64,000 nt of DNA from Planctomyces sp. SH-PL14 (GTDB lineage Bacteria > Planctomycetota > Planctomycetia > Planctomycetales > Planctomycetaceae). The notes under the pieces are model-generated. The model was not told the origin of the DNA. It ran no database searches and saw only the letters and a list, made by a program, of their open reading frames with translations. This document shows positions 1-64,000 of the stretch, one piece after another (position 1 is the stretch's first letter; the number at the start of each line of letters is the position of its first letter). A program made the translations under genes and the position numbers. The DNA lies in assembly GCF_001610835.1 (NCBI RefSeq), contig NZ_CP011270.1, positions 7,272,001-7,336,000 of the forward strand, written 5' to 3'.

Positions 1-1
1 C

Positions 2-1831
2 GGCGGGATCTACACGAAAGCGGCGGACGTCGGCGCGGACCTCGTCGGAAAGATTGAGAAGGACATCCCTGAGGACGATCCGCGGAACGCCGCCACGATC
101 GCGGACAACGTGGGGGACAATGTCGGTGACTGTGCGGGGATGGCGGCTGACATCTTCGAGTCCTACGAGGTGACGATTGTTGCCGCCATGATCCTGGGGT
201 GGGCCAGCTTCGGGCACCTGGGGGTCCTGTTCCCGGTTCTGGTCCGGGCGATCGGGGTCATCGCCTCGATCATCAGCACGTATCTCGTAAAGGCGGGGGA
301 CAAGGGGAACGTCGGCGAGGCGATGAAGTCGATCAACTTCGGGTTCCTCGTCGGTTCGGCCCTGTCGGTTCTCGGGTTCCTGGTTCTGGGCTTCTTCTTC
401 CTGCGGTTCACCGAGCAGCACATTTCGCCCGAGAAACTGGCGGACATCCGGCAACTCCCGGCCTGGGCGAACTGGGGCGTCGTGGGCCTCGACATGCGCC
501 CCGCCTACACCTGCCTGATCGGCGTGATTCTGTGCATCGGGCTCAACAAGGTGACGGAGTATTTCACCGGGACCGAGTACAAGCCGGTCCACGGCCTCGT
601 CCGCAACTGCACCACCGGGCACGCGACCAACATTATCGAGGGCTTTGCGGTCGGCTACGAATCCGCGGTCTGGACGGCGGTGACGCTGTGTCTCGCCATC
701 TTCGCCAGCGCCATGGTGTACTCGGGCGAGAACGCGATCTTCGTCGCGTACGGCGTGGCGATGTGCGGGATCGGGATGCTGACCCTGACGGGGAACACGA
801 TCTCGATGGACGTCTTCGGTCCCGTGGCGGACAACGCCAATGGGATCGGCGAGATGGGCTACGACCGGGCGGAGATGGGTGAGGAGAAGTACCGCGAGGC
901 GCGGCAGATCCTGGCGGACCTCGACGCGGTCGGGAATACGACCAAGGCGGTGACAAAGGGGGTCGCGATCGGTTCGGCGGTCATTGCCGCCGTGTCGCTC
1001 TTTGCGAGCTACATCACCGTCATCGGGTCGGGGGGGGCGGGAGAGAGCGAGGCGATCCCGGCGGGGTTGTTCGACTACGTGGCCGGGCTGTTGACGGTGT
1101 CGAACCCGATCATGTTCATCGGGATGCTGCTGGGGGGATCGGTTCCCCTGCTCTTCTCCTCGATGACGATCCGGGCGGTGGGGCGGGCGGCGTTCTTGAT
1201 CGTGAACGAGTGCCGCGAGCAGTTCCGCGACAAGGCGATCTGGGAGGGGACCAAGAAGCCGGATTACGGCCGGGTGGTCAACATCTGCACGACGTCGGCG
1301 CAGCAGGAACTGATCGGTCCTGCGTTTCTGGCGGTCTTCACGCCGGTGCTGGTTGGTTTCCTGCTGGGGCCGATTGCGCTGGCTGGGTTCCTGGCGGGGT
1401 CGATTGTGGTCGGGCAGCTCATGGCGTCGTTCATGTGCAACTCGGGTGGGGCGTGGGACAACGCGAAGAAGATGGTGGAGGATGAGCCGCGGGATGCGGA
1501 GGCGAATACCGGCAAGGGGAGTGAGAAGCACAAGGCGAGCGTCACCGGCGACACCGTGGGTGATCCGCTAAAGGACACGGCGGGGCCGGCGGTGAATCCG
1601 CTGCTGAAGGTGATGAACATGGTTGCGATTCTGGCGGTGCCGTTGGCGCTTCCGTACGACCGGCAGACGGTGGAGCGGGTGCGCGAAGGGGCGGAGCGGT
1701 TCCACTTCACGTTGCCGGCGGACTTTCAGGTGATTGGGGTCAATACGTTCTGGATGGTGGTGGTTGCGGTGTGTGTGGCGTTGTTGTTCTGGGCGATTCT
1801 GCAGTCGAAGAAAGAGGGAGTGCACCGGTAA
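2..1831 (+). CDS. hppA: K+-independent H+-translocating pyrophosphatase (5' end outside window)
   Basis: Membrane-bound V-type H+-PPase, which couples hydrolysis of cytoplasmic pyrophosphate to proton export. The reading frame is open to the left edge, so the N-terminal part is missing; 609 residues are visible. The visible start contains IYTKAADVGADLVGKIE and the substrate-loop residues DNVGDNVGDCAGMAADIFE, both family hallmarks, and about a dozen hydrophobic segments follow. The ion-specificity motif near 930-960 reads GNTTKAVTKG. K+-dependent members have Ala (GNTTAA) where this has Lys, and K+-independent members carry Lys plus a Thr three residues on; both are present here. I therefore infer a K+-independent enzyme. 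It is convergent with clpX, and a dispersed repeat fills the gap between them. Confidence 0.96.
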   Translation, partial: GGIYTKAADVGADLVGKIEKDIPEDDPRNAATIADNVGDNVGDCAGMAADIFESYEVTIVAAMILGWASFGHLGVLFPVLVRAIGVIASIISTYLVKAGDKGNVGEAMKSINFGFLVGSALSVLGFLVLGFFFLRFTEQHISPEKLADIRQLPAWANWGVVGLDMRPAYTCLIGVILCIGLNKVTEYFTGTEYKPVHGLVRNCTTGHATNIIEGFAVGYESAVWTAVTLCLAIFASAMVYSGENAIFVAYGVAMCGIGMLTLTGNTISMDVFGPVADNANGIGEMGYDRAEMGEEKYREARQILADLDAVGNTTKAVTKGVAIGSAVIAAVSLFASYITVIGSGGAGESEAIPAGLFDYVAGLLTVSNPIMFIGMLLGGSVPLLFSSMTIRAVGRAAFLIVNECREQFRDKAIWEGTKKPDYGRVVNICTTSAQQELIGPAFLAVFTPVLVGFLLGPIALAGFLAGSIVVGQLMASFMCNSGGAWDNAKKMVEDEPRDAEANTGKGSEKHKASVTGDTVGDPLKDTAGPAVNPLLKVMNMVAILAVPLALPYDRQTVERVREGAERFHFTLPADFQVIGVNTFWMVVVAVCVALLFWAILQSKKEGVHR

Positions 1832-1854
1832 CCCTCGATTCCCGGCCAAGCCGA

Positions 1855-2184
1855 ACCGGGGTCCAGGGGGTAACCCCTGGTGGGGGATGCAAGGGGGCCA
1901 CGCCCCCTTGCCCGCCGGAGGCCTGGCCGTCGAGAGATGTCTGAAGGAGAGCGTCTCCAAGCGCGGACGACGTGCCGTATGCCCCCTCACCAACACGGGA
2001 GGATTGCAAAGCCAGCGGTGAGGTGTGAGGGAGTCCTCAACGCTGGTACCACACAGCGGTCATCCGTTGTGTCCCACGGTTCCGCGACGAAAATGCCTCC
2101 GGCGGCAAGGGGGTGAGACCCCCTTGACCCCAGCGGCCGTAACACGTTGGGTTTGAGCGATCACGTCGTGCCGGCAGGGACGTG
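1855..2184 (+). repeat. Dispersed ~330-bp intergenic repeat, copy 1 (forward)
   Basis: First of eight related copies. Forward orientation is taken as the one starting with ACCGGGTCCAGGG-like sequence and ending near GCCGGCAAGGACG. This copy has hairpin H1 (CCAGGGG/CCCCTGG), H2 (GCAAGGGGG/CCCCCTTGC), a conserved block GCCCGCCGGAGGCC, a central region with GGATTGCAAAG and GAGTCCTCAACGCTGGTACC, then H3 (CAAGGGGG/CCCCCTTG) and TTGGGTTTGAGC. It lies between the convergent genes hppA and clpX. The H1 and H2 stems could also act as hppA transcription terminators, although no T-tract follows. Confidence 0.9.
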
Positions 2185-2188
2185 GTCC

Positions 2189-2232
2189 AAAAACGAAAAA
2201 GCCCTCGGCAGTCAGGCGACCGACGAGGGCTT
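2189..2232 (-). terminator. Rho-independent terminator of clpX
   Basis: Read on the minus strand, the 9-bp stem AAGCCCTCG/CGAGGGCTT (arms 2224-2232 and 2199-2207) is followed by TTTTCGTTTTT. It lies just past the clpX stop codon. This is one of the two clearest intrinsic terminators in the window. Confidence 0.85.
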
Positions 2233-2255
2233 GAAGTCTTCGTATCCGTCGCAGC

Positions 2256-3530
2256 TTAGGCGGCGGCCGAATCCGGCGGCAGCAGGCGGGCTTCACCCCG
2301 GACAATCTCCGGAGTGATGATGTACCGCTGGCCCGGCTCGCGATCCGGCAGCTCGTACATCAGGTCGAACATCACCGACTCGACCACCGACCGCAGACCA
2401 CGGGCACCCGTGTTCTTGGCCCGAGCCGTCCGGGCAATCTCCTTGAGAGCCGCGTCCGTGAACTCGATCGACGCGTTCTCCATCTCGAAGAGCCGCTGGT
2501 ACTGCTTGACGATCGCGTTCTTCGGCTCCGTCAGGACCCGCACCAGATCGCTTTCGTTCAGCTTCGACAGCGTGCTCAGAACCGGGAGGCGTCCGAGCAG
2601 TTCGGGGATCATGCCGAACTCGAGGACGTCTTCCACGGTGACGTTCTCGAGAACGTCGTTGATCCGCTCGGATTCGCTGACCACGTCCTGCCCGAAGCCG
2701 ATCATCTTGCGGCCCATCCGCTTGCCGATGATCTCTTCGAGGCCCACGAACGTCCCGCCGCAGATGAACAGGATGTTCGTCGTGTCGACCTGGATGTACT
2801 GCTGCTCGGGGTGCTTGCGGCCACCCTGCGGAGGAACGTTCGAAACCGTCCCTTCGAGCATCTTCAGCAGCGACTGCTGGACCCCTTCACCCGAGACGTC
2901 CCGGGTGATCGAGACGTTGTGGTTCGTCCGGCCGATCTTATCGATTTCGTCGATGAAGATGATCCCCCGCTGAGCGGAGTCGATGTCGAAGTCCGCGGCG
3001 TGGAGCAGCTTGAGAAGGAGGTTCTCGACGTCTTCCCCGACGTAGCCCGCTTCGGTCAGCGTCGTCGCGTCGCCGATGGCGAACGGGACCTGCAGCAGCC
3101 GGGCCAGCGTCTTGGCCATCAGGGTCTTGCCGGAGCCGGTCGGGCCGATGAGAAGGATGTTCGACTTCTCGATTTCGACTTCGCCGTCACGGTCTTCCGT
3201 GTGGACCAGCCGCTTGTAGTGGTTGTGGACGGCAACGGCGAGGGCCCGCTTCGTCCGCCCCTGGCCGATGACGTACTTGTCGAGATGCGCCACGATCTCG
3301 CGGGGCGACGGAATCTTGTTGAAGAGCTTCTTGGGCTCTCCACGGCGACGCCGCTCCTGGTCCAGGATCGACTGGCACAGGTCAATGCATTCACCGCAGA
3401 TGTAAACGTCAGCCGGCCCTTCGACGAGCGGTCCGACGTCGCGATAGCTCTTCCCACAGAAAGAGCAGTTCGCATTCTTCTTCCCCGAGGGGGTTTTCTT
3501 TCCCGAGGTGAAGTCTTTACCGGAGGTCAT
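2256..3530 (-). CDS. clpX: ATP-dependent Clp protease ATP-binding subunit ClpX
   Basis: AAA+ unfoldase that feeds substrates to ClpP; 424 aa, the usual family length. The N-terminal zinc-binding domain has CysXXCys pairs at residues 22/25 and 45/48. Walker A GPTGSGKT is at 129-136, followed by Walker B ([10 protein letters not shown]), the pore loop GYVGED and the ClpP-docking IGF loop (KMIGFG). The IGF loop indicates a real ClpP partner, but no clpP is in the window. Ahead of the zinc domain is a short Lys/Ser/Gly-rich extension with repeated TSGK/PSGK units, longer than in E. coli. The gene appears monocistronic and ends at a strong terminator. Confidence 0.97.
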
Positions 3531-3711
3531 GCCAGTTCCTTCAGAGGTGTCGATCGCCGAAATCGGCGATCTGCCCGGTCCGTGGCCGCCTCCCTGCTTC
3601 GGCCTGCGGAATCAACTGTTCTGAATCGTCCTCGATTCATGACGGATGTGCCTGTCGTATCGATCGCCGGGACGGGTCCCGGATTTCCAGACGGTCGGCA
3701 CTCTTGGCAGG

Positions 3712-4047
3712 TCAGGAGTCGACTTGCGTCGACTTTCCCGGCTTCGTGGAATCTGCGGTCTCCTGCGGGTCCGGCAACTCCCTTGATGACGGACTCGCAA
3801 TCAGTTTCCGCTTGATGGATCGGAATTCCTCGTCGGAGAGGTCACCCTCCGACTGCATTTCGCGGAACTGCGTCAACAACATTGTGGAGTCGACAGCACT
3901 ACCGTCATCTTCGTTCAACCACTCACGGAGCTTGAGAATCAACCAGCCGAGCAGACAGAGAGCAACAACTACGCCAATGAGCCAGGGAACGCTCTTGAGC
4001 AGCAATTGCTGCGTGTTGATCCGCTTGGCGGCCGCCAATGCCCACAT
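3712..4047 (-). CDS. Small membrane protein with SHOCT-like C-terminus
   Basis: A 111-aa protein with one strong membrane span at about residues 20-43 (VPWLIGVVVALCLLGWLILKL). Its C-terminal half contains LLTQFREMQSEGDLSDEEF followed by a basic stretch. That pattern (hydrophobic helix, G-[DV]-L-[ST]-[DE]-EEF) matches the SHOCT short C-terminal oligomerisation domain. Family knowledge suggests oligomerisation of a membrane-anchored protein; no biochemical role can be given. It lies upstream of clpX on the same strand with about 180 bp between them, so cotranscription is possible. Confidence 0.7.
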   Translation of the reverse strand: MWALAAAKRINTQQLLLKSVPWLIGVVVALCLLGWLILKLREWLNEDDGSAVDSTMLLTQFREMQSEGDLSDEEFRSIKRKLIASPSSRELPDPQETADSTKPGKSTQVDS

Positions 4048-4436
4048 TCGCGCGACTCCAATGACCGGGGCACCCCGATCGTTTTGGGATTATCTGGTAG
4101 CAATTGCAGACTGACAAGCACCTGTTTTACATCTTGAGCCCCCGAAGGCCCGCCGGCGCTTGACATTCGCAATCCTCGACCGCACGGCCCGGCCTGGGTT
4201 TGGAGGACGTCGTTCCCGCTTCGACGTCCTCTGCGGTTCCCCGCGGTTGCTCCGCGAGGGAGTGGACCTGCCTTGCAGTGAACACCTGTGCGAATGGCGG
4301 GGGAGGAATGGACTTCGGAGCGGCGATCCTTACGCCGGCCCGGTTGCGGATGGGGGCGCGATTCCTCAACAATGTGGCTTGCGGGTTTGTGGAAACGTCC
4401 TGTGCAGCGGTCCCGGTCAGGGGCCGTCGAATCGAA
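4048..4436. other. Intergenic region, no gene seen
   Basis: About 390 bp between the divergent SHOCT-like gene and the FGE-like gene. Open frames run through it but read as low-complexity shadow sequence. It must hold promoters for both neighbours, but I found no well-spaced -35/-10 pair. Confidence 0.5.
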
Positions 4437-5627
4437 ATGGGTTTGCTCATGTTGCGTGTTGTTGCCGGTCTGGCGGTGTTGGCGATCTGGACGGGCGCGG
4501 CGGTCGCCGCCGATCGGCCGGGACTGGTGAAGGAGAAACCGGCGGCCCAGCCCTATGTGGAAACGCCCGAAGGCTTCATGGTCCCCTACGCCCAGAAGAT
4601 TCCGGGGACCGACGCCACGTTTCAGATGATCCCCGTCCCCGGCGGAAAATTCCTGCTCGGGAGCCCGGCGAAGGAAACCGGGCACAAGCCGGACGAAGCT
4701 CCGCAGGTAGAAATCACCGTTCCGCCCTTCTGGATGGCGCGGAATGAGGCGACCTGGACGGAATACCGGCCGTTCATGGAAATGTTCATGGTCTTCAAGA
4801 GCTTTGAAGGCCGGGGCATCCGCAAGGTGACCGACGAGAACAAGGTCGACGCCATCACCGTGCCGACGGAGCTCTACGAGCCGACCTTCACGTTCGAGTT
4901 CGGCGACGATCCGCAGCTCCCCGCCGTCAGCATGACCCAGTACGCGGCCAAGCAGTACTCCAAGTGGATCAGCCTGACCTACGGCGTTCAGTACCGCCTG
5001 CCAACCGAGGCGGAGTGGGAATACGCCTGCCGCGCCGGCTCGGCCGCCGCCTACACCTACGGGAACGACCCCGCGCGGCTGGCGGAATTCGCCCATTTCG
5101 CCGGGACGTCAAAGGGGACCGGCCCCCGGAAGGTGGCCCTCGGCACACCCAACGCGTTCGGTCTTTACGACATGCACGGCAACGTCGCCGAGTGGACCCT
5201 CGATGAGTACTTTGACACCGGCTACGAGTTCCTGAAGGGGAAGGCCGACCTGACCCCCACCACCGCGTTCGTCCTCCCCAAGCAGGAATGGCCCCGCGTG
5301 GTCCGAGGGGGCTCCTGGGAGAACGAAGCGGTCGACTGCCGGAGCGCGTCACGGCTGGACTCCAATATGGAGAAGTGGAAGGAGACCGACCCGAACCTCC
5401 CCAAGAGCCCGTGGTGGATGACGAACGATCCGGTCCGCGGCGTCGGCTTCCGGCTCATTCGGCCGCTGAAGGAAGTCCCCCGGGAAGAGATCGAAAAGGT
5501 CTGGGGGATCGACCTGGAGACGCTGCAGTCCGATGTGGACTTCCGGATGATCCAGGGACGCGGCGTGTACGGGATCGTCGACCCCGGACTCCCGAAAGCG
5601 ATCGACGAACTGAGAGCGGAGAAGTAG
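4437..5627 (+). CDS. Secreted formylglycine-generating-enzyme/sulfatase-modifying-factor family protein
   Basis: About 396 aa. An N-terminal signal peptide (MLRVVAGLAVLAIWTGAAVA, cleaved around AVAA-D) is followed by an FGE-sulfatase (SUMF1, PF03781) domain. Typical blocks include MIPVPGGKFLLGSP, WMARNEATWTEY, YRLPTEAEWEYACRAG, GLYDMHGNVAEWT, RVVRGGSW and GVGFRLIRP. Members either convert a sulfatase Cys to formylglycine or serve as carbohydrate or metal binding domains. No sulfatase is nearby, and the active-site Cys pair of true FGEs is not obvious, so the function is left open. ATG 4437 or the in-frame ATG 4449 would place the leader at the N-terminus; the longer open frame from 4200 lacks support. 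Confidence 0.85.
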   Translation: MGLLMLRVVAGLAVLAIWTGAAVAADRPGLVKEKPAAQPYVETPEGFMVPYAQKIPGTDATFQMIPVPGGKFLLGSPAKETGHKPDEAPQVEITVPPFWMARNEATWTEYRPFMEMFMVFKSFEGRGIRKVTDENKVDAITVPTELYEPTFTFEFGDDPQLPAVSMTQYAAKQYSKWISLTYGVQYRLPTEAEWEYACRAGSAAAYTYGNDPARLAEFAHFAGTSKGTGPRKVALGTPNAFGLYDMHGNVAEWTLDEYFDTGYEFLKGKADLTPTTAFVLPKQEWPRVVRGGSWENEAVDCRSASRLDSNMEKWKETDPNLPKSPWWMTNDPVRGVGFRLIRPLKEVPREEIEKVWGIDLETLQSDVDFRMIQGRGVYGIVDPGLPKAIDELRAEK

Positions 5628-5737
5628 AACTCGCCCGAGGAGAACCCGGCGGGACGTCCGTTTGAGCGCCGCGCCGGATCCTGTTCCCCTCGCGGCGCCG
5701 CGGACTGTGCGCCTCTCTCTGCCGAAGGAGACTGAAC

Positions 5738-6223
5738 ATGGGCCGGTTTGTCTCGATTGCTGTGGTCGTCTGGATGCTGGCTCTCGGCGCGCACGGCAGC
5801 TTTGCCGACGCGCCCGAGGAAAAGTCTCCCAATGAAAAGGCGGTTGAGGAGCTTCAGGGACGCTGGGAACGCGACGTGAAGCTCCCCAACGGCGCCCCCC
5901 TTCATATCGAGAAGGAGATCGTCGGCCAGTCGGAGATCGTCCGGACGTTCGACGGCGAGCGGCGGCTGCTGGAAGCCCATCAGGTTGACTTCGAGGTCCA
6001 GGTCGTGGCGGGACACCGGATCTTCCTCTGGACGAACGCCACCATCATCGACGGCCCCAACAAGGGAAAGCCGCGGGAAGACGGCCGATACGTCTATACC
6101 GTGAAGGATGGAAAGTGGCTCTGCGTGCGGGGCCTGGAACAGGGGGACATGCGGCCTCTCTTCGTGGAGGTCTGGACCCGGATGGAGAAGCCGGTCCGGA
6201 AGGACAAGCCGGACGCCCCATGA
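5738..6223 (+). CDS. Secreted TIGR03067-like protein
   Basis: A 161-aa protein with a cleavable signal peptide (MGRFVSIAVVVWMLALGAHG, cut near SFA). The mature part starts with ELQGRWERDV, the LQGxW opening of small planctomycete proteins of the TIGR03067 type, followed by beta-rich sequence. Function is unknown for the family as far as I know. The start is preceded by GAAGGAGA a few bases upstream, a good ribosome binding site. Its stop overlaps the start of the next small membrane gene (ATGA), so the two are translationally coupled. Confidence 0.7.
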   Translation: MGRFVSIAVVVWMLALGAHGSFADAPEEKSPNEKAVEELQGRWERDVKLPNGAPLHIEKEIVGQSEIVRTFDGERRLLEAHQVDFEVQVVAGHRIFLWTNATIIDGPNKGKPREDGRYVYTVKDGKWLCVRGLEQGDMRPLFVEVWTRMEKPVRKDKPDAP

Positions 6224-6387
6224 AGAACTTTGTTGGATTTGCCCTGCAGTTCGCCGCCCTCGTGTTCCTGCCGCTTCTCATCATCTGGCAGCTCACGTTC
6301 GGCTTCGGGCTTCTGTGGATGCCTGCCCTGATGCTGGCCGCGATGGCGATTTTTTACGTGGGGCACTCGCTCCGCGATTTCCGCTGA
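6220..6387 (+). CDS. Small two-span membrane protein
   Basis: A 55-aa protein whose ATG overlaps the TGA of the preceding gene (ATGA at 6220-6223). It has two hydrophobic segments, roughly FALQFAALVFLPLLIIWQLTF and LLWMPALMLAAMAIFYVG, and a short basic tail (HSLRDFR). I recognise no family. The coupled start supports a real gene, and the small size suggests an accessory membrane protein. Confidence 0.65.
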   Translation: MKNFVGFALQFAALVFLPLLIIWQLTFGFGLLWMPALMLAAMAIFYVGHSLRDFR

Positions 6388-6430
6388 TCGAGCGCGACGC
6401 TACCCGGCGCTCTCGGATTGGCGTAGGCTG

Positions 6431-7903
6431 ATGAGTGGTTTTGCATTCGCCGCGTGGAAGGTGGAGTGGACTGGGATGGCGATGTCCGGGGGCGGTCTGA
6501 ACGAACAGTCACGGCGGTACTTCCTCAGCCAGTGCCGGATGGGCCTCGGAGCGCTGGCGCTGTCGCAACTGCTCGGCCGGGACGCCGTGGCGGGGACCAA
6601 CCCCCTGGCGATGCGCGAGCCGCACGCCTCCGGGAAGATCAAACAGGTGATCTTCCTCTTCATGGCGGGGGGGCCGAGCCAGCTCGAGCTCTTCTCCGAC
6701 AAGCCGGTCCTGCGGGAGATGCACGGCCAGGCTCCGCCGAAATCGCTCCTCGAAGGCAAGCGGTTCGCCTTCCTGAAAGGGAACGAAAAACTGCTGGGGA
6801 GCAAGCAGAAGTTCGCCCGCCACGGCGAATGCGGGATGGAGTTCAGCGACCTCGTGCCGTACCACGCCCAGATCGCCGACAAGGCGGTCTGGCTGCGGGC
6901 CATGTCGACCGACGTCTTCAACCACGGCCCGGCGAAGCTCTTCCTCAACACCGGCTTCCAGGTCCCCGGCCGGGCGAGTCTCGGTTCGTGGGTTACCTAC
7001 GCGCTCGGGAGCCCGTCGGAAAACCTTCCCGGGTTCGTCGTCCTCCAGAGCGGCCCGCGCGGTCCCCGGGCCGGGAGTACCCTCTGGTCGAGCGGCTACC
7101 TCCCGACGAGCTACCAGGGGGTCCCGTTCCGCAATCAGGGGGACCCGATCCTCGCCCTCCGGAACCCTCCCGGCTACGACGCTCCCGCCCAGCGGGAATT
7201 CTTCGATGCCGTCCGGGCCCTCAACGAGCAGCACCTCGGCAAGATGGCCGACCCCGAGATCGAGACGCGGATCAACGCCTACGAGATGGCGTCGCGGATG
7301 CAGTTCAGCGCTCCGGAGCTGACCGATCTCCGCGAAGAGACCGCGGAGACGATGCGGCTCTACGGCGCCGAGCCGGGCAAGCCCTCGTTCGCGACGAACT
7401 GCCTGCTGGCCCGGCGGCTCGTCGAGCGCGGCGTCCGCTTCGTGCAGCTGTACCACACCGACTGGGACCACCACGGCGGCAAGGGGGCGGACCTGGAGGA
7501 CTCGCTCGTGCAACTCTGCCGCGAGACCGACCAGGCGAGCGCCGGCCTGATCCTCGACCTCGAACGGCGAGGCCTCCTGGACGAAACGCTCGTCATCTGG
7601 GGAGGTGAGTTCGGTCGGACGCCACTCGGCGAAGAGCGGGCGACGATCGGCCGGGACCACCACGTCGACGGCTACACGATGTGGATGGCGGGGGGCGGCC
7701 TGAAGCGGGGCTACGTCCATGGCGAGACCGACGACATCGGCTTCGGCGCGACGGAAGGAAAGGTCCAGGTCCGCGACCTGCACGCCACGATCCTGCACCT
7801 GCTGGGGCTCGATCACGAGCGGCTGACCTACAAGTTCCAGGGGCTCGACGCCCGCCTGACGGGAGTGGAGCCGGCCCACGTCGTCGGCGAGATCCTGGCA
7901 TGA
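6431..7903 (+). CDS. DUF1501 family protein (unpaired)
   Basis: 490 aa as drawn. A Tat-type leader (SRRYFLSQCRMGLGALALS) is followed by an alkaline-phosphatase-superfamily-like DUF1501 domain. Family blocks visible are FMAGGPSQLELF, MSTDVFNHGPA, RASLGSWVTYALGS, ERGVRFVQLYHTDWDHHGG, VIWGGEFGRTP and GRDHHVDGYTMWMAGGG. The protein is presumably exported by Tat. DUF1501 genes usually follow a DUF1549/DUF1553 cytochrome-type gene; none is present here, unlike the pair at 37.5-41.6 kb. In-frame ATGs at 6476 and 6482 would bring the twin-Arg closer to the N-terminus and are plausible true starts. Confidence 0.9.
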   Translation: MSGFAFAAWKVEWTGMAMSGGGLNEQSRRYFLSQCRMGLGALALSQLLGRDAVAGTNPLAMREPHASGKIKQVIFLFMAGGPSQLELFSDKPVLREMHGQAPPKSLLEGKRFAFLKGNEKLLGSKQKFARHGECGMEFSDLVPYHAQIADKAVWLRAMSTDVFNHGPAKLFLNTGFQVPGRASLGSWVTYALGSPSENLPGFVVLQSGPRGPRAGSTLWSSGYLPTSYQGVPFRNQGDPILALRNPPGYDAPAQREFFDAVRALNEQHLGKMADPEIETRINAYEMASRMQFSAPELTDLREETAETMRLYGAEPGKPSFATNCLLARRLVERGVRFVQLYHTDWDHHGGKGADLEDSLVQLCRETDQASAGLILDLERRGLLDETLVIWGGEFGRTPLGEERATIGRDHHVDGYTMWMAGGGLKRGYVHGETDDIGFGATEGKVQVRDLHATILHLLGLDHERLTYKFQGLDARLTGVEPAHVVGEILA

Positions 7904-7937
7904 AAGCCACAACAGCCCTCTCACGGGAGGGAGATGG

Positions 7938-9080
7938 CTACTGGGCGCGGTTCCGCTTCACGACCTGCGACACGATGCCGATCCCCTGCTCGATCTCTTC
8001 GAGCGTCTGATCCGGCCCGAAGCTGAACCGGACCGACGAGCGGAGAACCTCGGGCGGGCAGCCCATGGCGACGAGGATCGGCGCGGGTTCGGTCGCCCCG
8101 CTGGAGCAGGCGGTTCCCAGCGATGCGCAGATCCCCGCCAGGTCGAGCGAGACCAGCAGCGCCTCGCCATCGCATCCGGGGAATGCGATGTTCGACGTAT
8201 TGGCGAGCCGCGTCGTCCGCTCGCCGTGGATCACGATCGGCGCGCAGGTCTCGCGAAGCCCCGCCTCGAACCGGTCGCGGAGCTGTCGCAGGTGCGCGGT
8301 TCGCGTCTCCCGTTCCGCCGTCCAGAGTTCGAGGGCCCGGACCATGCCGGCCGCCAGGACCACCGGTTCGGTTCCCGGCCGCCGCTCCCGTTCCTGCAGC
8401 CCGCCCCGCAGGAGCGGATCGAGGGGAAGTGTCTCCGAGACCACGAGCGCTCCCACCCCCCGCGGCCCACCAAACTTATGGGCTGCCAGCGACAGGCTCG
8501 TTGCGCCGAGGCGGTGGAAGTCGAGTGGCCGCTTCCCGGCGGCCTGGACCGTGTCGACGTGGAACGCAACGCCGTGGTGCCGGCATCGTTCCACCAGAGG
8601 GCCGATGTCGCGGATCACGCCCGTCTCGCTGTGGGCGAGGGCGACGGTGACGAGCCCCAGCCCTTCCCAGTCGATGCTCTCGGCGGCGTCGCTCCGGAAC
8701 TGGCCATCGCTGTCGATCGGAAGATCCTGCCGCGTCCAGCCCCGGCGCGTCAGGAGTGCGACCGGATTCTCGAGCGAGGGGTGTTCCCCCGGCAGGATCG
8801 CCGCAACGCGGCGCTCGGACCGCGCCAGCCCCAGGATCGCGAGGTTGTTCGCCTCGGTCCCGCCGCTGGTCCAGACGACCTCCTGCGGCGATGCGCCGAG
8901 AAGCTTCGCCAGCCGCTCGCGGGCGTCTTCCAAGACTTGTCGGGCCCGCCGGCCTTCGCGGTGGCGACTGCCGGGATTGGCCCAGGCGACCGTCGAGACC
9001 CGCGCCATTTCCTCCGTCACCGCGGGGTGGATCGGCGTGGTCGCGTTGTGATCGAAGTAGAGGACGGAAGAGGCGGGCAT
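7938..9080 (-). CDS. Cysteine desulfurase (NifS/IscS-like class V aminotransferase)
   Basis: A 380-aa PLP enzyme that releases sulfur from cysteine for Fe-S clusters or thiolation. It begins MPASSVLYFDHNATTP, the typical N-terminus. The PLP lysine motif is LAAHKFGGPRGVGAL, and the sulfur-carrying cysteine lies in ASLGTACSSGATEPA. The short CSSG loop is like NifS/IscS group I enzymes. The frame continues 77 codons upstream, but the standard N-terminus begins at 9080. The stop lies about 34 bp from the convergent DUF1501 gene. No iscU or other Fe-S genes are adjacent, so it may act in Fe-S assembly or tRNA thiolation. Confidence 0.93.
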   Translation of the reverse strand: MPASSVLYFDHNATTPIHPAVTEEMARVSTVAWANPGSRHREGRRARQVLEDARERLAKLLGASPQEVVWTSGGTEANNLAILGLARSERRVAAILPGEHPSLENPVALLTRRGWTRQDLPIDSDGQFRSDAAESIDWEGLGLVTVALAHSETGVIRDIGPLVERCRHHGVAFHVDTVQAAGKRPLDFHRLGATSLSLAAHKFGGPRGVGALVVSETLPLDPLLRGGLQERERRPGTEPVVLAAGMVRALELWTAERETRTAHLRQLRDRFEAGLRETCAPIVIHGERTTRLANTSNIAFPGCDGEALLVSLDLAGICASLGTACSSGATEPAPILVAMGCPPEVLRSSVRFSFGPDQTLEEIEQGIGIVSQVVKRNRAQ

Positions 9081-9300
9081 GCCGTCAGGATAGCATCCGG
9101 ACCGGAATCGAAGCCCCGGCGGTCTGGCGAGGCTGTGCGGCGGCCGGTTCGTCCGGGCTCTGGCGAGGAAGGCCGCTTTGGCAAAATCGTTCGCAATCGC
9201 GGGACCGGCCGGGATAAGATTGGGGTGTCGTCCCGCGGGGGCTTGCCGGCTCGATCGAGTCGTTCTCAGGTGACTGTGGGCTGTTTCGGACGCGCCGTCG

Positions 9301-10464
9301 ATGCCGATCAAGTTTCGATGTCCTCACTGCCGGCAGTTCCTGGGGATCTCCCGGTCCAAGGCGGGGATGTTGAGCGACTGTCCGACCTGCGGCCGGTCGA
9401 TCCGCGTTCCGGATCTCGACGGCCGGATGGATCCGGTTCCGGAGCCGCTGCTGAATCTCCGTGACGAACGGATCTCCAAGGCCCTCGATGTCCTGGCCAC
9501 GCTGGACGATCCGGAGCCCCCGACCCCGCCACCCCCAGTGATGGACCTCGCGGCGCGGGGAGCCACGATGACCGCCAAGCCCGTTGCGGCGGCTGCGCCC
9601 GTCGTCAAAGCCGCCGCGCCTCCACAGGCCTCGCCTGCCCCATCTCCCTTTCTCGTGCGGGAAATCCCCCCCGCTCCGGTGCGGCCGCCGGCTCCTCCCG
9701 CCTCCTCGAAGGGGCTGGAAAATGCCCTGAAGGAATTGAGCGCCGCGGTGGAATCCGTTTCCACGGAAGTCCCGTCCGCCTCACGGCGACCGCGGCGGAC
9801 GACCGGCTGGGGACTTGCGGCCGGAGGGACCGCCGCCGGTCTCGCGCTCGGCTTCCTGATCGGGCGACTGTCGGTTACACCGGCAGCGACAGCCGCTCCG
9901 GAGACGAGGCCTCATGCGGCTGCTGTGCCCGCTGCGGACGCCGGAACCGTGCCGGTCGCTCCCGGAGGGGGAGCCAAGCCGGTCGTCCCCCCTGCCCCCG
10001 CTGCTGTTGCGGGGCAGCTCGTCACCGCGCTCCAGGGGCAAGTGACCTACACCACAGAAAACGGGGAGAGTCGGCCCGACATCGGGGCGCGGGTCCTGGT
10101 CTTCCCGGACGTCCGGGAGGGGGCGGGCAAGCTCCCCGTCGTCGGCTTCCTGGCGGGCGCCGGGGATGCGGACGCCCGGCTTTCGAAGGCGTCCCTGCGG
10201 GCCCTGGGGGGCGACTATGCGGTCGCCGACGCGGAGGGGAAATACGAGATCTCGCTGCCGGCCGCCGGCGCCTACCGGGTGCTGATCGTCAGCCGCTACC
10301 AGGAGCAGGTCGAGTCGCCGGTCCTGGAAACGACGCTCCGCAAACTGCTCGACGAATATTTCGACCGTCCCAACCGGCTGGTCGGCCAGGGCAAGTACCA
10401 CTTCGGCAGCGTCCGCTTCGACGGACAGTCCCCCACGAACCGGTCCCACGCGTTCACGCGGTGA
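9301..10464 (+). CDS. Zinc-ribbon, proline-rich, single-span membrane protein
   Basis: 387 aa. The N-terminus MPIKFRCPHCRQFLGI...SDCPTCGRSIRVPD forms a four-cysteine zinc ribbon common in planctomycete proteins. Next comes a Pro/Ala-rich linker to about residue 165, then a membrane span (LAAGGTAAGLALGFLIGRL). After another Ala/Pro linker, a C-terminal domain of about 145 residues includes LQGQVTYTTENGE and AVADAEGKYEISLPAAG. The latter resembles a carboxypeptidase-regulatory-like beta-sandwich, with the zinc ribbon on the opposite side of the membrane. Specific function is unknown. The gene is divergent from the cysteine desulfurase. Confidence 0.75.
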   Translation: MPIKFRCPHCRQFLGISRSKAGMLSDCPTCGRSIRVPDLDGRMDPVPEPLLNLRDERISKALDVLATLDDPEPPTPPPPVMDLAARGATMTAKPVAAAAPVVKAAAPPQASPAPSPFLVREIPPAPVRPPAPPASSKGLENALKELSAAVESVSTEVPSASRRPRRTTGWGLAAGGTAAGLALGFLIGRLSVTPAATAAPETRPHAAAVPAADAGTVPVAPGGGAKPVVPPAPAAVAGQLVTALQGQVTYTTENGESRPDIGARVLVFPDVREGAGKLPVVGFLAGAGDADARLSKASLRALGGDYAVADAEGKYEISLPAAGAYRVLIVSRYQEQVESPVLETTLRKLLDEYFDRPNRLVGQGKYHFGSVRFDGQSPTNRSHAFTR

Positions 10465-10641
10465 GAGCCGCGGCGCACGCCGGCCGGCCGCCGTCTGTTA
10501 TGACCCCGTGAAGGTCGAAGATTCTGCGTCGCGACGATTCGGCAGCGACGCGGAACTCGGCTACGATGGCCGCTTTCCGAAATCCCCCCTTTATTGCATC
10601 CCGGTTCCCGGTCCGGCCCCGGAACCGCCGTTTCCGCTCCT

Positions 10642-11181
10642 ATGGTCATCACGCTGATTGGATACCGCGGGACCGGAAAGTCTTCGGTCGCTCCGGCCCT
10701 CGCCGGGCGGCTGGGCTGGACGTCGATCGACGCCGATGTCGAGATCGAAGCGCGGGCGGGATGCTCGATCGCGGAGATTTTTCGAACCGAAGGAGAGCCG
10801 GGTTTTCGGTCGCGTGAACGCGAGGTCCTCCGGGAACTCCTGGGGAGGCCGAAGCTGATCCTCGCGGCGGGCGGCGGTGCGATCCTGGCCCCGGAGACGC
10901 GGGCGGCGATGCGGGAGGCTGGACCAGTCGTCTGGCTGGAGGCGTCGGTTGAGACCATCCTGGATCGCATGAACCAGGATGCCACGACCGCCAGTCGCCG
11001 CCCTGCCCTGACGGCCGAGGCCGATCCGCGGGCGGAGATCCTGCGGCTGCTGGCGATCCGGACGCCGCTGTACCGAGAGACCGCGACCCTTTCGGTCCCG
11101 ACCGATGGCCGACCGGTTCACGAGATCGTCGAGGCGATCCTGACGACCATCCCCGCGCAAGCGGCCGGGGGTGCCGCGTGA
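10642..11181 (+). CDS. aroK: Shikimate kinase
   Basis: A 179-aa enzyme that phosphorylates shikimate in the aromatic amino acid pathway. Walker A GYRGTGKS is at residues 7-14, followed by the acidic substrate motif DADVEIE, the substrate arginine region FRSRERE and the glycine loop AAGGGAIL. The lid segment contains RRPAL. ATG 10642 gives the standard N-terminus (MVITLIGYRG); the frame is open 16 codons upstream without support. Its TGA overlaps the GTG start of the prepilin peptidase (GTGA), so the two genes are translationally coupled although functionally unrelated. Confidence 0.95.
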   Translation: MVITLIGYRGTGKSSVAPALAGRLGWTSIDADVEIEARAGCSIAEIFRTEGEPGFRSREREVLRELLGRPKLILAAGGGAILAPETRAAMREAGPVVWLEASVETILDRMNQDATTASRRPALTAEADPRAEILRLLAIRTPLYRETATLSVPTDGRPVHEIVEAILTTIPAQAAGGAA

Positions 11182-12557
11182 TCGACGTGGCCCTGCCGCC
11201 GTGGCTGGTGAGCATTTTCGTGTTCGCCCTGGGGGCGGTCGTCGGCAGCTTCCTGAACGTCTGCATCTACCGGATCCCGCAGAAGGAGACCCTGTGGGAA
11301 TCCCTCAAAGGACTGCAATCCCCCCCGTCGACGTGCCCCCGCTGCCGGACGCGGATCAAGTGGTATGACAACGTTCCGATCTTCGGCTGGCTCTGGCTGC
11401 GGGGGCGGTGCCGGGCGTGCCGGATGCGGATCTCCATCCGCTATCCGGCGATCGAACTGTTCAACGCCCTCCTGTGGGTGCTGATCTATCGCATGGAGAT
11501 CCCGCTCGAGCCGTTCGGGACCGGGATGCTGGACGCCAGTTGCCTCTTCGTTCCGGAGGGCCCCCAGGCCATTCCGGGGCTCGGCTGGCTCTCCCCGACC
11601 GCCTTCGCCCATCTCCGGTTCCTGTTCCACATCGTGCTGGTCGAGGCGCTCCTGGTCGCGTCGTTCATCGACTTCGACTTGCGGATCATCCCCGACGGCG
11701 TGACGGTGCCGGGGATGATCGCCGCCTTCGCGGGAGCGGTGGCGATCGGACGACTCAACCTCGTGCCGTTCTTCACGCAGAACCCGCGGCTGATCGACGA
11801 GCTGGCTTTCCTCGCGCCGGCGGGGGTCAAACCGCTGTTCATCACGGGGCCGCCCGTTCCCGAATGGATCGTCCACTACCCCCACCTGCACGGACTGGCC
11901 GTCGCCGCGGCGGGTTTTGTCGTGGGCGGGGGGCTCGTCTGGGGGGTCCGGCTCCTGGGATTCCTGCTGCTGCGGCGGGAGGCGATGGGCTTCGGCGACG
12001 TGACGCTGATGGCGATGGCCGGCGCGTTCCTGGGCTGGCAGCCGATCGTGATCGCGTTCTTCGTCGCCCCGGCCTGTGCGCTCGTGTCCGTCATCCTCAC
12101 GGCGCTCTTCCGGCGGGAGCAATATATCCCCTATGGACCGTATCTGAGCGTCGGGACGCTGCTCACGATCCTCGGCTGGAAGGTGCTGTGGCCCGCCTGC
12201 CGGAACGTGTTCGAGCTCGGCGTCGTCCTGATTCCGATCACGCTGTTCATGGTCCTCATGCTCTCCCTGTGCCTGCTGCTCGTGCAGGGGATCAAGTGGC
12301 TGCTCGGATTAGAGCTCTACCCCCGCGGCGAGATTCATCTGCTGGAGATCGAGAAGTTCCTGCTCATCCGCGTGCTCCGGCTCGATCTCCGGTCGACCCC
12401 GGAGGCGGGCGTCTGGACCGCCGCCGATCAGAATCTCTATCAGGCGGGGGAGAACGCGGACCCGCATCGCGGCCGCTGGCGGGGGGCCTCGGAGTGGCCC
12501 GGAGCGATGGCGGGCCGGGGACTGTCGCAGCTCGACCGGTGGCGCGGACGCTCGTAA
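11178..12557 (+). CDS. Prepilin peptidase / N-methyltransferase (type IV leader peptidase, A24)
   Basis: 459 aa, GTG start overlapping the aroK stop. It is a polytopic membrane aspartic protease that cleaves leaders of type IV pilins and pseudopilins. The N-terminal domain has GSFLNVCIYRIP, and the zinc site consists of Cys53/Cys56 and Cys78/Cys81. Catalytic Asp motifs are FIDFDLRIIPD (about 164-173) and GFGDVTLMAMAGAFLGW (Asp274). At least six hydrophobic segments follow the soluble domain. It is longer than E. coli GspO, with an insert near 115-140 and a hydrophilic C-terminal tail of about 90 residues. No pilin genes lie in the window, so substrates are encoded elsewhere. Confidence 0.93.
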   Translation: MIDVALPPWLVSIFVFALGAVVGSFLNVCIYRIPQKETLWESLKGLQSPPSTCPRCRTRIKWYDNVPIFGWLWLRGRCRACRMRISIRYPAIELFNALLWVLIYRMEIPLEPFGTGMLDASCLFVPEGPQAIPGLGWLSPTAFAHLRFLFHIVLVEALLVASFIDFDLRIIPDGVTVPGMIAAFAGAVAIGRLNLVPFFTQNPRLIDELAFLAPAGVKPLFITGPPVPEWIVHYPHLHGLAVAAAGFVVGGGLVWGVRLLGFLLLRREAMGFGDVTLMAMAGAFLGWQPIVIAFFVAPACALVSVILTALFRREQYIPYGPYLSVGTLLTILGWKVLWPACRNVFELGVVLIPITLFMVLMLSLCLLLVQGIKWLLGLELYPRGEIHLLEIEKFLLIRVLRLDLRSTPEAGVWTAADQNLYQAGENADPHRGRWRGASEWPGAMAGRGLSQLDRWRGRS

Positions 12558-12732
12558 AAGCGCGTTGCGGCGCCCCACGAACGAGCACAACCCTGGACCT
12601 CGGGCAAGAGACGACGCGTCGATTGTCGAAGGCGATTTTTCGGCAGAAGATTTGCGCGCTTTCGACCCTTTTCCGTCGTTCTTCGACACCCCTATAGTTT
12701 CTAAGGAGTGGGTTCTTCAGGGAGCGGAGTCG

Positions 12733-13287
12733 ATGGCAGTTCAATCAATTCGTCCGGACGTCTCGGCGCTGTCGTTCATGCTGTACGACCGGGCGATGCA
12801 CCCGGAATTGTTTGAAGGGGTCTGCCACAAGAACCTCTCCACGCCGACGTGGGCCGCGACGATCTCGATCTGCCACGGCGGCCATGTCGCCGCGTTCCGG
12901 ACACTCCGCGGTCAGCTGACGGAAGTCGCCGGCCATCCGACCTCCGAGGAGCTTCCGACGCGGGGCCAGAAGGTCAACTTCCGGATCCAGGCGGGGCGGG
13001 AAGCGACGATCGAACTCCCCGGGCCGATCCGTGTCCATTTCAGCTCTCATGTCGACACGGTCGATCCGGCGGTGTTCACGGAGCTCAACGAAGAGCTCGA
13101 GGCGGACAGCCGCACGGCGTGGATGGCTTACTCCTTCCAGTCGGCCCAGCGCCTCCGCCCGCAGCCGCTCTCGATCATTCAGGTCGACGCCCAGCCGTCG
13201 AGCCTCCTCGTCAATGCTTTCCACACGTTCCCGGACAATTTTGCGGTCCTGCGGACACAGTCGCTGTACGAAATCGACGGTGAATAG
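12733..13287 (+). CDS. DUF2617-like protein
   Basis: 184 aa from ATG 12733, with AGGGAGCGGAG just upstream. The opening SIRPDVSALSFMLYDRAMHPELF and the later SSHVDTVDPAVF resemble what I remember of DUF2617 proteins in planctomycetes; this assignment is from memory and not checked. No catalytic motif, signal peptide or membrane span is visible. The frame runs back to 12565, but that stretch lacks family features and has no ribosome binding site. Confidence 0.6.
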   Translation: MAVQSIRPDVSALSFMLYDRAMHPELFEGVCHKNLSTPTWAATISICHGGHVAAFRTLRGQLTEVAGHPTSEELPTRGQKVNFRIQAGREATIELPGPIRVHFSSHVDTVDPAVFTELNEELEADSRTAWMAYSFQSAQRLRPQPLSIIQVDAQPSSLLVNAFHTFPDNFAVLRTQSLYEIDGE

Positions 13288-13356
13288 AGCCCGCACCGGG
13301 CCGTATTTCAGGTTGGTCCCATTCGACCGGATCGACCGCGATTTCAGGTGTCCGTC

Positions 13357-13758
13357 ATGTCCTTCGCCGAGGTGTGGGAGCAGTCGCGTTACAACACGTG
13401 GTACTGGCTCGCCTATGCTCCCCCGGTGCTGGGGGCGGTGGCCATTGTTGTCCTGAGCCTCACGGTGCGCTCGGCGGCGCTCCGGAGGACGGCCAAGATC
13501 CTGGTCACGCTGTTCGCGGCCGACATCACGGCCGAATTCGTTTTCCGTTCGACGCAGGAAAAGTGGGACGTCCGTGCGGCCGCGGCGAGGACGGACGAGG
13601 AGGAGCGGGCCGTAACGTATGGGGATGGAGCCAACCTTCTGATGGCTCCGACCTCGGCCGCTTTCAAGACGGTGTGTCTTCTGGTTGTGGTTCAGGCGGG
13701 CCTTACGGCCGCCCATTCGGGCTCCGGATCCAAGGTCCGCCGCAACGGCACACGCTGA
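13357..13758 (+). CDS. Small polytopic membrane protein
   Basis: 133 aa with three hydrophobic stretches: WLAYAPPVLGAVAIVVLSL, ILVTLFAADITAEFVF and TVCLLVVVQAGLTA. ATG 13357 is preferred because AGGTG sits six bases upstream; the alternative GTG at 13348 is part of that ribosome binding site. A charged loop (RTDEEERAVTYGDG) separates spans two and three. I recognise no family. It lies 69 bp downstream of the DUF2617-like gene on the same strand, and the two may be cotranscribed. Confidence 0.65.
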   Translation: MSFAEVWEQSRYNTWYWLAYAPPVLGAVAIVVLSLTVRSAALRRTAKILVTLFAADITAEFVFRSTQEKWDVRAAAARTDEEERAVTYGDGANLLMAPTSAAFKTVCLLVVVQAGLTAAHSGSGSKVRRNGTR

Positions 13759-13797
13759 GGCGTCGCCTGCCGCCGCCTTCTCGCGTCTAGCCGGGCA

Positions 13798-15192
13798 TCA
13801 ATCCTCGGCCTTGCTTCCGTCGCCGCACATCTTGACGACCTTCGGATCGAACCGGGCGATCGTCTCCACGAGGTCCTGCTGCTCCCGCATCACCGCGTCG
13901 ATCTCCTTGTAGACGCCGGGGACTTCATCGGCGCCGGCAGAGAGGACCCGGATCCCCTTCTTCTCAAGGTCCTTCTGGACCGCGCGGAACGTGTACTTCT
14001 CCTTGGCCTTGGTCCGGGACATCACCCGCCCCGCCCCGTGCGCGGCGGAGGCGAACGACTCCGGGTTCCCCTTTCCGCGGACGACGTAGGCCGGGCTCGC
14101 CATCGAGCCGGGAATGACGCCCAGCACCCCTTTGCCCGCGGGAGTCGCCCCCTTGCGGTGGACGTAGAGGTCCCGCCCGCCGTGCGTTTCCTTCCAGGCA
14201 AAGTTGTGGTGGTTTTCGACGCCGGCGAGGACTTTCGCCCCGGCCAGCTTCACGACGTTGCGGTGAATCACGTCGTGGTTCGCGGCGGCGTAGTCCCCCA
14301 TCAGGTTCATGGCGGCCCAGTATTCCTGCCCCGCTTCCGTATCCATGTCGAGCCACGCGAGGTAGCCGAACTCGCCGTACTTCTTTGGCAGCTTCGAGCG
14401 GGCGATCGCGCTGTAGGTCGAGCAGACCGACATCCCGGTCCCGCGGCTCCCGCTGTGGCTCAGGAGCGCGACGTACTCTCCCGCCTCCAGTCCGAGTTCC
14501 GGTCGATCGAGCGTCAGCAGGCCGAACTCGGCAAAGTGATTCCCCGAGCCTGACGTTCCGAGCTGCGACCACGCCTTATCTTTGTTCTCGCGGGTGACTC
14601 GCGCAACGGCCCAGTCCGCATCCATCACGGAATGCTCCTGACGCCGCTTCCAACGGCCTCCCGTCCCAAACAGGGTTCCCCGCTCGAGGGCGTCTTCGAG
14701 ACCCGGACGGAGCTTTTCGTTCACAAGAGCTTCGGGAGGGAGGTCGACGATCGAGAGCTTCATCCGGCAGGCGATATCGACGCCGACCGCGTAGGGACAG
14801 ACTGCTCCCTCAAGTGCCAGGACGCCGCCGATCGGCAGACCGTAGCCGACGTGCGCGTCGGGCATCAGGGCTCCTCCGACGGCATTCGGGAGGGAGCACG
14901 CCTGACGCATCTGGGCGTGAGATGCGGCCTCGATGTGGGCCTCCCCCCAGGTTCGATAGGCGATCGGCTCCCGCCGCGGGGCTTCCTCGTTCCCCTCTTG
15001 GATGGCTCGCGCCAGGTCGCCGAAGACGGGATCGTCGCGATACGCGGCGGGATCGGTGAGGATCCGGCGGACGTAGTCCGGGCCCTGCTTTCCCTTGCAG
15101 ACTCCCGCGTCGACGGCGGCCTGGACCGCCTGGATGGCCGCCGGCACACAGTCGTCCGGAAGGCCCATCTTGAGGAGCTGGTGCTTGTTCAT
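13798..15192 (-). CDS. RtcB-family RNA ligase
   Basis: 464 aa. RtcB ligases join 2',3'-cyclic-phosphate or 3'-phosphate ends to 5'-OH RNA ends using GTP and Mn2+. Family blocks present are GALMPDAHVGYGLPIGGV, GTSGSGNHFAEF (about 212-223), LLSHSGSRGTG, and the guanylylated histidine in ASAAHGAGR (His385). The metal-binding cysteine motif, usually GxDIGCGM, reads GVDIACRM (Cys142), so the flanking glycines are replaced. This places it with divergent RtcB paralogues rather than the tRNA-splicing type. No RtcA or archease gene is adjacent. Confidence 0.9.
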   Translation of the reverse strand: MNKHQLLKMGLPDDCVPAAIQAVQAAVDAGVCKGKQGPDYVRRILTDPAAYRDDPVFGDLARAIQEGNEEAPRREPIAYRTWGEAHIEAASHAQMRQACSLPNAVGGALMPDAHVGYGLPIGGVLALEGAVCPYAVGVDIACRMKLSIVDLPPEALVNEKLRPGLEDALERGTLFGTGGRWKRRQEHSVMDADWAVARVTRENKDKAWSQLGTSGSGNHFAEFGLLTLDRPELGLEAGEYVALLSHSGSRGTGMSVCSTYSAIARSKLPKKYGEFGYLAWLDMDTEAGQEYWAAMNLMGDYAAANHDVIHRNVVKLAGAKVLAGVENHHNFAWKETHGGRDLYVHRKGATPAGKGVLGVIPGSMASPAYVVRGKGNPESFASAAHGAGRVMSRTKAKEKYTFRAVQKDLEKKGIRVLSAGADEVPGVYKEIDAVMREQQDLVETIARFDPKVVKMCGDGSKAED

Positions 15193-15315
15193 GGTCTCGT
15201 TCTCAAGTTCCGTTTCGGACCCGAGACACGGCCCGCGGCAAAGGGTTCAGCCGTCCCTCCGCCGCCGCCCCTTTCCGCCATCCCGATCGCGGTCTTTCCG
15301 CCTCGATCCCGGCGC

Positions 15316-17493
15316 CTACCGACCCCGCACGCGCTGCTGGCGGCGCTCGAGGATCTTGAACAGCAGGCCGGCGGCCGCCTTGACCCCCGCCCGCTTGCCG
15401 AACTCGGCCAGCGGTTTGTTGTCGACGTGCGGCTTGTCGAGCGTTCCGCCGATCTTGATCTGCAGCGGCTCTCCCTGGAGGGCGGCCAGGACCGGCCCCC
15501 GGCTCAGCCATTCGTCCGGCAGCCGGAACTCGACCAGCAGGTCGAGCGACCGGTCCTGCGTCCCGATCGACCCCTGGCTCGTGACGATCACCCCGCCGAC
15601 GATGAAAACCGTCTGTCCGTGGGCGACCCGGCCGTTCTTGAGCTGAAACGGGATCTCCTGCTTGGGGACGTTCATCCAGGTCATCTCGTTCGGATCGAGC
15701 CGCTGACCGGCGACCTGGACGATCGTTCCGACGCTCTGGAGGATTTCGTCGGCAATGGGGCCCGGGCCGACCCGTCCCTCCTGCATCTGGAGTTTTCCGG
15801 TCGCCACCCCGGTTCCCGGCGCGTCGAGCGGCAGGATCGCCTGGTCCATCGTCAGCGAAAATCGTCCGTCGACCGCGGTCGCGTCCGCCATCAGGGGCGA
15901 GATGTACTTGAGCCACGTCCTGCACATTTCCTCGGTCGTCTCGACGTCTTCGAGGACCGGTCCCTGTCCGAGAAACGCGGTCAGGGGCTTCTTGTCGAGC
16001 GGGATCTGCGGCCGGGCCGAGAAGCGTCCGGTCCCGATCGGGACATTGGCCGGGTCGATGTGCAGCGTCCGGTCCGACGTGAAGACCCGCAGGAGGCCGT
16101 TCTCCGAGGAGACGCCGAAGAGGACCGCCGACTGCCAGGCGATGTCGGCCCCGATCTGAACGGAGGGGGAGATCGACGGAGGGAGCACGGGGGCCGCGGC
16201 GGGGGCATCGGCGGCCGGGGCCTCACCCGGTTTGGGAGCGGGCTCCAGGGGAACGTAGGTGCTGCTGAGGGACTTCAGCGGTCCCTTGAGCGTGATGTTC
16301 CGCACGGCGAGACCGTTGATCGTGATGTCGTCCTGCATCTCCACCGGCAGGCGGGCCAGCAGCAGCCGCAGGTCGTAATCGACATCGCCCGTCAGGTCGG
16401 AGACGAGGTCCCCGCTCCAGTCGGACACGGTCCCCTTCAGCTTCAGGTTTCCGAACTCGGACTGCAGCGTGACCCCCTCGAACGTCGCCTGCTCCTTCGG
16501 CAGGTCGACGAGCCCCGCCATCGCGAACTGGAGCGGGGCCTTGTTCTGGAACGCCGTCGGGACCGGATCGCCGATCCGCTGCGTCTCGAGGGCGATGCTG
16601 GGGACGTTGAGGCGGACGTCGGCTCCGAGCGCGCCCCCCTCCTGCGGAGTCAGCTTGGTCCGGAACTCGACGTCGACCAGCCCCCGCAGGGAGGTCAGCT
16701 GAAAGGGCTTCGCCAGCACCGGCTGGAGCATGTCGAGCGGGAGCCGCGTCAGCTTCGCGTCGATCGCGGCGCCGTGGCTCTGCCGGGTCTGCGGGTCGTA
16801 ATGGACCGCGCCCGCCATCTGGACCGTCCCCTGGGTCTCGGGATGGCTCACGCGGCAGTCGAGCTTGAGGTCGTAGTTCGGATCCGCCTTGGGATTGTTC
16901 GCGTAGGCGGCATTCAGGTCCGCCAGCTCGGCCAGTTTCACGCCGGCTGGGTCCGAGAACCGGATGATCCCGTCTTTCAGCTTGAGGGCGACCGCCTTGG
17001 GGGCCTTCCCGCCGCCCGGGGGCCGCTTGGCGAGACGCTCCCTCAGGGTGTCGATGTTCGAGCCCTCGGGGCCGACGATGATCTGGACGACCGGCTTCTC
17101 GACGATGAACTCGCCGAACGTGTCGGGCTTCTGGATGAGATCGAGGAGCGAGCCGGACGACGTGATGCTCTCGGCCGAGAAGAGGGGACGGCCGTCGTCG
17201 TCCTTCACGATGACGCCGTTCATCAGGACCGGAGAGAGCCACCCGAACTGCGCCGCCGCGACCTGTGTCCCGGGAGCGAGTTCCGGAACGAGCCAGTTGA
17301 GCACGGAGTGCCGCAGCGGCGTCCGGGAGACGATCGCGGGAGCGAGAAAGGCCAGGAGAACCAAGCCGAGTCCGCCGACAAAGAGCGTCCCCAGCAGCCC
17401 CTTACGCCGTCCCGTCGTCGGAGGGGTCGCCCGGGTCACCTCCTTGGGTGAGGCAGGGGCCGCGGCTCCGCGGGAGGCAACGTTCGTAACCAT
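15316..17493 (-). CDS. AsmA/TamB-like large envelope protein
   Basis: 725 aa from ATG 17493. A cytoplasmic N-terminus precedes one membrane span (LLGTLFVGGLGLVLLAFLAPAI). A long beta-rich periplasmic body follows, with repeats of substrate-free AsmA-like sequence such as GFGWLSPVLMNGVIVKD-type strands, LKLKDGIIRFSDPAG and LKLKGTVSDWSGDL. An Ala/Pro-rich linker sits near residue 430. The C-terminal part (VDGRFSLTMDQAILPL, IKIGGTLDKPHVDNKPL) resembles AsmA-family C-termini. Such proteins are thought to form lipid-transport grooves between membranes; this role is inferred from architecture. A GTG four codons upstream is an alternative start. The gene is divergent from proS. Confidence 0.65.
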   Translation of the reverse strand: MVTNVASRGAAAPASPKEVTRATPPTTGRRKGLLGTLFVGGLGLVLLAFLAPAIVSRTPLRHSVLNWLVPELAPGTQVAAAQFGWLSPVLMNGVIVKDDDGRPLFSAESITSSGSLLDLIQKPDTFGEFIVEKPVVQIIVGPEGSNIDTLRERLAKRPPGGGKAPKAVALKLKDGIIRFSDPAGVKLAELADLNAAYANNPKADPNYDLKLDCRVSHPETQGTVQMAGAVHYDPQTRQSHGAAIDAKLTRLPLDMLQPVLAKPFQLTSLRGLVDVEFRTKLTPQEGGALGADVRLNVPSIALETQRIGDPVPTAFQNKAPLQFAMAGLVDLPKEQATFEGVTLQSEFGNLKLKGTVSDWSGDLVSDLTGDVDYDLRLLLARLPVEMQDDITINGLAVRNITLKGPLKSLSSTYVPLEPAPKPGEAPAADAPAAAPVLPPSISPSVQIGADIAWQSAVLFGVSSENGLLRVFTSDRTLHIDPANVPIGTGRFSARPQIPLDKKPLTAFLGQGPVLEDVETTEEMCRTWLKYISPLMADATAVDGRFSLTMDQAILPLDAPGTGVATGKLQMQEGRVGPGPIADEILQSVGTIVQVAGQRLDPNEMTWMNVPKQEIPFQLKNGRVAHGQTVFIVGGVIVTSQGSIGTQDRSLDLLVEFRLPDEWLSRGPVLAALQGEPLQIKIGGTLDKPHVDNKPLAEFGKRAGVKAAAGLLFKILERRQQRVRGR

Positions 17494-17712
17494 GATTCCA
17501 TCCACGGGGACACGATGAGGCCGCTGTTCCGGTCAGCGGCAGAGAAGCGTATCCCGTGCCCGCGCAACGGCCTAGTGGGGAATCGGCCCGGCGACCGTCT
17601 TCCTCCCCTTCCCGGTCCGTGGGCCGAGTCGCCGCGATCCTGCCTTTAGCGGAGGGGGCTTTGCCTCTAAACTCCGCGCCTTTCGGAATTTGCCACTCGA
17701 AGGACCGCCGCC

Positions 17713-19449
17713 GTGCGCTGGACCAAGACGTTCATCCCGACCCTCAAGGAAGATCCCGCGGACGCCGAGATTCCGAGCCACAAGCTCATGCTGCGGGCCG
17801 GTTTCATCCGCCAGCTCATGGCCGGCGCCTACACCTACCTGCCGCTCGGCTACCGCGCCCTGCGGAAGGCGGAAGCGATCGTCCGGGACGAGATGGACAA
17901 GGCGGGGGCGGTCGAGATCTTCATGCCGGCGCTCCAGCCGATTGATCTCTTCGAGCGGACCGGCCGGATCAACTCGTTCGGCAACGTCCTGATCCAGTTC
18001 AACCTCACCCGCGGCGACCGGAAGGCGCACCTGGCGCTCGGGCCGACGCACGAAGAGGTGGTGACCGACCTCGCCTCCAAGCATCTCAACAGCTACCGGC
18101 AGATGCCGATCACGCTGTACCAGATCCAGACGAAGTTCCGGAACGAAGAGCGTCCGCGGTTCGGGATCCTCCGGACGAGCGAGTTCCTGATGAAGGACGC
18201 TTACAGCTTCGGGGCGAACCTCGAGGACCTCAACACCGCCTATCAGGCGATGTACGACGCCTACTGCCGGATCTTCACCCGCTGCGGCGTGAAGTACCTG
18301 CCGGTCGAAGCGGAGAGCGGACCGATCGGCGGCGACGCTTCGCACGAGTTCATGGCTCCGGCCAACAACGGCGAAGACAAGATCGCCTATTGCGAAGCCT
18401 CGGGTTACGCGGCGAACCTCGAACGGGCCGAGACCGGCCGCAAGCCCCCCGAGATCAAGACGGCGGACGGCGCCGCGGCGCTCGCCAAGGTCTCGACGCC
18501 GAACGTCGGGAGCATCGAGCAGGTCTCGAAGCTGCTGAAGTGCTCGCCGACGCAGATGCTCAAGACGCTGATCTACGTGGCGGACGACAAGCCGGTCGCG
18601 GTGCTGCTCCGCGGCGACCACGAGGCCAACGACGGGAAGATCCGCCGCGCCCTCAAGGCGACGAAGGTCGAGCTGGCGAGCCCCGCCGTCATCCAGCAGG
18701 TCACCGGCGCGCCGGTCGGCTTTGCCGGGCCGGTCGGGATCAAGTGCCCGGTCATCGCCGACCACGACGTCCCGGTCATCAAGGATGCGATCACCGGCGC
18801 GAACGAGGCGGACGCGCACCTGACCGGGGTCAACGTCGGCCGGGACTACCAGCTCGAGACGACCTACGACCTCCGGAACGCCGTCGAAGGGGATCCCTGC
18901 CCGAAGAGCGGCCAGCCGATCAAGTTCGTCCACGGGATCGAGATCGGGCACGTCTTCAAGCTGGGGACGAAGTACAGCACCTCGCTCGGCGCGACCTTCC
19001 TCGACGAGAAGGAGCAGCGGCACCCGATCATCATGGGGTGCTACGGCATCGGCGTGAACCGGATCCTGGCGGCCCTGGCCGAGACGAAGCACGACGAGAA
19101 CGGCCTGATCTGGCCGATCACGATCGCTCCGTACGAAGTGGTGCTCTGCCCGCTGAACGTCACCGAGCCGGCGACGATGGAGGCGGCGGAGAAGTACTAC
19201 GCCGAGCTCAAGGCGGCCGGCGTCGACGTCCTGCTGGACGACCGCGACGTTCGCCCCGGTGTGAAGTTCAAGGACGCCGACCTGATCGGCTTCCCGCTCC
19301 GCGTCGTTATCGGCGGCAAGGGCCTGCAGGCGGGGGACGTCGAGCTCAAGTGGCGTGACCAGCCTGAGGCGGTGAAGGTGAAGGTCGACGCTGGCGTGGC
19401 GACGATTGCCGCGCAGGTCCAGGAGCGGAAGGCGGCGCTGGTCAAGTGA
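17713..19449 (+). CDS. proS: Prolyl-tRNA synthetase, bacterial type
   Basis: 578 aa, GTG start. Charges tRNA-Pro. Class II motifs are visible: motif 2 around [21 protein letters not shown] and motif 3 in [13 protein letters not shown]. Between motifs 2 and 3 lies the editing insertion domain (about residues 250-390, with [21 protein letters not shown]), which removes Ala-tRNA-Pro and defines the bacterial type. The anticodon-binding domain covers roughly the last 110 residues ([20 protein letters not shown]). Downstream is a repeat-rich gap shared with a convergent glycosyltransferase gene. Confidence 0.97.
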
Positions 19450-19565
19450 CCCGTTGTCGGCGATGCCATCGCCCTGCGGTCTCACTGACAGTGGATTGTT
19501 CTGTGAACCGCAGGGAAATGGAGAGCACGGAGGCGGGTGCATCGACGCGCCCGACATGTTGCCCC

Positions 19566-19610
19566 ACCGGGGCCAGGGGCACCCTGGTCAGGGGGGGCAG
19601 GGGGCTGTGA
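19566..19610 (+). repeat. Fragment of the dispersed repeat end
   Basis: The sequence GGGGCCAGGGGCACCCTGG followed by a G-rich CAG run repeats hairpin H1 and the start of H2 of the 330-bp family, about 120 bp ahead of the complete copy 2. It looks like a truncated or second end of the same element. Confidence 0.55.
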
Positions 19611-19629
19611 GGGAGGCGGAAGGGGTTCA

Positions 19630-19650
19630 GGCTGAAGGCTGAAGGCTGAA
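19630..19650 (+). repeat. Heptamer tandem repeat (GGCTGAA)x3
   Basis: Three exact tandem copies of the 7-base unit GGCTGAA in the proS/glycosyltransferase intergenic region. It has the same 7-base period as the repeat at 46208-46228. Confidence 0.9.
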
Positions 19651-19686
19651 GGTAGAGCGGCGCAACTCAGGGTCATTTGGCCCTCA

Positions 19687-20030
19687 TCGGGTCCAGGGTC
19701 ACCCTGGTCGGGGAGTGCAGAGGGGAGAATCCCCTTTGCCCGCCGGAGGCCTGGCCGTCGAGAGATGTCTGAAGGAGGGCGTGTCCAAACGCGGACACCG
19801 TGCCGTATGCCTCCTCACCAACCCGCGGGGATTGCAAAGCGAGCGGTGTAGGTTGAAGGAGTCCTCAACACTGGCACCACAAAGGGGACATCCGTTGTGT
19901 CCCACGGTTCCTCATGGAAGTGCCTCCGGCGGCAAGGGGGCCTGTGTTGTTTTTTGGCCCCTTGACCCCAGGTTGCCGTGGCACGTTGGGTTTGAGCTAT
20001 GGCGCGCTGCGCCGGCAAAGGCGCGGTTTG
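19687..20030 (+). repeat. Dispersed ~330-bp intergenic repeat, copy 2 (forward)
   Basis: Shares the whole central block with copy 1 (GAGAGATGTCTGAAGGAG, ACCAACCCGCGGGGATTGC, CCGTTGTGTCCCACGGTTCC). H1 is the short form CCAGGGT/ACCCTGG. H2 reads GCAGAGGGG/CCCCTTTGC. H3 keeps the CAAGGGG/CCCCTTG stem but has an expanded T-rich loop (TGTTGTTTTTT), unique among the copies. It ends in GCCGGCAAAGGCGCGGTTTG. It lies between the convergent genes proS and the glycosyltransferase. Confidence 0.88.
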
Positions 20031-20072
20031 AGCCAGCGGGATGGAGGCCCCCTTCGTTGATCACTCACAGCT

Positions 20073-21329
20073 TCACAGCGAGTGCGTCCGCGTCGCCGTG
20101 ATCTGCGACTCTTCGACAATCTGGATCGCGAAGGGGGACTGGATCTTGTAGATGATCCCCCGCCACTCCACGGTCCTGGAGAACTGCGCCCGCAGCAGGG
20201 CCCAGAAGTTCACCGCCTGGGCGATGACCACCCAGAACGGGATCGTCAGCCAGACGACGGCCGAGCCCCAGTTCGCCTCTTCGCCGCGGCGCCGCAGGAC
20301 CTTGTTGACCCAGAACTGCAGCCAGACGAAGAGAGAGAGCAGCGCCGCCTGGAGGACGACGACCGCCAGGAGCGCCCGCCGCGCGGCTGTCGCATCGCCG
20401 AGGGCCGCCGCGACGCCGGCCAGCAGGGCCCCTCCGTACACGATCAGGAAGATCGTCGACCCGTGGGCGATGACGAACCACCAGAACGAGTGGTAGAGCC
20501 GCGTGTTGATGAGCTGCCGGGAGATCCAGTAGCAGACGCTGCGGAAACTGCTGTCCTCGCGGTTGATCATCAGGAGCGAGGGGACGAACTTCATCTTCAG
20601 GCCGTGCTCGCGGAGGACGTCCGCGGTCATGGTGTCCTCGCACAGGGCTCCCCCCCAGCGGTCGACGATCCGCAGGCGGTCGAACGTCTCGCGGCGGAAG
20701 GCGAGCGTCCCCCCCCAGGCGATGTTGACCAGGGCCATGATGACCTGGGCCGGCATGTTCCAGAGGAGCCGAACGATCGCTCCGGGCGAGGGGGACGATG
20801 GGAGGTACCATCGTCCTCCGGTTGCGGCTCCGACCTGCGGATCCTGCAGGGCCGCGGCCAGTTCCCGGATCCACGACGGATGCGGGACCGTGTCGGCGTC
20901 GAGGAATGCGATCAGCTCGTGCTGCGGCTGAAGGTTCTGCAGGGCCTGAAGCTGGCTGCTGCACTTGAGGCTGCAGTTCGGACGCCGGTCGGTCAGGGCC
21001 CGGACGGAGACGTGACTCACCCCCATCCGGCCGATCAGCTCGTGGACCATGCCCCATCCGGGATCGTCCGTCGAATCGACGACGATCCGGACTTCGTAGC
21101 GGGGGTAGTTCTGCCGGAACAGCGACTGGAGGCAGCGCTCGAGGAACGGGTCGGCGCCGCGGATACAGAGGACCACGAGCGCCGACGGGCATTCGTCATC
21201 GGACAGGCTTCGGCCGCGGTAATTCGAGACGCGCTGGACGAACCGGATTCCGAGGAGCAGATGAACCAGGGCAAACACGGTCGAAACCGCCAGGAGCAGT
21301 CCCGAGACCATGTTGAGAACAATGGGCAT
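20073..21329 (-). CDS. Membrane glycosyltransferase, GT2 (GT21-like)
   Basis: 418 aa. One N-terminal span (MVSGLLLAVSTVFALVHLLLG), then a GT-A catalytic domain with VVLCIRGADPFLERCLQSLF, the metal-binding DAD motif (IAFLDADTVPHPSW), GGTLAFRRETFDRL, and CEDTMTADVL as the ED catalytic base region. Three further spans follow in the C-terminal third. This layout resembles ceramide-glucosyltransferase-like GT21/GT2 enzymes that act on lipid acceptors; the actual acceptor cannot be read from sequence. It is convergent with proS. Confidence 0.85.
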   Translation of the reverse strand: MPIVLNMVSGLLLAVSTVFALVHLLLGIRFVQRVSNYRGRSLSDDECPSALVVLCIRGADPFLERCLQSLFRQNYPRYEVRIVVDSTDDPGWGMVHELIGRMGVSHVSVRALTDRRPNCSLKCSSQLQALQNLQPQHELIAFLDADTVPHPSWIRELAAALQDPQVGAATGGRWYLPSSPSPGAIVRLLWNMPAQVIMALVNIAWGGTLAFRRETFDRLRIVDRWGGALCEDTMTADVLREHGLKMKFVPSLLMINREDSSFRSVCYWISRQLINTRLYHSFWWFVIAHGSTIFLIVYGGALLAGVAAALGDATAARRALLAVVVLQAALLSLFVWLQFWVNKVLRRRGEEANWGSAVVWLTIPFWVVIAQAVNFWALLRAQFSRTVEWRGIIYKIQSPFAIQIVEESQITATRTHSL

Positions 21330-21948
21330 CTTGAATTCGCCGGGCCTGCCTCGAGAGCGTTCGCTGGGGACGCTCTTGCAAATCAGGCGCCTGAAAGGGT
21401 GATGAAGCGAAGTTCGTCAGGGACGAGATTCGCTCCGGGCCAGCGAGAGAGGAGTCCCGTTGGTTGCTAGCAGCATGAATGCAGGGGGCTACGGTCGTCC
21501 AGAACGCGATTCCATGGTGCCCAGAATTCGCGGCCGTTGCGATCCGTTTCCCGTGCCTGACGATCGGAATCGTTTCGGCCGGAACGAAGAGAGGCAGCCT
21601 TGCATTTTTTACGGCATTTCCGGGAGCCGCCCGGGACCGGTCGCGAGCCATCGGCGAAAGCTCCGGAAGGGGCCGCCCGATAGTCTTGTGGCCGCCGATG
21701 CAGAGCCGGTTAACTTGCCGAGAACGATTGTAAGATGTTTTCGGATAAAAAGTTGTGGTTTTGAATTTGCCGCGCGGGGGGCTGGGGCAGACTCGTCTTG
21801 TTGTTTACCAAAGAATACACTTCACAACGGTTGTGCCCCGATGCGATCCTTGCGGATGGCCCGTGGCACGATTCTCGCGAGGTCAGCGGGTCGCGGAAGT
21901 GCGTCTGTGCTTCGTCGCCATCGCGCAGGATCGCACAAGGGATTTTGA
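21330..21948. other. 619-bp intergenic region, no gene seen
   Basis: Between the divergent glycosyltransferase and hot-dog protein genes. The stretch 21720-21830 is clearly more AT-rich than its surroundings (ATTGTAAGATG, GATAAAAAGTTG, TTGTTTACCAAAG) and probably holds a promoter for the downstream gene. No member of the 330-bp repeat family is present. Open frames here have unlikely composition. Confidence 0.5.
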
Positions 21949-22512
21949 ATGCCGTCACGACCCGAGATTGCTTCCCTGCTGGACCTTTCCCTGATGGCGG
22001 ACTTTCCGCCTCAGTACGGCCCCGAAGAGATTCGAAGGACGAATCCGCAGCGGGATGCGATGGAACAGTTGTCCGGGGTCCTCGCGATGGACGTCCCGTC
22101 GGGTTGGGCCGTCGGCTACAAGGACCTGTCGTCGAACGACTTCTGGTGCCCCGACGAACCCCGTACGCTGTCGCCCGGGTGCGTCGAGACCGCAGCGCAG
22201 CTGGCCGTCTTTTTCCTGAAGCGGTCGGGCCTGTTCCCGAGCGTGGGCGTGTTCGGAATTGGGGGGCTGGGGAACCTGCGGTTCTTCAACAGCATTTCTG
22301 CTCCCTGCCGGCTGGTCGTTGCGGTCCGGACGATCGACATCGATCCCCCTGGCGCGGCGCGGATGGAGTTCTTTGCGGAAGTGAACGCTCAGCCTGTGTA
22401 TTCGGGAGACCTGCTGTGCGTCCCGCTCGACTGCGCTGCGGCACAGCGAAAAGGCCTTCGCGCGGGAACGACTCGGCCGGAGTCGAAGGAACTCATCGGA
22501 AGCGGCCTCTAG
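21949..22512 (+). CDS. FabA/FabZ-like hot-dog fold protein, catalytic His missing
   Basis: 187 aa. The order WCPDEPRTLSPGCVETAAQLAVFF, GIGGLGNLRFFNSI, CRLVVAVRTIDI and AQPVYSGDLLCVPL follows the beta-hydroxyacyl-ACP dehydratase pattern: central helix, FxG loop, strand, strand. In FabZ the central helix is preceded by GHFPxxPxMPG with a catalytic His. Here that His is absent (CPDEPRTLSPG), while the helix Glu (CVETAAQ) is kept. It may be a non-catalytic or differently acting hot-dog protein in lipid or polyketide metabolism. Fold assignment is inference from these motifs. Confidence 0.6.
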   Translation: MPSRPEIASLLDLSLMADFPPQYGPEEIRRTNPQRDAMEQLSGVLAMDVPSGWAVGYKDLSSNDFWCPDEPRTLSPGCVETAAQLAVFFLKRSGLFPSVGVFGIGGLGNLRFFNSISAPCRLVVAVRTIDIDPPGAARMEFFAEVNAQPVYSGDLLCVPLDCAAAQRKGLRAGTTRPESKELIGSGL

Positions 22513-22914
22513 GTCCGACCGCGGATGGCGGCGGCGGTGTATTCGAACGTCGAGGCTCGGGGTGTCTCTCGCCGGAACGGCGCAGGGGGGTGAGAGTCTC
22601 GCGGCGCGTGACGGCCGGTGTTCCGCGGACCGCGCCGCATGGGCCGGGCTCGCGACGTCGACTCGCCCGCCGGAGTGCGGTTCTGATCGGGGAAACGGGC
22701 TCGATCGACCGGGCGAAACGCGAGGCGTCGGCTCCTTGGGAACGACCGTCCGGGCGACGATTCTGATGCCGTCGGTCCCGATTGATTTCGCGTCATCGCC
22801 GGAGTAGCCTGCACGGGGTCTTCCCTGCAAATGGACAGGGCCGGAATTTCCCCCGTCTTCTCCCCATCTCCGACGGCGCGATCTTCTTCGGTTCCCATTG
22901 TTTTGAAAGTGGAA
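22513..22914. other. Intergenic region, no gene seen
   Basis: About 400 bp between the hot-dog gene and the disordered-protein gene. Several short open frames are present on both strands, but none has a ribosome binding site or recognisable content. It probably carries the promoter of the disordered-protein gene. Confidence 0.4.
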
Positions 22915-24843
22915 ATGAGCACTCCGTCGAAGAAAGATCCCGATTCGCCCCTGAGTTCCCAGGCTGCGAATCACCTCGGCATTCACTTTGATCCCCAGGG
23001 GCCGATCGGGGATCCTTCGGACTTTGAAGGGCTCGACTTCGGCGACCTCGCTCCTCCTCCGGCTCCCGCCGCACCGGCCGCTTCGCGCGAGCCGGCGGTG
23101 ACGTCCGCTGCCGCTCCAGCCTCCGCTTCGTCGCCTGCGGACGACGATCTGTTCTTCGACGACGACTTCGGCGGCGGCCTGCTGGAAGACCGGTCGACTG
23201 CCCCTGCGTCGCCCGCTGTTTCGGCACCGGCCGCGTCCTTGAGCGAAGTGGACGACGACTTCGAAGCCGAGGAACCGGAGCCCGAGGCGCCCGCGATGGC
23301 GACCAAGGATGCCGGCGAGAAGGACGAATTCTGGGACGCCCTCGAAGGATGGGACTGGAACGCCTCGTCCGGTTCGGGTCGGGAATCCGCTCCGGAGCGG
23401 AGCGGTGGACGCTCTTCGTCCCGCGACTCGGACTCCCGCTCCTCGCGCCGACGCGAGGGGGGAGAGGATCGCGGACGGTCGCGGGGACGCTCGGATTCGG
23501 CCGGGGGAGAAGACCGTCCGCGCGAGTCGTCGCGGGGAGGTCGGGGAGCCCGTCCGGAGCGTCCGGCCCGCGAGCCGGCGCAGGAGTTCGAATTCGAGGC
23601 GCCCGTCGCGGAAGAACGCCCGTCGCGGCGTCGGCCCGAGGGAGCCCGTGCGGCTGAGCCTGCTCCCGCCCCTGCCCCGCCTCCGCAGGAGGACCGTCCG
23701 TCGGAAGGCCGCGGTCGCGGTCGTTCGTCCGGCGGACGCCGTTCGGAACGGTCTGCGGATCGGGAGCCGTCGGCTCCGCCGCGAGCGGAGCGCGAGGCGG
23801 CCCCGTCCCGGGAAGCCCCTCCGCCGCGGAAGAAGCGGCCCGCCGAGCCCGCGTTTGAATCCAAGGATGCGTGGGATGACGAAGACCTGTTCGATCAGGA
23901 TCTCGACTTCGCCGAAGAGGCCGAGCCGATCGCCGAAGCGGATGACGAAGAGTTCGGCCTGAGCGAATCGGAGCCTGAAGCTCCCGCTCCTGCCGCCGGC
24001 CGGCCGGAACGCGGCGGACGCCGTCCGTCGCGCGGTCGGGGTCGCGGCGAAGAGCGCGGCCGATCGGAAGACCGGGGCCGGTCCGAGGAACGTGGACGGA
24101 GCGGAGAAGAACGCGGTCGCTCGGAAGAACGCAGCCGAGGCGAGGATCGCGGACGGGGCGAAGAGCGCAGCCGCAGTGATGACCGCGGTCGTGGCGAAGT
24201 GCGTCCGCGGGCCGAAGAACGGTCACGCAGCGAAGAACGGCCCCGCAGTGAAGAGCGGCCCCGAGGCGAAGAGCGGCCTCGTGGAGAAGAACGCCCGCGC
24301 AGCGAGGACCGCGGCCGGGGTGAGGATCAGGAAGGGCGTCGGCCGCGTCGCGGGCGGCGCCGCCCGGACGAGGAGGCCTACGCTCCTCCCGCCGATGAAG
24401 CGGTTCCCGCTTCGGCCGAAGGGGCGGATGACTTTGGTGGTGGCCTGGACGAGGAAGAACGTCCCCGTTCCCGTCGTCCGGCACGCGGGGACGAATCGGG
24501 ATCGCGATCCCGGGGTTCGGCCCCCTCCGGCGAGCGGGCTCCGCGGCCGGCCGCTGATAGCGAGCGCGGTACCGAAAGGGATGCGGACCGTCTTGAACCG
24601 GCTCCTCAGCTGACGAACCGCGACGTTCCGACGTGGGAGCAGGCGATCTCGCTGCTCGTGCGCCGGATTCGGGAACCTCGCGGCGGAGGCCGGTCGTCCG
24701 GTGGTCCGCGTCGGGAAGGTTCCCGCCCCGAAGGTTCGGGCTCGGGCTCGGGCTCGGGCTCGGGACGGCCGCGTGGCCGGCGGGACGACGGTGGCCGGCG
24801 GTCGGACGATCGCGGCCGGCGTTCGGGCTCCGAAGTGGAATAG
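22915..24843 (+). CDS. Large intrinsically disordered Arg/Glu/Ser/Gly-rich protein
   Basis: 642 aa from ATG 22915. The first 130 residues are acidic and Ala/Pro-rich, with DDDLFFDDDFGGG and DFGDL motifs. The rest is dominated by R, S, G, E and D. Between about nucleotides 24020 and 24330 the protein is a run of short units of the type ERGRSEER, GRGEERSR and RPRSEERPRGEE. A compact, non-low-complexity motif, DVPTWEQAISLLVRRIREPR, stands near the C-terminus, followed by GSGSGSGSGS and an RGRR-rich tail. No enzyme domain is seen. RG/RS-rich composition suggests RNA binding or condensate formation, which is inference only. Confidence 0.7.
   Translation: MSTPSKKDPDSPLSSQAANHLGIHFDPQGPIGDPSDFEGLDFGDLAPPPAPAAPAASREPAVTSAAAPASASSPADDDLFFDDDFGGGLLEDRSTAPASPAVSAPAASLSEVDDDFEAEEPEPEAPAMATKDAGEKDEFWDALEGWDWNASSGSGRESAPERSGGRSSSRDSDSRSSRRREGGEDRGRSRGRSDSAGGEDRPRESSRGGRGARPERPAREPAQEFEFEAPVAEERPSRRRPEGARAAEPAPAPAPPPQEDRPSEGRGRGRSSGGRRSERSADREPSAPPRAEREAAPSREAPPPRKKRPAEPAFESKDAWDDEDLFDQDLDFAEEAEPIAEADDEEFGLSESEPEAPAPAAGRPERGGRRPSRGRGRGEERGRSEDRGRSEERGRSGEERGRSEERSRGEDRGRGEERSRSDDRGRGEVRPRAEERSRSEERPRSEERPRGEERPRGEERPRSEDRGRGEDQEGRRPRRGRRRPDEEAYAPPADEAVPASAEGADDFGGGLDEEERPRSRRPARGDESGSRSRGSAPSGERAPRPAADSERGTERDADRLEPAPQLTNRDVPTWEQAISLLVRRIREPRGGGRSSGGPRREGSRPEGSGSGSGSGSGRPRGRRDDGGRRSDDRGRRSGSEVE
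24736..24766 (+). repeat. Hexamer microsatellite in coding sequence
   Basis: About five tandem GGGCTC-type units near the end of the disordered-protein gene, encoding alternating Gly-Ser. In-frame slippage here would change linker length without breaking the gene. Confidence 0.85.
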
Positions 24844-24855
24844 TTGATGAGGCCG

Positions 24856-24885
24856 GAGCGTCTCCCTGGAAGCGGGGAGACGCTC
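24856..24885. terminator. Terminator-like hairpin after the disordered-protein gene
   Basis: A perfect 11-bp stem, GAGCGTCTCCC/GGGAGACGCTC, with an 8-base loop lies 12 bp after the stop codon. No T-tract follows, so it may be a rho-dependent or bidirectional stop. Confidence 0.5.
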
Positions 24886-25125
24886 TCGCGCCGCACCGAC
24901 TGCTTGGTCGCGTTCGCGACGCGCTGATGGAAGCCGGTGACGCAGCCCGCGGGGCTGTGTTGGAATGGGCCGGCCGCTGCTGGGCCAAAGCGATTCGTCA
25001 GCCGTGCCTGTCATTCGAGCGGATCGAGAGCGACGAAGTGGGCGCGCAGCTGCGCCTCATGGCACTCTCGTATGAATCCTGCGCGTGAAGCCTGACTTTA
25101 CGTGTCGCGAGCGGGCCGACCACTC

Positions 25126-25614
25126 TCAGCCGCAGGAGCCCTTGGTCCCTTCGGCGTTCTCTTCCACGTCGCACACCTGATTCTCGATCTCGGTGATCTT
25201 CTCAACGCGGCGCTGGTGGCGACCCCCTTCGAACTCGGTCTTGAGCCAAGTCTCGACGACGCGTCCCAGGAGGCGATCCCCCATCAGGTCGGCCGAGAGG
25301 CACATAACGTTGGCGTCGTTGTGCCGGCGGCAGATCTCCGCGGCGACGTCGTCGTGGCAGATGATGGCCCGCACGCCGCGAAACTTGTTCGCGGTGATGC
25401 ACATCCCCATCCCGGTCCCGCAGATCAGGATCCCGCGGTCCGCGGTCCCGCCGCCGACCATCCGCGACACCTTGGCCGCGTAGTCAGGATAGTCGACGCT
25501 TGCGGTCTCCGAGGGCCCGCAATCGATCGCCTCATGACCGAGCTCCACGAGCTGAGCCAGGATCTGGCTCTTGACGCGAACACCCCGGTGGTCACTGGCA
25601 ACGGCAACTTTCAT
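25126..25614 (-). CDS. rpiB: Ribose-5-phosphate isomerase B
   Basis: A 162-aa enzyme that interconverts ribose-5-phosphate and ribulose-5-phosphate in the pentose phosphate pathway. Family blocks are VAVASDHRGVRVK at the N-terminus, DYPDYA, the catalytic Cys in ILICGTGMGMCITANKF, and RRHNDANVMCLSADLMG. The C-terminus carries a Glu/Lys-rich tail beyond the usual end. Its ATG overlaps the upstream stop (TAATG), indicating translational coupling to the TsaC-like/phosphatase gene. The same three functions cluster in Bacillus (ywlC, ywlE, ywlF). Confidence 0.95.
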   Translation of the reverse strand: MKVAVASDHRGVRVKSQILAQLVELGHEAIDCGPSETASVDYPDYAAKVSRMVGGGTADRGILICGTGMGMCITANKFRGVRAIICHDDVAAEICRRHNDANVMCLSADLMGDRLLGRVVETWLKTEFEGGRHQRRVEKITEIENQVCDVEENAEGTKGSCG

Positions 25615-26753
25615 TATCGCGAGGCCTCTTCTTCTCTCTCCTGGATCAAGTGGTCCAGGAAGGCTTCCAGGGCCTGACGGATCTCCGCTCCGCAGGCCTC
25701 GTACACCGACATCCCCTGTCCGATCGGATCGCCGATGTCGCGCTGCGGAGAGAGCAGGCGCATCTTCGGACGGTGCTCCGGAAATTCATTATACAGCGTG
25801 TCGAGATGGGCGGCAGTCATCGCCACCACATAGTCGGTCTGAGCCAGAAGATCTTCCGTCACCGGCTGGCTGCTGTGGTCAGACAGATCAACGCTTGCCG
25901 ATCTCAGGATGGCCAGGGTCTCCGGGGCGGCGGCCATTCCGGTCACGGCCGAAACGCCGGCGGACTGCGCGAGGAACCCGTGGTCGGCGAGTTCGTCGAC
26001 GGTACAGCCCAGGCGATCCGCTGCCACGCGCCGGAAGAGCCCTTCGGCCATGGGAGAGCGGCAGGTGTTTCCGGTGCAGACGAACAGAATCATGAGGCTG
26101 CTGAGTCGGGACATCATGGAGGCGGGGACCACCCCTTCGCGGATGAGTCTCCAGCCCGCGGCCGTCAGATCGATGACGGTCGGCCCCTGTGGATGTCGCG
26201 GGGGACCGGAATCGTACACGGTTTCCAGGTCCTGGCCATGAATTCGTGCGACTTCCAGTCCGTCGGAATCGTTCCAGGTCCGGCCAGTCGGCAACCGGGC
26301 CGCGACCGTCAGAACCGGCGGAGCCATTCCTTCCGCGACGCGCCGCAGAAGAGGAAAGGCCGGGACGCAGATCGGCACGTCCGCCTCCGCCAAGAGCTTG
26401 CGCGTGGCGGTCGGAAAGGCGTGGAACGAGTGGCCGGCGACGGAGCCCGCCCGCACCACGACCGGCCCCGGCCAGCACCGCCGCAGGAGCCGCCCGGTCG
26501 AGCGGGGAAGGTGCGTCACGAAGTCCTGCAGGGATTCCTGCTGCGGAATCAGCAGGGCGAAGTCCTCGGCCGACGCCTCGGGCCGGGCGGCGATCAGCCG
26601 TTCGACCGCGTCGGCGGATGCGGCCGAGCAGGCGAGCAGGTACCGGGTCTCTGAAGGTAAGCCGACCAGCTGGCCGGCCGTCAGCGCAGCGGCGATGTCC
26701 TCGGCGAGTTCGCCGATTGCTGCCACGTGCCGAAGATCAATGACCTGTGTCAT
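25614..26753 (-). CDS. Fusion: TsaC/Sua5-like domain + low-molecular-weight (arginine-type) phosphatase
   Basis: 379 aa. Residues 1-210 resemble the YrdC/Sua5 fold: GQLVGLPSETRYLLAC matches the GxVVxFPTETVYGL start, and PTVIDLTAAGWRLIREGVV matches the late STVVD...ILRxG motif. The usual KxRP substrate motif is eroded (AARPEAS). Residues 221-379 form a low-molecular-weight protein phosphatase: P-loop VCTGNTCRSPMAE with Cys226 and Arg232, and acid motif DP at 342-343. Thr230 in the P-loop matches the residue that gives Bacillus YwlE its phosphoarginine specificity, where tyrosine phosphatases have Ile or Leu. The domains are separate adjacent genes (ywlC, ywlE) in Bacillus. An in-frame ATG (residue 213 or 214) could allow the phosphatase to be made alone. 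Confidence 0.85.
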   Translation of the reverse strand: MTQVIDLRHVAAIGELAEDIAAALTAGQLVGLPSETRYLLACSAASADAVERLIAARPEASAEDFALLIPQQESLQDFVTHLPRSTGRLLRRCWPGPVVVRAGSVAGHSFHAFPTATRKLLAEADVPICVPAFPLLRRVAEGMAPPVLTVAARLPTGRTWNDSDGLEVARIHGQDLETVYDSGPPRHPQGPTVIDLTAAGWRLIREGVVPASMMSRLSSLMILFVCTGNTCRSPMAEGLFRRVAADRLGCTVDELADHGFLAQSAGVSAVTGMAAAPETLAILRSASVDLSDHSSQPVTEDLLAQTDYVVAMTAAHLDTLYNEFPEHRPKMRLLSPQRDIGDPIGQGMSVYEACGAEIRQALEAFLDHLIQEREEEASR

Positions 26754-26986
26754 ACTGCCACATGGGCCCCCGCCCCCGCGGTCCGGACCACAAGGCCGGC
26801 CTGATCGGAGGGTTCAGCGAAAACACTACGGCACGAAATGCGGAATGTCACGCCCCGCCGAAGGAAACACGCTCCCGTTCGGATCAACAAACCGATATAT
26901 TTGAGCGATGGGCTTGGGAAAGTAGACAGGCAGGCGTGTGCCAAGCGTTGGCGCGGACGTCCACGAGCCCCCGGAAAGGCGAACCA

Positions 26987-28324
26987 ATGAAGAGCGGTGT
27001 TCTGTCTCGTCGAGCGGTCTTGCGTGGACTCGGAGCGGCGATGGCCCTTCCGTGGCTCGAGGCGATGGGACCCCGCAGCGCGTTTGCCGCCCCGGCGTCG
27101 AAGTCTCCGCTCCGGATGGCGTTCCTCTACGTTCCCAACGGGAAGCAGATGGACGCCTGGACGCCGGCGAAGACCGGCGCCCTGGAACTGACCAAGACGC
27201 TGGAGCCGTTGGCCGCGGTTCGGGAAAAGATCACGGTCATGACCGGCCTCGCGCAGCGGAAGGCCTTTGCGAACGGCGACGGCGGCGGAGACCATGCCCG
27301 CGCTCTCTCGACGTTCCTCACCGGGACGCAGGCCAAGAAAACCGACGGTGCGGACATCCGCGCCGGTATCTCGATCGACCAGATCGCCGCCCAGTCGGTC
27401 GGCAAGCATACGCGTTTCCCGTCGCTTGAAATCGGATGCGACGCGGGGGCCCAGTCGGGCAACTGCGATTCGGGTTACAGCTGCGCCTACTCGTCCAGCA
27501 TCTCCTGGCGGAGCCCGACGCAGCCGGTCCCGAAGGAGACGAATCCGCAGTACGTCTTCGAGCGGCTGTTCACGAACGGCCGCGTCGGCGAAACGACCGC
27601 CCAGCGGGCCCGGCGGCAGAAGTACCAGAAGAGCATCCTCGACTTCGTGCAGGAAGACGCCACCCGTCTCCAGACGCAGCTCGGGATGGCGGACCGCCGG
27701 AAGCTCGACGAGTACCTGTCGGCCGTGCGTGAGCTGGAGATCCGGATCGAGAAGGCGGGCAAGTCGCAGGGGGGGAACCTCGTCGATCGTCCCGCTCCGG
27801 TCGGGATTCCCGACTCGTTCGAGGAGCACATCCAGCTCCTTGGCGATCTGATGATCCTGGCCTTCCAGACCGACGTGACCCGCATCTCGACGTTCGTCTT
27901 CTCGAACGAGGGAAGCGGCCGCAGCTTCAGCTTCATCGGGGTTCCGGAGGGGCATCACGACCTCTCGCACCACGAGAGCAAGGAAGAGAAGCGGAACAAG
28001 CTCAAGCAGATCGACCTGTTCCACACGAAGCAGCTGGCCTACATCCTTGGGAAGATGGACGGCATCAAGGAAGCGGGCGGGACGATGCTCGACAACACGA
28101 TGCTGGTCTACGGCAGCGGTATTGGGGACGGCAATCGCCATAACCATGACGACCTGCCGATCGTCCTGGCCGGGCGTGCTGGTGGCCGTCTCAAGGGGGG
28201 CGAGCACGTCAAGTTCGGGAAGGAAGTCCCGCTGACGAATCTCTATCTGACGATGCTGGACTGGATGGGTGTCCCGTGCGAGAAGCTGGGTGACAGCACC
28301 GAGCGGCTCAAGGGAATGGCCTGA
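26987..28324 (+). CDS. DUF1552 family Tat-exported protein (unpaired)
   Basis: 445 aa from ATG 26987, preceded by GGAAAGG. The twin-arginine leader reads LSRRAVLRGLGAAMALPWLEA, cleaved near AFA-AP. DUF1552 blocks follow: LRMAFLYVPNGKQMDAWTP, ITVMTGLAQRKA, DHARALSTFLTGTQAKKT, SLEIGCDAGAQSGNCDSGYS, HHDLSHHESKEEKRNKL and YGSGIGDGNRHNHDDLPI. DUF1552 genes usually lie beside a DUF1592/DUF1588/PSD cytochrome-type gene; none is here. Function is unknown, though its His/Asp-rich blocks suggest a metal-binding hydrolase fold related to DUF1501. Confidence 0.9.
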   Translation: MKSGVLSRRAVLRGLGAAMALPWLEAMGPRSAFAAPASKSPLRMAFLYVPNGKQMDAWTPAKTGALELTKTLEPLAAVREKITVMTGLAQRKAFANGDGGGDHARALSTFLTGTQAKKTDGADIRAGISIDQIAAQSVGKHTRFPSLEIGCDAGAQSGNCDSGYSCAYSSSISWRSPTQPVPKETNPQYVFERLFTNGRVGETTAQRARRQKYQKSILDFVQEDATRLQTQLGMADRRKLDEYLSAVRELEIRIEKAGKSQGGNLVDRPAPVGIPDSFEEHIQLLGDLMILAFQTDVTRISTFVFSNEGSGRSFSFIGVPEGHHDLSHHESKEEKRNKLKQIDLFHTKQLAYILGKMDGIKEAGGTMLDNTMLVYGSGIGDGNRHNHDDLPIVLAGRAGGRLKGGEHVKFGKEVPLTNLYLTMLDWMGVPCEKLGDSTERLKGMA

Positions 28325-28402
28325 TCACAGGGCCCGAACCGCGTCCTCGCCGGCGCTCAAACCCAACGTTCCACGGTAGCTGGGGTCAAGGGGGTCTCAC
28401 CC

Positions 28403-29869
28403 AACGCCGTTCGCGACTCTGTCTCGGAACTGGCGTTAACTGTGGGATTGCAAAAGACTTCGAGCCTCGTCATCGGTTGTGTTGTTCTACGACACAGGCC
28501 CGATGCACGGAGGCTCGAAGATGGCTTGGAAGCCACAGCGGCGATCGTATCGTCACGAATTCATTGAGGCGATCGCCACGGTCTTTCCCCCACAGTGGTT
28601 CAGCCGGTTCTCTTCGCACGGCAACACCGGCTGGACCCCGCTGAAGATCTTCTGGGTCTCCACCATCATGAGCTGGCAGCCCCAGGTGACCCTCCGCGAG
28701 CAGTTCGATGCCGCCTGCGACATCCTCCGCGAAGTCTTTCCCGCCTGGACCATCGGCGACTCGCTCTCCGGGTTCCTGGCCGCCCGCGTTCGTGGTCTCC
28801 CCCGGATGCGAGATCCGATCCTCCTGCGCCTGCGACAGTTCGTCGCCGAGCATCTGGACGACTGGCGAGTCCGGGGATGGGCGGTCTTCGGCGTCGATGG
28901 CTCCCGCTTCGAAGCCCCTCGCACGACGCCCAACGAACAGGCCTTGGGCTGCGCCGGCAAGGAGGGGACCACGCCGCAGGTCTTCCAGACGACACTCCTG
29001 CACATCGGAACCGGCTTGCCATGGGACTTCCGTCTGGGGCCGGGGACACAGAGCGAGCGGCGACAGCTGGACGACATGCGGGACAACCTGCCGCCCCGCT
29101 CCCTGCTGACCGCCGACGCCGGCTTCATCAGTTTTGAGCTGTGCCGCTGGCTCACCCGGAACCGGCACGACTTCGTCCTGCGGGTGGGAGGAAACATCCG
29201 GCTCCTGACCGGCCTGGACGGTCCTGACTTGGATTGGGCGGTCGAGACCGAAGGCCAGACGGTCTCGCTGTGGCCCACCCGCTGCCGCGACCAGCCGCCC
29301 GTCGTGTTGCGACTGATCGTCGTTCGCGACGATCAGAAACGACCGGTCTCGCTGGTCACGAACATCCACGACGAGAGGGCGCTGTCCGACGAGGACGCCG
29401 CCGAGATCTACCGGCTCCGCTGGGGCCTGGAGCTGCACTATCGCTCGCTCAAGCAGACGCTCTGCCATCAGACGCTGCGGAGCCGCACGCCGGAGGGCGC
29501 GCTGGCGGAGCAGACCTGGCATGTCCTGGCGAGTTGGCTACTGCAACTGCTGACGGCTCGGGAACTGATCGCCTCGGGATCGCATCCGGCGAACTGGTCT
29601 GCCGCCAAAGCTCGGGACGCCGTCCGCCGTCTGCTTCGTCGAGTCGTCCACGGCCGCCCCGTCCGCCGCATGCCGTCCTTGCGGGACCAGCTTTGTCAGG
29701 CCGTGGTGGACAGGGACGGTCGAGTCGGCCCGAAACAGATCCGCCGGTGGCCGAGACCGAAGCAGGACAGGCCGCCCGGCCCCCCGAAAATCCAACCGGC
29801 CACCCGAGAAGATCTCCAACAACTCCAACGACTTCGGACCACGTTACAAGCCCGATCATGAACAGCATT
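28403..29869 (+). mobile_element. IS4-family insertion sequence, 1,467 bp, intact
   Basis: Bounded by a perfect 11-bp direct repeat GGGTCTCACCC (28392-28402 and 29870-29880), a size typical of IS4-family target duplications. Imperfect terminal inverted repeats: the left end AACGCCGTTCGCGA and the reverse complement of the right end AATGCTGTTCATGA agree at 10 of 14 positions. A single full-length transposase fills the element. The target is hairpin H3 of a dispersed repeat copy, so the flanks can be rejoined with no missing base. Confidence 0.92.
28521..29861 (+). CDS. IS4-family DDE transposase
   Basis: 446 aa from ATG 28521, preceded by GGAGG at good spacing; ATG 28503 is a weaker alternative. 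The catalytic triad is visible: first Asp in VFGVDGSRFEAP, second Asp in LLTADAGFISFELC, and Glu in the IS4 signature YRLRWGLELHYRSLK, which fits Y-x2-R-x3-E-x6-K exactly. The C-terminal 80 residues are basic and Pro-rich. The frame is uninterrupted and the ends are intact, so the element may still be active. Confidence 0.94.
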   Translation: MAWKPQRRSYRHEFIEAIATVFPPQWFSRFSSHGNTGWTPLKIFWVSTIMSWQPQVTLREQFDAACDILREVFPAWTIGDSLSGFLAARVRGLPRMRDPILLRLRQFVAEHLDDWRVRGWAVFGVDGSRFEAPRTTPNEQALGCAGKEGTTPQVFQTTLLHIGTGLPWDFRLGPGTQSERRQLDDMRDNLPPRSLLTADAGFISFELCRWLTRNRHDFVLRVGGNIRLLTGLDGPDLDWAVETEGQTVSLWPTRCRDQPPVVLRLIVVRDDQKRPVSLVTNIHDERALSDEDAAEIYRLRWGLELHYRSLKQTLCHQTLRSRTPEGALAEQTWHVLASWLLQLLTARELIASGSHPANWSAAKARDAVRRLLRRVVHGRPVRRMPSLRDQLCQAVVDRDGRVGPKQIRRWPRPKQDRPPGPPKIQPATREDLQQLQRLRTTLQARS

Positions 29870-30158
29870 GGGTCTCACCCCCTTGCCGCCGGAGGCACTT
29901 CCATGAGGAACCGTTGTAAGCAACGGACGTCCCCTTTGTGGGACCAGCGTTGAGGACTCCCTCACATCACACCGCTGGCTTTGCAATTCCTGCGGGTTGA
30001 TGTGGGGGCATCCGGCACGGCGTCCGCGCTTGGACACGCGCTCCTTCAGAGAGAGCGAGACGAGACGGGCCTCCGGCGGGCAAAGGGGCGTTGCCCCTCT
30101 GCACTCCCCACCAGGGTAGCCCCTGGACCCGGTTGGAGAGGACACCCTTAGAAGTTGT

Positions 30159-31541
30159 CTACGGTCCCGGAAACCGCACCCAGACCGTCTTGAGATAACC
30201 CGTCTCCAGACAATTCGTCGCAATCGGATGGTCCGCTCCCGCACCCGCCGTGTGAAGAATCTGGGCACGCCGATCCTCCGGCACCGCCGCAATCACCAGC
30301 CGCCGAAAATCCTCGTCCGCCAGAAGCCCCGAACAACTGCACGTCACCAACAAGCCCCCGGGAGCGACCAGCTGCATCGCCAGCCGGTTCATGTCGAAGT
30401 ACTTCCCCTTCCCCGATGACTCCTCGTCGCGGGAATGAACCAGCTTCGGGGGATCGAGAACCACCACGTCAAACGTCTTGCCGTTCGTCCGCATGTCCCG
30501 CATGTAATTGAACGCGTCCGCATGGACATAGCGGATCTGGGCATGGTTGATCCGGCCGTTTCTCTTCGCCAACCCGATGGCGTCTTCGTCCAGGTCAACC
30601 CCCGTCGTCTCCCCCGCCCCGCCCCGGCTCTTCGCCGCCACCGAAAATCCCCCGGTGTAACAGCACAGATCGAGAACGCTCTTGCCCTGTGTGAACCGGG
30701 TCAGCTCCTGGCGGTTGTCCCGCTGGTCGCAGAAGAACCCGGTCTTATGCCCCTTGGCAAAGTTGATCTCGTACTTCGTCCCCGACTCCGTGATCGTCAC
30801 GTGGCGAGGCAGGTCCGGCGAACTGTAAGGCTCCGCCTCGAACCCCTCGTGGTCGAGCGTCCGGGGAGCCGGCAGAACGACCCAGTGCTGCGTGTCCATC
30901 AGCCGCGAGAGCATCTCCGCGATCGCCGTCGCCCGCTGGTACATGGCCAGCGAATAGACTTCCAGCGCCAGCACCGGTCCGTACCGGTCCACGACCAGTC
31001 CCGGCAGACCGTCCCCTTCGGCGTGCACGACCCGCCAGGCGTCGCTCGTCGCGCCGAGCTTCAGGAAGTCCGTACGGAGATCGATCGCCGACTGAAGCTG
31101 CCGCGTCCACCACTCCTCATCGGCGACCTGATCGCCCCGCGTCAGAATCCGAATCGTCGCCTCGGCCCGGAGGTTGTAGAGCCCCTGGCCAAAGCGGGAC
31201 TTGTCCGGCAGCCGAAGCTCGACGAGATCCCCAGGCTGGGCGCGGCGGTCGATGTCGCCGAGCCGCTTGCGGAACAGCGTCTGGCTGCTCGTCGGAGACT
31301 TCACCTCCACGACCGGCAACCGCTGATCCGGGGCGACCCCGAGACCGCGCTGCACGAGATGCTCCGCCGAGAGCGGAGGCCGCGGCCGGTCCTCGCCGTA
31401 GTATCCGCCCGCAAACGGCTCGCGGGGCGGTCCGCCTGGTCCTGGTGGTCGGGAATACCCCCCCGGTCGCGGACCGCGGGGACCGCCGGCCGGCGGAGGA
31501 GACGAGGGACCAGGACGACGGGGCGGGCGAGGATTGGGCAT
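30159..31541 (-). CDS. RlmI-type class I SAM-dependent rRNA methyltransferase
   Basis: 460 aa from ATG 31541. The first 55 residues are Pro/Gly/Arg-rich and disordered. A PUA-like and linker region follows (LPVVEVKSPTSSQTLF, LVELRLPDKSRFGQGLYN), then a Rossmann methyltransferase core. Visible motifs are KTGFFCDQRDNR, the SAM-binding VLDLCCYTGGFSVAA, TGVDLDEDAI, and the catalytic-loop VVVLDPPKLV. This is the layout of RlmI/RlmK-type 23S rRNA cytosine methyltransferases. The specific site is inferred only by family. The frame stays open to 31706, but the extra part overlaps tatA. Confidence 0.88.
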   Translation of the reverse strand: MPNPRPPRRPGPSSPPPAGGPRGPRPGGYSRPPGPGGPPREPFAGGYYGEDRPRPPLSAEHLVQRGLGVAPDQRLPVVEVKSPTSSQTLFRKRLGDIDRRAQPGDLVELRLPDKSRFGQGLYNLRAEATIRILTRGDQVADEEWWTRQLQSAIDLRTDFLKLGATSDAWRVVHAEGDGLPGLVVDRYGPVLALEVYSLAMYQRATAIAEMLSRLMDTQHWVVLPAPRTLDHEGFEAEPYSSPDLPRHVTITESGTKYEINFAKGHKTGFFCDQRDNRQELTRFTQGKSVLDLCCYTGGFSVAAKSRGGAGETTGVDLDEDAIGLAKRNGRINHAQIRYVHADAFNYMRDMRTNGKTFDVVVLDPPKLVHSRDEESSGKGKYFDMNRLAMQLVAPGGLLVTCSCSGLLADEDFRRLVIAAVPEDRRAQILHTAGAGADHPIATNCLETGYLKTVWVRFPGP

Positions 31542-31665
31542 GATCGGTGGAGCGTGGCCGCTCGCGTGCGCCATCGTCGGCGCCCGGAACGGGAAGAACT
31601 CGCCGAAACTCCGGCGAGTTCTTGAAATGGATGCGGTGGACGTCGAACGCGGCCAGTGCGGCGCG

Positions 31666-31848
31666 TCAGTTCTTGAGCTTCTTCTCTTCCTCGGCCTCGT
31701 CCTCACCCTCCTTCATCCCCTTCTTGAACGAGGAGAACGAGGCCCCCAGGTTCTTCATGGCGTCCGGGAGACGGGCTCCAAACAGGACGATGAAGACGAC
31801 AATCAGGATCAGCCACGCGGTCGGCTGCATCAGGTAGGCGAGCGTCAT
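31666..31848 (-). CDS. tatA: Twin-arginine translocase subunit TatA/TatE family
   Basis: 60 aa, short for TatA. One N-terminal membrane span (AWLILIVVFIVLFGA) is followed by the hallmark FGARLPDAMKNLGASFSSFK amphipathic helix, then a brief acidic/basic tail (EGEDEAEEEKKLKN). It forms the export pore of the Tat system together with TatC. No tatB or tatC is adjacent. Its product would serve the Tat-leader proteins in this window (two DUF1501 proteins and DUF1552). It lies upstream of the RlmI-type gene on the same strand. Confidence 0.92.
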   Translation of the reverse strand: MTLAYLMQPTAWLILIVVFIVLFGARLPDAMKNLGASFSSFKKGMKEGEDEAEEEKKLKN

Positions 31849-32111
31849 CGGACGTCTCCGGGTGTCGGGCCGCGGAGGGACCAGACGGAGTGCGGATTCT
31901 CAGCGAATGAACATCTCGCTGTCGGCTTCCATCTTACGCGGCCCCGTCGCCGTTCGAAAGTGGCGGAATTCGGAAGGGGATCTGATCGGGGGCCGCGTTC
32001 CGAAAGAGCGTTTTCCACAGAGTTTTCCGGTCGCAGCCGATTTCCGGAACTCACCGGCGGACCGGGGCGTCTCTTGCGCCGGAGCGTTTTCGCGTCGTCT
32101 GTGAGGCCATC

Positions 32112-34403
32112 ATGAAACGTCTCGTCTGGGCTTTGGTTGCGGTGCTGTTCGTGGCCGTGTTCCCCCCCGCCGTCTGGAGCCAGGGGGTGCTCGTCATCAT
32201 CGAGCCGGGACGACCGGTTCCCCTCCCCCGCCCGCGTCCGGTTCCCCCTCCGGCTCCGGTCGAGCAGACGTACCGGGTCAAGGAGGTGACCGTGGACGCC
32301 CGGATCGTCGACCAGGCGGCCCGGGTCCAGGTGTCGCAGACCTTTCAGAACAGCGGCTCGCGGCAGATCGAGGCCCAGTTCGTCTTTCCCATCCCTTACG
32401 ACGCGGCGATCGACTCCCTGACGCTCCTGGTCGACGGCAAGGAACTCCCCGGAAAACTGCTCCCCGCCGCAGAGGCCAAGGCCAGATACGAGGCGATCGT
32501 CCGCTCCAGCCGCGATCCCGCCCTGCTGCAGTGGATCGGTTCGGGAATGTTCCAGACGAACGTCTTCCCCATCCCGCCGGGGGCGGAACGCAAGGTGACG
32601 CTCAGCTACAGCCAGCTCCTGCGGCGCGAGAAGCACCTCACCGACTTTCTGTTCCCGCTGAGCACGGCCCGCTTCTCTTCCCAGGCGGTCGAAAAGGTCT
32701 CCGTTCAGATCGGCATCGAATCCGCCACCCCCCTCAAGAGCATCTACAGCCCGACGCACGGGATCGACATCAAGCGGGCCGACGATACCCACGCCCGCGT
32801 CACCTACGAACGCTCCAACGATATCCCGAGCTCCGACTTCCGCCTCCTGTTCGACGTTCAGCCCGGCAAGCTGGGGGCCTCGGTCGTCTCCTACCGCCCG
32901 ACCGACGAAGACGGGTATTTCCTGCTGCTCGCCAGCCCGGATCTGTCGAGGAACATGGTCCGGATTCCCAAGACCGTGATCTTCGTCGTCGACAAGTCGG
33001 GGAGCATGACCGGGAAGAAGATCGAACAGGCCAAGGCGGCGCTCAAATTCGTGCTGAACAACCTTCACGAGGAAGACCTGTTCAACATCGTCGCCTACGA
33101 CTCCGCGGTCGAAGCCTTCCGGCCCGAGCTCGAACGCTACACCGACGAAACCCGGAAGGCGGCTGAAGGATACGTCCAGAACCTGTTCGCCGGCGGCGGG
33201 ACGAACATCCACGGGGCGACCACGACCGCGCTGGCGATGCTCAAAGACGAGGGCCGTCCGAGCTACGTGATCTTCTTGACCGACGGCCTGCCGACGGTCG
33301 GCGAACAGAACGAATCCAAGATCGTGCTGGCGACGAAAGAGGCCAACAAGGTCCACGCCCGGATGCTGAACTTCGGTGTCGGCTACGACGTCAACAGCCG
33401 GCTGCTCGACCGGCTCTCACGGGAGAACTTCGGCGCGAGCGAGTATGTCCGTCCCGACGAAGACATCGAGGCCCACGTCAGCGCCGTCTACGGCCGGATC
33501 TCGGCTCCCGTTCTCACCAACGTGGACGTCAACTTCGAGTTCGACAGCGCGAAGACGGAAGAGGGAGGCCCCGTCAACCGGATGTATCCCAAGAAGGTCT
33601 TCGACGTCTTTGCGGGAGAGCAGGTGGTCATCGTCGGGCGCTACCGCAAGTCCGGAGCGGCCAAGATCCGCATCGGGGGGAACGTCGGACGGGAGGGAGT
33701 GAACTTCGACTTCCCGGCGGAGTTCGCGGAGAAGAGCGCCAGCGCCACCTTCGCCTTCGTCGAGAAACTGTGGGCGATGCGGCGGATCGGTGAGATCATC
33801 GATGAGATCGACCTGCATGGAAAGAACGACGAGCTCGTGAAGGAACTCGTCGCGCTCTCCACGAAGCACGGCATCCTGACCCCCTACACGTCGTTTCTCG
33901 CTGATGAAACCGTCCGTCCGGGTGAGCTGGCTGCCTTGACCGACAACTTCCAACGGGCTGGCGACAACCTCAAAAAGTTGGAGGCGGCGGAAGGGATCTC
34001 GGGGGTGGCACAACGGGCTGACAAAGCCGCGCTGCAGAACGCCGGCAACTACGGCGGAGTGCAGAAGAGCGTGATACGGAAGTCCGGGGCGACGCCGGCC
34101 CCCGCCGCTTCGGCCCCGTCCTACATCGACGAGAAGACGAATCGAGAGGTCACAACCGACCTGGTGCGGCAGTCCGGGCAGCAGACCCTTTACCGCCGCG
34201 GCAAGGTTCTGATGACTCCGAGGACGGCGGACCTCGATCTTGCGAAGGACAAGTCGAAGATCCAGGAGATCGCCCGCTACTCCGAGGCTTACTTCAAGCT
34301 GGTGGCGGACAACTCCGCCGCGGACAACGAGATGCTGAGCGCCCAGCACGATGACGAAGAGTTGCTGGTCGAACTTCGCGGGCAGGTCTATCTCATCAAG
34401 TGA
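32112..34403 (+). CDS. Secreted VIT and von Willebrand A domain protein
   Basis: 763 aa. A signal peptide (MKRLVWALVAVLFVAVFPPAVWS) precedes a Pro-rich stretch. The VIT domain is at about 55-185 (VTVDARIVDQAARVQVSQTF, EAQFVFPIPYDAAI, TNVFPIPPGAERKVTLSY). The VWA domain at about 290-470 has a complete MIDAS motif (DKSGSMTG) and IFLTDGLPTVGE. The architecture matches bacterial inter-alpha-trypsin-inhibitor heavy-chain-like proteins, which act in adhesion or in surface protein complexes. The remaining 290 residues are a mixed-charge tail without a recognised domain. A strong terminator follows the gene. Confidence 0.92.
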   Translation: MKRLVWALVAVLFVAVFPPAVWSQGVLVIIEPGRPVPLPRPRPVPPPAPVEQTYRVKEVTVDARIVDQAARVQVSQTFQNSGSRQIEAQFVFPIPYDAAIDSLTLLVDGKELPGKLLPAAEAKARYEAIVRSSRDPALLQWIGSGMFQTNVFPIPPGAERKVTLSYSQLLRREKHLTDFLFPLSTARFSSQAVEKVSVQIGIESATPLKSIYSPTHGIDIKRADDTHARVTYERSNDIPSSDFRLLFDVQPGKLGASVVSYRPTDEDGYFLLLASPDLSRNMVRIPKTVIFVVDKSGSMTGKKIEQAKAALKFVLNNLHEEDLFNIVAYDSAVEAFRPELERYTDETRKAAEGYVQNLFAGGGTNIHGATTTALAMLKDEGRPSYVIFLTDGLPTVGEQNESKIVLATKEANKVHARMLNFGVGYDVNSRLLDRLSRENFGASEYVRPDEDIEAHVSAVYGRISAPVLTNVDVNFEFDSAKTEEGGPVNRMYPKKVFDVFAGEQVVIVGRYRKSGAAKIRIGGNVGREGVNFDFPAEFAEKSASATFAFVEKLWAMRRIGEIIDEIDLHGKNDELVKELVALSTKHGILTPYTSFLADETVRPGELAALTDNFQRAGDNLKKLEAAEGISGVAQRADKAALQNAGNYGGVQKSVIRKSGATPAPAASAPSYIDEKTNREVTTDLVRQSGQQTLYRRGKVLMTPRTADLDLAKDKSKIQEIARYSEAYFKLVADNSAADNEMLSAQHDDEELLVELRGQVYLIK

Positions 34404-34441
34404 CCCGGACGCGAGAACGGCATCGACGTTCACCGTGACCG

Positions 34442-34501
34442 AGACTCCGATGTCGACGCCCCGCGGAGCGGCGGTGCGGCACATCGGAGTCTTGGCTTTT
34501 T
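34442..34501 (+). terminator. Intrinsic terminator of the VIT/VWA gene
   Basis: A perfect 12-bp stem, AGACTCCGATGT/ACATCGGAGTCT (34442-34453 and 34481-34492), is followed by TGGCTTTTT. It sits about 40 bp after the stop codon and before the convergent gene. Confidence 0.75.
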
Positions 34502-34528
34502 CGTTGGCCGTTGCCGCGAGCGGGCGTC

Positions 34529-35413
34529 TCAGAACGCCGGCGTCCGGATCGTCCGGTCTGTCCGCGGGGCGGCGCTGATCTGGCCCGAGGGGGCGCCGCC
34601 GAAGAGCGACTTGAGAGCGTCGATTGGCGACCCGATTTCCGGATTGGGAACCGCCCGTTGCTGAACAGTCGGCGGGATCGTCGAACTGATCGGAGTCGCT
34701 CGGGGCAGCGGCGCCGGCTCGCCCAGGAGCGTGCGGGGATTCTCGTACTGGACCCGTGCCGGAGCCGCGGTCTCCGGAAGACTGCTCGACGCGGGATTGG
34801 CGGGCTGCGACGGGATGGTCGACGTGACTTCCGTCGGGCTCACGCGGGCCGGAGGCTTGGCCGTCGTGAATGACTGCTCTGGACTCGCGGCGGGGTCGGT
34901 CGACTGCCCGAGCCGCGCGGGCGACTGCGTCGCGGCAATCGGATCGCTCGTCGTCGGAGCCATCGAGCCCTCATCCGTCCGCCGCGTCTGCGAGGGAATC
35001 GTCGAAGGTGTCGGCGCCGGCTCTTCCGACTCGAACTTGATCGGCGGGAGGGAGTCGATGAAGTCGGTGAAACCCTCTTCGGTCTTGCTCTTGATCCCTG
35101 ACGCATAGTCCTGCGTGGACCAGCTGGGAGCGCCCGATTCGGTCGGCGTTCCGAGGGCCCGGTTGAGCGCCCCCTTCGCGATCAGGTCCCCCTTCCCTCC
35201 CTGGACGAGCGCGGCGGTGACGTCCGGATACCGCTCCCACATTGCGGGGCTCCAGTTGCGGACATCGACGTAGATGCTCCGCAGCGGCGGACGGACCGTG
35301 CGGGCGACGACGACCGGACCTTCCGGCCCGTGGACGACGTGGTAATTCATCGCGAAGTACCCGGCCCCGAGGCCGACGCAGGTCCCGAAGAGAAACGTGC
35401 GAATCCCGAACAT
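34529..35413 (-). CDS. Membrane-anchored Pro/Ser/Thr-rich protein
   Basis: 294 aa from ATG 35413, with GGAG eight bases upstream. A hydrophobic N-terminal segment (MFGIRTFLFGTCVGLGAGYF) acts as signal or anchor. A folded part of about 100 residues follows (VVARTVRPPLRSIYVDVRNW, GKGDLIAKGALNRALG), then a long Pro/Ser/Thr-rich region with three or four STIPSQ/STIPPT-type repeats. The C-terminus holds IDALKSLFGGAPSG. I recognise no family. The linker-like region suggests it spans the envelope or cell wall. Confidence 0.65.
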   Translation of the reverse strand: MFGIRTFLFGTCVGLGAGYFAMNYHVVHGPEGPVVVARTVRPPLRSIYVDVRNWSPAMWERYPDVTAALVQGGKGDLIAKGALNRALGTPTESGAPSWSTQDYASGIKSKTEEGFTDFIDSLPPIKFESEEPAPTPSTIPSQTRRTDEGSMAPTTSDPIAATQSPARLGQSTDPAASPEQSFTTAKPPARVSPTEVTSTIPSQPANPASSSLPETAAPARVQYENPRTLLGEPAPLPRATPISSTIPPTVQQRAVPNPEIGSPIDALKSLFGGAPSGQISAAPRTDRTIRTPAF

Positions 35414-35698
35414 GATCAGGCTCCAACAGCAGGACGGGTGAACGAACTCACCGGTCACCGTGCTGGAACCCTATCACTCGCCCTCCGGCCAGAAGAGTTT
35501 TCCCGGCGGCACCCACGGGGAATCGGTGGCTTCGGGGAGCGCTCGAAGCCATCCTGGGCAGGATCGACGAAGTCACCGGAGGCGGCACACTTTGCCCCAT
35601 CCGACTCACCGCGCGTCGCTGGAGGCGGCCGTCGATACGACCGACAAGGTCGCTGGCTCTCGGGCCGCGATCGTGCCGGTCGAGGCGCGGATGGAGAC

Positions 35699-37075
35699 TC
35701 AGCCCAGCCGCTTCGTCCACGCCGCGAGCTGCTCCTTCACCGGCCCCAGTCCCCCGGACCCGTAGCTCTGGAGCATCCGGACGACGTTACGTGCGCCGAG
35801 CGACTCGTACACGTCGTTCTCGATCAGCGGGTTCGCCGCCTGAAACTCGGCGAGAGAAAGATCCGCCAGCCGCTTCTTCGCCGCTTCGCAGTCCGCCACG
35901 AGCTTCCCGACGATCTCATGCCCGCTCCGCATCGGGACTCCCTTGCGGATCAGGTACTCCATGAGGGTCGTCGCGTCGAGGAAGCCGTCCTCCAGGCGGG
36001 CGTTGATGACGTCCCGCTTCAGGACCGCCTGCTCGACGACCGGGGCCGCGAGGTCGAGGCACGCCGCCACGGTGTCGTAGGCGGTGAACATCGCCAGCTT
36101 GTCTTCCTGGAGGTCCCGGTTGTAGGCCAGCGGGAGCCCCTTGATGAGGACGAAGAGCTGCTGGACCGCCCCGATGACGCGGGCCGATTTCCCCCGCGTC
36201 AGCTCCAGGACGTCCGGGTTCTTCTTCTGCGGCATGATTGACGAGCCGGTCGTGAAGGCGTCCGGCAGGTGCAGGATCCCGAACTCCGTCGTGCACCACA
36301 GGATCCACTCTTCCGCCCAGGTCGAGAGGTGCGCGGCGATCAGGCCCAGCGCGCTCGTGAACTCGACGAGGTAGTCCCGGTCGCTCGAGATATCGAGGCT
36401 ATTGGCCGCGACACCGTCGAAGCCAAGGTACTGCGCCGTCTTGTGCCGGTTGATCGGCAGCGAGGTCCCGGCGAGGGCCGCCGCCCCGAGAGGCGAGACG
36501 TTGACGCGTTTCCGGCAGTCGGCGAGGCGGTCACGGTCCCGCTGGAACTTCTCGGCGTAGCAGAGCCAGTAGTGCGTGGCGCAGACCGGCTGGGCCCGCT
36601 GGAGATGGGTGTAGGCGGGAAGGACGACGTCGAGGTCCCGCTCGCCGCGGGAAACGAAGGCCCGCTGGACCGTTTCGAGAAGCTGATCAAGGTGGTCGAT
36701 CGCGTCGCGGACGTAGAGCTTGATGTCGGTCGAGACCTGGTCGTTGCGGCTTCGTCCGGTGTGGAGTTTTCGGCCCGTGTCTCCGAGTCGGCGGATGAGC
36801 TCCGACTCGATGTGCATGTGGATGTCTTCGAGCTCGGTCCGCCACGGCATTTCGCCGCGGTGGATGACCTGCCGGATCTCTTCGAGCGTGGAGACGATCT
36901 GGTCGCGCTCGGTCGCGGTCAGGAGGCCGACGTCGGCCAGCATGCGGGCGTGGGCCTGGGATCCGGTGATATCGACGTCGGCGAGGCGGGCGTCGAAGCT
37001 GATGGATTCGGTGAAGGCTTCGACACGTTTGTCGGTCGGCTGGGAGAATCGGCCTCCCCAGGCTTTGTGGGACAC
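35699..37075 (-). CDS. argH: Argininosuccinate lyase
   Basis: A 458-aa enzyme of the last step of arginine synthesis, releasing fumarate from argininosuccinate. It opens with [15 protein letters not shown]. Family motifs include [26 protein letters not shown]-like [16 protein letters not shown], the signature [14 protein letters not shown] containing the catalytic Ser, and [15 protein letters not shown] 37075 preceded by GAGG is the better start; the frame extends five codons to a TTG at 37090. No other arginine genes are adjacent. A copy of the dispersed repeat lies in its upstream region. Confidence 0.95.
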
Positions 37076-37157
37076 GGATGACCTCGGCAACGCTGAATGC
37101 GGTTTCAGGAGGGAGGTATCGGAGATGGGCCGTCAAGTATCAAGGGAGTGTGCCAGT

Positions 37158-37482
37158 GGACCGGGTCCAGGGCGGATGCCCTGGTGGCGTGCAGGGGCCA
37201 CCCCCTGCCCGCCGGAGGCTTGTCTCGTCGGACACTGTTGGAAGGAGTGCGTGTCCAGGCGCGGACGACGTGTCGGATGCCCCCTTCACCAACCCGCGGG
37301 GATTGCAAAGCGAGCGGGGTGGTGTGAGGGAGTCCTCAACGCCGGTACCACAAAACGGACATCCGTTGTGCCCCACGGTTCCTCATCGAATTGCCTCCGG
37401 CGGCAAGGGGGCGTGGCCCCCTTGACCCCAGCCTGCCGTGGCACGTTGGCTTTGAGCTATGCGAGCCGCGCCGGCATGGACG
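37158..37482 (+). repeat. Dispersed ~330-bp intergenic repeat, copy 4 (forward)
   Basis: Starts ACCGGGTCCAGGG. H1 is CCAGGGC/GCCCTGG. H2 is the shortest seen, GCAGGGG/CCCCTGC, with both arms shortened together relative to copy 1. H3 is CAAGGGGG/CCCCCTTG. The end GCCGGCATGGACG is retained. It lies upstream of argH and downstream of the DUF1501 gene (both on the minus strand), so any promoter for argH must lie in or beside it. Confidence 0.9.
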
Positions 37483-37493
37483 TCGGCCATCTC

Positions 37494-38948
37494 CTACCCC
37501 CGCTTCAGAATCTCCTTCACGATCCGCCCAGTATTCCCCGCCAGCAGCGTCTCCGGCCCCGTCGGCCGCGTGAACGCCAGATCGTCGGTCCCAAAACCAA
37601 ACAGGTGCAGCAGCGTCGCGTGGTAATCGAAATGGTTCACCACATCCTGAACCGCCTTGTGACCAAACTCGTCGGTCGCGCCGTGAATGTGCCCCTCCTT
37701 CACGCCCCCCCCGGCCAGCCACATGCTGAAACCATAGGTGTTGTGGTCGCGGCCGATGTTCTTTTCGTTCTGGATCACCGGCAGCCGACCCATCTCGCCT
37801 CCCCAGTGAACGAGTGTCGAATCGAGCAGCCCCCGCTGCTTGAGATCCTTCACGAGCGCCGCGCTCGGCTTGTCGGTCTTCTTGCAGGCCGCCGGAAGCG
37901 ACTTGAGGATTCCGCCGTGGTGGTCCCACTGCTGCGTCGACGTGAAGATCTGAATGTACCGCACCCCCCGTTCGATCAGCCGCCGGGCGATCAGGCACCG
38001 CGTCCCATAGTCCCGGGTCGCGTCCTCATCGAGCCCGTACATCTTGTGCGTCGACTCGGTCTCCTTCGAGATATCGAGCGCCTCCTTGGCAGCGGACTGC
38101 ATCCGGGCCGCGAGCTCGTAGCTCGCGATCCGGGCCTGAAGATCGCTTTCGCCAGGATGCGCCGCGGCGTGCTGGCGGTTCATGCTGCCGAGGAAGTTCA
38201 GAAACTGGTCCTGCGGCGCTCCGGCCAGGTGCGGCGGCGGATTGAGGTTCAGAATCCGCGGCTCCTTCGGCCGGACGACTGTCCCCTGGTAGAGCGAGGG
38301 CAGCCAGCCGTTCGACCACATATCGGTCCCCAGCACCGGCAGCCCGCCGGGATCGGAGAGGACGACATACGCGGGAAGGTTCTGCGTCTCGCAGCCGAGG
38401 CCGTAGGTCAGCCACGATCCCAGCGACGGCCGGCCCACCGTGATCCGGCCGGTATTGAGGGCGTAGAGCGACTGACCGTGGTTGTTGACCCCGGTCTGCA
38501 TCGAGCGGATCAGGGTGATGTCGTCGCAGGTGTCGGACAGACACGGGAGGAGTTCGCTCAGTTCCATCCCGCACTCGCCGCGGGGTTCGAACTTCCAGGG
38601 GCAGCCGTAGAGTTTGGCGCTCGACTCGGCCGCGTTGTCGTACTTGATGTCCCCGTCGAACTTCGTCATGTGACGTTTGTTGATCTCCGGCTTGGGATCA
38701 AACATGTCGATATGACTCGGCCCCCCCTGCATGAACAGGGAGATCATCGCCGTCGCCTGCGGAGCCTTCGGCGTCGCTTTGAGCAGGAGATCGAAGGTCG
38801 GCTTCTCGAGGGCCGGTTTCGGCTTAGGCGGCGCGGCGAGCAGCCCGTCCTGGCGGAGAAGCGAGGCGATCGCCAGTCCGGCGAGTCCGAAGCCCTGACC
38901 GGCGAGGAAGTGCCGGCGGGAGAGGCAGGAGGAGTTGCGTGCGGGCAT
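37494..38948 (-). CDS. DUF1501 family Tat-exported protein
   Basis: 484 aa. The twin-arginine leader is LSRRHFLAGQGFGLAGLAIA. Family blocks are MISLFMQGGPSHIDMFDPKP, RGECGMELSELLPCL, NNHGQSLYALNTG, RPSLGSWLTYGLG, ERGVRYIQIFTSTQQWDHHGG, VHWGGEMGRLPVIQ and GRDHNTYGFSMWLAGGG. It follows the DUF1549/DUF1553 gene by 65 bp on the same strand, the canonical planctomycete pair, so the two are very probably one transcript. The proposed role is with the partner in periplasmic degradation of polymers, which is inference from genome context in planctomycetes. Confidence 0.94.
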   Translation of the reverse strand: MPARNSSCLSRRHFLAGQGFGLAGLAIASLLRQDGLLAAPPKPKPALEKPTFDLLLKATPKAPQATAMISLFMQGGPSHIDMFDPKPEINKRHMTKFDGDIKYDNAAESSAKLYGCPWKFEPRGECGMELSELLPCLSDTCDDITLIRSMQTGVNNHGQSLYALNTGRITVGRPSLGSWLTYGLGCETQNLPAYVVLSDPGGLPVLGTDMWSNGWLPSLYQGTVVRPKEPRILNLNPPPHLAGAPQDQFLNFLGSMNRQHAAAHPGESDLQARIASYELAARMQSAAKEALDISKETESTHKMYGLDEDATRDYGTRCLIARRLIERGVRYIQIFTSTQQWDHHGGILKSLPAACKKTDKPSAALVKDLKQRGLLDSTLVHWGGEMGRLPVIQNEKNIGRDHNTYGFSMWLAGGGVKEGHIHGATDEFGHKAVQDVVNHFDYHATLLHLFGFGTDDLAFTRPTGPETLLAGNTGRIVKEILKRG

Positions 38949-39013
38949 GGCAGTCTGGGGCGATGTGCGTGAGCGGGACGAGGACGTGACGGACCGGCCG
39001 AACCGGGCGGGGG

Positions 39014-41620
39014 TCAGTCGACGTACAGGAACCGGTTCGAACAGAGGAGCGACTGGCAGAAGAGCGCGAGGGCCTGCGTCGGTGCCGGCAGGGCGTTCTT
39101 GGCCGGATTGGGATGCGCTGCGAAGTGGACCCGCTGCGCTTCGACGAATGCGGAACCATCGGAGACGACCTCCGTCGCCGGCGCCTCTCCGAAGGCGAGC
39201 TCCCAGGCGTGCCGAACCTGGGCAGCCACATCGTCCCCGGCGGTACTCTGGACGCGCTGGGCGAACGCCTCGGACTGCTTCAGGATGAAGTCGCTGTTCA
39301 TCAGCAGGAGCGACTGCGGCGCGGCGGTGGAGACGTTCCGGACCTCGCAGTTGGGAGCGGTCGACGCGACGTCGAACGGCTCCAGCATCCCCAGCGGCAT
39401 CGAACGGCGGACCTGGACATAGATGCTGCGACGGGTTGCCGTGTCTCCGGCGCCGTTGGCCTTACCGATCAGGATCCCGTTCCCGTCCCGCTCACCGTCG
39501 CCGACGATGATCTGTCCGACGTCGTCCGGAAGGACCGTCGAGGCGGGGCCGAGCATCCGGTCGCTGCGCGTGCCGGCGATGTCGAGAATCGAGTCCCGGA
39601 TGACTTCCGTCTCCAGCCGCCGCAGCGGCATCCGGCCGAGGAGGAGGTTGTCCTGATCGACACGGTCGAGTTCCGCTGTGCGGGCGGACGACTGGCGGAA
39701 GGCGGTCGAGTTCAGGATCAGCCGGTGCAGGTGCTTGACGCTCCATCCGTTCTGGACGAACTCGTCCGCGAGCCAGTCGAGAAGCTCGGGGTGGGTTGGC
39801 CGGGCGCCGAGGATGCCGAAGTCACCGGCGCTCGCCACGATTCCGCGGCCGAAGTGGTTCATCCAGATCCGGTTGACGAGGACCCGAGCGACGAGCGGAT
39901 GCTTGCCGCTTGTGAGCGACTTCGCGAAGGCGAGCCGCCGGCCGGTCGTCGGAATCGCCGGATTGTCCGGGGCGATCGCGGCCACGAGATCCCCGAGGAC
40001 GCTCAGCTCGCCGGGAGTGACGTCCTGCCGCGGCTGATTGAAGTCGCCGCGGGAGAAGAGCTTCGTCGGAGGAACCTTGCCCGGGACTTCGGTGAGGCAC
40101 GCCACCATCTGATCGGCGGGCCGCTGGGCCTTCGTCTCGGCGGTCAGCTTGTCGAACTTGTCGTTGTGGTCTTTGACTCGCTTCGGCTCGTATAGGTAGG
40201 CGCTCCCCCGCGAGACGTTGAGGCTCGGAAAATCCTTGAGGATCTGGGCGAGCTGCGGCGGCCGGTCCTTCTCAGGAAGGTCACGGGCGTAGGCCGCTTC
40301 GGAGGCGAGCTCCCCGTCGAGCTTGGCGAGTTCCTTCTGCAGGATGTCCTGGACGATGTCGTCCAGGGCTTCGCCGCGTTGCGTCGAGATCGCGCGGATC
40401 TCCTTGTCGACATCGGCCGCCTTCTGGACCTCCGCGGGCTGCCACAGGCTGACGAGCCGCCCGTTGGGGACTCGCCAGTTTTTCCAGTCGAGGGCGGGCT
40501 CGAAGATCGCCCGGAAGCGGTAGTAGTCGACGTGCGAGATCGCGTCGTACCGATGGTCGTGGCATTGGGCACAGCCGACCGTCATCCCCAGGACCGACGA
40601 TGAGACGATCTTGATCGTGTCGGCCACGACGTCATTGCGGGCCGTGTTGGCGTCCGCGCCGCCGGCGGTCCCATCGGGAGCCATCCGCAGGAAGCCGGTC
40701 GCCGCCAGGAGATCCGCCTGGTCCGGCGCGAGGTTCTGATATGGGGGCGTCAGGAGTTCGTCTCCCGCGAGCTGTTCGACCAGGAACCGGTCGAACGGCT
40801 TGTCGTCGTTGAAGGCGCGGATGACGTAGTCCCGGTAGCGGAAGGCCCAGGGGCGGACATTGTCCACCTCGGTGTATCCATCGCTGTCGGCGTAGCCGGC
40901 GACGTCGAGCCAGTGCCGGCCCCAACGCTCGCCGTAGGCGGGGTTCTCCAGCAGCCGATCGACGAGACGCTCGTAGGCGAGCGGAGCCGTGTCCTGGACG
41001 AACGCCTCGGTCTCTTGCGGCGTCGGCGGCAGCCCGGTCAGATCGAACGACAGCCGGCGGATCAGGACTCGCCGATCCGCATCCGGTGAAAGCGACACCC
41101 CCTTCTCTTCCAGCGACTTCAGCAGGAAGGCGTCGATCGGCGTCCGGACCTGCTCGGTTTCCTTCACGGCCGGAACAGCGGGTCGCCGCACGGGCTGAAA
41201 GGCCCAATAGCCCTTCTCTTCCTCGGTCCACGGCGAATCGACGTTGATGGTCTCTGGTTCCGGGCGGAGCGTCTGGGCTCCGTCGCGGATCCACTGCTTG
41301 AGGAGGGCCAGTTCTTCCGGGGAGACTTTCTTGTCCCCTGGCGGCATGTCGCCCGACTCGATCCGCTGGATGAGGAGGCTGGCTTCGGGCTGGTTCGGGA
41401 CGATCGCCGGGCCGGACTCTCCTCCCTTGGACAGGAACCGGACGAGCCGCAGGTCGAGGCCCCCTTCGGGCTTCTCTTCCTCGCCGTGGCAATGCCAGCA
41501 GTGGGTTTTCAGGAGGCCGCGGACATGGGACTCAAAGCGGAGCGGTGCATCGCCGGCGTTAGCGGTTCCGTTCCAGAGGAACAGGCACGCCACGCAGAAG
41601 CAGCGAAGGGGATTCAGCAC
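39014..41620 (-). CDS. Planctomycete cytochrome PSCyt1/DUF1549/DUF1553 protein
   Basis: 868 aa, GTG start, with an N-terminal signal peptide (CFCVACLFLWNGTANA). The PSCyt1 domain follows immediately, with one haem c motif CWHCH near residue 40 and a distal MPPG Met-ligand candidate (SGDMPPGDKKVS). PSCyt2/DUF1549 lies around 140-350 (RLSFDLTGLPPTPQETEAF, GERWGRHWLDVAGYADSDGY, CAQCHDHRYDAISHVDYY, which contains a second CXXCH). PSD1/DUF1553 occupies about 580-840 (RVLVNRIWMNHFGRGIVAS, FGILGARPTHPELLDWLADE). It is presumably periplasmic and works with the DUF1501 protein encoded immediately downstream. Confidence 0.95.
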   Translation of the reverse strand: MLNPLRCFCVACLFLWNGTANAGDAPLRFESHVRGLLKTHCWHCHGEEEKPEGGLDLRLVRFLSKGGESGPAIVPNQPEASLLIQRIESGDMPPGDKKVSPEELALLKQWIRDGAQTLRPEPETINVDSPWTEEEKGYWAFQPVRRPAVPAVKETEQVRTPIDAFLLKSLEEKGVSLSPDADRRVLIRRLSFDLTGLPPTPQETEAFVQDTAPLAYERLVDRLLENPAYGERWGRHWLDVAGYADSDGYTEVDNVRPWAFRYRDYVIRAFNDDKPFDRFLVEQLAGDELLTPPYQNLAPDQADLLAATGFLRMAPDGTAGGADANTARNDVVADTIKIVSSSVLGMTVGCAQCHDHRYDAISHVDYYRFRAIFEPALDWKNWRVPNGRLVSLWQPAEVQKAADVDKEIRAISTQRGEALDDIVQDILQKELAKLDGELASEAAYARDLPEKDRPPQLAQILKDFPSLNVSRGSAYLYEPKRVKDHNDKFDKLTAETKAQRPADQMVACLTEVPGKVPPTKLFSRGDFNQPRQDVTPGELSVLGDLVAAIAPDNPAIPTTGRRLAFAKSLTSGKHPLVARVLVNRIWMNHFGRGIVASAGDFGILGARPTHPELLDWLADEFVQNGWSVKHLHRLILNSTAFRQSSARTAELDRVDQDNLLLGRMPLRRLETEVIRDSILDIAGTRSDRMLGPASTVLPDDVGQIIVGDGERDGNGILIGKANGAGDTATRRSIYVQVRRSMPLGMLEPFDVASTAPNCEVRNVSTAAPQSLLLMNSDFILKQSEAFAQRVQSTAGDDVAAQVRHAWELAFGEAPATEVVSDGSAFVEAQRVHFAAHPNPAKNALPAPTQALALFCQSLLCSNRFLYVD

Positions 41621-41814
41621 GTGGCGACTCGAGGGCGGGCGGAGGGAAGAGTTGTGAGCGCGCAGGTGGGATAAACCGGAGTTTATTCATTCGGTCGGCC
41701 GAGGAGAAGCGTTTCCTGAGGGGAGATCCGGAGCAGGATGGAATTGAGCCGAACTTTCGTGGAATGGTTCGAATCGCGCAGTGGGAGGCTGCATCTTCGC
41801 TGATAGCGCAACTC

Positions 41815-42140
41815 AACCGGGTCCAGGGGGACCCTGGTCAGGGGGTGCAGGGGGCAGAATGCCCTTTGCCCGCCGGAGGCTGTCTCGTCGAGAGATGTCT
41901 GAAGGAGGGCGTGTTCAAGCGCGGACACGGTGCCGTATGCCCCCCTCGCCACCCCGCGGAGACTGCAAACCCAGCGGTGTGTTGTGAGGGAGTCCTCAAC
42001 GCTGGTACCACAAGACGGCCGTCCGTTGTGTCCCACGGTTCCTCATGGAAGTGCCTCCGGCGGCAAGGGGGCGAGGCCCCCTTGACCCCAGCGGCCGTCG
42101 CATGTTGGGTTTGAGCTATCGAGCTCGGCCGGCAAGGACG
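41815..42140 (+). repeat. Dispersed ~330-bp intergenic repeat, copy 5 (forward)
   Basis: Starts AACCGGGTCCAGGG and ends GCCGGCAAGGACG. H1 is CCAGGGG/CCCTGG, H2 GCAGGGGGC/GCCCTTTGC, H3 CAAGGGGG/CCCCCTTG. The inner block TCGTCGAGAGATGTCTGAAGG is present. It lies between two minus-strand genes, upstream of the DUF1549 gene and downstream of the FHA gene. Confidence 0.9.
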
Positions 42141-42227
42141 TGCTTCGAGAGACCGACACATGTTGCGTTCGCCGCTGGCCCTCATCCGACGACGTGGCGG
42201 TCGAGCTCTCGCACGTGAACCAGGCGG

Positions 42228-42830
42228 CTACGTTGGAGCATCCGCCGACGCTTCAAGCGCCTCGCGGTGACGACGGATGATGTCCGCCGCCTCCTCGGCA
42301 ACCGATCGGAACTCCTTCTTCTTCCGCGGCGGAGCCGGCGGAGGACCTGAGCTGGGAGCGGGGGCCGCGAGTCTCAGGCCGGAGCTGTCGCTGCTCGGCG
42401 TCGAGCCGGAGACGATCGTCGTGTCGGAGCTGAGCAGCGCCCCCTCTTCCGCGAGCCAGCTGGCAATATCGTCGTCGGAGAGCTTGGGGTCGTTGGCCTT
42501 CTTGGCGGCCGGCCGCGCTCCCATCGGAGCCTTACGGCCATCGCCCCCGCTCAACTCGAACGTCAGCGGACCGACCGACAGCGTTCCGCCCGGCCGCAAC
42601 AGGACTTCTCCCTGGATCGGAACGCCATCCACGAACGTGCCGTTGCGGCTTCCAAGGTCCCGGACCAGCACTCCGTCTTCGACGGGGATCAGGAGGGCGT
42701 GCTGGCGGCTGACATCCGACGAGGCAATCTTGATGCGGCAGTCCTCGTCGCGGCCGACGACGACCTGCGCCTCCGCCAGCTTGAGCTTCTTACCCTTGTG
42801 CTTTCCGGTCTGAATGATGAGGAGGTGCAT
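42228..42830 (-). CDS. FHA-domain protein
   Basis: 200 aa from ATG 42830. An N-terminal forkhead-associated domain (residues 1-95) shows the phosphothreonine-binding pattern: VVGRDEDCRIKI, SSDVSRQHALLI (Ser-x-x-His), DLGSRNGTFVDGVPI and LSVGPLTFEL. FHA domains bind phosphothreonine on partner proteins, usually in Ser/Thr kinase signalling. A linker rich in Ser, Pro and Ala follows. The C-terminal helix (RSVAEEAADIIRRHREALEA) may mediate partner contact. No kinase gene is adjacent. The gene lies downstream of gdhA on the same strand, about 120 bp away. Confidence 0.92.
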   Translation of the reverse strand: MHLLIIQTGKHKGKKLKLAEAQVVVGRDEDCRIKIASSDVSRQHALLIPVEDGVLVRDLGSRNGTFVDGVPIQGEVLLRPGGTLSVGPLTFELSGGDGRKAPMGARPAAKKANDPKLSDDDIASWLAEEGALLSSDTTIVSGSTPSSDSSGLRLAAPAPSSGPPPAPPRKKKEFRSVAEEAADIIRRHREALEASADAPT

Positions 42831-42947
42831 GCTGACGCCCAACGGTTTCGAAGAGCCTGGCTGCCCGCCCACCGGTCAGAGTACCGACCGGAGCGAAGGA
42901 GAGCGAGATTGAGTTCGGAAAACTGGCCGGCTGATGCCAGGGCCGAC

Positions 42948-44174
42948 TCAGAACCCGGCGAGGTCGGTCGCTCGGCGGACCCGGCTGACCGCCAGGATGA
43001 AAGCGGCGGTCCGCAGCGAGACCTTCCGCATCGCCGCCTCCGACCAGACCGACTCGAACGCCAGGGTCATCTGCTTTTCCAGCTTCTCGCGGATCTCCGG
43101 GAGGTCCCAGCGGTAGTGCTGGAGGTTTTGCACCCACTCGAAGTAGCTCACCGTCACCCCTCCCGCGTTCGCCAGGATGTCCGGGACGACCACAACGTCC
43201 CGTCTTCTGAGGATCTCATCCGCTTCCGGGAGCGTCGGACTGTTGGCCGCCTCGATGACGTACTTGGCGCGGATGTCCCCCGCGTTTTCCCGGGTGATGA
43301 CGCCACCGAGCGCCGCGGGGATGAGGACCTCGGCGTCGGCGGCGAGGACCTCTTCATTGGTCACCGGCGATCCCCCGCCGAATCCCTTGACTCCCTGTCC
43401 CGTACCGGCGTATTTCAGCAGCGCCGGGATGTCGAGGCCGCCGTGGTTGTGGATCCCTCCCGTCGCGTCGGAGATGGCGATGATCTTCGCCCCCGCTTCG
43501 TGCAGGAACCGGGCGGTGTAGCTGCCGACGTTCCCGAACCCCTGCAGGGCGATCGTCACGCCGCGCACGTCCTTCCCAAGTTTGCGGAGGAGCGCCTGCG
43601 TGATGACCGAGACGCCCCGGCCGGTCGCTTCCTCGCGCCCTTCGGACCCGTGCAGCTCCAGCGGCTTGCCGGTCACGCAGGCAGGGCTGTGGCCGTGGTA
43701 CTTTTCGTACTGGTTCGTCATCCAGGCCATGACCTGCGCGTTCGTTCCCATATCGGGAGCGGGGATGTCGCTGTGCGGGCCGATCACATCGTGGATCTGA
43801 TCGACGAACTTGCGGGTCAGGAGCTCCAGCTCGTGCTTCGTGAGGGTCTTGGGATCGACGCTGATCCCCCCCTTCGCCCCGCCGTAGGGAAGGTCGACGA
43901 CCGCGGTCTTCCAGGTCATCAGCGAGGCGAGCTCGAGAACTTCATCGGCGTCGACGTGGGGGTGGTACCGCATCCCCCCTTTCATGGGGCCGCGGGCGTT
44001 GTCGTGCTGGACGCGGTAGCCCAGGAACGTCGCGGTCTCGCCGCTCTCCATGCGGATGGCGACCTGGACTTTGACTTCCCGGAGCGGCGTCAGCAGCAGC
44101 TTGCGGTCCGCCGGCGAGAGTCCGATCAGTGTGGCGGCTTCGTCGAAGTACCGGGCGGAGGGGAGCTGTCCCAT
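42948..44174 (-). CDS. gdhA: Glutamate dehydrogenase (Glu/Leu/Phe/Val dehydrogenase family)
   Basis: A 408-aa enzyme of reversible oxidative deamination of glutamate. ATG 44174 gives the standard N-terminus ([14 protein letters not shown]); upstream frame is shadow. Substrate and catalytic motifs: [34 protein letters not shown] with the catalytic Lys, PAPDMGTN, and the coenzyme-binding [17 protein letters not shown]. The acidic residue after the Rossmann motif ([10 protein letters not shown]) is compatible with NAD use, but coenzyme preference is not certain. It complements gltBD at 56.7-63 kb, giving two ammonia-assimilation routes in this window. Confidence 0.93.
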
Positions 44175-44411
44175 GAGGTGGTTCCGAGCACAAAGAAGAG
44201 AGTCAGGGAGTTGGAATGGTAGTTCGCTACGGAATGCGTGGGGAGAGCGATTCCGCGGCGCCGGGCCTGGCGAATGCCCCCAGGCCGCGACCCTCCGGTG
44301 GACCGGCGCTCTCGATTCTCCCCCGCAAGATTGAACATTCCGCATGAGACTGCATGATGCCGGACGAACTCGTTCGCTTTGCGTCCCGATCCCATTGGCA
44401 AGGACTCTCTC

Positions 44412-45596
44412 ATGCGCTCTCTGTTCGTTCTTCTCGCACTGCTCGCCGCGCCGGGTCTCGCGCGGGGCGTCGGCCCCGAACCGCTTCTGCTCTGGCCGGA
44501 CGGCGCACCGGGCGCCGTCGGCACGGAGACGAGCGACAAGCCGAGCATCCGGGTCTATCCCCCGGCCCCCGAGAAGAACACCGGGGCGGCGGTCGTGATC
44601 TGTCCCGGCGGCGGATACGCCGTTCTGGCCTACGACCACGAGGGACACCAGCTCGCCGAGTGGTATCGGGACATCGGCGTGACCGGCATCGTCCTGCAGT
44701 ACCGGCTCGCCCCCCGCTACCGCCACCCTGCCCCGCTGCAGGACGTCCAGCGGGCCATCCGCACGGTGCGGTCCAAGGCGGCCGAGTGGAAGGTCGATCC
44801 GGACCGCGTCGGCGTGATGGGCTTCTCGGCCGGCGGGCACCTCGCCTCGACCGTTTCGACGCATTACGACCTCGGGAAGGCCGACAGTCAGGACCCGATC
44901 GACCGGCTGAGCTGCCGCCCGAGCTTCACCGTCCTCGGCTACCCGGTCGTCAGCCTGTCGGCGGAGTACTCACACAAGGGATCGGGCAAGAACCTGTTCG
45001 GCGACAAGGCGACCGATGAGCAGCTGAAGGAGCTCTCGAACGACCTGCACGTCACGAAGGAGACCCCGCGGGCCTTCCTGTTCCACACGAGCGAGGACCG
45101 GGGTGTTCCGGCGGAGAACAGCGTGGCCTACTACTCGGCCCTTCTGAAGAACGGCGTCCCGGCCGAACTCCACATCTATCAGTGGGGACCGCACGGTGTC
45201 GGCATGGCGCCCGGAGAGCCGGAGGTCGAGACGTGGATGAACCAGCTGCATGGCTGGCTCCGCTCGAGCGGCCTGCTCTCGACGAAGAAGCGGGCGCACG
45301 TGAAGGGGATGATCACCGTCCAGGGGAAGCCGCTCCGCTGGGGGACGATTACCCTGACGCCGAAGGAAGATGAGAACGCGCCGGCCGGATGGGCGATGGT
45401 CCGGGACGGCAAGTTCGACATTCCTGCGGTCCGCGGCGCGGCGGTCGGTGTTTCGCAGGTGACGATTCGCGACCTGGGGGCGGTTGAGCCGCACCCGACG
45501 ATCGAGAACATCAAGGAAATCAGCCCTCCGAAGGGGGCGTTGGTTGCCGAGGTGAAGGAAGGGGACAACACCTTCGACTTCAATCTGCAGAACTAG
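44412..45596 (+). CDS. Secreted alpha/beta-hydrolase (esterase) with C-terminal transthyretin-like domain
   Basis: 394 aa from ATG 44412, with AAGGA upstream and a signal peptide ([16 protein letters not shown]). Residues about 20-295 form an acetyl-xylan-esterase-like hydrolase: oxyanion loop [18 protein letters not shown], nucleophile [10 protein letters not shown], a candidate acid in [14 protein letters not shown], and His in [10 protein letters not shown]. The last 100 residues ([35 protein letters not shown]) match the small beta-sandwich appended to many planctomycete exported proteins. It probably deacetylates polysaccharides outside the cytoplasm; the substrate is inferred. Confidence 0.88.
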
Positions 45597-45652
45597 AAGT
45601 CCGATGTGCGGTGTCGGGCCCGCCGCCGCCCGTTTCGGGGTGGCGGTCGGCT

Positions 45653-45988
45653 CGAACCGCGTTCTTGCCGGCACGACTCTGCTCGCTCAAACCCAATGTG
45701 CCACGGCAGCTTGGGGTCAAGGGGGCCACGCCCCCTTGCCGCCGGAGGCACTTCCATGAGGAACCGTGGGACACAACGGGCGTCCACTTTGTGGAAACAG
45801 CTATGAGCACGCCTTCACACCACGTAGCTGGCTTTGCAATCGCCGCTGGTTGGTGAGGGGGCATACGACACCGTATCCGCGCTTGGACACTCACTCCTTC
45901 AGACATCTCTCGACGAGAGGGCCTCCGGCGGGCAAGAGGGCGTTGCCCCCTTGCATCCCCCACCAGGGGTTCCCCCTGGACCCCGGTT
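45653..45988 (-). repeat. Dispersed ~330-bp intergenic repeat, copy 6 (reverse)
   Basis: On the plus strand it runs from GAACCGCGTTCTTGCCGGC to CCCCCTGGACCCCGGTT. H3 is CAAGGGGG/CCCCCTTG, H2 GCAAGAGGGCG/CGTTGCCCCCTTGC-type (one mismatch), H1 CCAGGGG/CCCCTGG. It also has the CTCTC/GAGAG mini-stem. It is in the convergent gap between the esterase and PDZ genes. Confidence 0.9.
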
Positions 45989-46136
45989 GACTGGCGATGC
46001 TGGTTGCGCCCTGCCTCCCTGCTCCCCGCGCCTCCATCGTTCACAAACGACCGCGCAATCCTCAGTCCTCACCAATAGAAAAACGGAAGGCGACCGGACA
46101 TTCCAGCCGCCTCCCGTCTTGAGGAGGCAAGTCTAG

Positions 46137-46209
46137 GAGGAGCGGAGTGTTGCCCCGCTCCTCTCTCTTCGCTGTGATCAGCTGCCGCTCAAAGAGCGGC
46201 AGCGATCAC
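46137..46209. terminator. Two strong hairpins downstream of the PDZ gene
   Basis: Hairpin one (46137-46163) has the 9-bp stem GAGGAGCGG/CCGCTCCTC. Hairpin two (46174-46209) has a 10-bp stem GCTGCCGCTC/GAGCGGCAGC with loop AAA, extended by GTGATC/GATCAC after one bulged A. Neither is followed by a T-tract, so termination by the intrinsic route is uncertain. Confidence 0.55.
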
Positions 46210-46228
46210 TGACAACTGACAACTGACA
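46208..46228 (+). repeat. Heptamer tandem repeat (ACTGACA)x3
   Basis: Three exact copies of a 7-base unit directly after the hairpin and 14 bp from the PDZ stop codon. It has the same unit length and copy number as the heptamer at 19630-19650. Confidence 0.9.
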
Positions 46229-46241
46229 ACCAACAACTCGC

Positions 46242-47519
46242 TCAATATCCCGGGTTGCCGACGGCGGCCAGGAACTCGCGAGCGAGATCCCGGCGGATCC
46301 CCTGCTGAGCATCGTACCGGCTCAGCCAGTACTGCAGTTCCTCGTTCGTCGGCTGACGGCCGATCAGCATCTGGTGCAGATTGACGATGTACTGCACCTT
46401 GTCCCGGTCCGCCTGATTCCACACCAGCGGCATGCCGAGGATGTCCGCCTGGACGTCCTGCATCGTCAGGCCACGGTCGAACTGGCTCTGGTAGACGAGG
46501 AGCTCCTGGGCGCTCGGATCGCGCTTGAGGTACTCCCGGAACCACGCGACGACCCGCTCGATCTGCTGATCGCGCGAGGCATACGGATTGCCAACGCCGT
46601 TGTAGGCCGTGACGCGATCGAGAACGAGCGAAAGCTGGTTCGACGAGCCAGGGGCCAGGACCTGGACCGGCTGCTGCATCATGTACATAGTCTGCCCGCC
46701 GGTGACGATGCTCGCCGTCAGGACGTACGTCCGGCGGGAGTCGACCAGCTGCGGATCGAAGTCGATCTCGAACGGGACCGGGTACTGGTTCTGCGTCGTC
46801 ACGATCCGCCGGGTGTTCAGCGTCACCATCGGGGCACCGGGCCGGACGATCTCTTTGAGCTCGACGAGAGCGATCGAGTTCGCCGGCAGGCGGTAGTTGT
46901 CCCGATAGGTGATCTGGCCGGTGATCCGCGACAGCCGCGAGTCGAGCTGGACCGGCAGGTTGACCAGCATCCGGTTGCGGCGGTCCATGACGAGCATGTT
47001 GACCCAGCCGTTGCGATCGGCGAGCCGCTCGAACTCGGAACTCGTGTCATAGAGCGTGCCGTTGACGTAACCGACCTGGAATCCGTTGACGGAGATGATC
47101 ACGTCTTCCGGCTCGAGACCGGCCCGGGCGGCGGAGCCACCCTGGACGACCTGAACGATGCGGACGCCCGTGTCGGTGTCCTTGGAGTACACGCCCAGCC
47201 GCCACCGCGGCTGCTGCGTTCCCCCGGAAACGATCGACGGGTTGATCCGCGACGGATCCGGCACCGGCACGTTGACCGTTCCGGGGACGGCGATCCGGCT
47301 CCGGTCGATCGACGGCTGGAAGTCAAACCCGCCGGGATACGACAGCGACGGCGTGACGGCGCCCGGAATGTTGTTCAGGGCCGGGTTGTAGTACGTACCC
47401 GACGTCGAGGTCGGGATGATCGACTGGTACTGGCTCGAAGCAGGGCGCTGGGGGTCGACGGCCAGCGCGGTTCCCGCGCTCAAGGCCAGGACCGCGGCAC
47501 CCCAAACGGACGGTTTCAT
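46242..47519 (-). CDS. Secreted PDZ protein with YbaY-like and DUF4214-like parts
   Basis: 425 aa with a signal peptide (MKPSVWGAAVLALSAGTALA). After a Ser/Thr/Pro-rich region, a PDZ domain spans about 105-195 (RLGVYSKDTDTGVRIVQV, GSAARAGLEPEDVIISVNGF). A YbaY/YscW-like beta domain spans about 200-305, with ITGQITYRDNYRLPANSIAL and VPFEIDFDPQLVDSRRTYVL. The last 100 residues are helical and repeat-like (FREYLKRDPSAQELLVYQSQ, LIGRQPTNEELQYWLSRYD), resembling DUF4214-type modules. The combination suggests an outer-envelope assembly or binding protein. No protease catalytic triad is present. Confidence 0.78.
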   Translation of the reverse strand: MKPSVWGAAVLALSAGTALAVDPQRPASSQYQSIIPTSTSGTYYNPALNNIPGAVTPSLSYPGGFDFQPSIDRSRIAVPGTVNVPVPDPSRINPSIVSGGTQQPRWRLGVYSKDTDTGVRIVQVVQGGSAARAGLEPEDVIISVNGFQVGYVNGTLYDTSSEFERLADRNGWVNMLVMDRRNRMLVNLPVQLDSRLSRITGQITYRDNYRLPANSIALVELKEIVRPGAPMVTLNTRRIVTTQNQYPVPFEIDFDPQLVDSRRTYVLTASIVTGGQTMYMMQQPVQVLAPGSSNQLSLVLDRVTAYNGVGNPYASRDQQIERVVAWFREYLKRDPSAQELLVYQSQFDRGLTMQDVQADILGMPLVWNQADRDKVQYIVNLHQMLIGRQPTNEELQYWLSRYDAQQGIRRDLAREFLAAVGNPGY

Positions 47520-47611
47520 GAAAGACTCCTTCCGATGTGTTTCTTATCGCGAACGCCGGGCGTCCGGCCAGGCGTTCGAATGAATGATGGGAGAAAGACG
47601 GGAGCAGCGGA

Positions 47612-48613
47612 TTACTCGACGGCCTTGAGGTCCACCGAGTCGAGAGCGATCTGAGCCGGCTTCGAGGAGACCGGGGTGAAACCGGCCTTCACGACGTCTT
47701 CCTGGCCCATCCGGCTGAAGACGTACTTGATGAACTCCCCTTCCAGCGGGCTGAGCTTGGTCTTCGGAGCGTGGTTGACCACGAGCTGCAGCGGGCGGAC
47801 GAGCGGGTAGGAACCGGTCGCGCTCGGCAGGCAGTCGATCGGGAAGTATTCCCCCCCTTCCTGTGTCGCGATCGGCACCGCCTTGGTCCCCGGGTACTCG
47901 TAGGTCGCGCCGGCAAAGCCGACGGCGCTCGGGCTCTTGGCGATGTTCTTGACCATCTCCAGGTTGTCTTCCTGGCGGAGGCAACCCTTGTGGAACTCCC
48001 CACCCATCAGGACCACTTCCTGGAAGAAGATCTGCGAGCCCGTGGTCGGGCTGCGGACGAAGCAGGAGATCGGCTGGGCGGCCATCGGGCCGCTGATGCC
48101 GAGGTCGCCCCAGGTCTGGGCCTGCTTCTTGGCTCCCCGCTTGAGCGTGGAGGAGAAGATGGCGTCGAGCTGGGCGACGGTCAGACCCTGGATCGGGTTG
48201 TCGATATGGACGTAGATCGCCTGCCGCTCGAGGCAGGAGACGAGCATGTGGGGCGGATAGCCCTTCTTGTCCGTGAATTCCTTGATTTCTTCAGCGAGCA
48301 CTTCGCGGCTGAGGAGGCCGAAGTGGGCTTCCCCGTCGCGGACGGAGTTGACGGCGTTGATCGAGCCCTTGACCACGACCTCGACGGTCACGTCCGGATG
48401 GAACCGCTCGAAGCTGTCCTTCCAGACGGCGGCGACGCCGGACATCGTTTCCGAGCCGATGAGCTTGAGCCGACCCTTGATCGGTTCCAGACCGGGACGG
48501 TAGGGCCCGAGCTGGGGGTCCAGCGCGGCCTGGGCCATGACGGGGGCTGCGGACGCGAAGAACGTGCACAGCACGGCCAGAGCAGCAAACAGTTTTGCTC
48601 CGTGCTTCAACAT
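47612..48613 (-). CDS. PstS-like phosphate-binding periplasmic protein
   Basis: 333 aa. ATG 48613 has a near-perfect GGAGGAGG ribosome binding site and gives a signal peptide (LFAALAVLCTFFASAAPVMA). The PBP-like fold is visible: LKLIGSETMSGVAAVWKDSF, VVVKGSINAVNSVRDGEAHF, VHIDNPIQGLTVAQLDAIFS, FVRSPTTGSQIFFQEVVL, and VGFAGATYEYPGTKAVPI. These match PstS/SphX substrate-binding proteins for phosphate ABC transport. No pstC, pstA or pstB lies nearby, so it is an unlinked copy. It could instead bind another anion. Confidence 0.88.
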   Translation of the reverse strand: MLKHGAKLFAALAVLCTFFASAAPVMAQAALDPQLGPYRPGLEPIKGRLKLIGSETMSGVAAVWKDSFERFHPDVTVEVVVKGSINAVNSVRDGEAHFGLLSREVLAEEIKEFTDKKGYPPHMLVSCLERQAIYVHIDNPIQGLTVAQLDAIFSSTLKRGAKKQAQTWGDLGISGPMAAQPISCFVRSPTTGSQIFFQEVVLMGGEFHKGCLRQEDNLEMVKNIAKSPSAVGFAGATYEYPGTKAVPIATQEGGEYFPIDCLPSATGSYPLVRPLQLVVNHAPKTKLSPLEGEFIKYVFSRMGQEDVVKAGFTPVSSKPAQIALDSVDLKAVE

Positions 48614-48872
48614 GAAGAAACCTCCTCCCTGGGTCTGAAACGGGACCGGTCCATCGGCAACCGGCCTGAGACTCGACACGGCCTCGATGGAGATTCCCTC
48701 AACGGGAAAGCCAACCGGGGCGGGGGCATGGTGTTCCTGATCGCCCCCCAAACAATGGCGTGCAGAAGCCTGCGAGCGCGGGACTATAGGGAATCGGCGG
48801 AATCTGCCTCAAGACGAGTTTTCAGTCAGCTTGGGAAAAGCTCGTCTTGGCGCCGCTTTCAACGTGCCCACG

Positions 48873-51077
48873 TCACGCGGGCTGCGGCTCCAGGACCGCG
48901 TGACCCCCGCGGACGAGCCGCCGCGTCATGAGCGTTTCGAAGATCAGCAGCGCGAGAAGGCTCAGGAGCAGGAGCCACCACATCTCGTTCCGCGAAGTCC
49001 GGTCGACCGCCTTGGCCGAGAGGTCCGCGGGCTTGGCGGCGAACTGCACGCGGCCGTCCTTCCCCAGGAACTCGCGATCCGTCGCCGCCAGGCCGGTCAG
49101 GTCCGACTCCGCCCGGTCGCTGTGGACGACGAACACTTCCTCGGCTGCGTTCGGTCCTTCGGGATGGAGCCGGTAGACGCCGGGCAAGGTGGTCGCCGGA
49201 GATCGGGCGACCCGCTCAGGCCCCTTGCCGACGACCTCGACGGAGAGCGGCTTTCCGTCCGGCCCGTCGATGGCGAGCTGGTCGGGCCAGTCCGCCGGGA
49301 TCGGCGTTGTCAGCGGGACGCCGACATCGACGTTGCGGCCGGTCCGCGACGCGGCGACCGCGAAGACCATCTCGTGCAGGAACGGGACAAAGTCGTTCCG
49401 GCCGATCAGCGTCCCCCAGTCCCCGTCGAGCGGACCGGCGAACTGCAGGACGACCCCCTTGCCGACGTTCCGGCCCAACACGAACGGGTCGCCGTTGTCG
49501 AGTTTCATCACCGTGTAGGGAGCGGGGGACGAGGCCTCCTGCTCGGCCGCAACCGCCATCGGCTTCAGTTCCCACCAGCGGCTGAAGCGGGCCTCCCACA
49601 AGTCGATCCCCTTCTCCGACTTCCGGAACCGCTGCAGCCAGGGGGCCTCGAGGTTGTCGCTGTCGACGCGGGCGGGCCCCAGGCCGAGCTGTTCCGCGAC
49701 GCGGGACTTGCCGAGCGTCGCGGGGAGCCACTGGCCTGCCGGCGTGGCCGCCAGCTTGTTGAAGGCGGCCGTGTCGACCTGGTCACCGGGGGCGAGGATC
49801 AGGCCGTTCCCCTGGGCGACGTAGTCGTGGAGCGCCGTGAGCTGGGCGTCCGAGAGCTGCGCCACGTTCATGAGGAACACGCACCGCTGCCCTTCCAGCG
49901 ACTTCGACGTGAAGTCCCGGGCTGCGATTGTCGTCGGGACGACCCAGGCGGACTTCCCGACCGCCAGGAACGCCATCCGGACGAAGAACGATTCGCTCCG
50001 CGGCGGATCGAGCGACGGGGCTCCGTCGACGATCAGGACCGGCACCCCCGGCGAGACGACGACCGCCGCATCCGACCGGTCGTCTCCCGGGAGATGGTCG
50101 CCGTCGAGCGTCACGCTCAGGACGTGCGATCCCGCCACGGGGAACGTGTGCTCGAACACGACGTTCGCTTCCCCGTTCGGAGGAAGATTGACCGCGAGTG
50201 TCTTCTCCTTGAGCCGCTGCCCGTTGACCTCCAGGTAGACCTGCCGGCGGGTCTGCGTCCCGCCGGACTGGTGGACCGTCGTGGCGATCTTGATTGGGAA
50301 CCCCGGGACCGTCATCTCCCGCGACAGCTCCAGACGGTCGACCGCGTAGTTCACCCGCTCGCGGACGTCTTCGCCGACGAGATCGACCATCCAGACGGCG
50401 GCGTTGATGTCCGCCTGCTTCCGCAGGTCGTCGAACCGCGTCCACTGGAAGACGTCATCCACCTTCCACGGCAGCCGCTGCGAGTCCGTCAGGATCACCA
50501 CCTCCCGCGAGACGTTGTTCGTCGTGGAGAGAATCTGCATGGCGCGGGCGGCCGCAGCGGGGAGATTCGAGGTCCCCGAAGGGGGGGCAATCTCGGCGAG
50601 CCGCTTCTGAACGAACGAGCGGTCCGTCGAGGCGAAGTCGACCAGCGGACGGACCTGCTCCCGGGCGTCCAGCAGGGCCACGGTGTCCTGCGGCTTGAGC
50701 GTCTCCAGCGTTCGGTGGATCCACTGGACGCCGGCCGCATGGGGCGTCTGGTCCTTCCCCTCCCAGCCCATGCTGTAGGAGCCGTCGAGGATGAAGACGA
50801 GGTCCCGCGAGACGGTGGGGGGCGTCGAGAACAGCCCCCGCTCGAAGGGCCGCGAGAGGGCGTAGACCAGGATGGCGATGACCGCCATCCGCAGGAGCAG
50901 GAGGAGCAGTTCTTCGAGGCGGACGCGGCGGCGGGTCTTCTTGCGGAGCTGCAGGAACTGCATCGCCCCCCATTTGACGACGTCGAACTTCCGCCGGCTC
51001 AGCAGGTGGGCGATGACCGGCAGCGAAAGGGCCAGGAGCCCCCAGAGCATCGCCGGATTGAGAACGCCGATTTCCAA
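48873..51077 (-). CDS. BatA/VWA membrane protein (aerotolerance-type)
   Basis: 734 aa, TTG start. The N-terminal BatA segment (NPAMLWGLLALSLPVIAHLL, RKFDVVKWGAMQFL) and a second span (LLLLLLRMAVIAILVYALSR) precede a VWA domain with MIDAS DGSYSMG. A long periplasmic part follows, including a ThuA/GATase-like segment around VVTSPGVP-type strands (VVVSPGVPVLIVDGAPSLDP, LHDYVAQGNGLILAPGDQVD). A C-terminal span (MWWLLLLSLLALLIFETLM) ends the protein. Such proteins usually sit beside moxR-type ATPase and DUF58 genes, which are not seen here. Confidence 0.87.
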   Translation of the reverse strand: MEIGVLNPAMLWGLLALSLPVIAHLLSRRKFDVVKWGAMQFLQLRKKTRRRVRLEELLLLLLRMAVIAILVYALSRPFERGLFSTPPTVSRDLVFILDGSYSMGWEGKDQTPHAAGVQWIHRTLETLKPQDTVALLDAREQVRPLVDFASTDRSFVQKRLAEIAPPSGTSNLPAAAARAMQILSTTNNVSREVVILTDSQRLPWKVDDVFQWTRFDDLRKQADINAAVWMVDLVGEDVRERVNYAVDRLELSREMTVPGFPIKIATTVHQSGGTQTRRQVYLEVNGQRLKEKTLAVNLPPNGEANVVFEHTFPVAGSHVLSVTLDGDHLPGDDRSDAAVVVSPGVPVLIVDGAPSLDPPRSESFFVRMAFLAVGKSAWVVPTTIAARDFTSKSLEGQRCVFLMNVAQLSDAQLTALHDYVAQGNGLILAPGDQVDTAAFNKLAATPAGQWLPATLGKSRVAEQLGLGPARVDSDNLEAPWLQRFRKSEKGIDLWEARFSRWWELKPMAVAAEQEASSPAPYTVMKLDNGDPFVLGRNVGKGVVLQFAGPLDGDWGTLIGRNDFVPFLHEMVFAVAASRTGRNVDVGVPLTTPIPADWPDQLAIDGPDGKPLSVEVVGKGPERVARSPATTLPGVYRLHPEGPNAAEEVFVVHSDRAESDLTGLAATDREFLGKDGRVQFAAKPADLSAKAVDRTSRNEMWWLLLLSLLALLIFETLMTRRLVRGGHAVLEPQPA

Positions 51078-51156
51078 GAGGGACCTGCGGTTGTCGCCAC
51101 CGAGCTATGACACCAATGAGCTGTCCGGTCTCCTGCCCCCGTCCCGGTCCCGCGCC

Positions 51157-51861
51157 CTAGGCGGTCGGATGATACAGGAGCCGCCCGCACGAGCTGCAGA
51201 AGACGAGCGCGTGATCCTGGATGATCATCTGCTGCTGCGAGGTGAGCGAGACGTAGCAGGCGTTGCACATTCCGCGGTCGGTGCTTGCCAGGGCGTCCGC
51301 CCCATGGGCCTCGACGAGGCGGCGGTACCGGTCGAGGATCGTGAGAGGAATCTCCTTCTCGGCCTCGGCCACCTGTCCCAGGAGTCCTGCTTCCTGCTGC
51401 TTGAGGTCGTTGGACTTGCTGGCGAACTCCGCCGCGACGCGGTCCCGCTCCTGTTCCGCCTTCACCCGCTTGGCCTTCACCTCGACGATTTCCTGCTGGA
51501 TCTTGTCGACCCGGTCGAGGAGTTCCAGCACCTCATCCTGGAGGACGCTGTTGGCGGCGTTGTCCGCTGCGATCTGGCCCCGCAGGATGTCGTATTCCTT
51601 GTTGTTCGACGCCTCGTTGAGCTTGCGGTCGAGGTCTTTGAGCTTGGCCTCGTTCGTTTTGAGGTCGAGGTTCTTGCGGTCGACCGCGGCCCGGGCCTGC
51701 TTGAGCTCGTCTTCCTTGGCCTGCCGCTCGGCATCGACCTGGGCCATCACGTTCTCGCGGGCCTTGACCTGACGCGGTCCGCGGTTGAGCTGATCTTGGA
51801 CTTCCTTGAGGGCCAGCTGCAGCCGATGCAGTTTTGTCAGATCGAGTTTCGCCGAAGCCAT
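51157..51861 (-). CDS. Coiled-coil protein with C-terminal C4 zinc ribbon
   Basis: 234 aa from ATG 51861. Residues 10-175 are a long heptad-rich coiled coil with many Lys, Glu, Asp and Ala (KLKDLDRKLNEASNNKEYDI, ILRGQIAADNAANSVLQDEV). The C-terminal 45 residues hold a zinc ribbon, MCNACYVSLTSQQ followed by FCSSCGRLLYHP. The combination is that of the CT398/HP0958-like family, which acts in binding RNA, flagellar or secretion factors. The exact role here is not determined. The gene is about 80 bp downstream of the BatA-type gene's start side and on the same strand. Confidence 0.88.
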   Translation of the reverse strand: MASAKLDLTKLHRLQLALKEVQDQLNRGPRQVKARENVMAQVDAERQAKEDELKQARAAVDRKNLDLKTNEAKLKDLDRKLNEASNNKEYDILRGQIAADNAANSVLQDEVLELLDRVDKIQQEIVEVKAKRVKAEQERDRVAAEFASKSNDLKQQEAGLLGQVAEAEKEIPLTILDRYRRLVEAHGADALASTDRGMCNACYVSLTSQQQMIIQDHALVFCSSCGRLLYHPTA

Positions 51862-52034
51862 GCAGTCCCGCTCCCCCACTTCCAGTCCGCCGACTCCCAC
51901 ACCGGTCCGTCGGGCGAGCCGAAAATCCGTCACTCCTTCACAGCATAACGGAGTCGGATGTGGTTGTCGCCCCGCCGGTCTTTGGTGGGAGCCGATGGGA
52001 TTGTGTTCGCTGGATGGCGAGGTACGGGTTGGCT

Positions 52035-52363
52035 CGAACCGCGTCCTGGCCGGTGCAGCTTCCATAGCTCAAACCCAATGTGCCACGGCAGCCGGGGTCA
52101 AGGGGGTAACCCCTTGCCGCCGGAGGCACTCCTGTGAGGAACCTTGGTAAACAACGGATGTCCCCTTTGTGGTACCGGCTATGAGGACTCCCTCACAGCA
52201 CACCGCTGGCTTTGCAATCCCCGTGGGTTGGTGAGGGGGGCATACGGCACGGTGTCCGCGCTTGGACACGTCCTCCTTCAGACATCTCTCGACGAGAGGG
52301 CCTCCGGCGGGCAAGAGGGCGTTGCCCCCTTGCATCCCCCACCAGGGTCCCCCTGGACCCGGT
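52035..52363 (-). repeat. Dispersed ~330-bp intergenic repeat, copy 7 (reverse)
   Basis: Plus-strand start GAACCGCGTCCTGGCCGG, end CCCTGGACCCGGT. H3 is CAAGGGGGT/ACCCCTTG, H2 GCAAGAGGGC/GCCCCCTTGC, H1 CCAGGG/CCCTGG. The TGTCC/GGACA mini-stem is present. It is the only copy between divergent genes (coiled-coil zinc ribbon and panB). About 40 bp beyond the element (52364-52402) are also similar to the flank of copy 8. Confidence 0.9.
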
Positions 52364-52526
52364 AGGGCCGATTTGGCGACCGCCAATCGGCGAATCCCCC
52401 CGAACCGACGTTCGCTTCCCGGCGTCGACAGTAGGGCGGATGCATTCCGCTTCTCCCCCTCCCCTTCCCTTCCCCAGAGCATCACGACGCTTGGCGTTCC
52501 CCGCGGCGTGTGATAGAGACAGTCTC
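52364..52526. other. panB upstream region with repeat-flank homology
   Basis: The first 40 bases contain an inverted repeat, CCGATTTGGCG paired with CGCCAATCGG around an AC loop, and are similar to 56464-56502 beside copy 8. The rest is unique and should hold the panB promoter; I see no clear -35/-10 pair. Confidence 0.5.
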
Positions 52527-53336
52527 ATGCAAGGCACTCCCAAACCCGCTCGTGCGATCACGGTTCCCGATTTCGTCAAAGCGAAGGCCGAGGGGCGACG
52601 GCTCTCGGTCCTGACCGCCTACGACCACCTCTGGGCCTCGATCCTCGACGAAGCCGGCATCGACGCGATCCTGGTCGGGGACACACTCGGGATGGTCGTT
52701 CAGGGGCGGAGCAGCACGCTCCCCGTGACGCTCGACCAGATGATCTACCACGGCGAGATGGTGGCCCGCGCGGCCAAGCGGGCCCTCGTGATCGTCGACC
52801 TCCCGTTCATGTCCTACCAGGTCAGCCCGCGGCAGGCGGTGAAGAACGCCGGGCGGATCCTCAAGGAGACCGGTGCGTCGTCGGTGAAGCTCGAAGGGGG
52901 CGAAGGACAGGCCGAAACCATCGCCGCCCTGGCGAAAGTCGACATCCCCGTCATGGCCCACATCGGCATGCGTCCGCAGTCGGTGCGAAAGTACGGCCGG
53001 ATGTCCGCCATCCAGCGGGACGCCGACCAGCTTCTCAAGGACGCTAAAGCCGCGGCCGACGCCGGGGCGTTCTCGATCGTCCTCGAACTGATCCCGCAGG
53101 ACGCCGCCAAGGCGATCACCGAAGCGGTGGCGATCCCGACGATCGGCATCGGCGCCGGACCGCACTGCGACGGCCAGGTGCTCGTGACGCCCGACATGAT
53201 GGGCCTGACGGGGTTCAAACCGAAGTTCCTGAAAGCCTACGCCGACCTCCGGGCGGCGATCACGGACGCGACGCGGGCCTATGCCGAAGATGTCCGCGAA
53301 GGCCGCTTCCCGGATGAGTCGCACGCACACAAATAG
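52527..53336 (+). CDS. panB: 3-methyl-2-oxobutanoate (ketopantoate) hydroxymethyltransferase
   Basis: A 269-aa enzyme of the first step of pantothenate synthesis, adding a hydroxymethyl group from methylene-tetrahydrofolate. Family blocks are LTAYDHLWASILDEAGIDAI, VGDTLGMVVQG, LPFMSYQVSP, KLEGGEGQAETI, HIGMRPQSVRKYG and TIGIGAGPHCDGQVLV. ATG 52527 gives the standard length; the frame extends upstream into the repeat copy without support. No other pantothenate gene is adjacent. Confidence 0.96.
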   Translation: MQGTPKPARAITVPDFVKAKAEGRRLSVLTAYDHLWASILDEAGIDAILVGDTLGMVVQGRSSTLPVTLDQMIYHGEMVARAAKRALVIVDLPFMSYQVSPRQAVKNAGRILKETGASSVKLEGGEGQAETIAALAKVDIPVMAHIGMRPQSVRKYGRMSAIQRDADQLLKDAKAAADAGAFSIVLELIPQDAAKAITEAVAIPTIGIGAGPHCDGQVLVTPDMMGLTGFKPKFLKAYADLRAAITDATRAYAEDVREGRFPDESHAHK

Positions 53337-53395
53337 CGACTAAGCCTCGGCGTCGGGGGCGAAACCGCCCGATTCGTTGTGTTGTCGAGAAAAGG

Positions 53396-53911
53396 TCAGT
53401 GCTCCCCGAAACGCTGCCAGACAAACGCTAGCGCCTCGTCATAGGTCTGACAGAACTTTTCCACACGAAGCTCCGATGCCAGGCACTCGAACGTCTTCTC
53501 GTTCAGCGTGACAATAAAGTGCCTCATCGAATGGTCTTTCGCCCATTCCCAGTCCATCTGTCGGGCGCCCCAAATGCGGCGCGCAGACGCCAGCTTCCGC
53601 GACGCCATTTCCGCGACCCAAGGTGAATCGACGACTTCTAGAAAAGAGCTTCCGCAGTCGGCGATCCCATGAGCATAGAGTGGATGTTCTTGGAGGCCTT
53701 CATCATTGGGATAGCCAAAGCTGGACGCCGAACAATCTTTGCATAGGAGGACCGCGACCCCTAAATTTGTGAGGAACCCTCTTTCTCCCACTTCTTTCGA
53801 CCTGGCAGCGAATAGCAGGTACGTTTCCAGGTAATCCTGAATTAAAACTTCGCCAGAACCGGAAGGAGATGGTTCACAGCCGACATCCACCGATTGAACG
53901 CGAGTTATCAT
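53396..53911 (-). CDS. Unrecognised protein behind a sigma-54 activator
   Basis: 171 aa from ATG 53911, with GGAG upstream and only five bases after the activator stop codon, so it is probably cotranscribed. The DNA is visibly less GC-rich than all neighbours. It contains CKDC and a Trp-rich stretch (RIWGARQMDWEWAKDHSM). No signal peptide or membrane span is obvious. I recognise no family; possible acquired accessory gene. The frame stays open to 54226 in the activator's coding region, which is shadow. Confidence 0.7.
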   Translation of the reverse strand: MITRVQSVDVGCEPSPSGSGEVLIQDYLETYLLFAARSKEVGERGFLTNLGVAVLLCKDCSASSFGYPNDEGLQEHPLYAHGIADCGSSFLEVVDSPWVAEMASRKLASARRIWGARQMDWEWAKDHSMRHFIVTLNEKTFECLASELRVEKFCQTYDEALAFVWQRFGEH

Positions 53912-53916
53912 CGCTT

Positions 53917-55890
53917 TCACTCCTTCACGTCGTCCACCGGCATCCCCAGCTGCCGCATTTTGCGATAGAGGTTCGACCGGTGCAGACCCAGGGTCTTGGC
54001 CGCTTCGGTCATGTTCCCCTGGACCCGCTTTACCGACCGGCGGATGTACTCCTGCTGGAACCGATCCGTCGCCTCGGCCAGACCTAAACCGTCCGCCATG
54101 TCGTGGAACGAGTCCCGTTCGGGGCTGAGGATGAAGGCGAGGTCGTCCGCCTCGACCTTGTCGCCGGCGCACAGGAAGGCGACCCGCTCCATCAGGTTTC
54201 GCAGCTCGCGGACGTTCCCCGGCCACGTGTGGGCCTGGAGACGCTTGCGGGCTTCGGCGGACATCCCCAGCGGGCGGCGGTTAGCCTGCCGGCAGAACCG
54301 CGTGAGGAAGTGTTCGGCCAGCGGGATCACGTCCTCCGGCCGGTCGCGGAGGGCCGGGATCTCGACCGTCACGACGCTGAGCCGGTAATAGAGGTCCTGC
54401 CGGAACTTCTTCTGGCGGACGAGCTCGGCGAGGTTCGCGTTCGTCGCCGCGATGATTCGGACGTTCACCGGAATCGGGACGGTCCCGCCGACGCGGGTGA
54501 TGATCTTCTGCTCGAGAACTCGCAGCAGCTTCGCCTGCCCGCCGACGCTCATGTCCCCGATCTCGTCGAGAAACAGCGTCCCCCCCTGGGCCAGCTCGAA
54601 TTTTCCGACGTGCGTGGCGTGGGCGTCGGTGAACGCCCCCCGCTCGTGGCCGAAGAGCTCGCTTTCGAGGAGCGTCTCCGTCAGGGCCGCGCAGTTGACC
54701 GCGATAAAGGGGTGCGAGCTCCGCGGGCCGCGGTAGTGCAGCGACTGGGCCGCCACGTCCTTGCCGGTCCCGCTCTCGCCGAGGACGAGGACCGGAAGAT
54801 CCGTCGCCGCCAGCCGCTCGATCGTCCCCCGCATGGCGGCGATCGCCGGGCTTTCCCCGATGATCGAAGTCCCCCCCGTGAGCTGCTCGGTGAGCTGGCG
54901 GTTGCTGCGGATGAGCTGGTCCCGCTCCTGGGCGTTCTCGACCGCGACCGCGACCTGGATTCCGAGTTGCTGCAGGCTCTCCTCGTCGTCGGGGGTGAAG
55001 GGGCCCGAGAGCTTGTTGATGAGCTCGAAGGCCCCGATCCGCTGGCCGGAGGCGTTGACGAGCGGAACGCAGAGCAGGTTCCGCGTCCGGTAGCCGGTCG
55101 ACTTGTCGACGCTGGGGTCGAACCGCTTGTCCGAATACGCCTCGTCGACGCGGATGATCTTCCCGGTCTGGACGACGTCCCCCACGATCCCCTTGTTGTC
55201 GGCAATCCAGAGTTTCCCCCCCTCGACGCCGAGGGCCGGGCAGGCGACGAGGTGCTTCATCTCCCGGTCCCAGAGGAAAATGCTGGCCCGGTCCGAGTTG
55301 TGGAGCCGCGTCGCCTCCGAGGCGATCCGTTCGAGGAGCGCCTGGGTCTCCCGCTCCGAAGCGAGCGTCCCGGCCATTTCGAGGATCTTCCGCAGCCGCC
55401 CGAGCCGCCGATCGGTCGCTTCGAGGGAGGCGACGCTCGAAAGGGTGGTCGCCAGCAGCCGGCCGATGACGAGAGCGTCAGGGAGTTGGTTTTCGGAGAG
55501 GCTGGCTCCCGAGAGGACGAGAACGGGGCGATCCTGCGACGCGATCGGGACGACGATCATCGGCGAGGCGATCCCGCCCCCCGCCGGGGCGGCGGCGGCG
55601 CTCTCCCGGTCCTGCACCTCATCGAGGAGTTGGCCAGGGAGCGAGACCGACCCGGCGATTCCGTGTTCCGCGACGAGCTTCCACTGCTGGTCGATCCGGC
55701 GGACGAGCGCCGTCCAGTTGACGGAGAAGTAGGCTCCCAGCTCCGGCAGCGCCTGGCCCAGATAGCCGGGAACCGTCGTGGCGGCGACCGCGAGCGACGC
55801 CAATCTGTCGCACAATTGAGCGAGCGAAGAGCCGGGATTGGAACGGTGCAGCCACGGGTGCTCGTTCCACTTCATCCATCGAGTCGACAT
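53917..55890 (-). CDS. GAF-domain sigma-54-dependent transcriptional activator
   Basis: 657 aa from ATG 55890. No response-regulator receiver domain is present. A variable N-terminal region (residues 1-170) precedes a GAF domain around 175-330 (ERIASEATRLHNSDRASIFL, VGDVVQTGKIIRVDEAYSD, RTRNLLCVPLVNASGQRIGAF). The AAA+ domain has Walker A GESGTGKD and Walker B GGTLFLDEIGDM. The sigma-54 contact loop, normally GAFTGA, reads GAFTDA. The C-terminus is a Fis-type helix-turn-helix (MTEAAKTLGLHRSNLYRKMR). The GAF ligand is unknown. An orphan gene follows at 53.4 kb. Confidence 0.93.
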   Translation of the reverse strand: MSTRWMKWNEHPWLHRSNPGSSLAQLCDRLASLAVAATTVPGYLGQALPELGAYFSVNWTALVRRIDQQWKLVAEHGIAGSVSLPGQLLDEVQDRESAAAAPAGGGIASPMIVVPIASQDRPVLVLSGASLSENQLPDALVIGRLLATTLSSVASLEATDRRLGRLRKILEMAGTLASERETQALLERIASEATRLHNSDRASIFLWDREMKHLVACPALGVEGGKLWIADNKGIVGDVVQTGKIIRVDEAYSDKRFDPSVDKSTGYRTRNLLCVPLVNASGQRIGAFELINKLSGPFTPDDEESLQQLGIQVAVAVENAQERDQLIRSNRQLTEQLTGGTSIIGESPAIAAMRGTIERLAATDLPVLVLGESGTGKDVAAQSLHYRGPRSSHPFIAVNCAALTETLLESELFGHERGAFTDAHATHVGKFELAQGGTLFLDEIGDMSVGGQAKLLRVLEQKIITRVGGTVPIPVNVRIIAATNANLAELVRQKKFRQDLYYRLSVVTVEIPALRDRPEDVIPLAEHFLTRFCRQANRRPLGMSAEARKRLQAHTWPGNVRELRNLMERVAFLCAGDKVEADDLAFILSPERDSFHDMADGLGLAEATDRFQQEYIRRSVKRVQGNMTEAAKTLGLHRSNLYRKMRQLGMPVDDVKE

Positions 55891-56127
55891 GATGCGATAT
55901 CCAACTGACCAGGCATTTGTGACGTTTGTGCCTGATTGATGGCGCTCATGGTACTGGGATGTCGCGATTTCTCCAGTTGCGATAAAGGTTTCACGTCCCG
56001 GCGACGTCAGTTCGGCCGTGCGGGGGCCGCAGGGTTTGCCTGGATTGCCAAATTGGCTCGCGAGCAGCCCGCCAGTGAGACGGGTGCTTTGGCTGGATGG
56101 TGGTCGGTCAACGACGGACGGGATGGT

Positions 56128-56463
56128 TCGAGCCGCGTCTTGGCCGGCGCGATTCCCATAGCTCAAACCCAACGTGCTACGGCAGCCTGGGGTCAAGGGG
56201 GCCACGTCCCCTTGCCGCCGGAGGCATTTTCGATGGGGAACCGTGGTAAGCAACGGACGTCCCCTTTGTGGTACGAGCGTTGAGGACTCCCTCCAACCAC
56301 ACCGCTGGCCTTGCAATCCCCGCGGGTTGGTGAGGGGGCATACGACACGGTGTCCGCGTTTGGAAACTCACTCCTTCAGACATCTCTCGACGAGAGGGCC
56401 TCCGGCGGGCAAGGGGCATTCTGCCCCCTGCACCCCCTGACCAGGGTGCCCCTGGACCCGGTA
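56128..56463 (-). repeat. Dispersed ~330-bp intergenic repeat, copy 8 (reverse)
   Basis: Plus-strand start GAGCCGCGTCTTGGCCGGC, end CCCCTGGACCCGGT. H3 is CAAGGGGG/CCCCTTG, H2 GCAAGGGGC/GCCCCCTGC and H1 CCAGGG/CCCTGG. The CTCTC/GAGAG mini-stem is present. It lies upstream of the sigma-54 activator, between two minus-strand genes. Flanking sequence to 56502 is shared with copy 7. Confidence 0.9.
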
Positions 56464-56505
56464 TGACCGTATTGGACGACCACCAATCGGCGAATGCCCC
56501 GGGAG

Positions 56506-56667
56506 CTACTCCCGGAAGATCATGGCTGCGAGAAGCATCGCGAAGCCGAAACCGTAGATCCACACGTAGATTGTGTTCGTCGCCATCTGCAGGCCGAAGG
56601 CCACGGCGAGCACCGCTAGCGCAGCGCCGTACCGGGCCCAGACGGGCAGGTCGGTGAACCAATCCAT
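56506..56667 (-). CDS. Small membrane protein
   Basis: 53 aa from ATG 56667. Hydrophobic stretches ARYGAALAVLAVAFGLQMA and YVWIYGFGFAMLLAAMIF make it a likely two-span membrane protein, with an acidic/aromatic N-terminus (MDWFTDLPVW). No family is recognised. Its start is 38 bp after the gltD stop on the same strand, so it could be the third gene of the gltB-gltD transcript. Confidence 0.6.
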   Translation of the reverse strand: MDWFTDLPVWARYGAALAVLAVAFGLQMATNTIYVWIYGFGFAMLLAAMIFRE

Positions 56668-56705
56668 GCGCGGATCCTCTGGCCAGGACGCGGGAGGAGA
56701 ATGGA

Positions 56706-58223
56706 TTACGGCAGGGCCGTCTTCCCCATCAGATAACGGTCGCACTCGCGGGCGGCCTCGCGGCCTTCGTTGATCGCCCAGACGATCAGGCTCTGGCCGC
56801 GGCGGCAGTCCCCGGCGGCAAAGACGCCGGGGATGTTCGTAGCGTACTTGCCGTAGTCCGCCTTGAAGTTCGACCGCGGGTCTTTTTCGAGGCCGAGCTG
56901 CTCGGCGATGATCTGCTCCGGACCGCGGAAACCGAGGGCCAGGAAGCACAGGTCGGCCGGCCACTCCTGCTCCGATCCGGGGACCGGCGAAAACGGAGCG
57001 CCATTGGCGGGCTTCGACCAGTCGAGCCGGACGGTCTTGATCGCCTTGAGGTTCCCGGCTCCGTCGCCCAGGAACTCAGTCGTCTGGATCGAGTACTCCC
57101 GCGGATCCCCCTTCAGGGTCTTGCCGGGCATGGCGTCGTAGTCGAACTGGGCCGCCGCCTCGGTGTGGCCGTAGTCGGGCTTGTAGACCCGCGGCCACTG
57201 CGGCCAGGGATTGTTCGCGGCCCGGGTCTTCGGCGGCTGCGGGACGACCTCGAAATTGACGAGGCTCTGGCAGCCGTGGCGGAGCGACGTCCCGAGACAG
57301 TCGTTCCCCGTGTCCCCCCCGCCGATGACGATGACGTGCTTCCCCTTGGCAGAGAGGTATTTTCCGTCTTCCAGGTTCGAGTCGAGGAGGCTCTTCGTGT
57401 TGGCGTGCAGGAACTCCATCGCGAAATGGATCCCCTTCAGCTGCCGTCCGGGAGTCTTGCCGAAGAAGTCGTTCGGAGCGGTCGATCCGACCGCCAGGAC
57501 GACGGCGTCGAACTGCGCCATCAGGTCCTTGGCCGGAAGGTCCTTGCCGATTTCCGTGTTGACGACGAACTTCACCCCTTCATCGCGAAGGAGGTTCACC
57601 CGCCGCTCGACGATCGGCTTTTCGAGCTTCATGTTCGGGATGCCGTACATCAGGAGCCCCCCGATGCGGTCGGCCCGCTCGTAGACGGTCACCTCGTGCC
57701 CGGCGCTGTTGAGCTGCGCCGCCGCGGCCAGTCCAGCCGGGCCGGAGCCGACAACGGCGACCTTCTTCCCGGTCCGCGACTTCGGTGGAACCGGGACGAT
57801 CCAGCCCTCGTCGAACGCGCGGTCCACGATCGACCGTTCGATCGTTTTGATGGCGACCGGCGGCTCGTGGATGCCGAGCGTGCAGGAGCCTTCGCACGGC
57901 GCCGGGCAGACCCGTCCCGTGAACTCGGGGAAGTTGTTCGTCTTGTGGAGACGGTCGATCGCCTCGCGCCACAGGTTGTGGTAGACGAGGTCGTTCCATT
58001 CCGGAATCAGGTTGTGGAGCGGACAGCCCGCCGCCATCCCGGCCATCAGGTCGCCGGTGTGGCAGAACGGGATCCCGCAGTCCATGCAGCGGGCCCCCTG
58101 CTTCTTGAGATCGTCGTTCGAGAGCGGCTCGGCGAACTCGTTCCAGTTGAGGATGCGGAGCTCGGGCCCCCGCTCGTCGGCGGTCTTGCGGGCGTATTCC
58201 TTGAATCCGGTCGGCTTACCCAT
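56706..58223 (-). CDS. gltD: Glutamate synthase small subunit (NADPH-dependent)
   Basis: 505 aa. Transfers electrons from NADPH through FAD and 4Fe-4S clusters to the large subunit. The N-terminal cluster region has [24 protein letters not shown] and [13 protein letters not shown] cysteines. The FAD-binding motif is [18 protein letters not shown], and the NADPH-binding motif [15 protein letters not shown]. The terminal FAD motif is [19 protein letters not shown]. It is downstream of gltB with 129 bp between them. Confidence 0.97.
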
Positions 58224-58352
58224 GGCGGCAGTTTTCAGTCGTCAGTGTTCTGTGGTCGGTTTCGCTCGGTGGCCTGACACCGCTTCCGCTCCCTGGGAGG
58301 GGAGCCGGAAGCCGGTGCCGCTTCATGATCCACGGGAAGATTCGCGTCGGGT

Positions 58353-61300
58353 CTACCGCGCTGCCGGGGCCTCTTCGCCCGCGGCTTCGGCTTCCGCCGC
58401 CGCCTTGAGCTCGGTCAGGGCCCGCTTGTAGTCGCGAGGCATCACCTGGACGAACTGCGGCAGACAGGTGTCCCAGTTTTCGAGGATGTGCTTCGCGACC
58501 GTCGAGGCGGTGTAGTTCTGGTGGTTCTCGATGATCTCCTTGAGCTCCATGACGTCGTCGGCGTCCTCCACCGGCTCCAGGTCCACCAGCTCCAGGTTGC
58601 AGTTCTCGCGGAAGACGTCCTTGTCCGGCGCCCAGACGTAGGCGACCCCGCCCGACATCCCGGCGGCGAAGTTCCGGCCGGTCGGTCCGAGGATGACCGC
58701 CTTGCCGCCGGTCATGTACTCGAGGCCGTGGTCCCCCACCCCTTCGGCGACGGCGGTCGCTCCGGAGTTCCGCACGCAGAACCGCTCGGCGGCCCGGCCG
58801 CGGAAATAGGCTTCCCCTTCGGTCGCCCCGTAGAGGGCGACGTTGCCGATCAGGATCTGATCCTCCGGCTTGAAGGTGACGCCGTCCGGCGGGTAGACGA
58901 TCAGCTTGCCGCCGGAGAGTCCCTTGCCGCAGAAGTCATTGGCGTCGCCGATGACTTCCACCGTGACCCCCTTGGCTCCCCAGGCCAGGACCGACTGGCC
59001 GGCCGAGCCGCGGGCGCGGATCCGGATCGTGTCTTCCGGCAGACCCTGCGGTCCCCACTTCTTCGAGACTTCGTGGCTCAAGGTCGTGGCGAATGCCCGG
59101 TCGATGTTCTGGATGTTGACGTCGAGGATGATCGGCTCGGCCTTGTCGATCGACTCGCGGCACTGCGGAATCAGGATCGTCTGGTCGAGCGTCTGCTCCA
59201 GGCCGTGCTTCTGCTTGATCTGGCAGTAGGTGCCGACGTTGGCGTGCGGCTTCTTCGCCAGGGTCAGGATCGGCGAGAGGTCGAGGTGCTTCGCCTTCCA
59301 GTGGCTCGTGGCGGCGTCCCACTCCAGGGCGTCGACGCGGCCGACCATCTCGTCGATCGTGCGGAAGCCGAGCGACGCCATGATCTCGCGGGCCTCTTCG
59401 GCCACCATGAACAGGTAGTTGATGACGTGTTCCGGCTGGCCGCTGAACTTGGCCCGGAGTTCCGGGTCCTGAGTCGCGATCCCGACGGGGCACGTGTTGA
59501 GATGGCACTTCCGCATCATGATGCACCCCAGCGTGATCAGGGGTGCGGTCGCGAAGCCGAACTCCTCGGCTCCGAGCATGCAGGCGATCACCATGTCGCG
59601 GCCCGTCTTGAGCTGGCCGTCCGTCTCCAGCCGGACCCGGCTGCGGAGGTCGTTCATGACGAGGGTCTGGTGGGTCTCGGCGATCCCGAGCTCCCACGGC
59701 AGGCCGGCGTGCTTGATGCTCGTCAGCGGCGAGGCTCCCGTTCCGCCGGAGTCGCCGGAGATCAGGATCTTGTCGGCGTGCCCCTTGGCGACGCCGGCCG
59801 CGATCGTTCCGACCCCGACTTCGGACACGAGCTTCACGCTGACGCGGGCGCTCGGGTTCGTGTTCTTGAGGTCGAAGATCAGCTGCGACAGGTCTTCGAT
59901 CGAGTAGATGTCGTGGTGCGGCGGCGGGCTGATGAGGCCCACGCCGGGGGTCGAGTGCCGGGTCGCGGCGATCGTCTTGTCGACCTTGTGACCGGGGAGC
60001 TCTCCCCCTTCGCCAGGCTTCGCCCCCTGCGAGATCTTGATCTGAATCTCGTCGGCGTTCGTGAGATACCACGACGTCACCCCGAACCGTCCGCTGGCGA
60101 CCTGCTTAATGGCGGACCGCTTGGAGTAGACGTTCTTGTGGGTGTCGCCGTTGAGCTGGTACTTCTCGACGAGCTTGGCGATCGACTCGTGCCGTTCCTG
60201 CGGCAGCTCGAGCGGGACGAAGCGTTCGTAGTCCTCGCCCCCTTCGCCGGTGTTGCTCCGGCCCTGGAGGACGTTGAGGGCGATCGCCATCGTCTCGTGG
60301 GCTTCCTTGGAGATCGAGCCGTAGCTCATCGCCCCGGTGCAGAACCGCTTGACGATCTCGCGGGCCGGTTCGACCTCCTCGATCGGGACCGCCTTGCCGG
60401 GCTTGAACTTGAGCAGGCCGCGGAGCGTTCCCTCCTTGTGGGTCTGCTCGTTGACGAGCTTGGCGAACCGCGTGTAGGCGGTCTTGTCGCCGCTGCGGGC
60501 GGCGGCCTGGAGCTCGGCGATGGTGAACGGGTTCCACATGTGCTTCTCGCCGCCGTGCCGCCAGTGGACGTTGCCGTAGTTCGGCAGCACGGGGAGCCGC
60601 TCCGTCTCGGTCCGGCTCGGATAGCCGACTTCGTGGCGGAGGATGGTCTCTTCGGCGATGACCTCGAAGCCGATCCCCTTGATCCGGCTGGCGGTCCCGC
60701 GGAAGGCCATGTTGATGACGTCGGCCGAGATCCCGACCGCTTCGAAGATCTGGGCTCCCTTGTAGCTGGCGAGCGTGGAGATCCCCATCTTCCCCATCAC
60801 CTTGAGCATCCCCTTGCGGATCGCTTCGCGGTAGGTGGCGACGATCTTCTGCTCGGTGAAGTTCTCCTTGAGCTCGCCGTGGTCCTTGGCGTCGCGGATC
60901 GCTTCAAACGCGAGGTACGGGTTGATGGCGTCCGCCCCGAAGCCCGCCAGGAGGCAGAACTGGTGGACGTCGCGGGCATCGGCGGTCTCGACGACGAGGC
61001 CGATCCTGGTCCGGAGTTCCTTCCGGACGAGGTGCTGGTGCACCGCTCCGGCGGCGAGGAGGGCGGGGATCCCGACCCGGTCCGGTCCACTGGCGCGGTC
61101 GCTGAGAACAACGATCTCATAGTCGTCGGCAATCGCCTGCTCGGCGGCGGCGCAGACCGCCTCGAGGGCCGGACGCATTCCGGCGGGGCCGGCGCTCTTC
61201 GGCCACGTGATGTCGATCGTCTTCGTCGTCCAGCCGCGGTAGCCCTGCAGCGACTTGATCGCCGAGGTCTCCTCGTCGGTCAGGATCGGGTGCGGGACGC

Positions 61301-63023
61301 GGAGGCGGTGGCTCTGCTCGGGGGTCGTCTCGAGGAGGTTCCCTTCGGGGCCGATGTAGCACTCCAGCGACATGATGACTTCCTCGCGGATCGAGTCGAT
61401 CGCGGGGTTCGTCACCTGGGCGAAGAGCTGCTTGAAGTAGTCGTACAGCATCCGCGGCTGGTCGCTGAGGCAGGCGAGCGCCGTGTCGTCCCCCATCGAA
61501 TTGATGGGGTCCTTCTTGGAGTTCAGCATCGGGATAAGCATGAACTGCAGCGTCTCGGTGCTGTAGCCGAACGCCTGCATCTGCTGGAGGAGCTCCTCGC
61601 CGCGGATGTGCGGCACGGCGGGGCCGGCCGGGAGCTCGCTGAGCTCGAGCCGCTGCGTCTTGAGCCAGTCCCCGTACGGCCGGCGCTGGCAGACGTCCTT
61701 CTTGAGCTCCTCGTCGCCGATGATCCGGCCCTGCTGGAAGTCCACGAGGAACATCTTGCCGGGCTGGAGGCGGCCCTTCAGCTTGACCGTCGCGGGGTCG
61801 ATGTCGAGCACGCCGACTTCGCTCGCCATGATGACGCGGTCATCGTGCGTGACATAGTAGCGGCTCGGCCGCAGGCCGTTCCGGTCGAGGACCGCGCCGA
61901 TGAAATGGCCGTCCGTGAACGAGATCGAGGCGGGGCCGTCCCACGGCTCGATCAGGGCGGAGTGATACTCATAGAAAGCCCGCTTGTACTCGGGCATGTC
62001 GTGGTGTTCCTGCCACGCTTCCGGGACCATCATCATGACCGCTTCGGGGAGCGAGCGGCCCGACTGGTAGATCATTTCCAGGGCGTTGTCGAAGTTCCCG
62101 GAGTCGGAGCAGTGGGGCTCGCAGACCGGGAAGAGGGCCTTGATGTCGTCGCCGAAGTGCGGCGACTGCATCATCCCCTGGCGGGCGTAGGTCCAGTTGG
62201 CGTTCCCCTTGACGGTGTTGATTTCGCCGTTGTGGGCGATCAGCCGCTGCGGGTGGGCCCGGTCCCAGCTCGGGAAGGTGTTCGTCGAGAACCGGCTGTG
62301 GACCATCGCCAGATGGCTGACGTACTCCGGATCGCGGAGGTCCGGGTAGTACTTGATGACCTGTTCCGGCGTCAGCATCCCCTTGTAGACGAGGACCTTG
62401 GACGAGAGCGTGCAGACGTAGAAGGCGAGCGCGGACTTGGCGCTCCCTTCGCGGATGGCGTGGCTCGCCCGCTTGCGGATCACGAACAGCTGCCGCTCGA
62501 AGGTCTCCTGATCGATACCGGCGGCCGCTCCGACGATCAGCATCTCCATCGCCGGCTCGGCGGCCCGGGCCGACGGACCGATGTCGGCCCCGTCCGGATC
62601 CTGCGGCACCGTCCGCCAGCCGATGAGCGTCTGGCCCTGAGCGGCGATGATGTCCCCCACCGTCTTCTTGAACTGGTTCCGCTCGGAGTCGTTCTTCGGC
62701 AGGAACACCAGCCCCGCGCCGTACTGGCCGGCGGGAGGGAGATCCCTGTTGAGGTCGCGGCGGACGACCTTGCGGAGGAAGGCGTCCGGCAGGGCGGTCA
62801 GGATCCCGGCGCCGTCGCCGGTGTTCTCTTCGCAGCCGCACGCACCGCGGTGCGTCATGTGCCGCAGGATCCGCTCCGCGTCTTCGATGATCTGCCGCGA
62901 CGCCGCCCCCTTGATATGGGCGACAAAGCCGACGCCGCAGGAGTCGTGCTCCTGCTCGTTGGAGTACAGCCCGAATTGCTTCGGGAGGCCATCGGCGGTC
63001 AGTTCGATTTCGTGACGATTCAT
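58353..63023 (-). CDS. gltB: Glutamate synthase large subunit
   Basis: 1,556 aa from ATG 63023 (the frame stays open to 63122). Makes glutamate from glutamine and 2-oxoglutarate. The glutaminase domain starts at Cys29 in NEQEHDSCGVGFVAHIKG, so a propeptide of 28 residues must be removed to expose the catalytic cysteine. The FMN-binding synthase domain holds KPGEGGELPGHKVDKTIAA and ISGDSGGTGASPLTSIKHAG. The 3Fe-4S motif is CIMMRKCHLNTCPVGIATQ. The C-terminal beta-helix domain has the GGKLIVYPP/GNVALYGATEGEAYFRG repeats. Together with gltD and gdhA it provides ammonium assimilation. Confidence 0.98.
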   Translation of the reverse strand: MNRHEIELTADGLPKQFGLYSNEQEHDSCGVGFVAHIKGAASRQIIEDAERILRHMTHRGACGCEENTGDGAGILTALPDAFLRKVVRRDLNRDLPPAGQYGAGLVFLPKNDSERNQFKKTVGDIIAAQGQTLIGWRTVPQDPDGADIGPSARAAEPAMEMLIVGAAAGIDQETFERQLFVIRKRASHAIREGSAKSALAFYVCTLSSKVLVYKGMLTPEQVIKYYPDLRDPEYVSHLAMVHSRFSTNTFPSWDRAHPQRLIAHNGEINTVKGNANWTYARQGMMQSPHFGDDIKALFPVCEPHCSDSGNFDNALEMIYQSGRSLPEAVMMMVPEAWQEHHDMPEYKRAFYEYHSALIEPWDGPASISFTDGHFIGAVLDRNGLRPSRYYVTHDDRVIMASEVGVLDIDPATVKLKGRLQPGKMFLVDFQQGRIIGDEELKKDVCQRRPYGDWLKTQRLELSELPAGPAVPHIRGEELLQQMQAFGYSTETLQFMLIPMLNSKKDPINSMGDDTALACLSDQPRMLYDYFKQLFAQVTNPAIDSIREEVIMSLECYIGPEGNLLETTPEQSHRLRVPHPILTDEETSAIKSLQGYRGWTTKTIDITWPKSAGPAGMRPALEAVCAAAEQAIADDYEIVVLSDRASGPDRVGIPALLAAGAVHQHLVRKELRTRIGLVVETADARDVHQFCLLAGFGADAINPYLAFEAIRDAKDHGELKENFTEQKIVATYREAIRKGMLKVMGKMGISTLASYKGAQIFEAVGISADVINMAFRGTASRIKGIGFEVIAEETILRHEVGYPSRTETERLPVLPNYGNVHWRHGGEKHMWNPFTIAELQAAARSGDKTAYTRFAKLVNEQTHKEGTLRGLLKFKPGKAVPIEEVEPAREIVKRFCTGAMSYGSISKEAHETMAIALNVLQGRSNTGEGGEDYERFVPLELPQERHESIAKLVEKYQLNGDTHKNVYSKRSAIKQVASGRFGVTSWYLTNADEIQIKISQGAKPGEGGELPGHKVDKTIAATRHSTPGVGLISPPPHHDIYSIEDLSQLIFDLKNTNPSARVSVKLVSEVGVGTIAAGVAKGHADKILISGDSGGTGASPLTSIKHAGLPWELGIAETHQTLVMNDLRSRVRLETDGQLKTGRDMVIACMLGAEEFGFATAPLITLGCIMMRKCHLNTCPVGIATQDPELRAKFSGQPEHVINYLFMVAEEAREIMASLGFRTIDEMVGRVDALEWDAATSHWKAKHLDLSPILTLAKKPHANVGTYCQIKQKHGLEQTLDQTILIPQCRESIDKAEPIILDVNIQNIDRAFATTLSHEVSKKWGPQGLPEDTIRIRARGSAGQSVLAWGAKGVTVEVIGDANDFCGKGLSGGKLIVYPPDGVTFKPEDQILIGNVALYGATEGEAYFRGRAAERFCVRNSGATAVAEGVGDHGLEYMTGGKAVILGPTGRNFAAGMSGGVAYVWAPDKDVFRENCNLELVDLEPVEDADDVMELKEIIENHQNYTASTVAKHILENWDTCLPQFVQVMPRDYKRALTELKAAAEAEAAGEEAPAAR

Positions 63024-63118
63024 GATGAGACTCGATCGACAGGCTCCGGCGAAGGTCCGCCGGACATTGAGCTGAAAGAGAGGTTCCGGACCGCGCCATC
63101 GCGGTTCAGACTCTCGCG

Positions 63119-63685
63119 TCATTCGAAAAGTTCAGTGAGGGGGAACGAAAAACCGGGAAGTTGCTCGGGAAACGTCAGGAGGTCTCCTCCGCGAAGGACC
63201 ACGGAGGGTTTCCGGTCGTAGTACAGGTGGACCGCCTCGTCCTCGAAGTCGACGACACAGACGACCTCGACTCCGGCGGAGAGGTACTCGCCCCCTTTGC
63301 GCAGGACATCCGCCCAGCGATCCGTCGGGGAGAGAATTTCGATCACGATCTCGGGGGCGACTTCCAGGTACTCGTCGGCCGGGAGGGGCCCCTTGGGGAC
63401 CTTGGCATAACTGATGTAAGCCAGGTCCGGTCCGCGGACCGTGTCCGGGTCGCGGCTGGTGACGAAGCCGGCGTCGTTGGCGACGACGTGCCCCAGTCCC
63501 TGCGTTTCCGCGAACGTCCCCAGCCGTCGGTCGATCCGGCTGCAGAGCTGGCCGTGTCGAGGACGAGGGATGTTCATTTCGAGGATCTCTCCGCGCACGA
63601 GCTCCGTGCGACGGCCGTCTTCCGGCAGTCGGGCGTACTCTTCGGCAGTCAGGAGTTGTGCAACGGTAGGCACGACGCGTCTCAC
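63119..63685 (-). CDS. Uma2-family (DUF820) putative restriction-type endonuclease
   Basis: 188 aa, GTG start at 63685 (a second GTG four codons later is also possible). The PD-(D/E)XK nuclease core is visible: LVRGEILEMNIPRPRHGQL, RGPDLAYISYAKVP with the Asp, and PEIVIEILSPTD with the Glu. The downstream strand is VEVVCVVDFEDEAVHLYY. The Uma2 family is expanded in cyanobacteria and planctomycetes; target and role are unknown. It lies about 95 bp upstream of gltB. Confidence 0.9.
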   Translation of the reverse strand: MRRVVPTVAQLLTAEEYARLPEDGRRTELVRGEILEMNIPRPRHGQLCSRIDRRLGTFAETQGLGHVVANDAGFVTSRDPDTVRGPDLAYISYAKVPKGPLPADEYLEVAPEIVIEILSPTDRWADVLRKGGEYLSAGVEVVCVVDFEDEAVHLYYDRKPSVVLRGGDLLTFPEQLPGFSFPLTELFE

Positions 63686-63775
63686 ACTGGCGTCCGCATC
63701 CTCGAATCACGCATTCCGTCGAGAGAGCTTTGCGGTGAGCTCCGTCGACCCCCGGAGCGTCTGTTCCGCTCCGCT

Positions 63776-64000
63776 TCAGTGGACCGATTTGGCCTTTGCG
63801 GCGACCGATTCCCCGGCGCCGACGTTCTCTTTCAACAGGGCCACAAACTTTTCCGCCGCTGCCGGGAGGTGCTTGTGTCGTTTCTGCACGATCCCGAGAG
63901 GGCGTTTCAGATCGGCATCCTGCAGCCGGACGGCATGCAGCGAGCCGATCTCCAGTTCGCGGCGGATCGTCGGCAGCGGCAGCAGCGCCACCCCCGCTCC
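63776..64000 (-). CDS. LysR-type transcriptional regulator, C-terminal end only
   Basis: 75 codons, open to the right edge of the window. The sequence GVALLPLPTIRRELEIGSLH followed by LKRPLGIVQKRHKHLPAAAE is typical of the end of a LysR substrate-binding domain. The DNA-binding part lies outside the window, so its target cannot be told. Confidence 0.75.
   Translation of the reverse strand, partial: GAGVALLPLPTIRRELEIGSLHAVRLQDADLKRPLGIVQKRHKHLPAAAEKFVALLKENVGAGESVAAKAKSVH

Follow-up and report, generated by a model that had tools for sequence, protein, structure and literature searches.

The tRNA modification t6A is nearly universal, and its first step is carried out by the threonylcarbamoyl-AMP (TC-AMP) synthase TsaC. 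Work on protein-arginine phosphorylation has centered mainly on the Firmicutes. Bacillus subtilis encodes the protein-arginine kinase McsB, and its genes ywlC, ywlE and ywlF (rpiB) lie grouped together, so that a TsaC, the phosphoarginine phosphatase YwlE and RpiB are neighbors. YwlE counteracts McsB and shields the t6A enzyme TsaD from ClpCP, and the McsB/YwlE pair sets the stability of TsaD in this organism (PMC7546277). The catalytic P-loop of YwlE reads CTGNTCRS, and a Thr at the fifth position of such loops favors phosphoarginine while an Ile favors phosphotyrosine (PMC8001253, citing earlier work on YwlE); exchange of the Thr for Ile in PtpB raises the hydrolysis of pNPP (PMC8001253). 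Two other proteins are of relevance. YciO of Escherichia coli, a paralogue of TsaC whose active-site motifs are altered, has no TsaC function in vivo and synthesizes traces of TC-AMP in vitro (PMC12506659). The low-molecular-weight (LMW) phosphatase of Thermoanaerobacter tengcongensis (4egs) was deposited as RpiB, a name that suggests a phosphatase-RpiB fusion in which the same gene group is joined at the other joint.

The locus described herein, from Planctomyces sp. SH-PL14, brings the same three functions together. It differs from the B. subtilis group in that the first two are joined in one polypeptide, as they are in other planctomycetes, and in that the TsaC half is degenerate, with a Sua5 encoded elsewhere in the genome. 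It differs from 4egs in its fusion partner. Our search of non-subscription literature found no paper describing a TsaC-YwlE fusion and none describing McsB or YwlE in planctomycetes, although the architecture may be listed in domain databases.

Architecture of the fusion gene

The window is a 64,000-nucleotide stretch of the genome, which is 8.44 Mb in size and forms a single contig; its nearest named relatives belong to the Planctomycetaceae and to other Planctomycetota. On its minus strand, positions 25614-26753 form a single uninterrupted frame of 379 residues in which two Pfam domains score above their cut-offs. These are Sua5_yciO_yrdC (PF01300, residues 23-207, 26133-26687; 70 bits against a cut-off of 25.1) and LMWPc (PF01451, residues 222-366, 25656-26090; 95.5 bits against 23.2). 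It is followed on the same strand by rpiB (25126-25614), whose product of 162 residues matches PF02502 with 178.7 bits and the equivalog TIGR01120 with 173 bits (cut-off 138.7). The two genes meet in the sequence TAATG (25612-25616, minus strand), in which the final base of the TAA stop codon of the fusion gene also begins the ATG of rpiB, and they are likely to be translationally coupled. The preliminary description of this DNA had proposed a TsaC-like and an arginine-phosphatase-like domain in one polypeptide, with rpiB starting inside its stop codon, and both proposals agree with what we read here. An AlphaFold2 model of the fusion protein, built from a 52-sequence alignment, has a pLDDT of 94.9 and a pTM of 0.90. 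In Foldseek comparisons its N-terminal domain matches structures of Sua5/TsaC2 and of E. coli YciO (1k7j, the nearest single-domain structure by fold, TM-score 0.85). The C-terminal domain matches YwlE (0.86-0.89) and 4egs (0.90).

Distribution of the fusion in Planctomycetota

The full-length fusion is found in well over 100 of the 294 Planctomycetota genomes sampled. Among the roughly 150 best matches listed from a protein search of these genomes, most span both domains, and many families are represented. Homologues from well over 100 independent genomes show about 30-40% overall identity to the window fusion and, because the same fusion recurs in so many of them, we reject chance, an assembly error or a frameshift artefact as its origin. 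We examined 141 fusion loci, of which 137 were aligned and at least three have lost the N-terminal domain; rpiB lies 3' of the fusion on the same strand in 98 of the 141. A scan of GTDB representative genomes gave 80 loci, almost all labelled Planctomycetota, together with one from a metagenome-assembled genome labelled Candidatus Aerophobetes. The fusion in the latter (L265:3935-5008) has intact KxR and SxN motifs and is followed, in the place of rpiB, by a gene that we judge from its sequence to be deaminase-like.

Decay of the TsaC-like domain in genomes with a free Sua5

In the window fusion the KxRP site (residues 57-60, 26574-26585, minus strand), as located by alignment with the free Sua5 and with the fusions that are their genomes' only TsaC, reads RPEA. 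The SxN site (residues 151-153, 26295-26303, minus strand) reads AAR, so that the tetrad formed by the KxR and SxN positions is REAR in place of KRSN. The preliminary description had noticed the loss of much of the KxRP motif; that of SxN is an addition to it. The same genome encodes a free TsaC/Sua5 of 320 residues (C1:1979717-1980679) that has a Sua5_C domain and the motifs KNRP and PSAN. It scores 194.7 bits on the equivalog model TIGR00057 (cut-off 123.2), on which the window fusion scores 64 bits and the fusions of its family 64-70 bits. The domain thus shares the TsaC/Sua5 fold and yet falls below the cut-off and is devoid of the tetrad, whereas five relatives that are the sole TsaC of their genomes pass with 141-153 bits; intermediate scores are seen in G278 (134 bits) and G222 (111 bits). 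The earlier suggestion that the TsaC part might no longer make TC-AMP is upheld in its main idea by the lost motifs and by the intact second copy, which shows that the fusion is not the only tsaC homologue of the genome. We conclude that the domain has very probably ceased to act as a TC-AMP synthase, and a regulatory role for it, as also suggested there, is possible.

The state of the window fusion is part of a wider pattern, which also goes beyond the preliminary description: the fusion spans the phylum, most lineages have kept its TsaC domain intact, and decay of this domain has occurred repeatedly where there is a free Sua5. The tetrad was read in 137 fusions. A search with PF01300 defined 78 genomes that, HypF aside, have no TsaC/Sua5 other than the fusion, any further matches being weak. 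K, S and N are all retained in 77 of these sole-copy fusions and two of the three in the remaining one, the KxRP Lys being 99% and the S and N of SxN 100% conserved. In the 59 genomes with a free Sua5 or TsaC, 52 fusions retain none or one of these three residues and seven retain all three, with no state in between. A Sua5_C domain, and therefore a free Sua5, is found in 105 of the 294 genomes. Among fusions from genomes without it, 68 of 79 have the complete KRSN, and the search for a hidden second TsaC in these 79 genomes found only one, in G183 (204 bits on PF01300; all others are of HypF length or below 30 bits). In keeping with the rule of decay in the presence of a free copy, G183 alone among the 79 has a fusion from which every residue of the tetrad is gone.

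The association of Sua5 presence with decay is significant by Fisher's test on the four-residue score (p = 2.6e-27). By parsimony on the tree of the phosphatase domain, in which many branches are weakly supported, Sua5 status changes 18 times and decay 17 times. Since an independent-pairs test on strongly supported branches yielded only about four pairs and so had no power, Sua5 status was permuted within families. The resulting p value of 5e-5 shows that the association is not simply that of one clade. A free Sua5 coexists with an intact fused TsaC domain in five genomes (G206, G278, G232, G023 and G256, at loci L039, L026, L167, L094 and L118, respectively); these cases may be recent gains of Sua5 or, in binned genomes, contamination. 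Judging from its sole-copy status and intact motifs, the fusion must be bifunctional where it is the cell's only TsaC.

The phosphatase half and the McsB system

The C-terminal domain has the C-X5-R-S P-loop and the Asp-Pro general acid of LMW phosphatases. The P-loop (residues 226-233, 26055-26078, minus strand) reads CTGNTCRS in the translated frame, in agreement with the phosphoarginine-type Thr described earlier, and D342-P343 (25725-25730, minus strand) is followed by Ile. The P-loop residues C, G, N, C, R and S and the D-P pair are invariant in all 137 fusions, and the Thr at position 5 is present in 129. The residue after D-P is Ile in 94 fusions and Phe or Tyr in 25. Known YwlE-type members have an aromatic, though not necessarily essential, residue at this site (Phe120 in YwlE, D-P-Y in PtpB), so the Ile of the window protein could mean that its substrate specificity differs from that of B. 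subtilis YwlE. By sequence the nearest solved structures are 4egs and then B. subtilis YwlE, at 31-34% identity, and the domain shares the P-loop Thr and the D-P loop with YwlE and PtpB. This likeness is one of sequence and fold, and the window domain differs from both in sitting behind a TsaC domain. The other three PF01451 proteins of the genome have the P-loops VENSNRS, TGNSCRS (beside an ArsR-like gene) and TGNYYRS, making the fusion the only CTGNTCRS phosphatase. Based on these features, the C-terminal half is most likely a phosphoarginine phosphatase.

The preliminary description would have been weakened had the genome encoded no arginine kinase, but an McsB is encoded at C1:819638-820744 (L008:7639-8745) and scores 438.3 bits on NF002194 (cut-off 385), with 8wtb and 6tv6 as its best solved relatives (E about 7e-87). 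The gene lies directly 3' of another tRNA-modification gene, mnmE/trmE, with no mcsA adjoining. ClpC (853 residues, with Clp_N and UVR domains), an McsA-like protein (176 residues, with CxxC pairs and UVR), TsaD and a TsaB-like protein are likewise encoded, and the McsA-like gene (C1:1976049-1976579) is located near the free Sua5. It should be noted that McsB is present in 288 of the 294 Planctomycetota genomes whether the fusion is intact or not, and for that reason its co-occurrence is weak evidence for phosphoarginine as the substrate. A control row with PF00217 had no match even in B. subtilis and so was uninformative.

Proposed history and alternative explanations

We now put forward an account of the fusion that we regard as probable. 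An ancestral planctomycete would have joined TsaC to a YwlE-type phosphatase ahead of rpiB, and across most of the phylum the product would still be the only TsaC and be bifunctional. In the lineage of the window a free-standing Sua5 would now supply TC-AMP, and the fused TsaC domain, having lost its nucleotide- and threonine-binding motifs, has very probably lost catalysis. The C-terminal half would remain an active phosphatase, most likely acting on phosphoarginine and opposing McsB, and would thereby decide the set of proteins that receive the tag for ClpC. Rather than disintegrating as a relic, the dead domain would have stayed folded and would serve the phosphatase as a scaffold or for interactions.

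The main alternative for the N-terminal half is that it is a slowly decaying relic without a role and that the phosphatase alone matters. Two genomes that group with that of the window with a support of 94 (G176 and G199), as well as G198 of another family, have dropped the domain and kept the phosphatase, in two cases still ahead of rpiB. Tblastn detected no remnant of the domain upstream of these three phosphatase genes. The domain is therefore not indispensable, and the window sits in the middle of a series from active, through catalytically dead but folded, to gone. Between genera the decayed domain also diverges faster than the phosphatase, as in G018 and G099, which are 40% identical in the former and 71% in the latter. 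Against a relic stand its confidently predicted fold, its constant length and freedom from stops and frameshifts within genera, and its low dN/dS. In related genera, as the window's own genus was sampled by one genome, dN/dS is mostly 0.04-0.14 where computable (within g3 and g9 and in a close g2 pair), compared with about 0.02-0.09 in the phosphatase domain and, for TsaC domains that are intact, 0.02-0.05 in family f2. This argues for continuing constraint, with the decayed domains of these genera under purifying selection. In addition, the window's family has kept the scaffold positions G27, P33, Y38, W94-P95-G96, P146 and G207, and D77, R92, R186 and R216 are better conserved there than in the active relatives. 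We thus consider a relic rather unlikely. That the retained fold, with its changed pocket and its closeness to YciO, serves as a sensor of a small ligand such as a nucleotide or threonine that tunes the phosphatase, or has a YciO-like role with RNA, appears to us distinctly improbable. The tetrad states vary from genus to genus even within the family, and such non-uniform pocket residues argue against one conserved new ligand. YciO itself is a stand-alone protein, whereas the fused copies of Planctomycetota are mostly intact, and no rnm linkage was seen for the fusion. The YciO precedent of trace synthesis, together with the retained fold, could be taken to mean that TC-AMP is still made by a modified active site, and "dead" may accordingly mean "very weak" for the window domain. 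However, in the window's family 12 positions whose conservation among the sole-copy fusions is 90% or more, including K57, S151, N153, S191 and R205, are lost or no longer dominant and the genome has an intact Sua5, and we give genuine synthesis by this domain very little credence.

With respect to the C-terminal half, the LMW phosphatase fold and the replacement of the aromatic residue after D-P by Ile would be compatible with an enzyme that acts on phosphotyrosine rather than on phosphoarginine. This seems unlikely to us given that the P-loop has Thr and not Ile, that the sequence resembles YwlE and the T. tengcongensis domain more closely than Wzb or PtpA, and that nearly all genomes sampled from the phylum encode McsB.

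The joining of two functions in one polypeptide across a phylum suggests that a link between McsB/YwlE and t6A is old and general. The TsaC-YwlE fusion fits such a link as described in B. subtilis, and communication between its two halves is hypothetical. As a bolder and decidedly tentative proposal, which we think has a modest chance of being correct, the covalent connection would place t6A capacity and McsB/ClpC tagging under joint control throughout the phylum and, where a spare Sua5 is present, the TsaC half would have become a dead controlling domain of the phosphatase. The family constitutes a natural experiment, in which the death of one half can be followed in many separate lineages wherever another enzyme can stand in for it. 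Automated labels such as "L-threonylcarbamoyladenylate synthase" will be mistaken in one half of the family and will conceal the phosphatase in all of its members.

Further features of the locus and its relatives

In three planctomycete lineages (L129, L137 and L184) a stand-alone YwlE-type phosphatase occupies the usual place of the fusion, and the TsaC half has left no detectable remnant. In the window, a DUF1552 (HXXSHH) gene at 26747-28324 is adjoined by a transposase gene (DDE_Tnp_1) at 28479-29861. On the other side of the fusion and rpiB, positions 22831-24843 contain a frame of 670 residues in which Arg, Glu, Ser, Gly and Pro are extremely abundant, with repeated ERGRSEER-like blocks and without a Pfam match.
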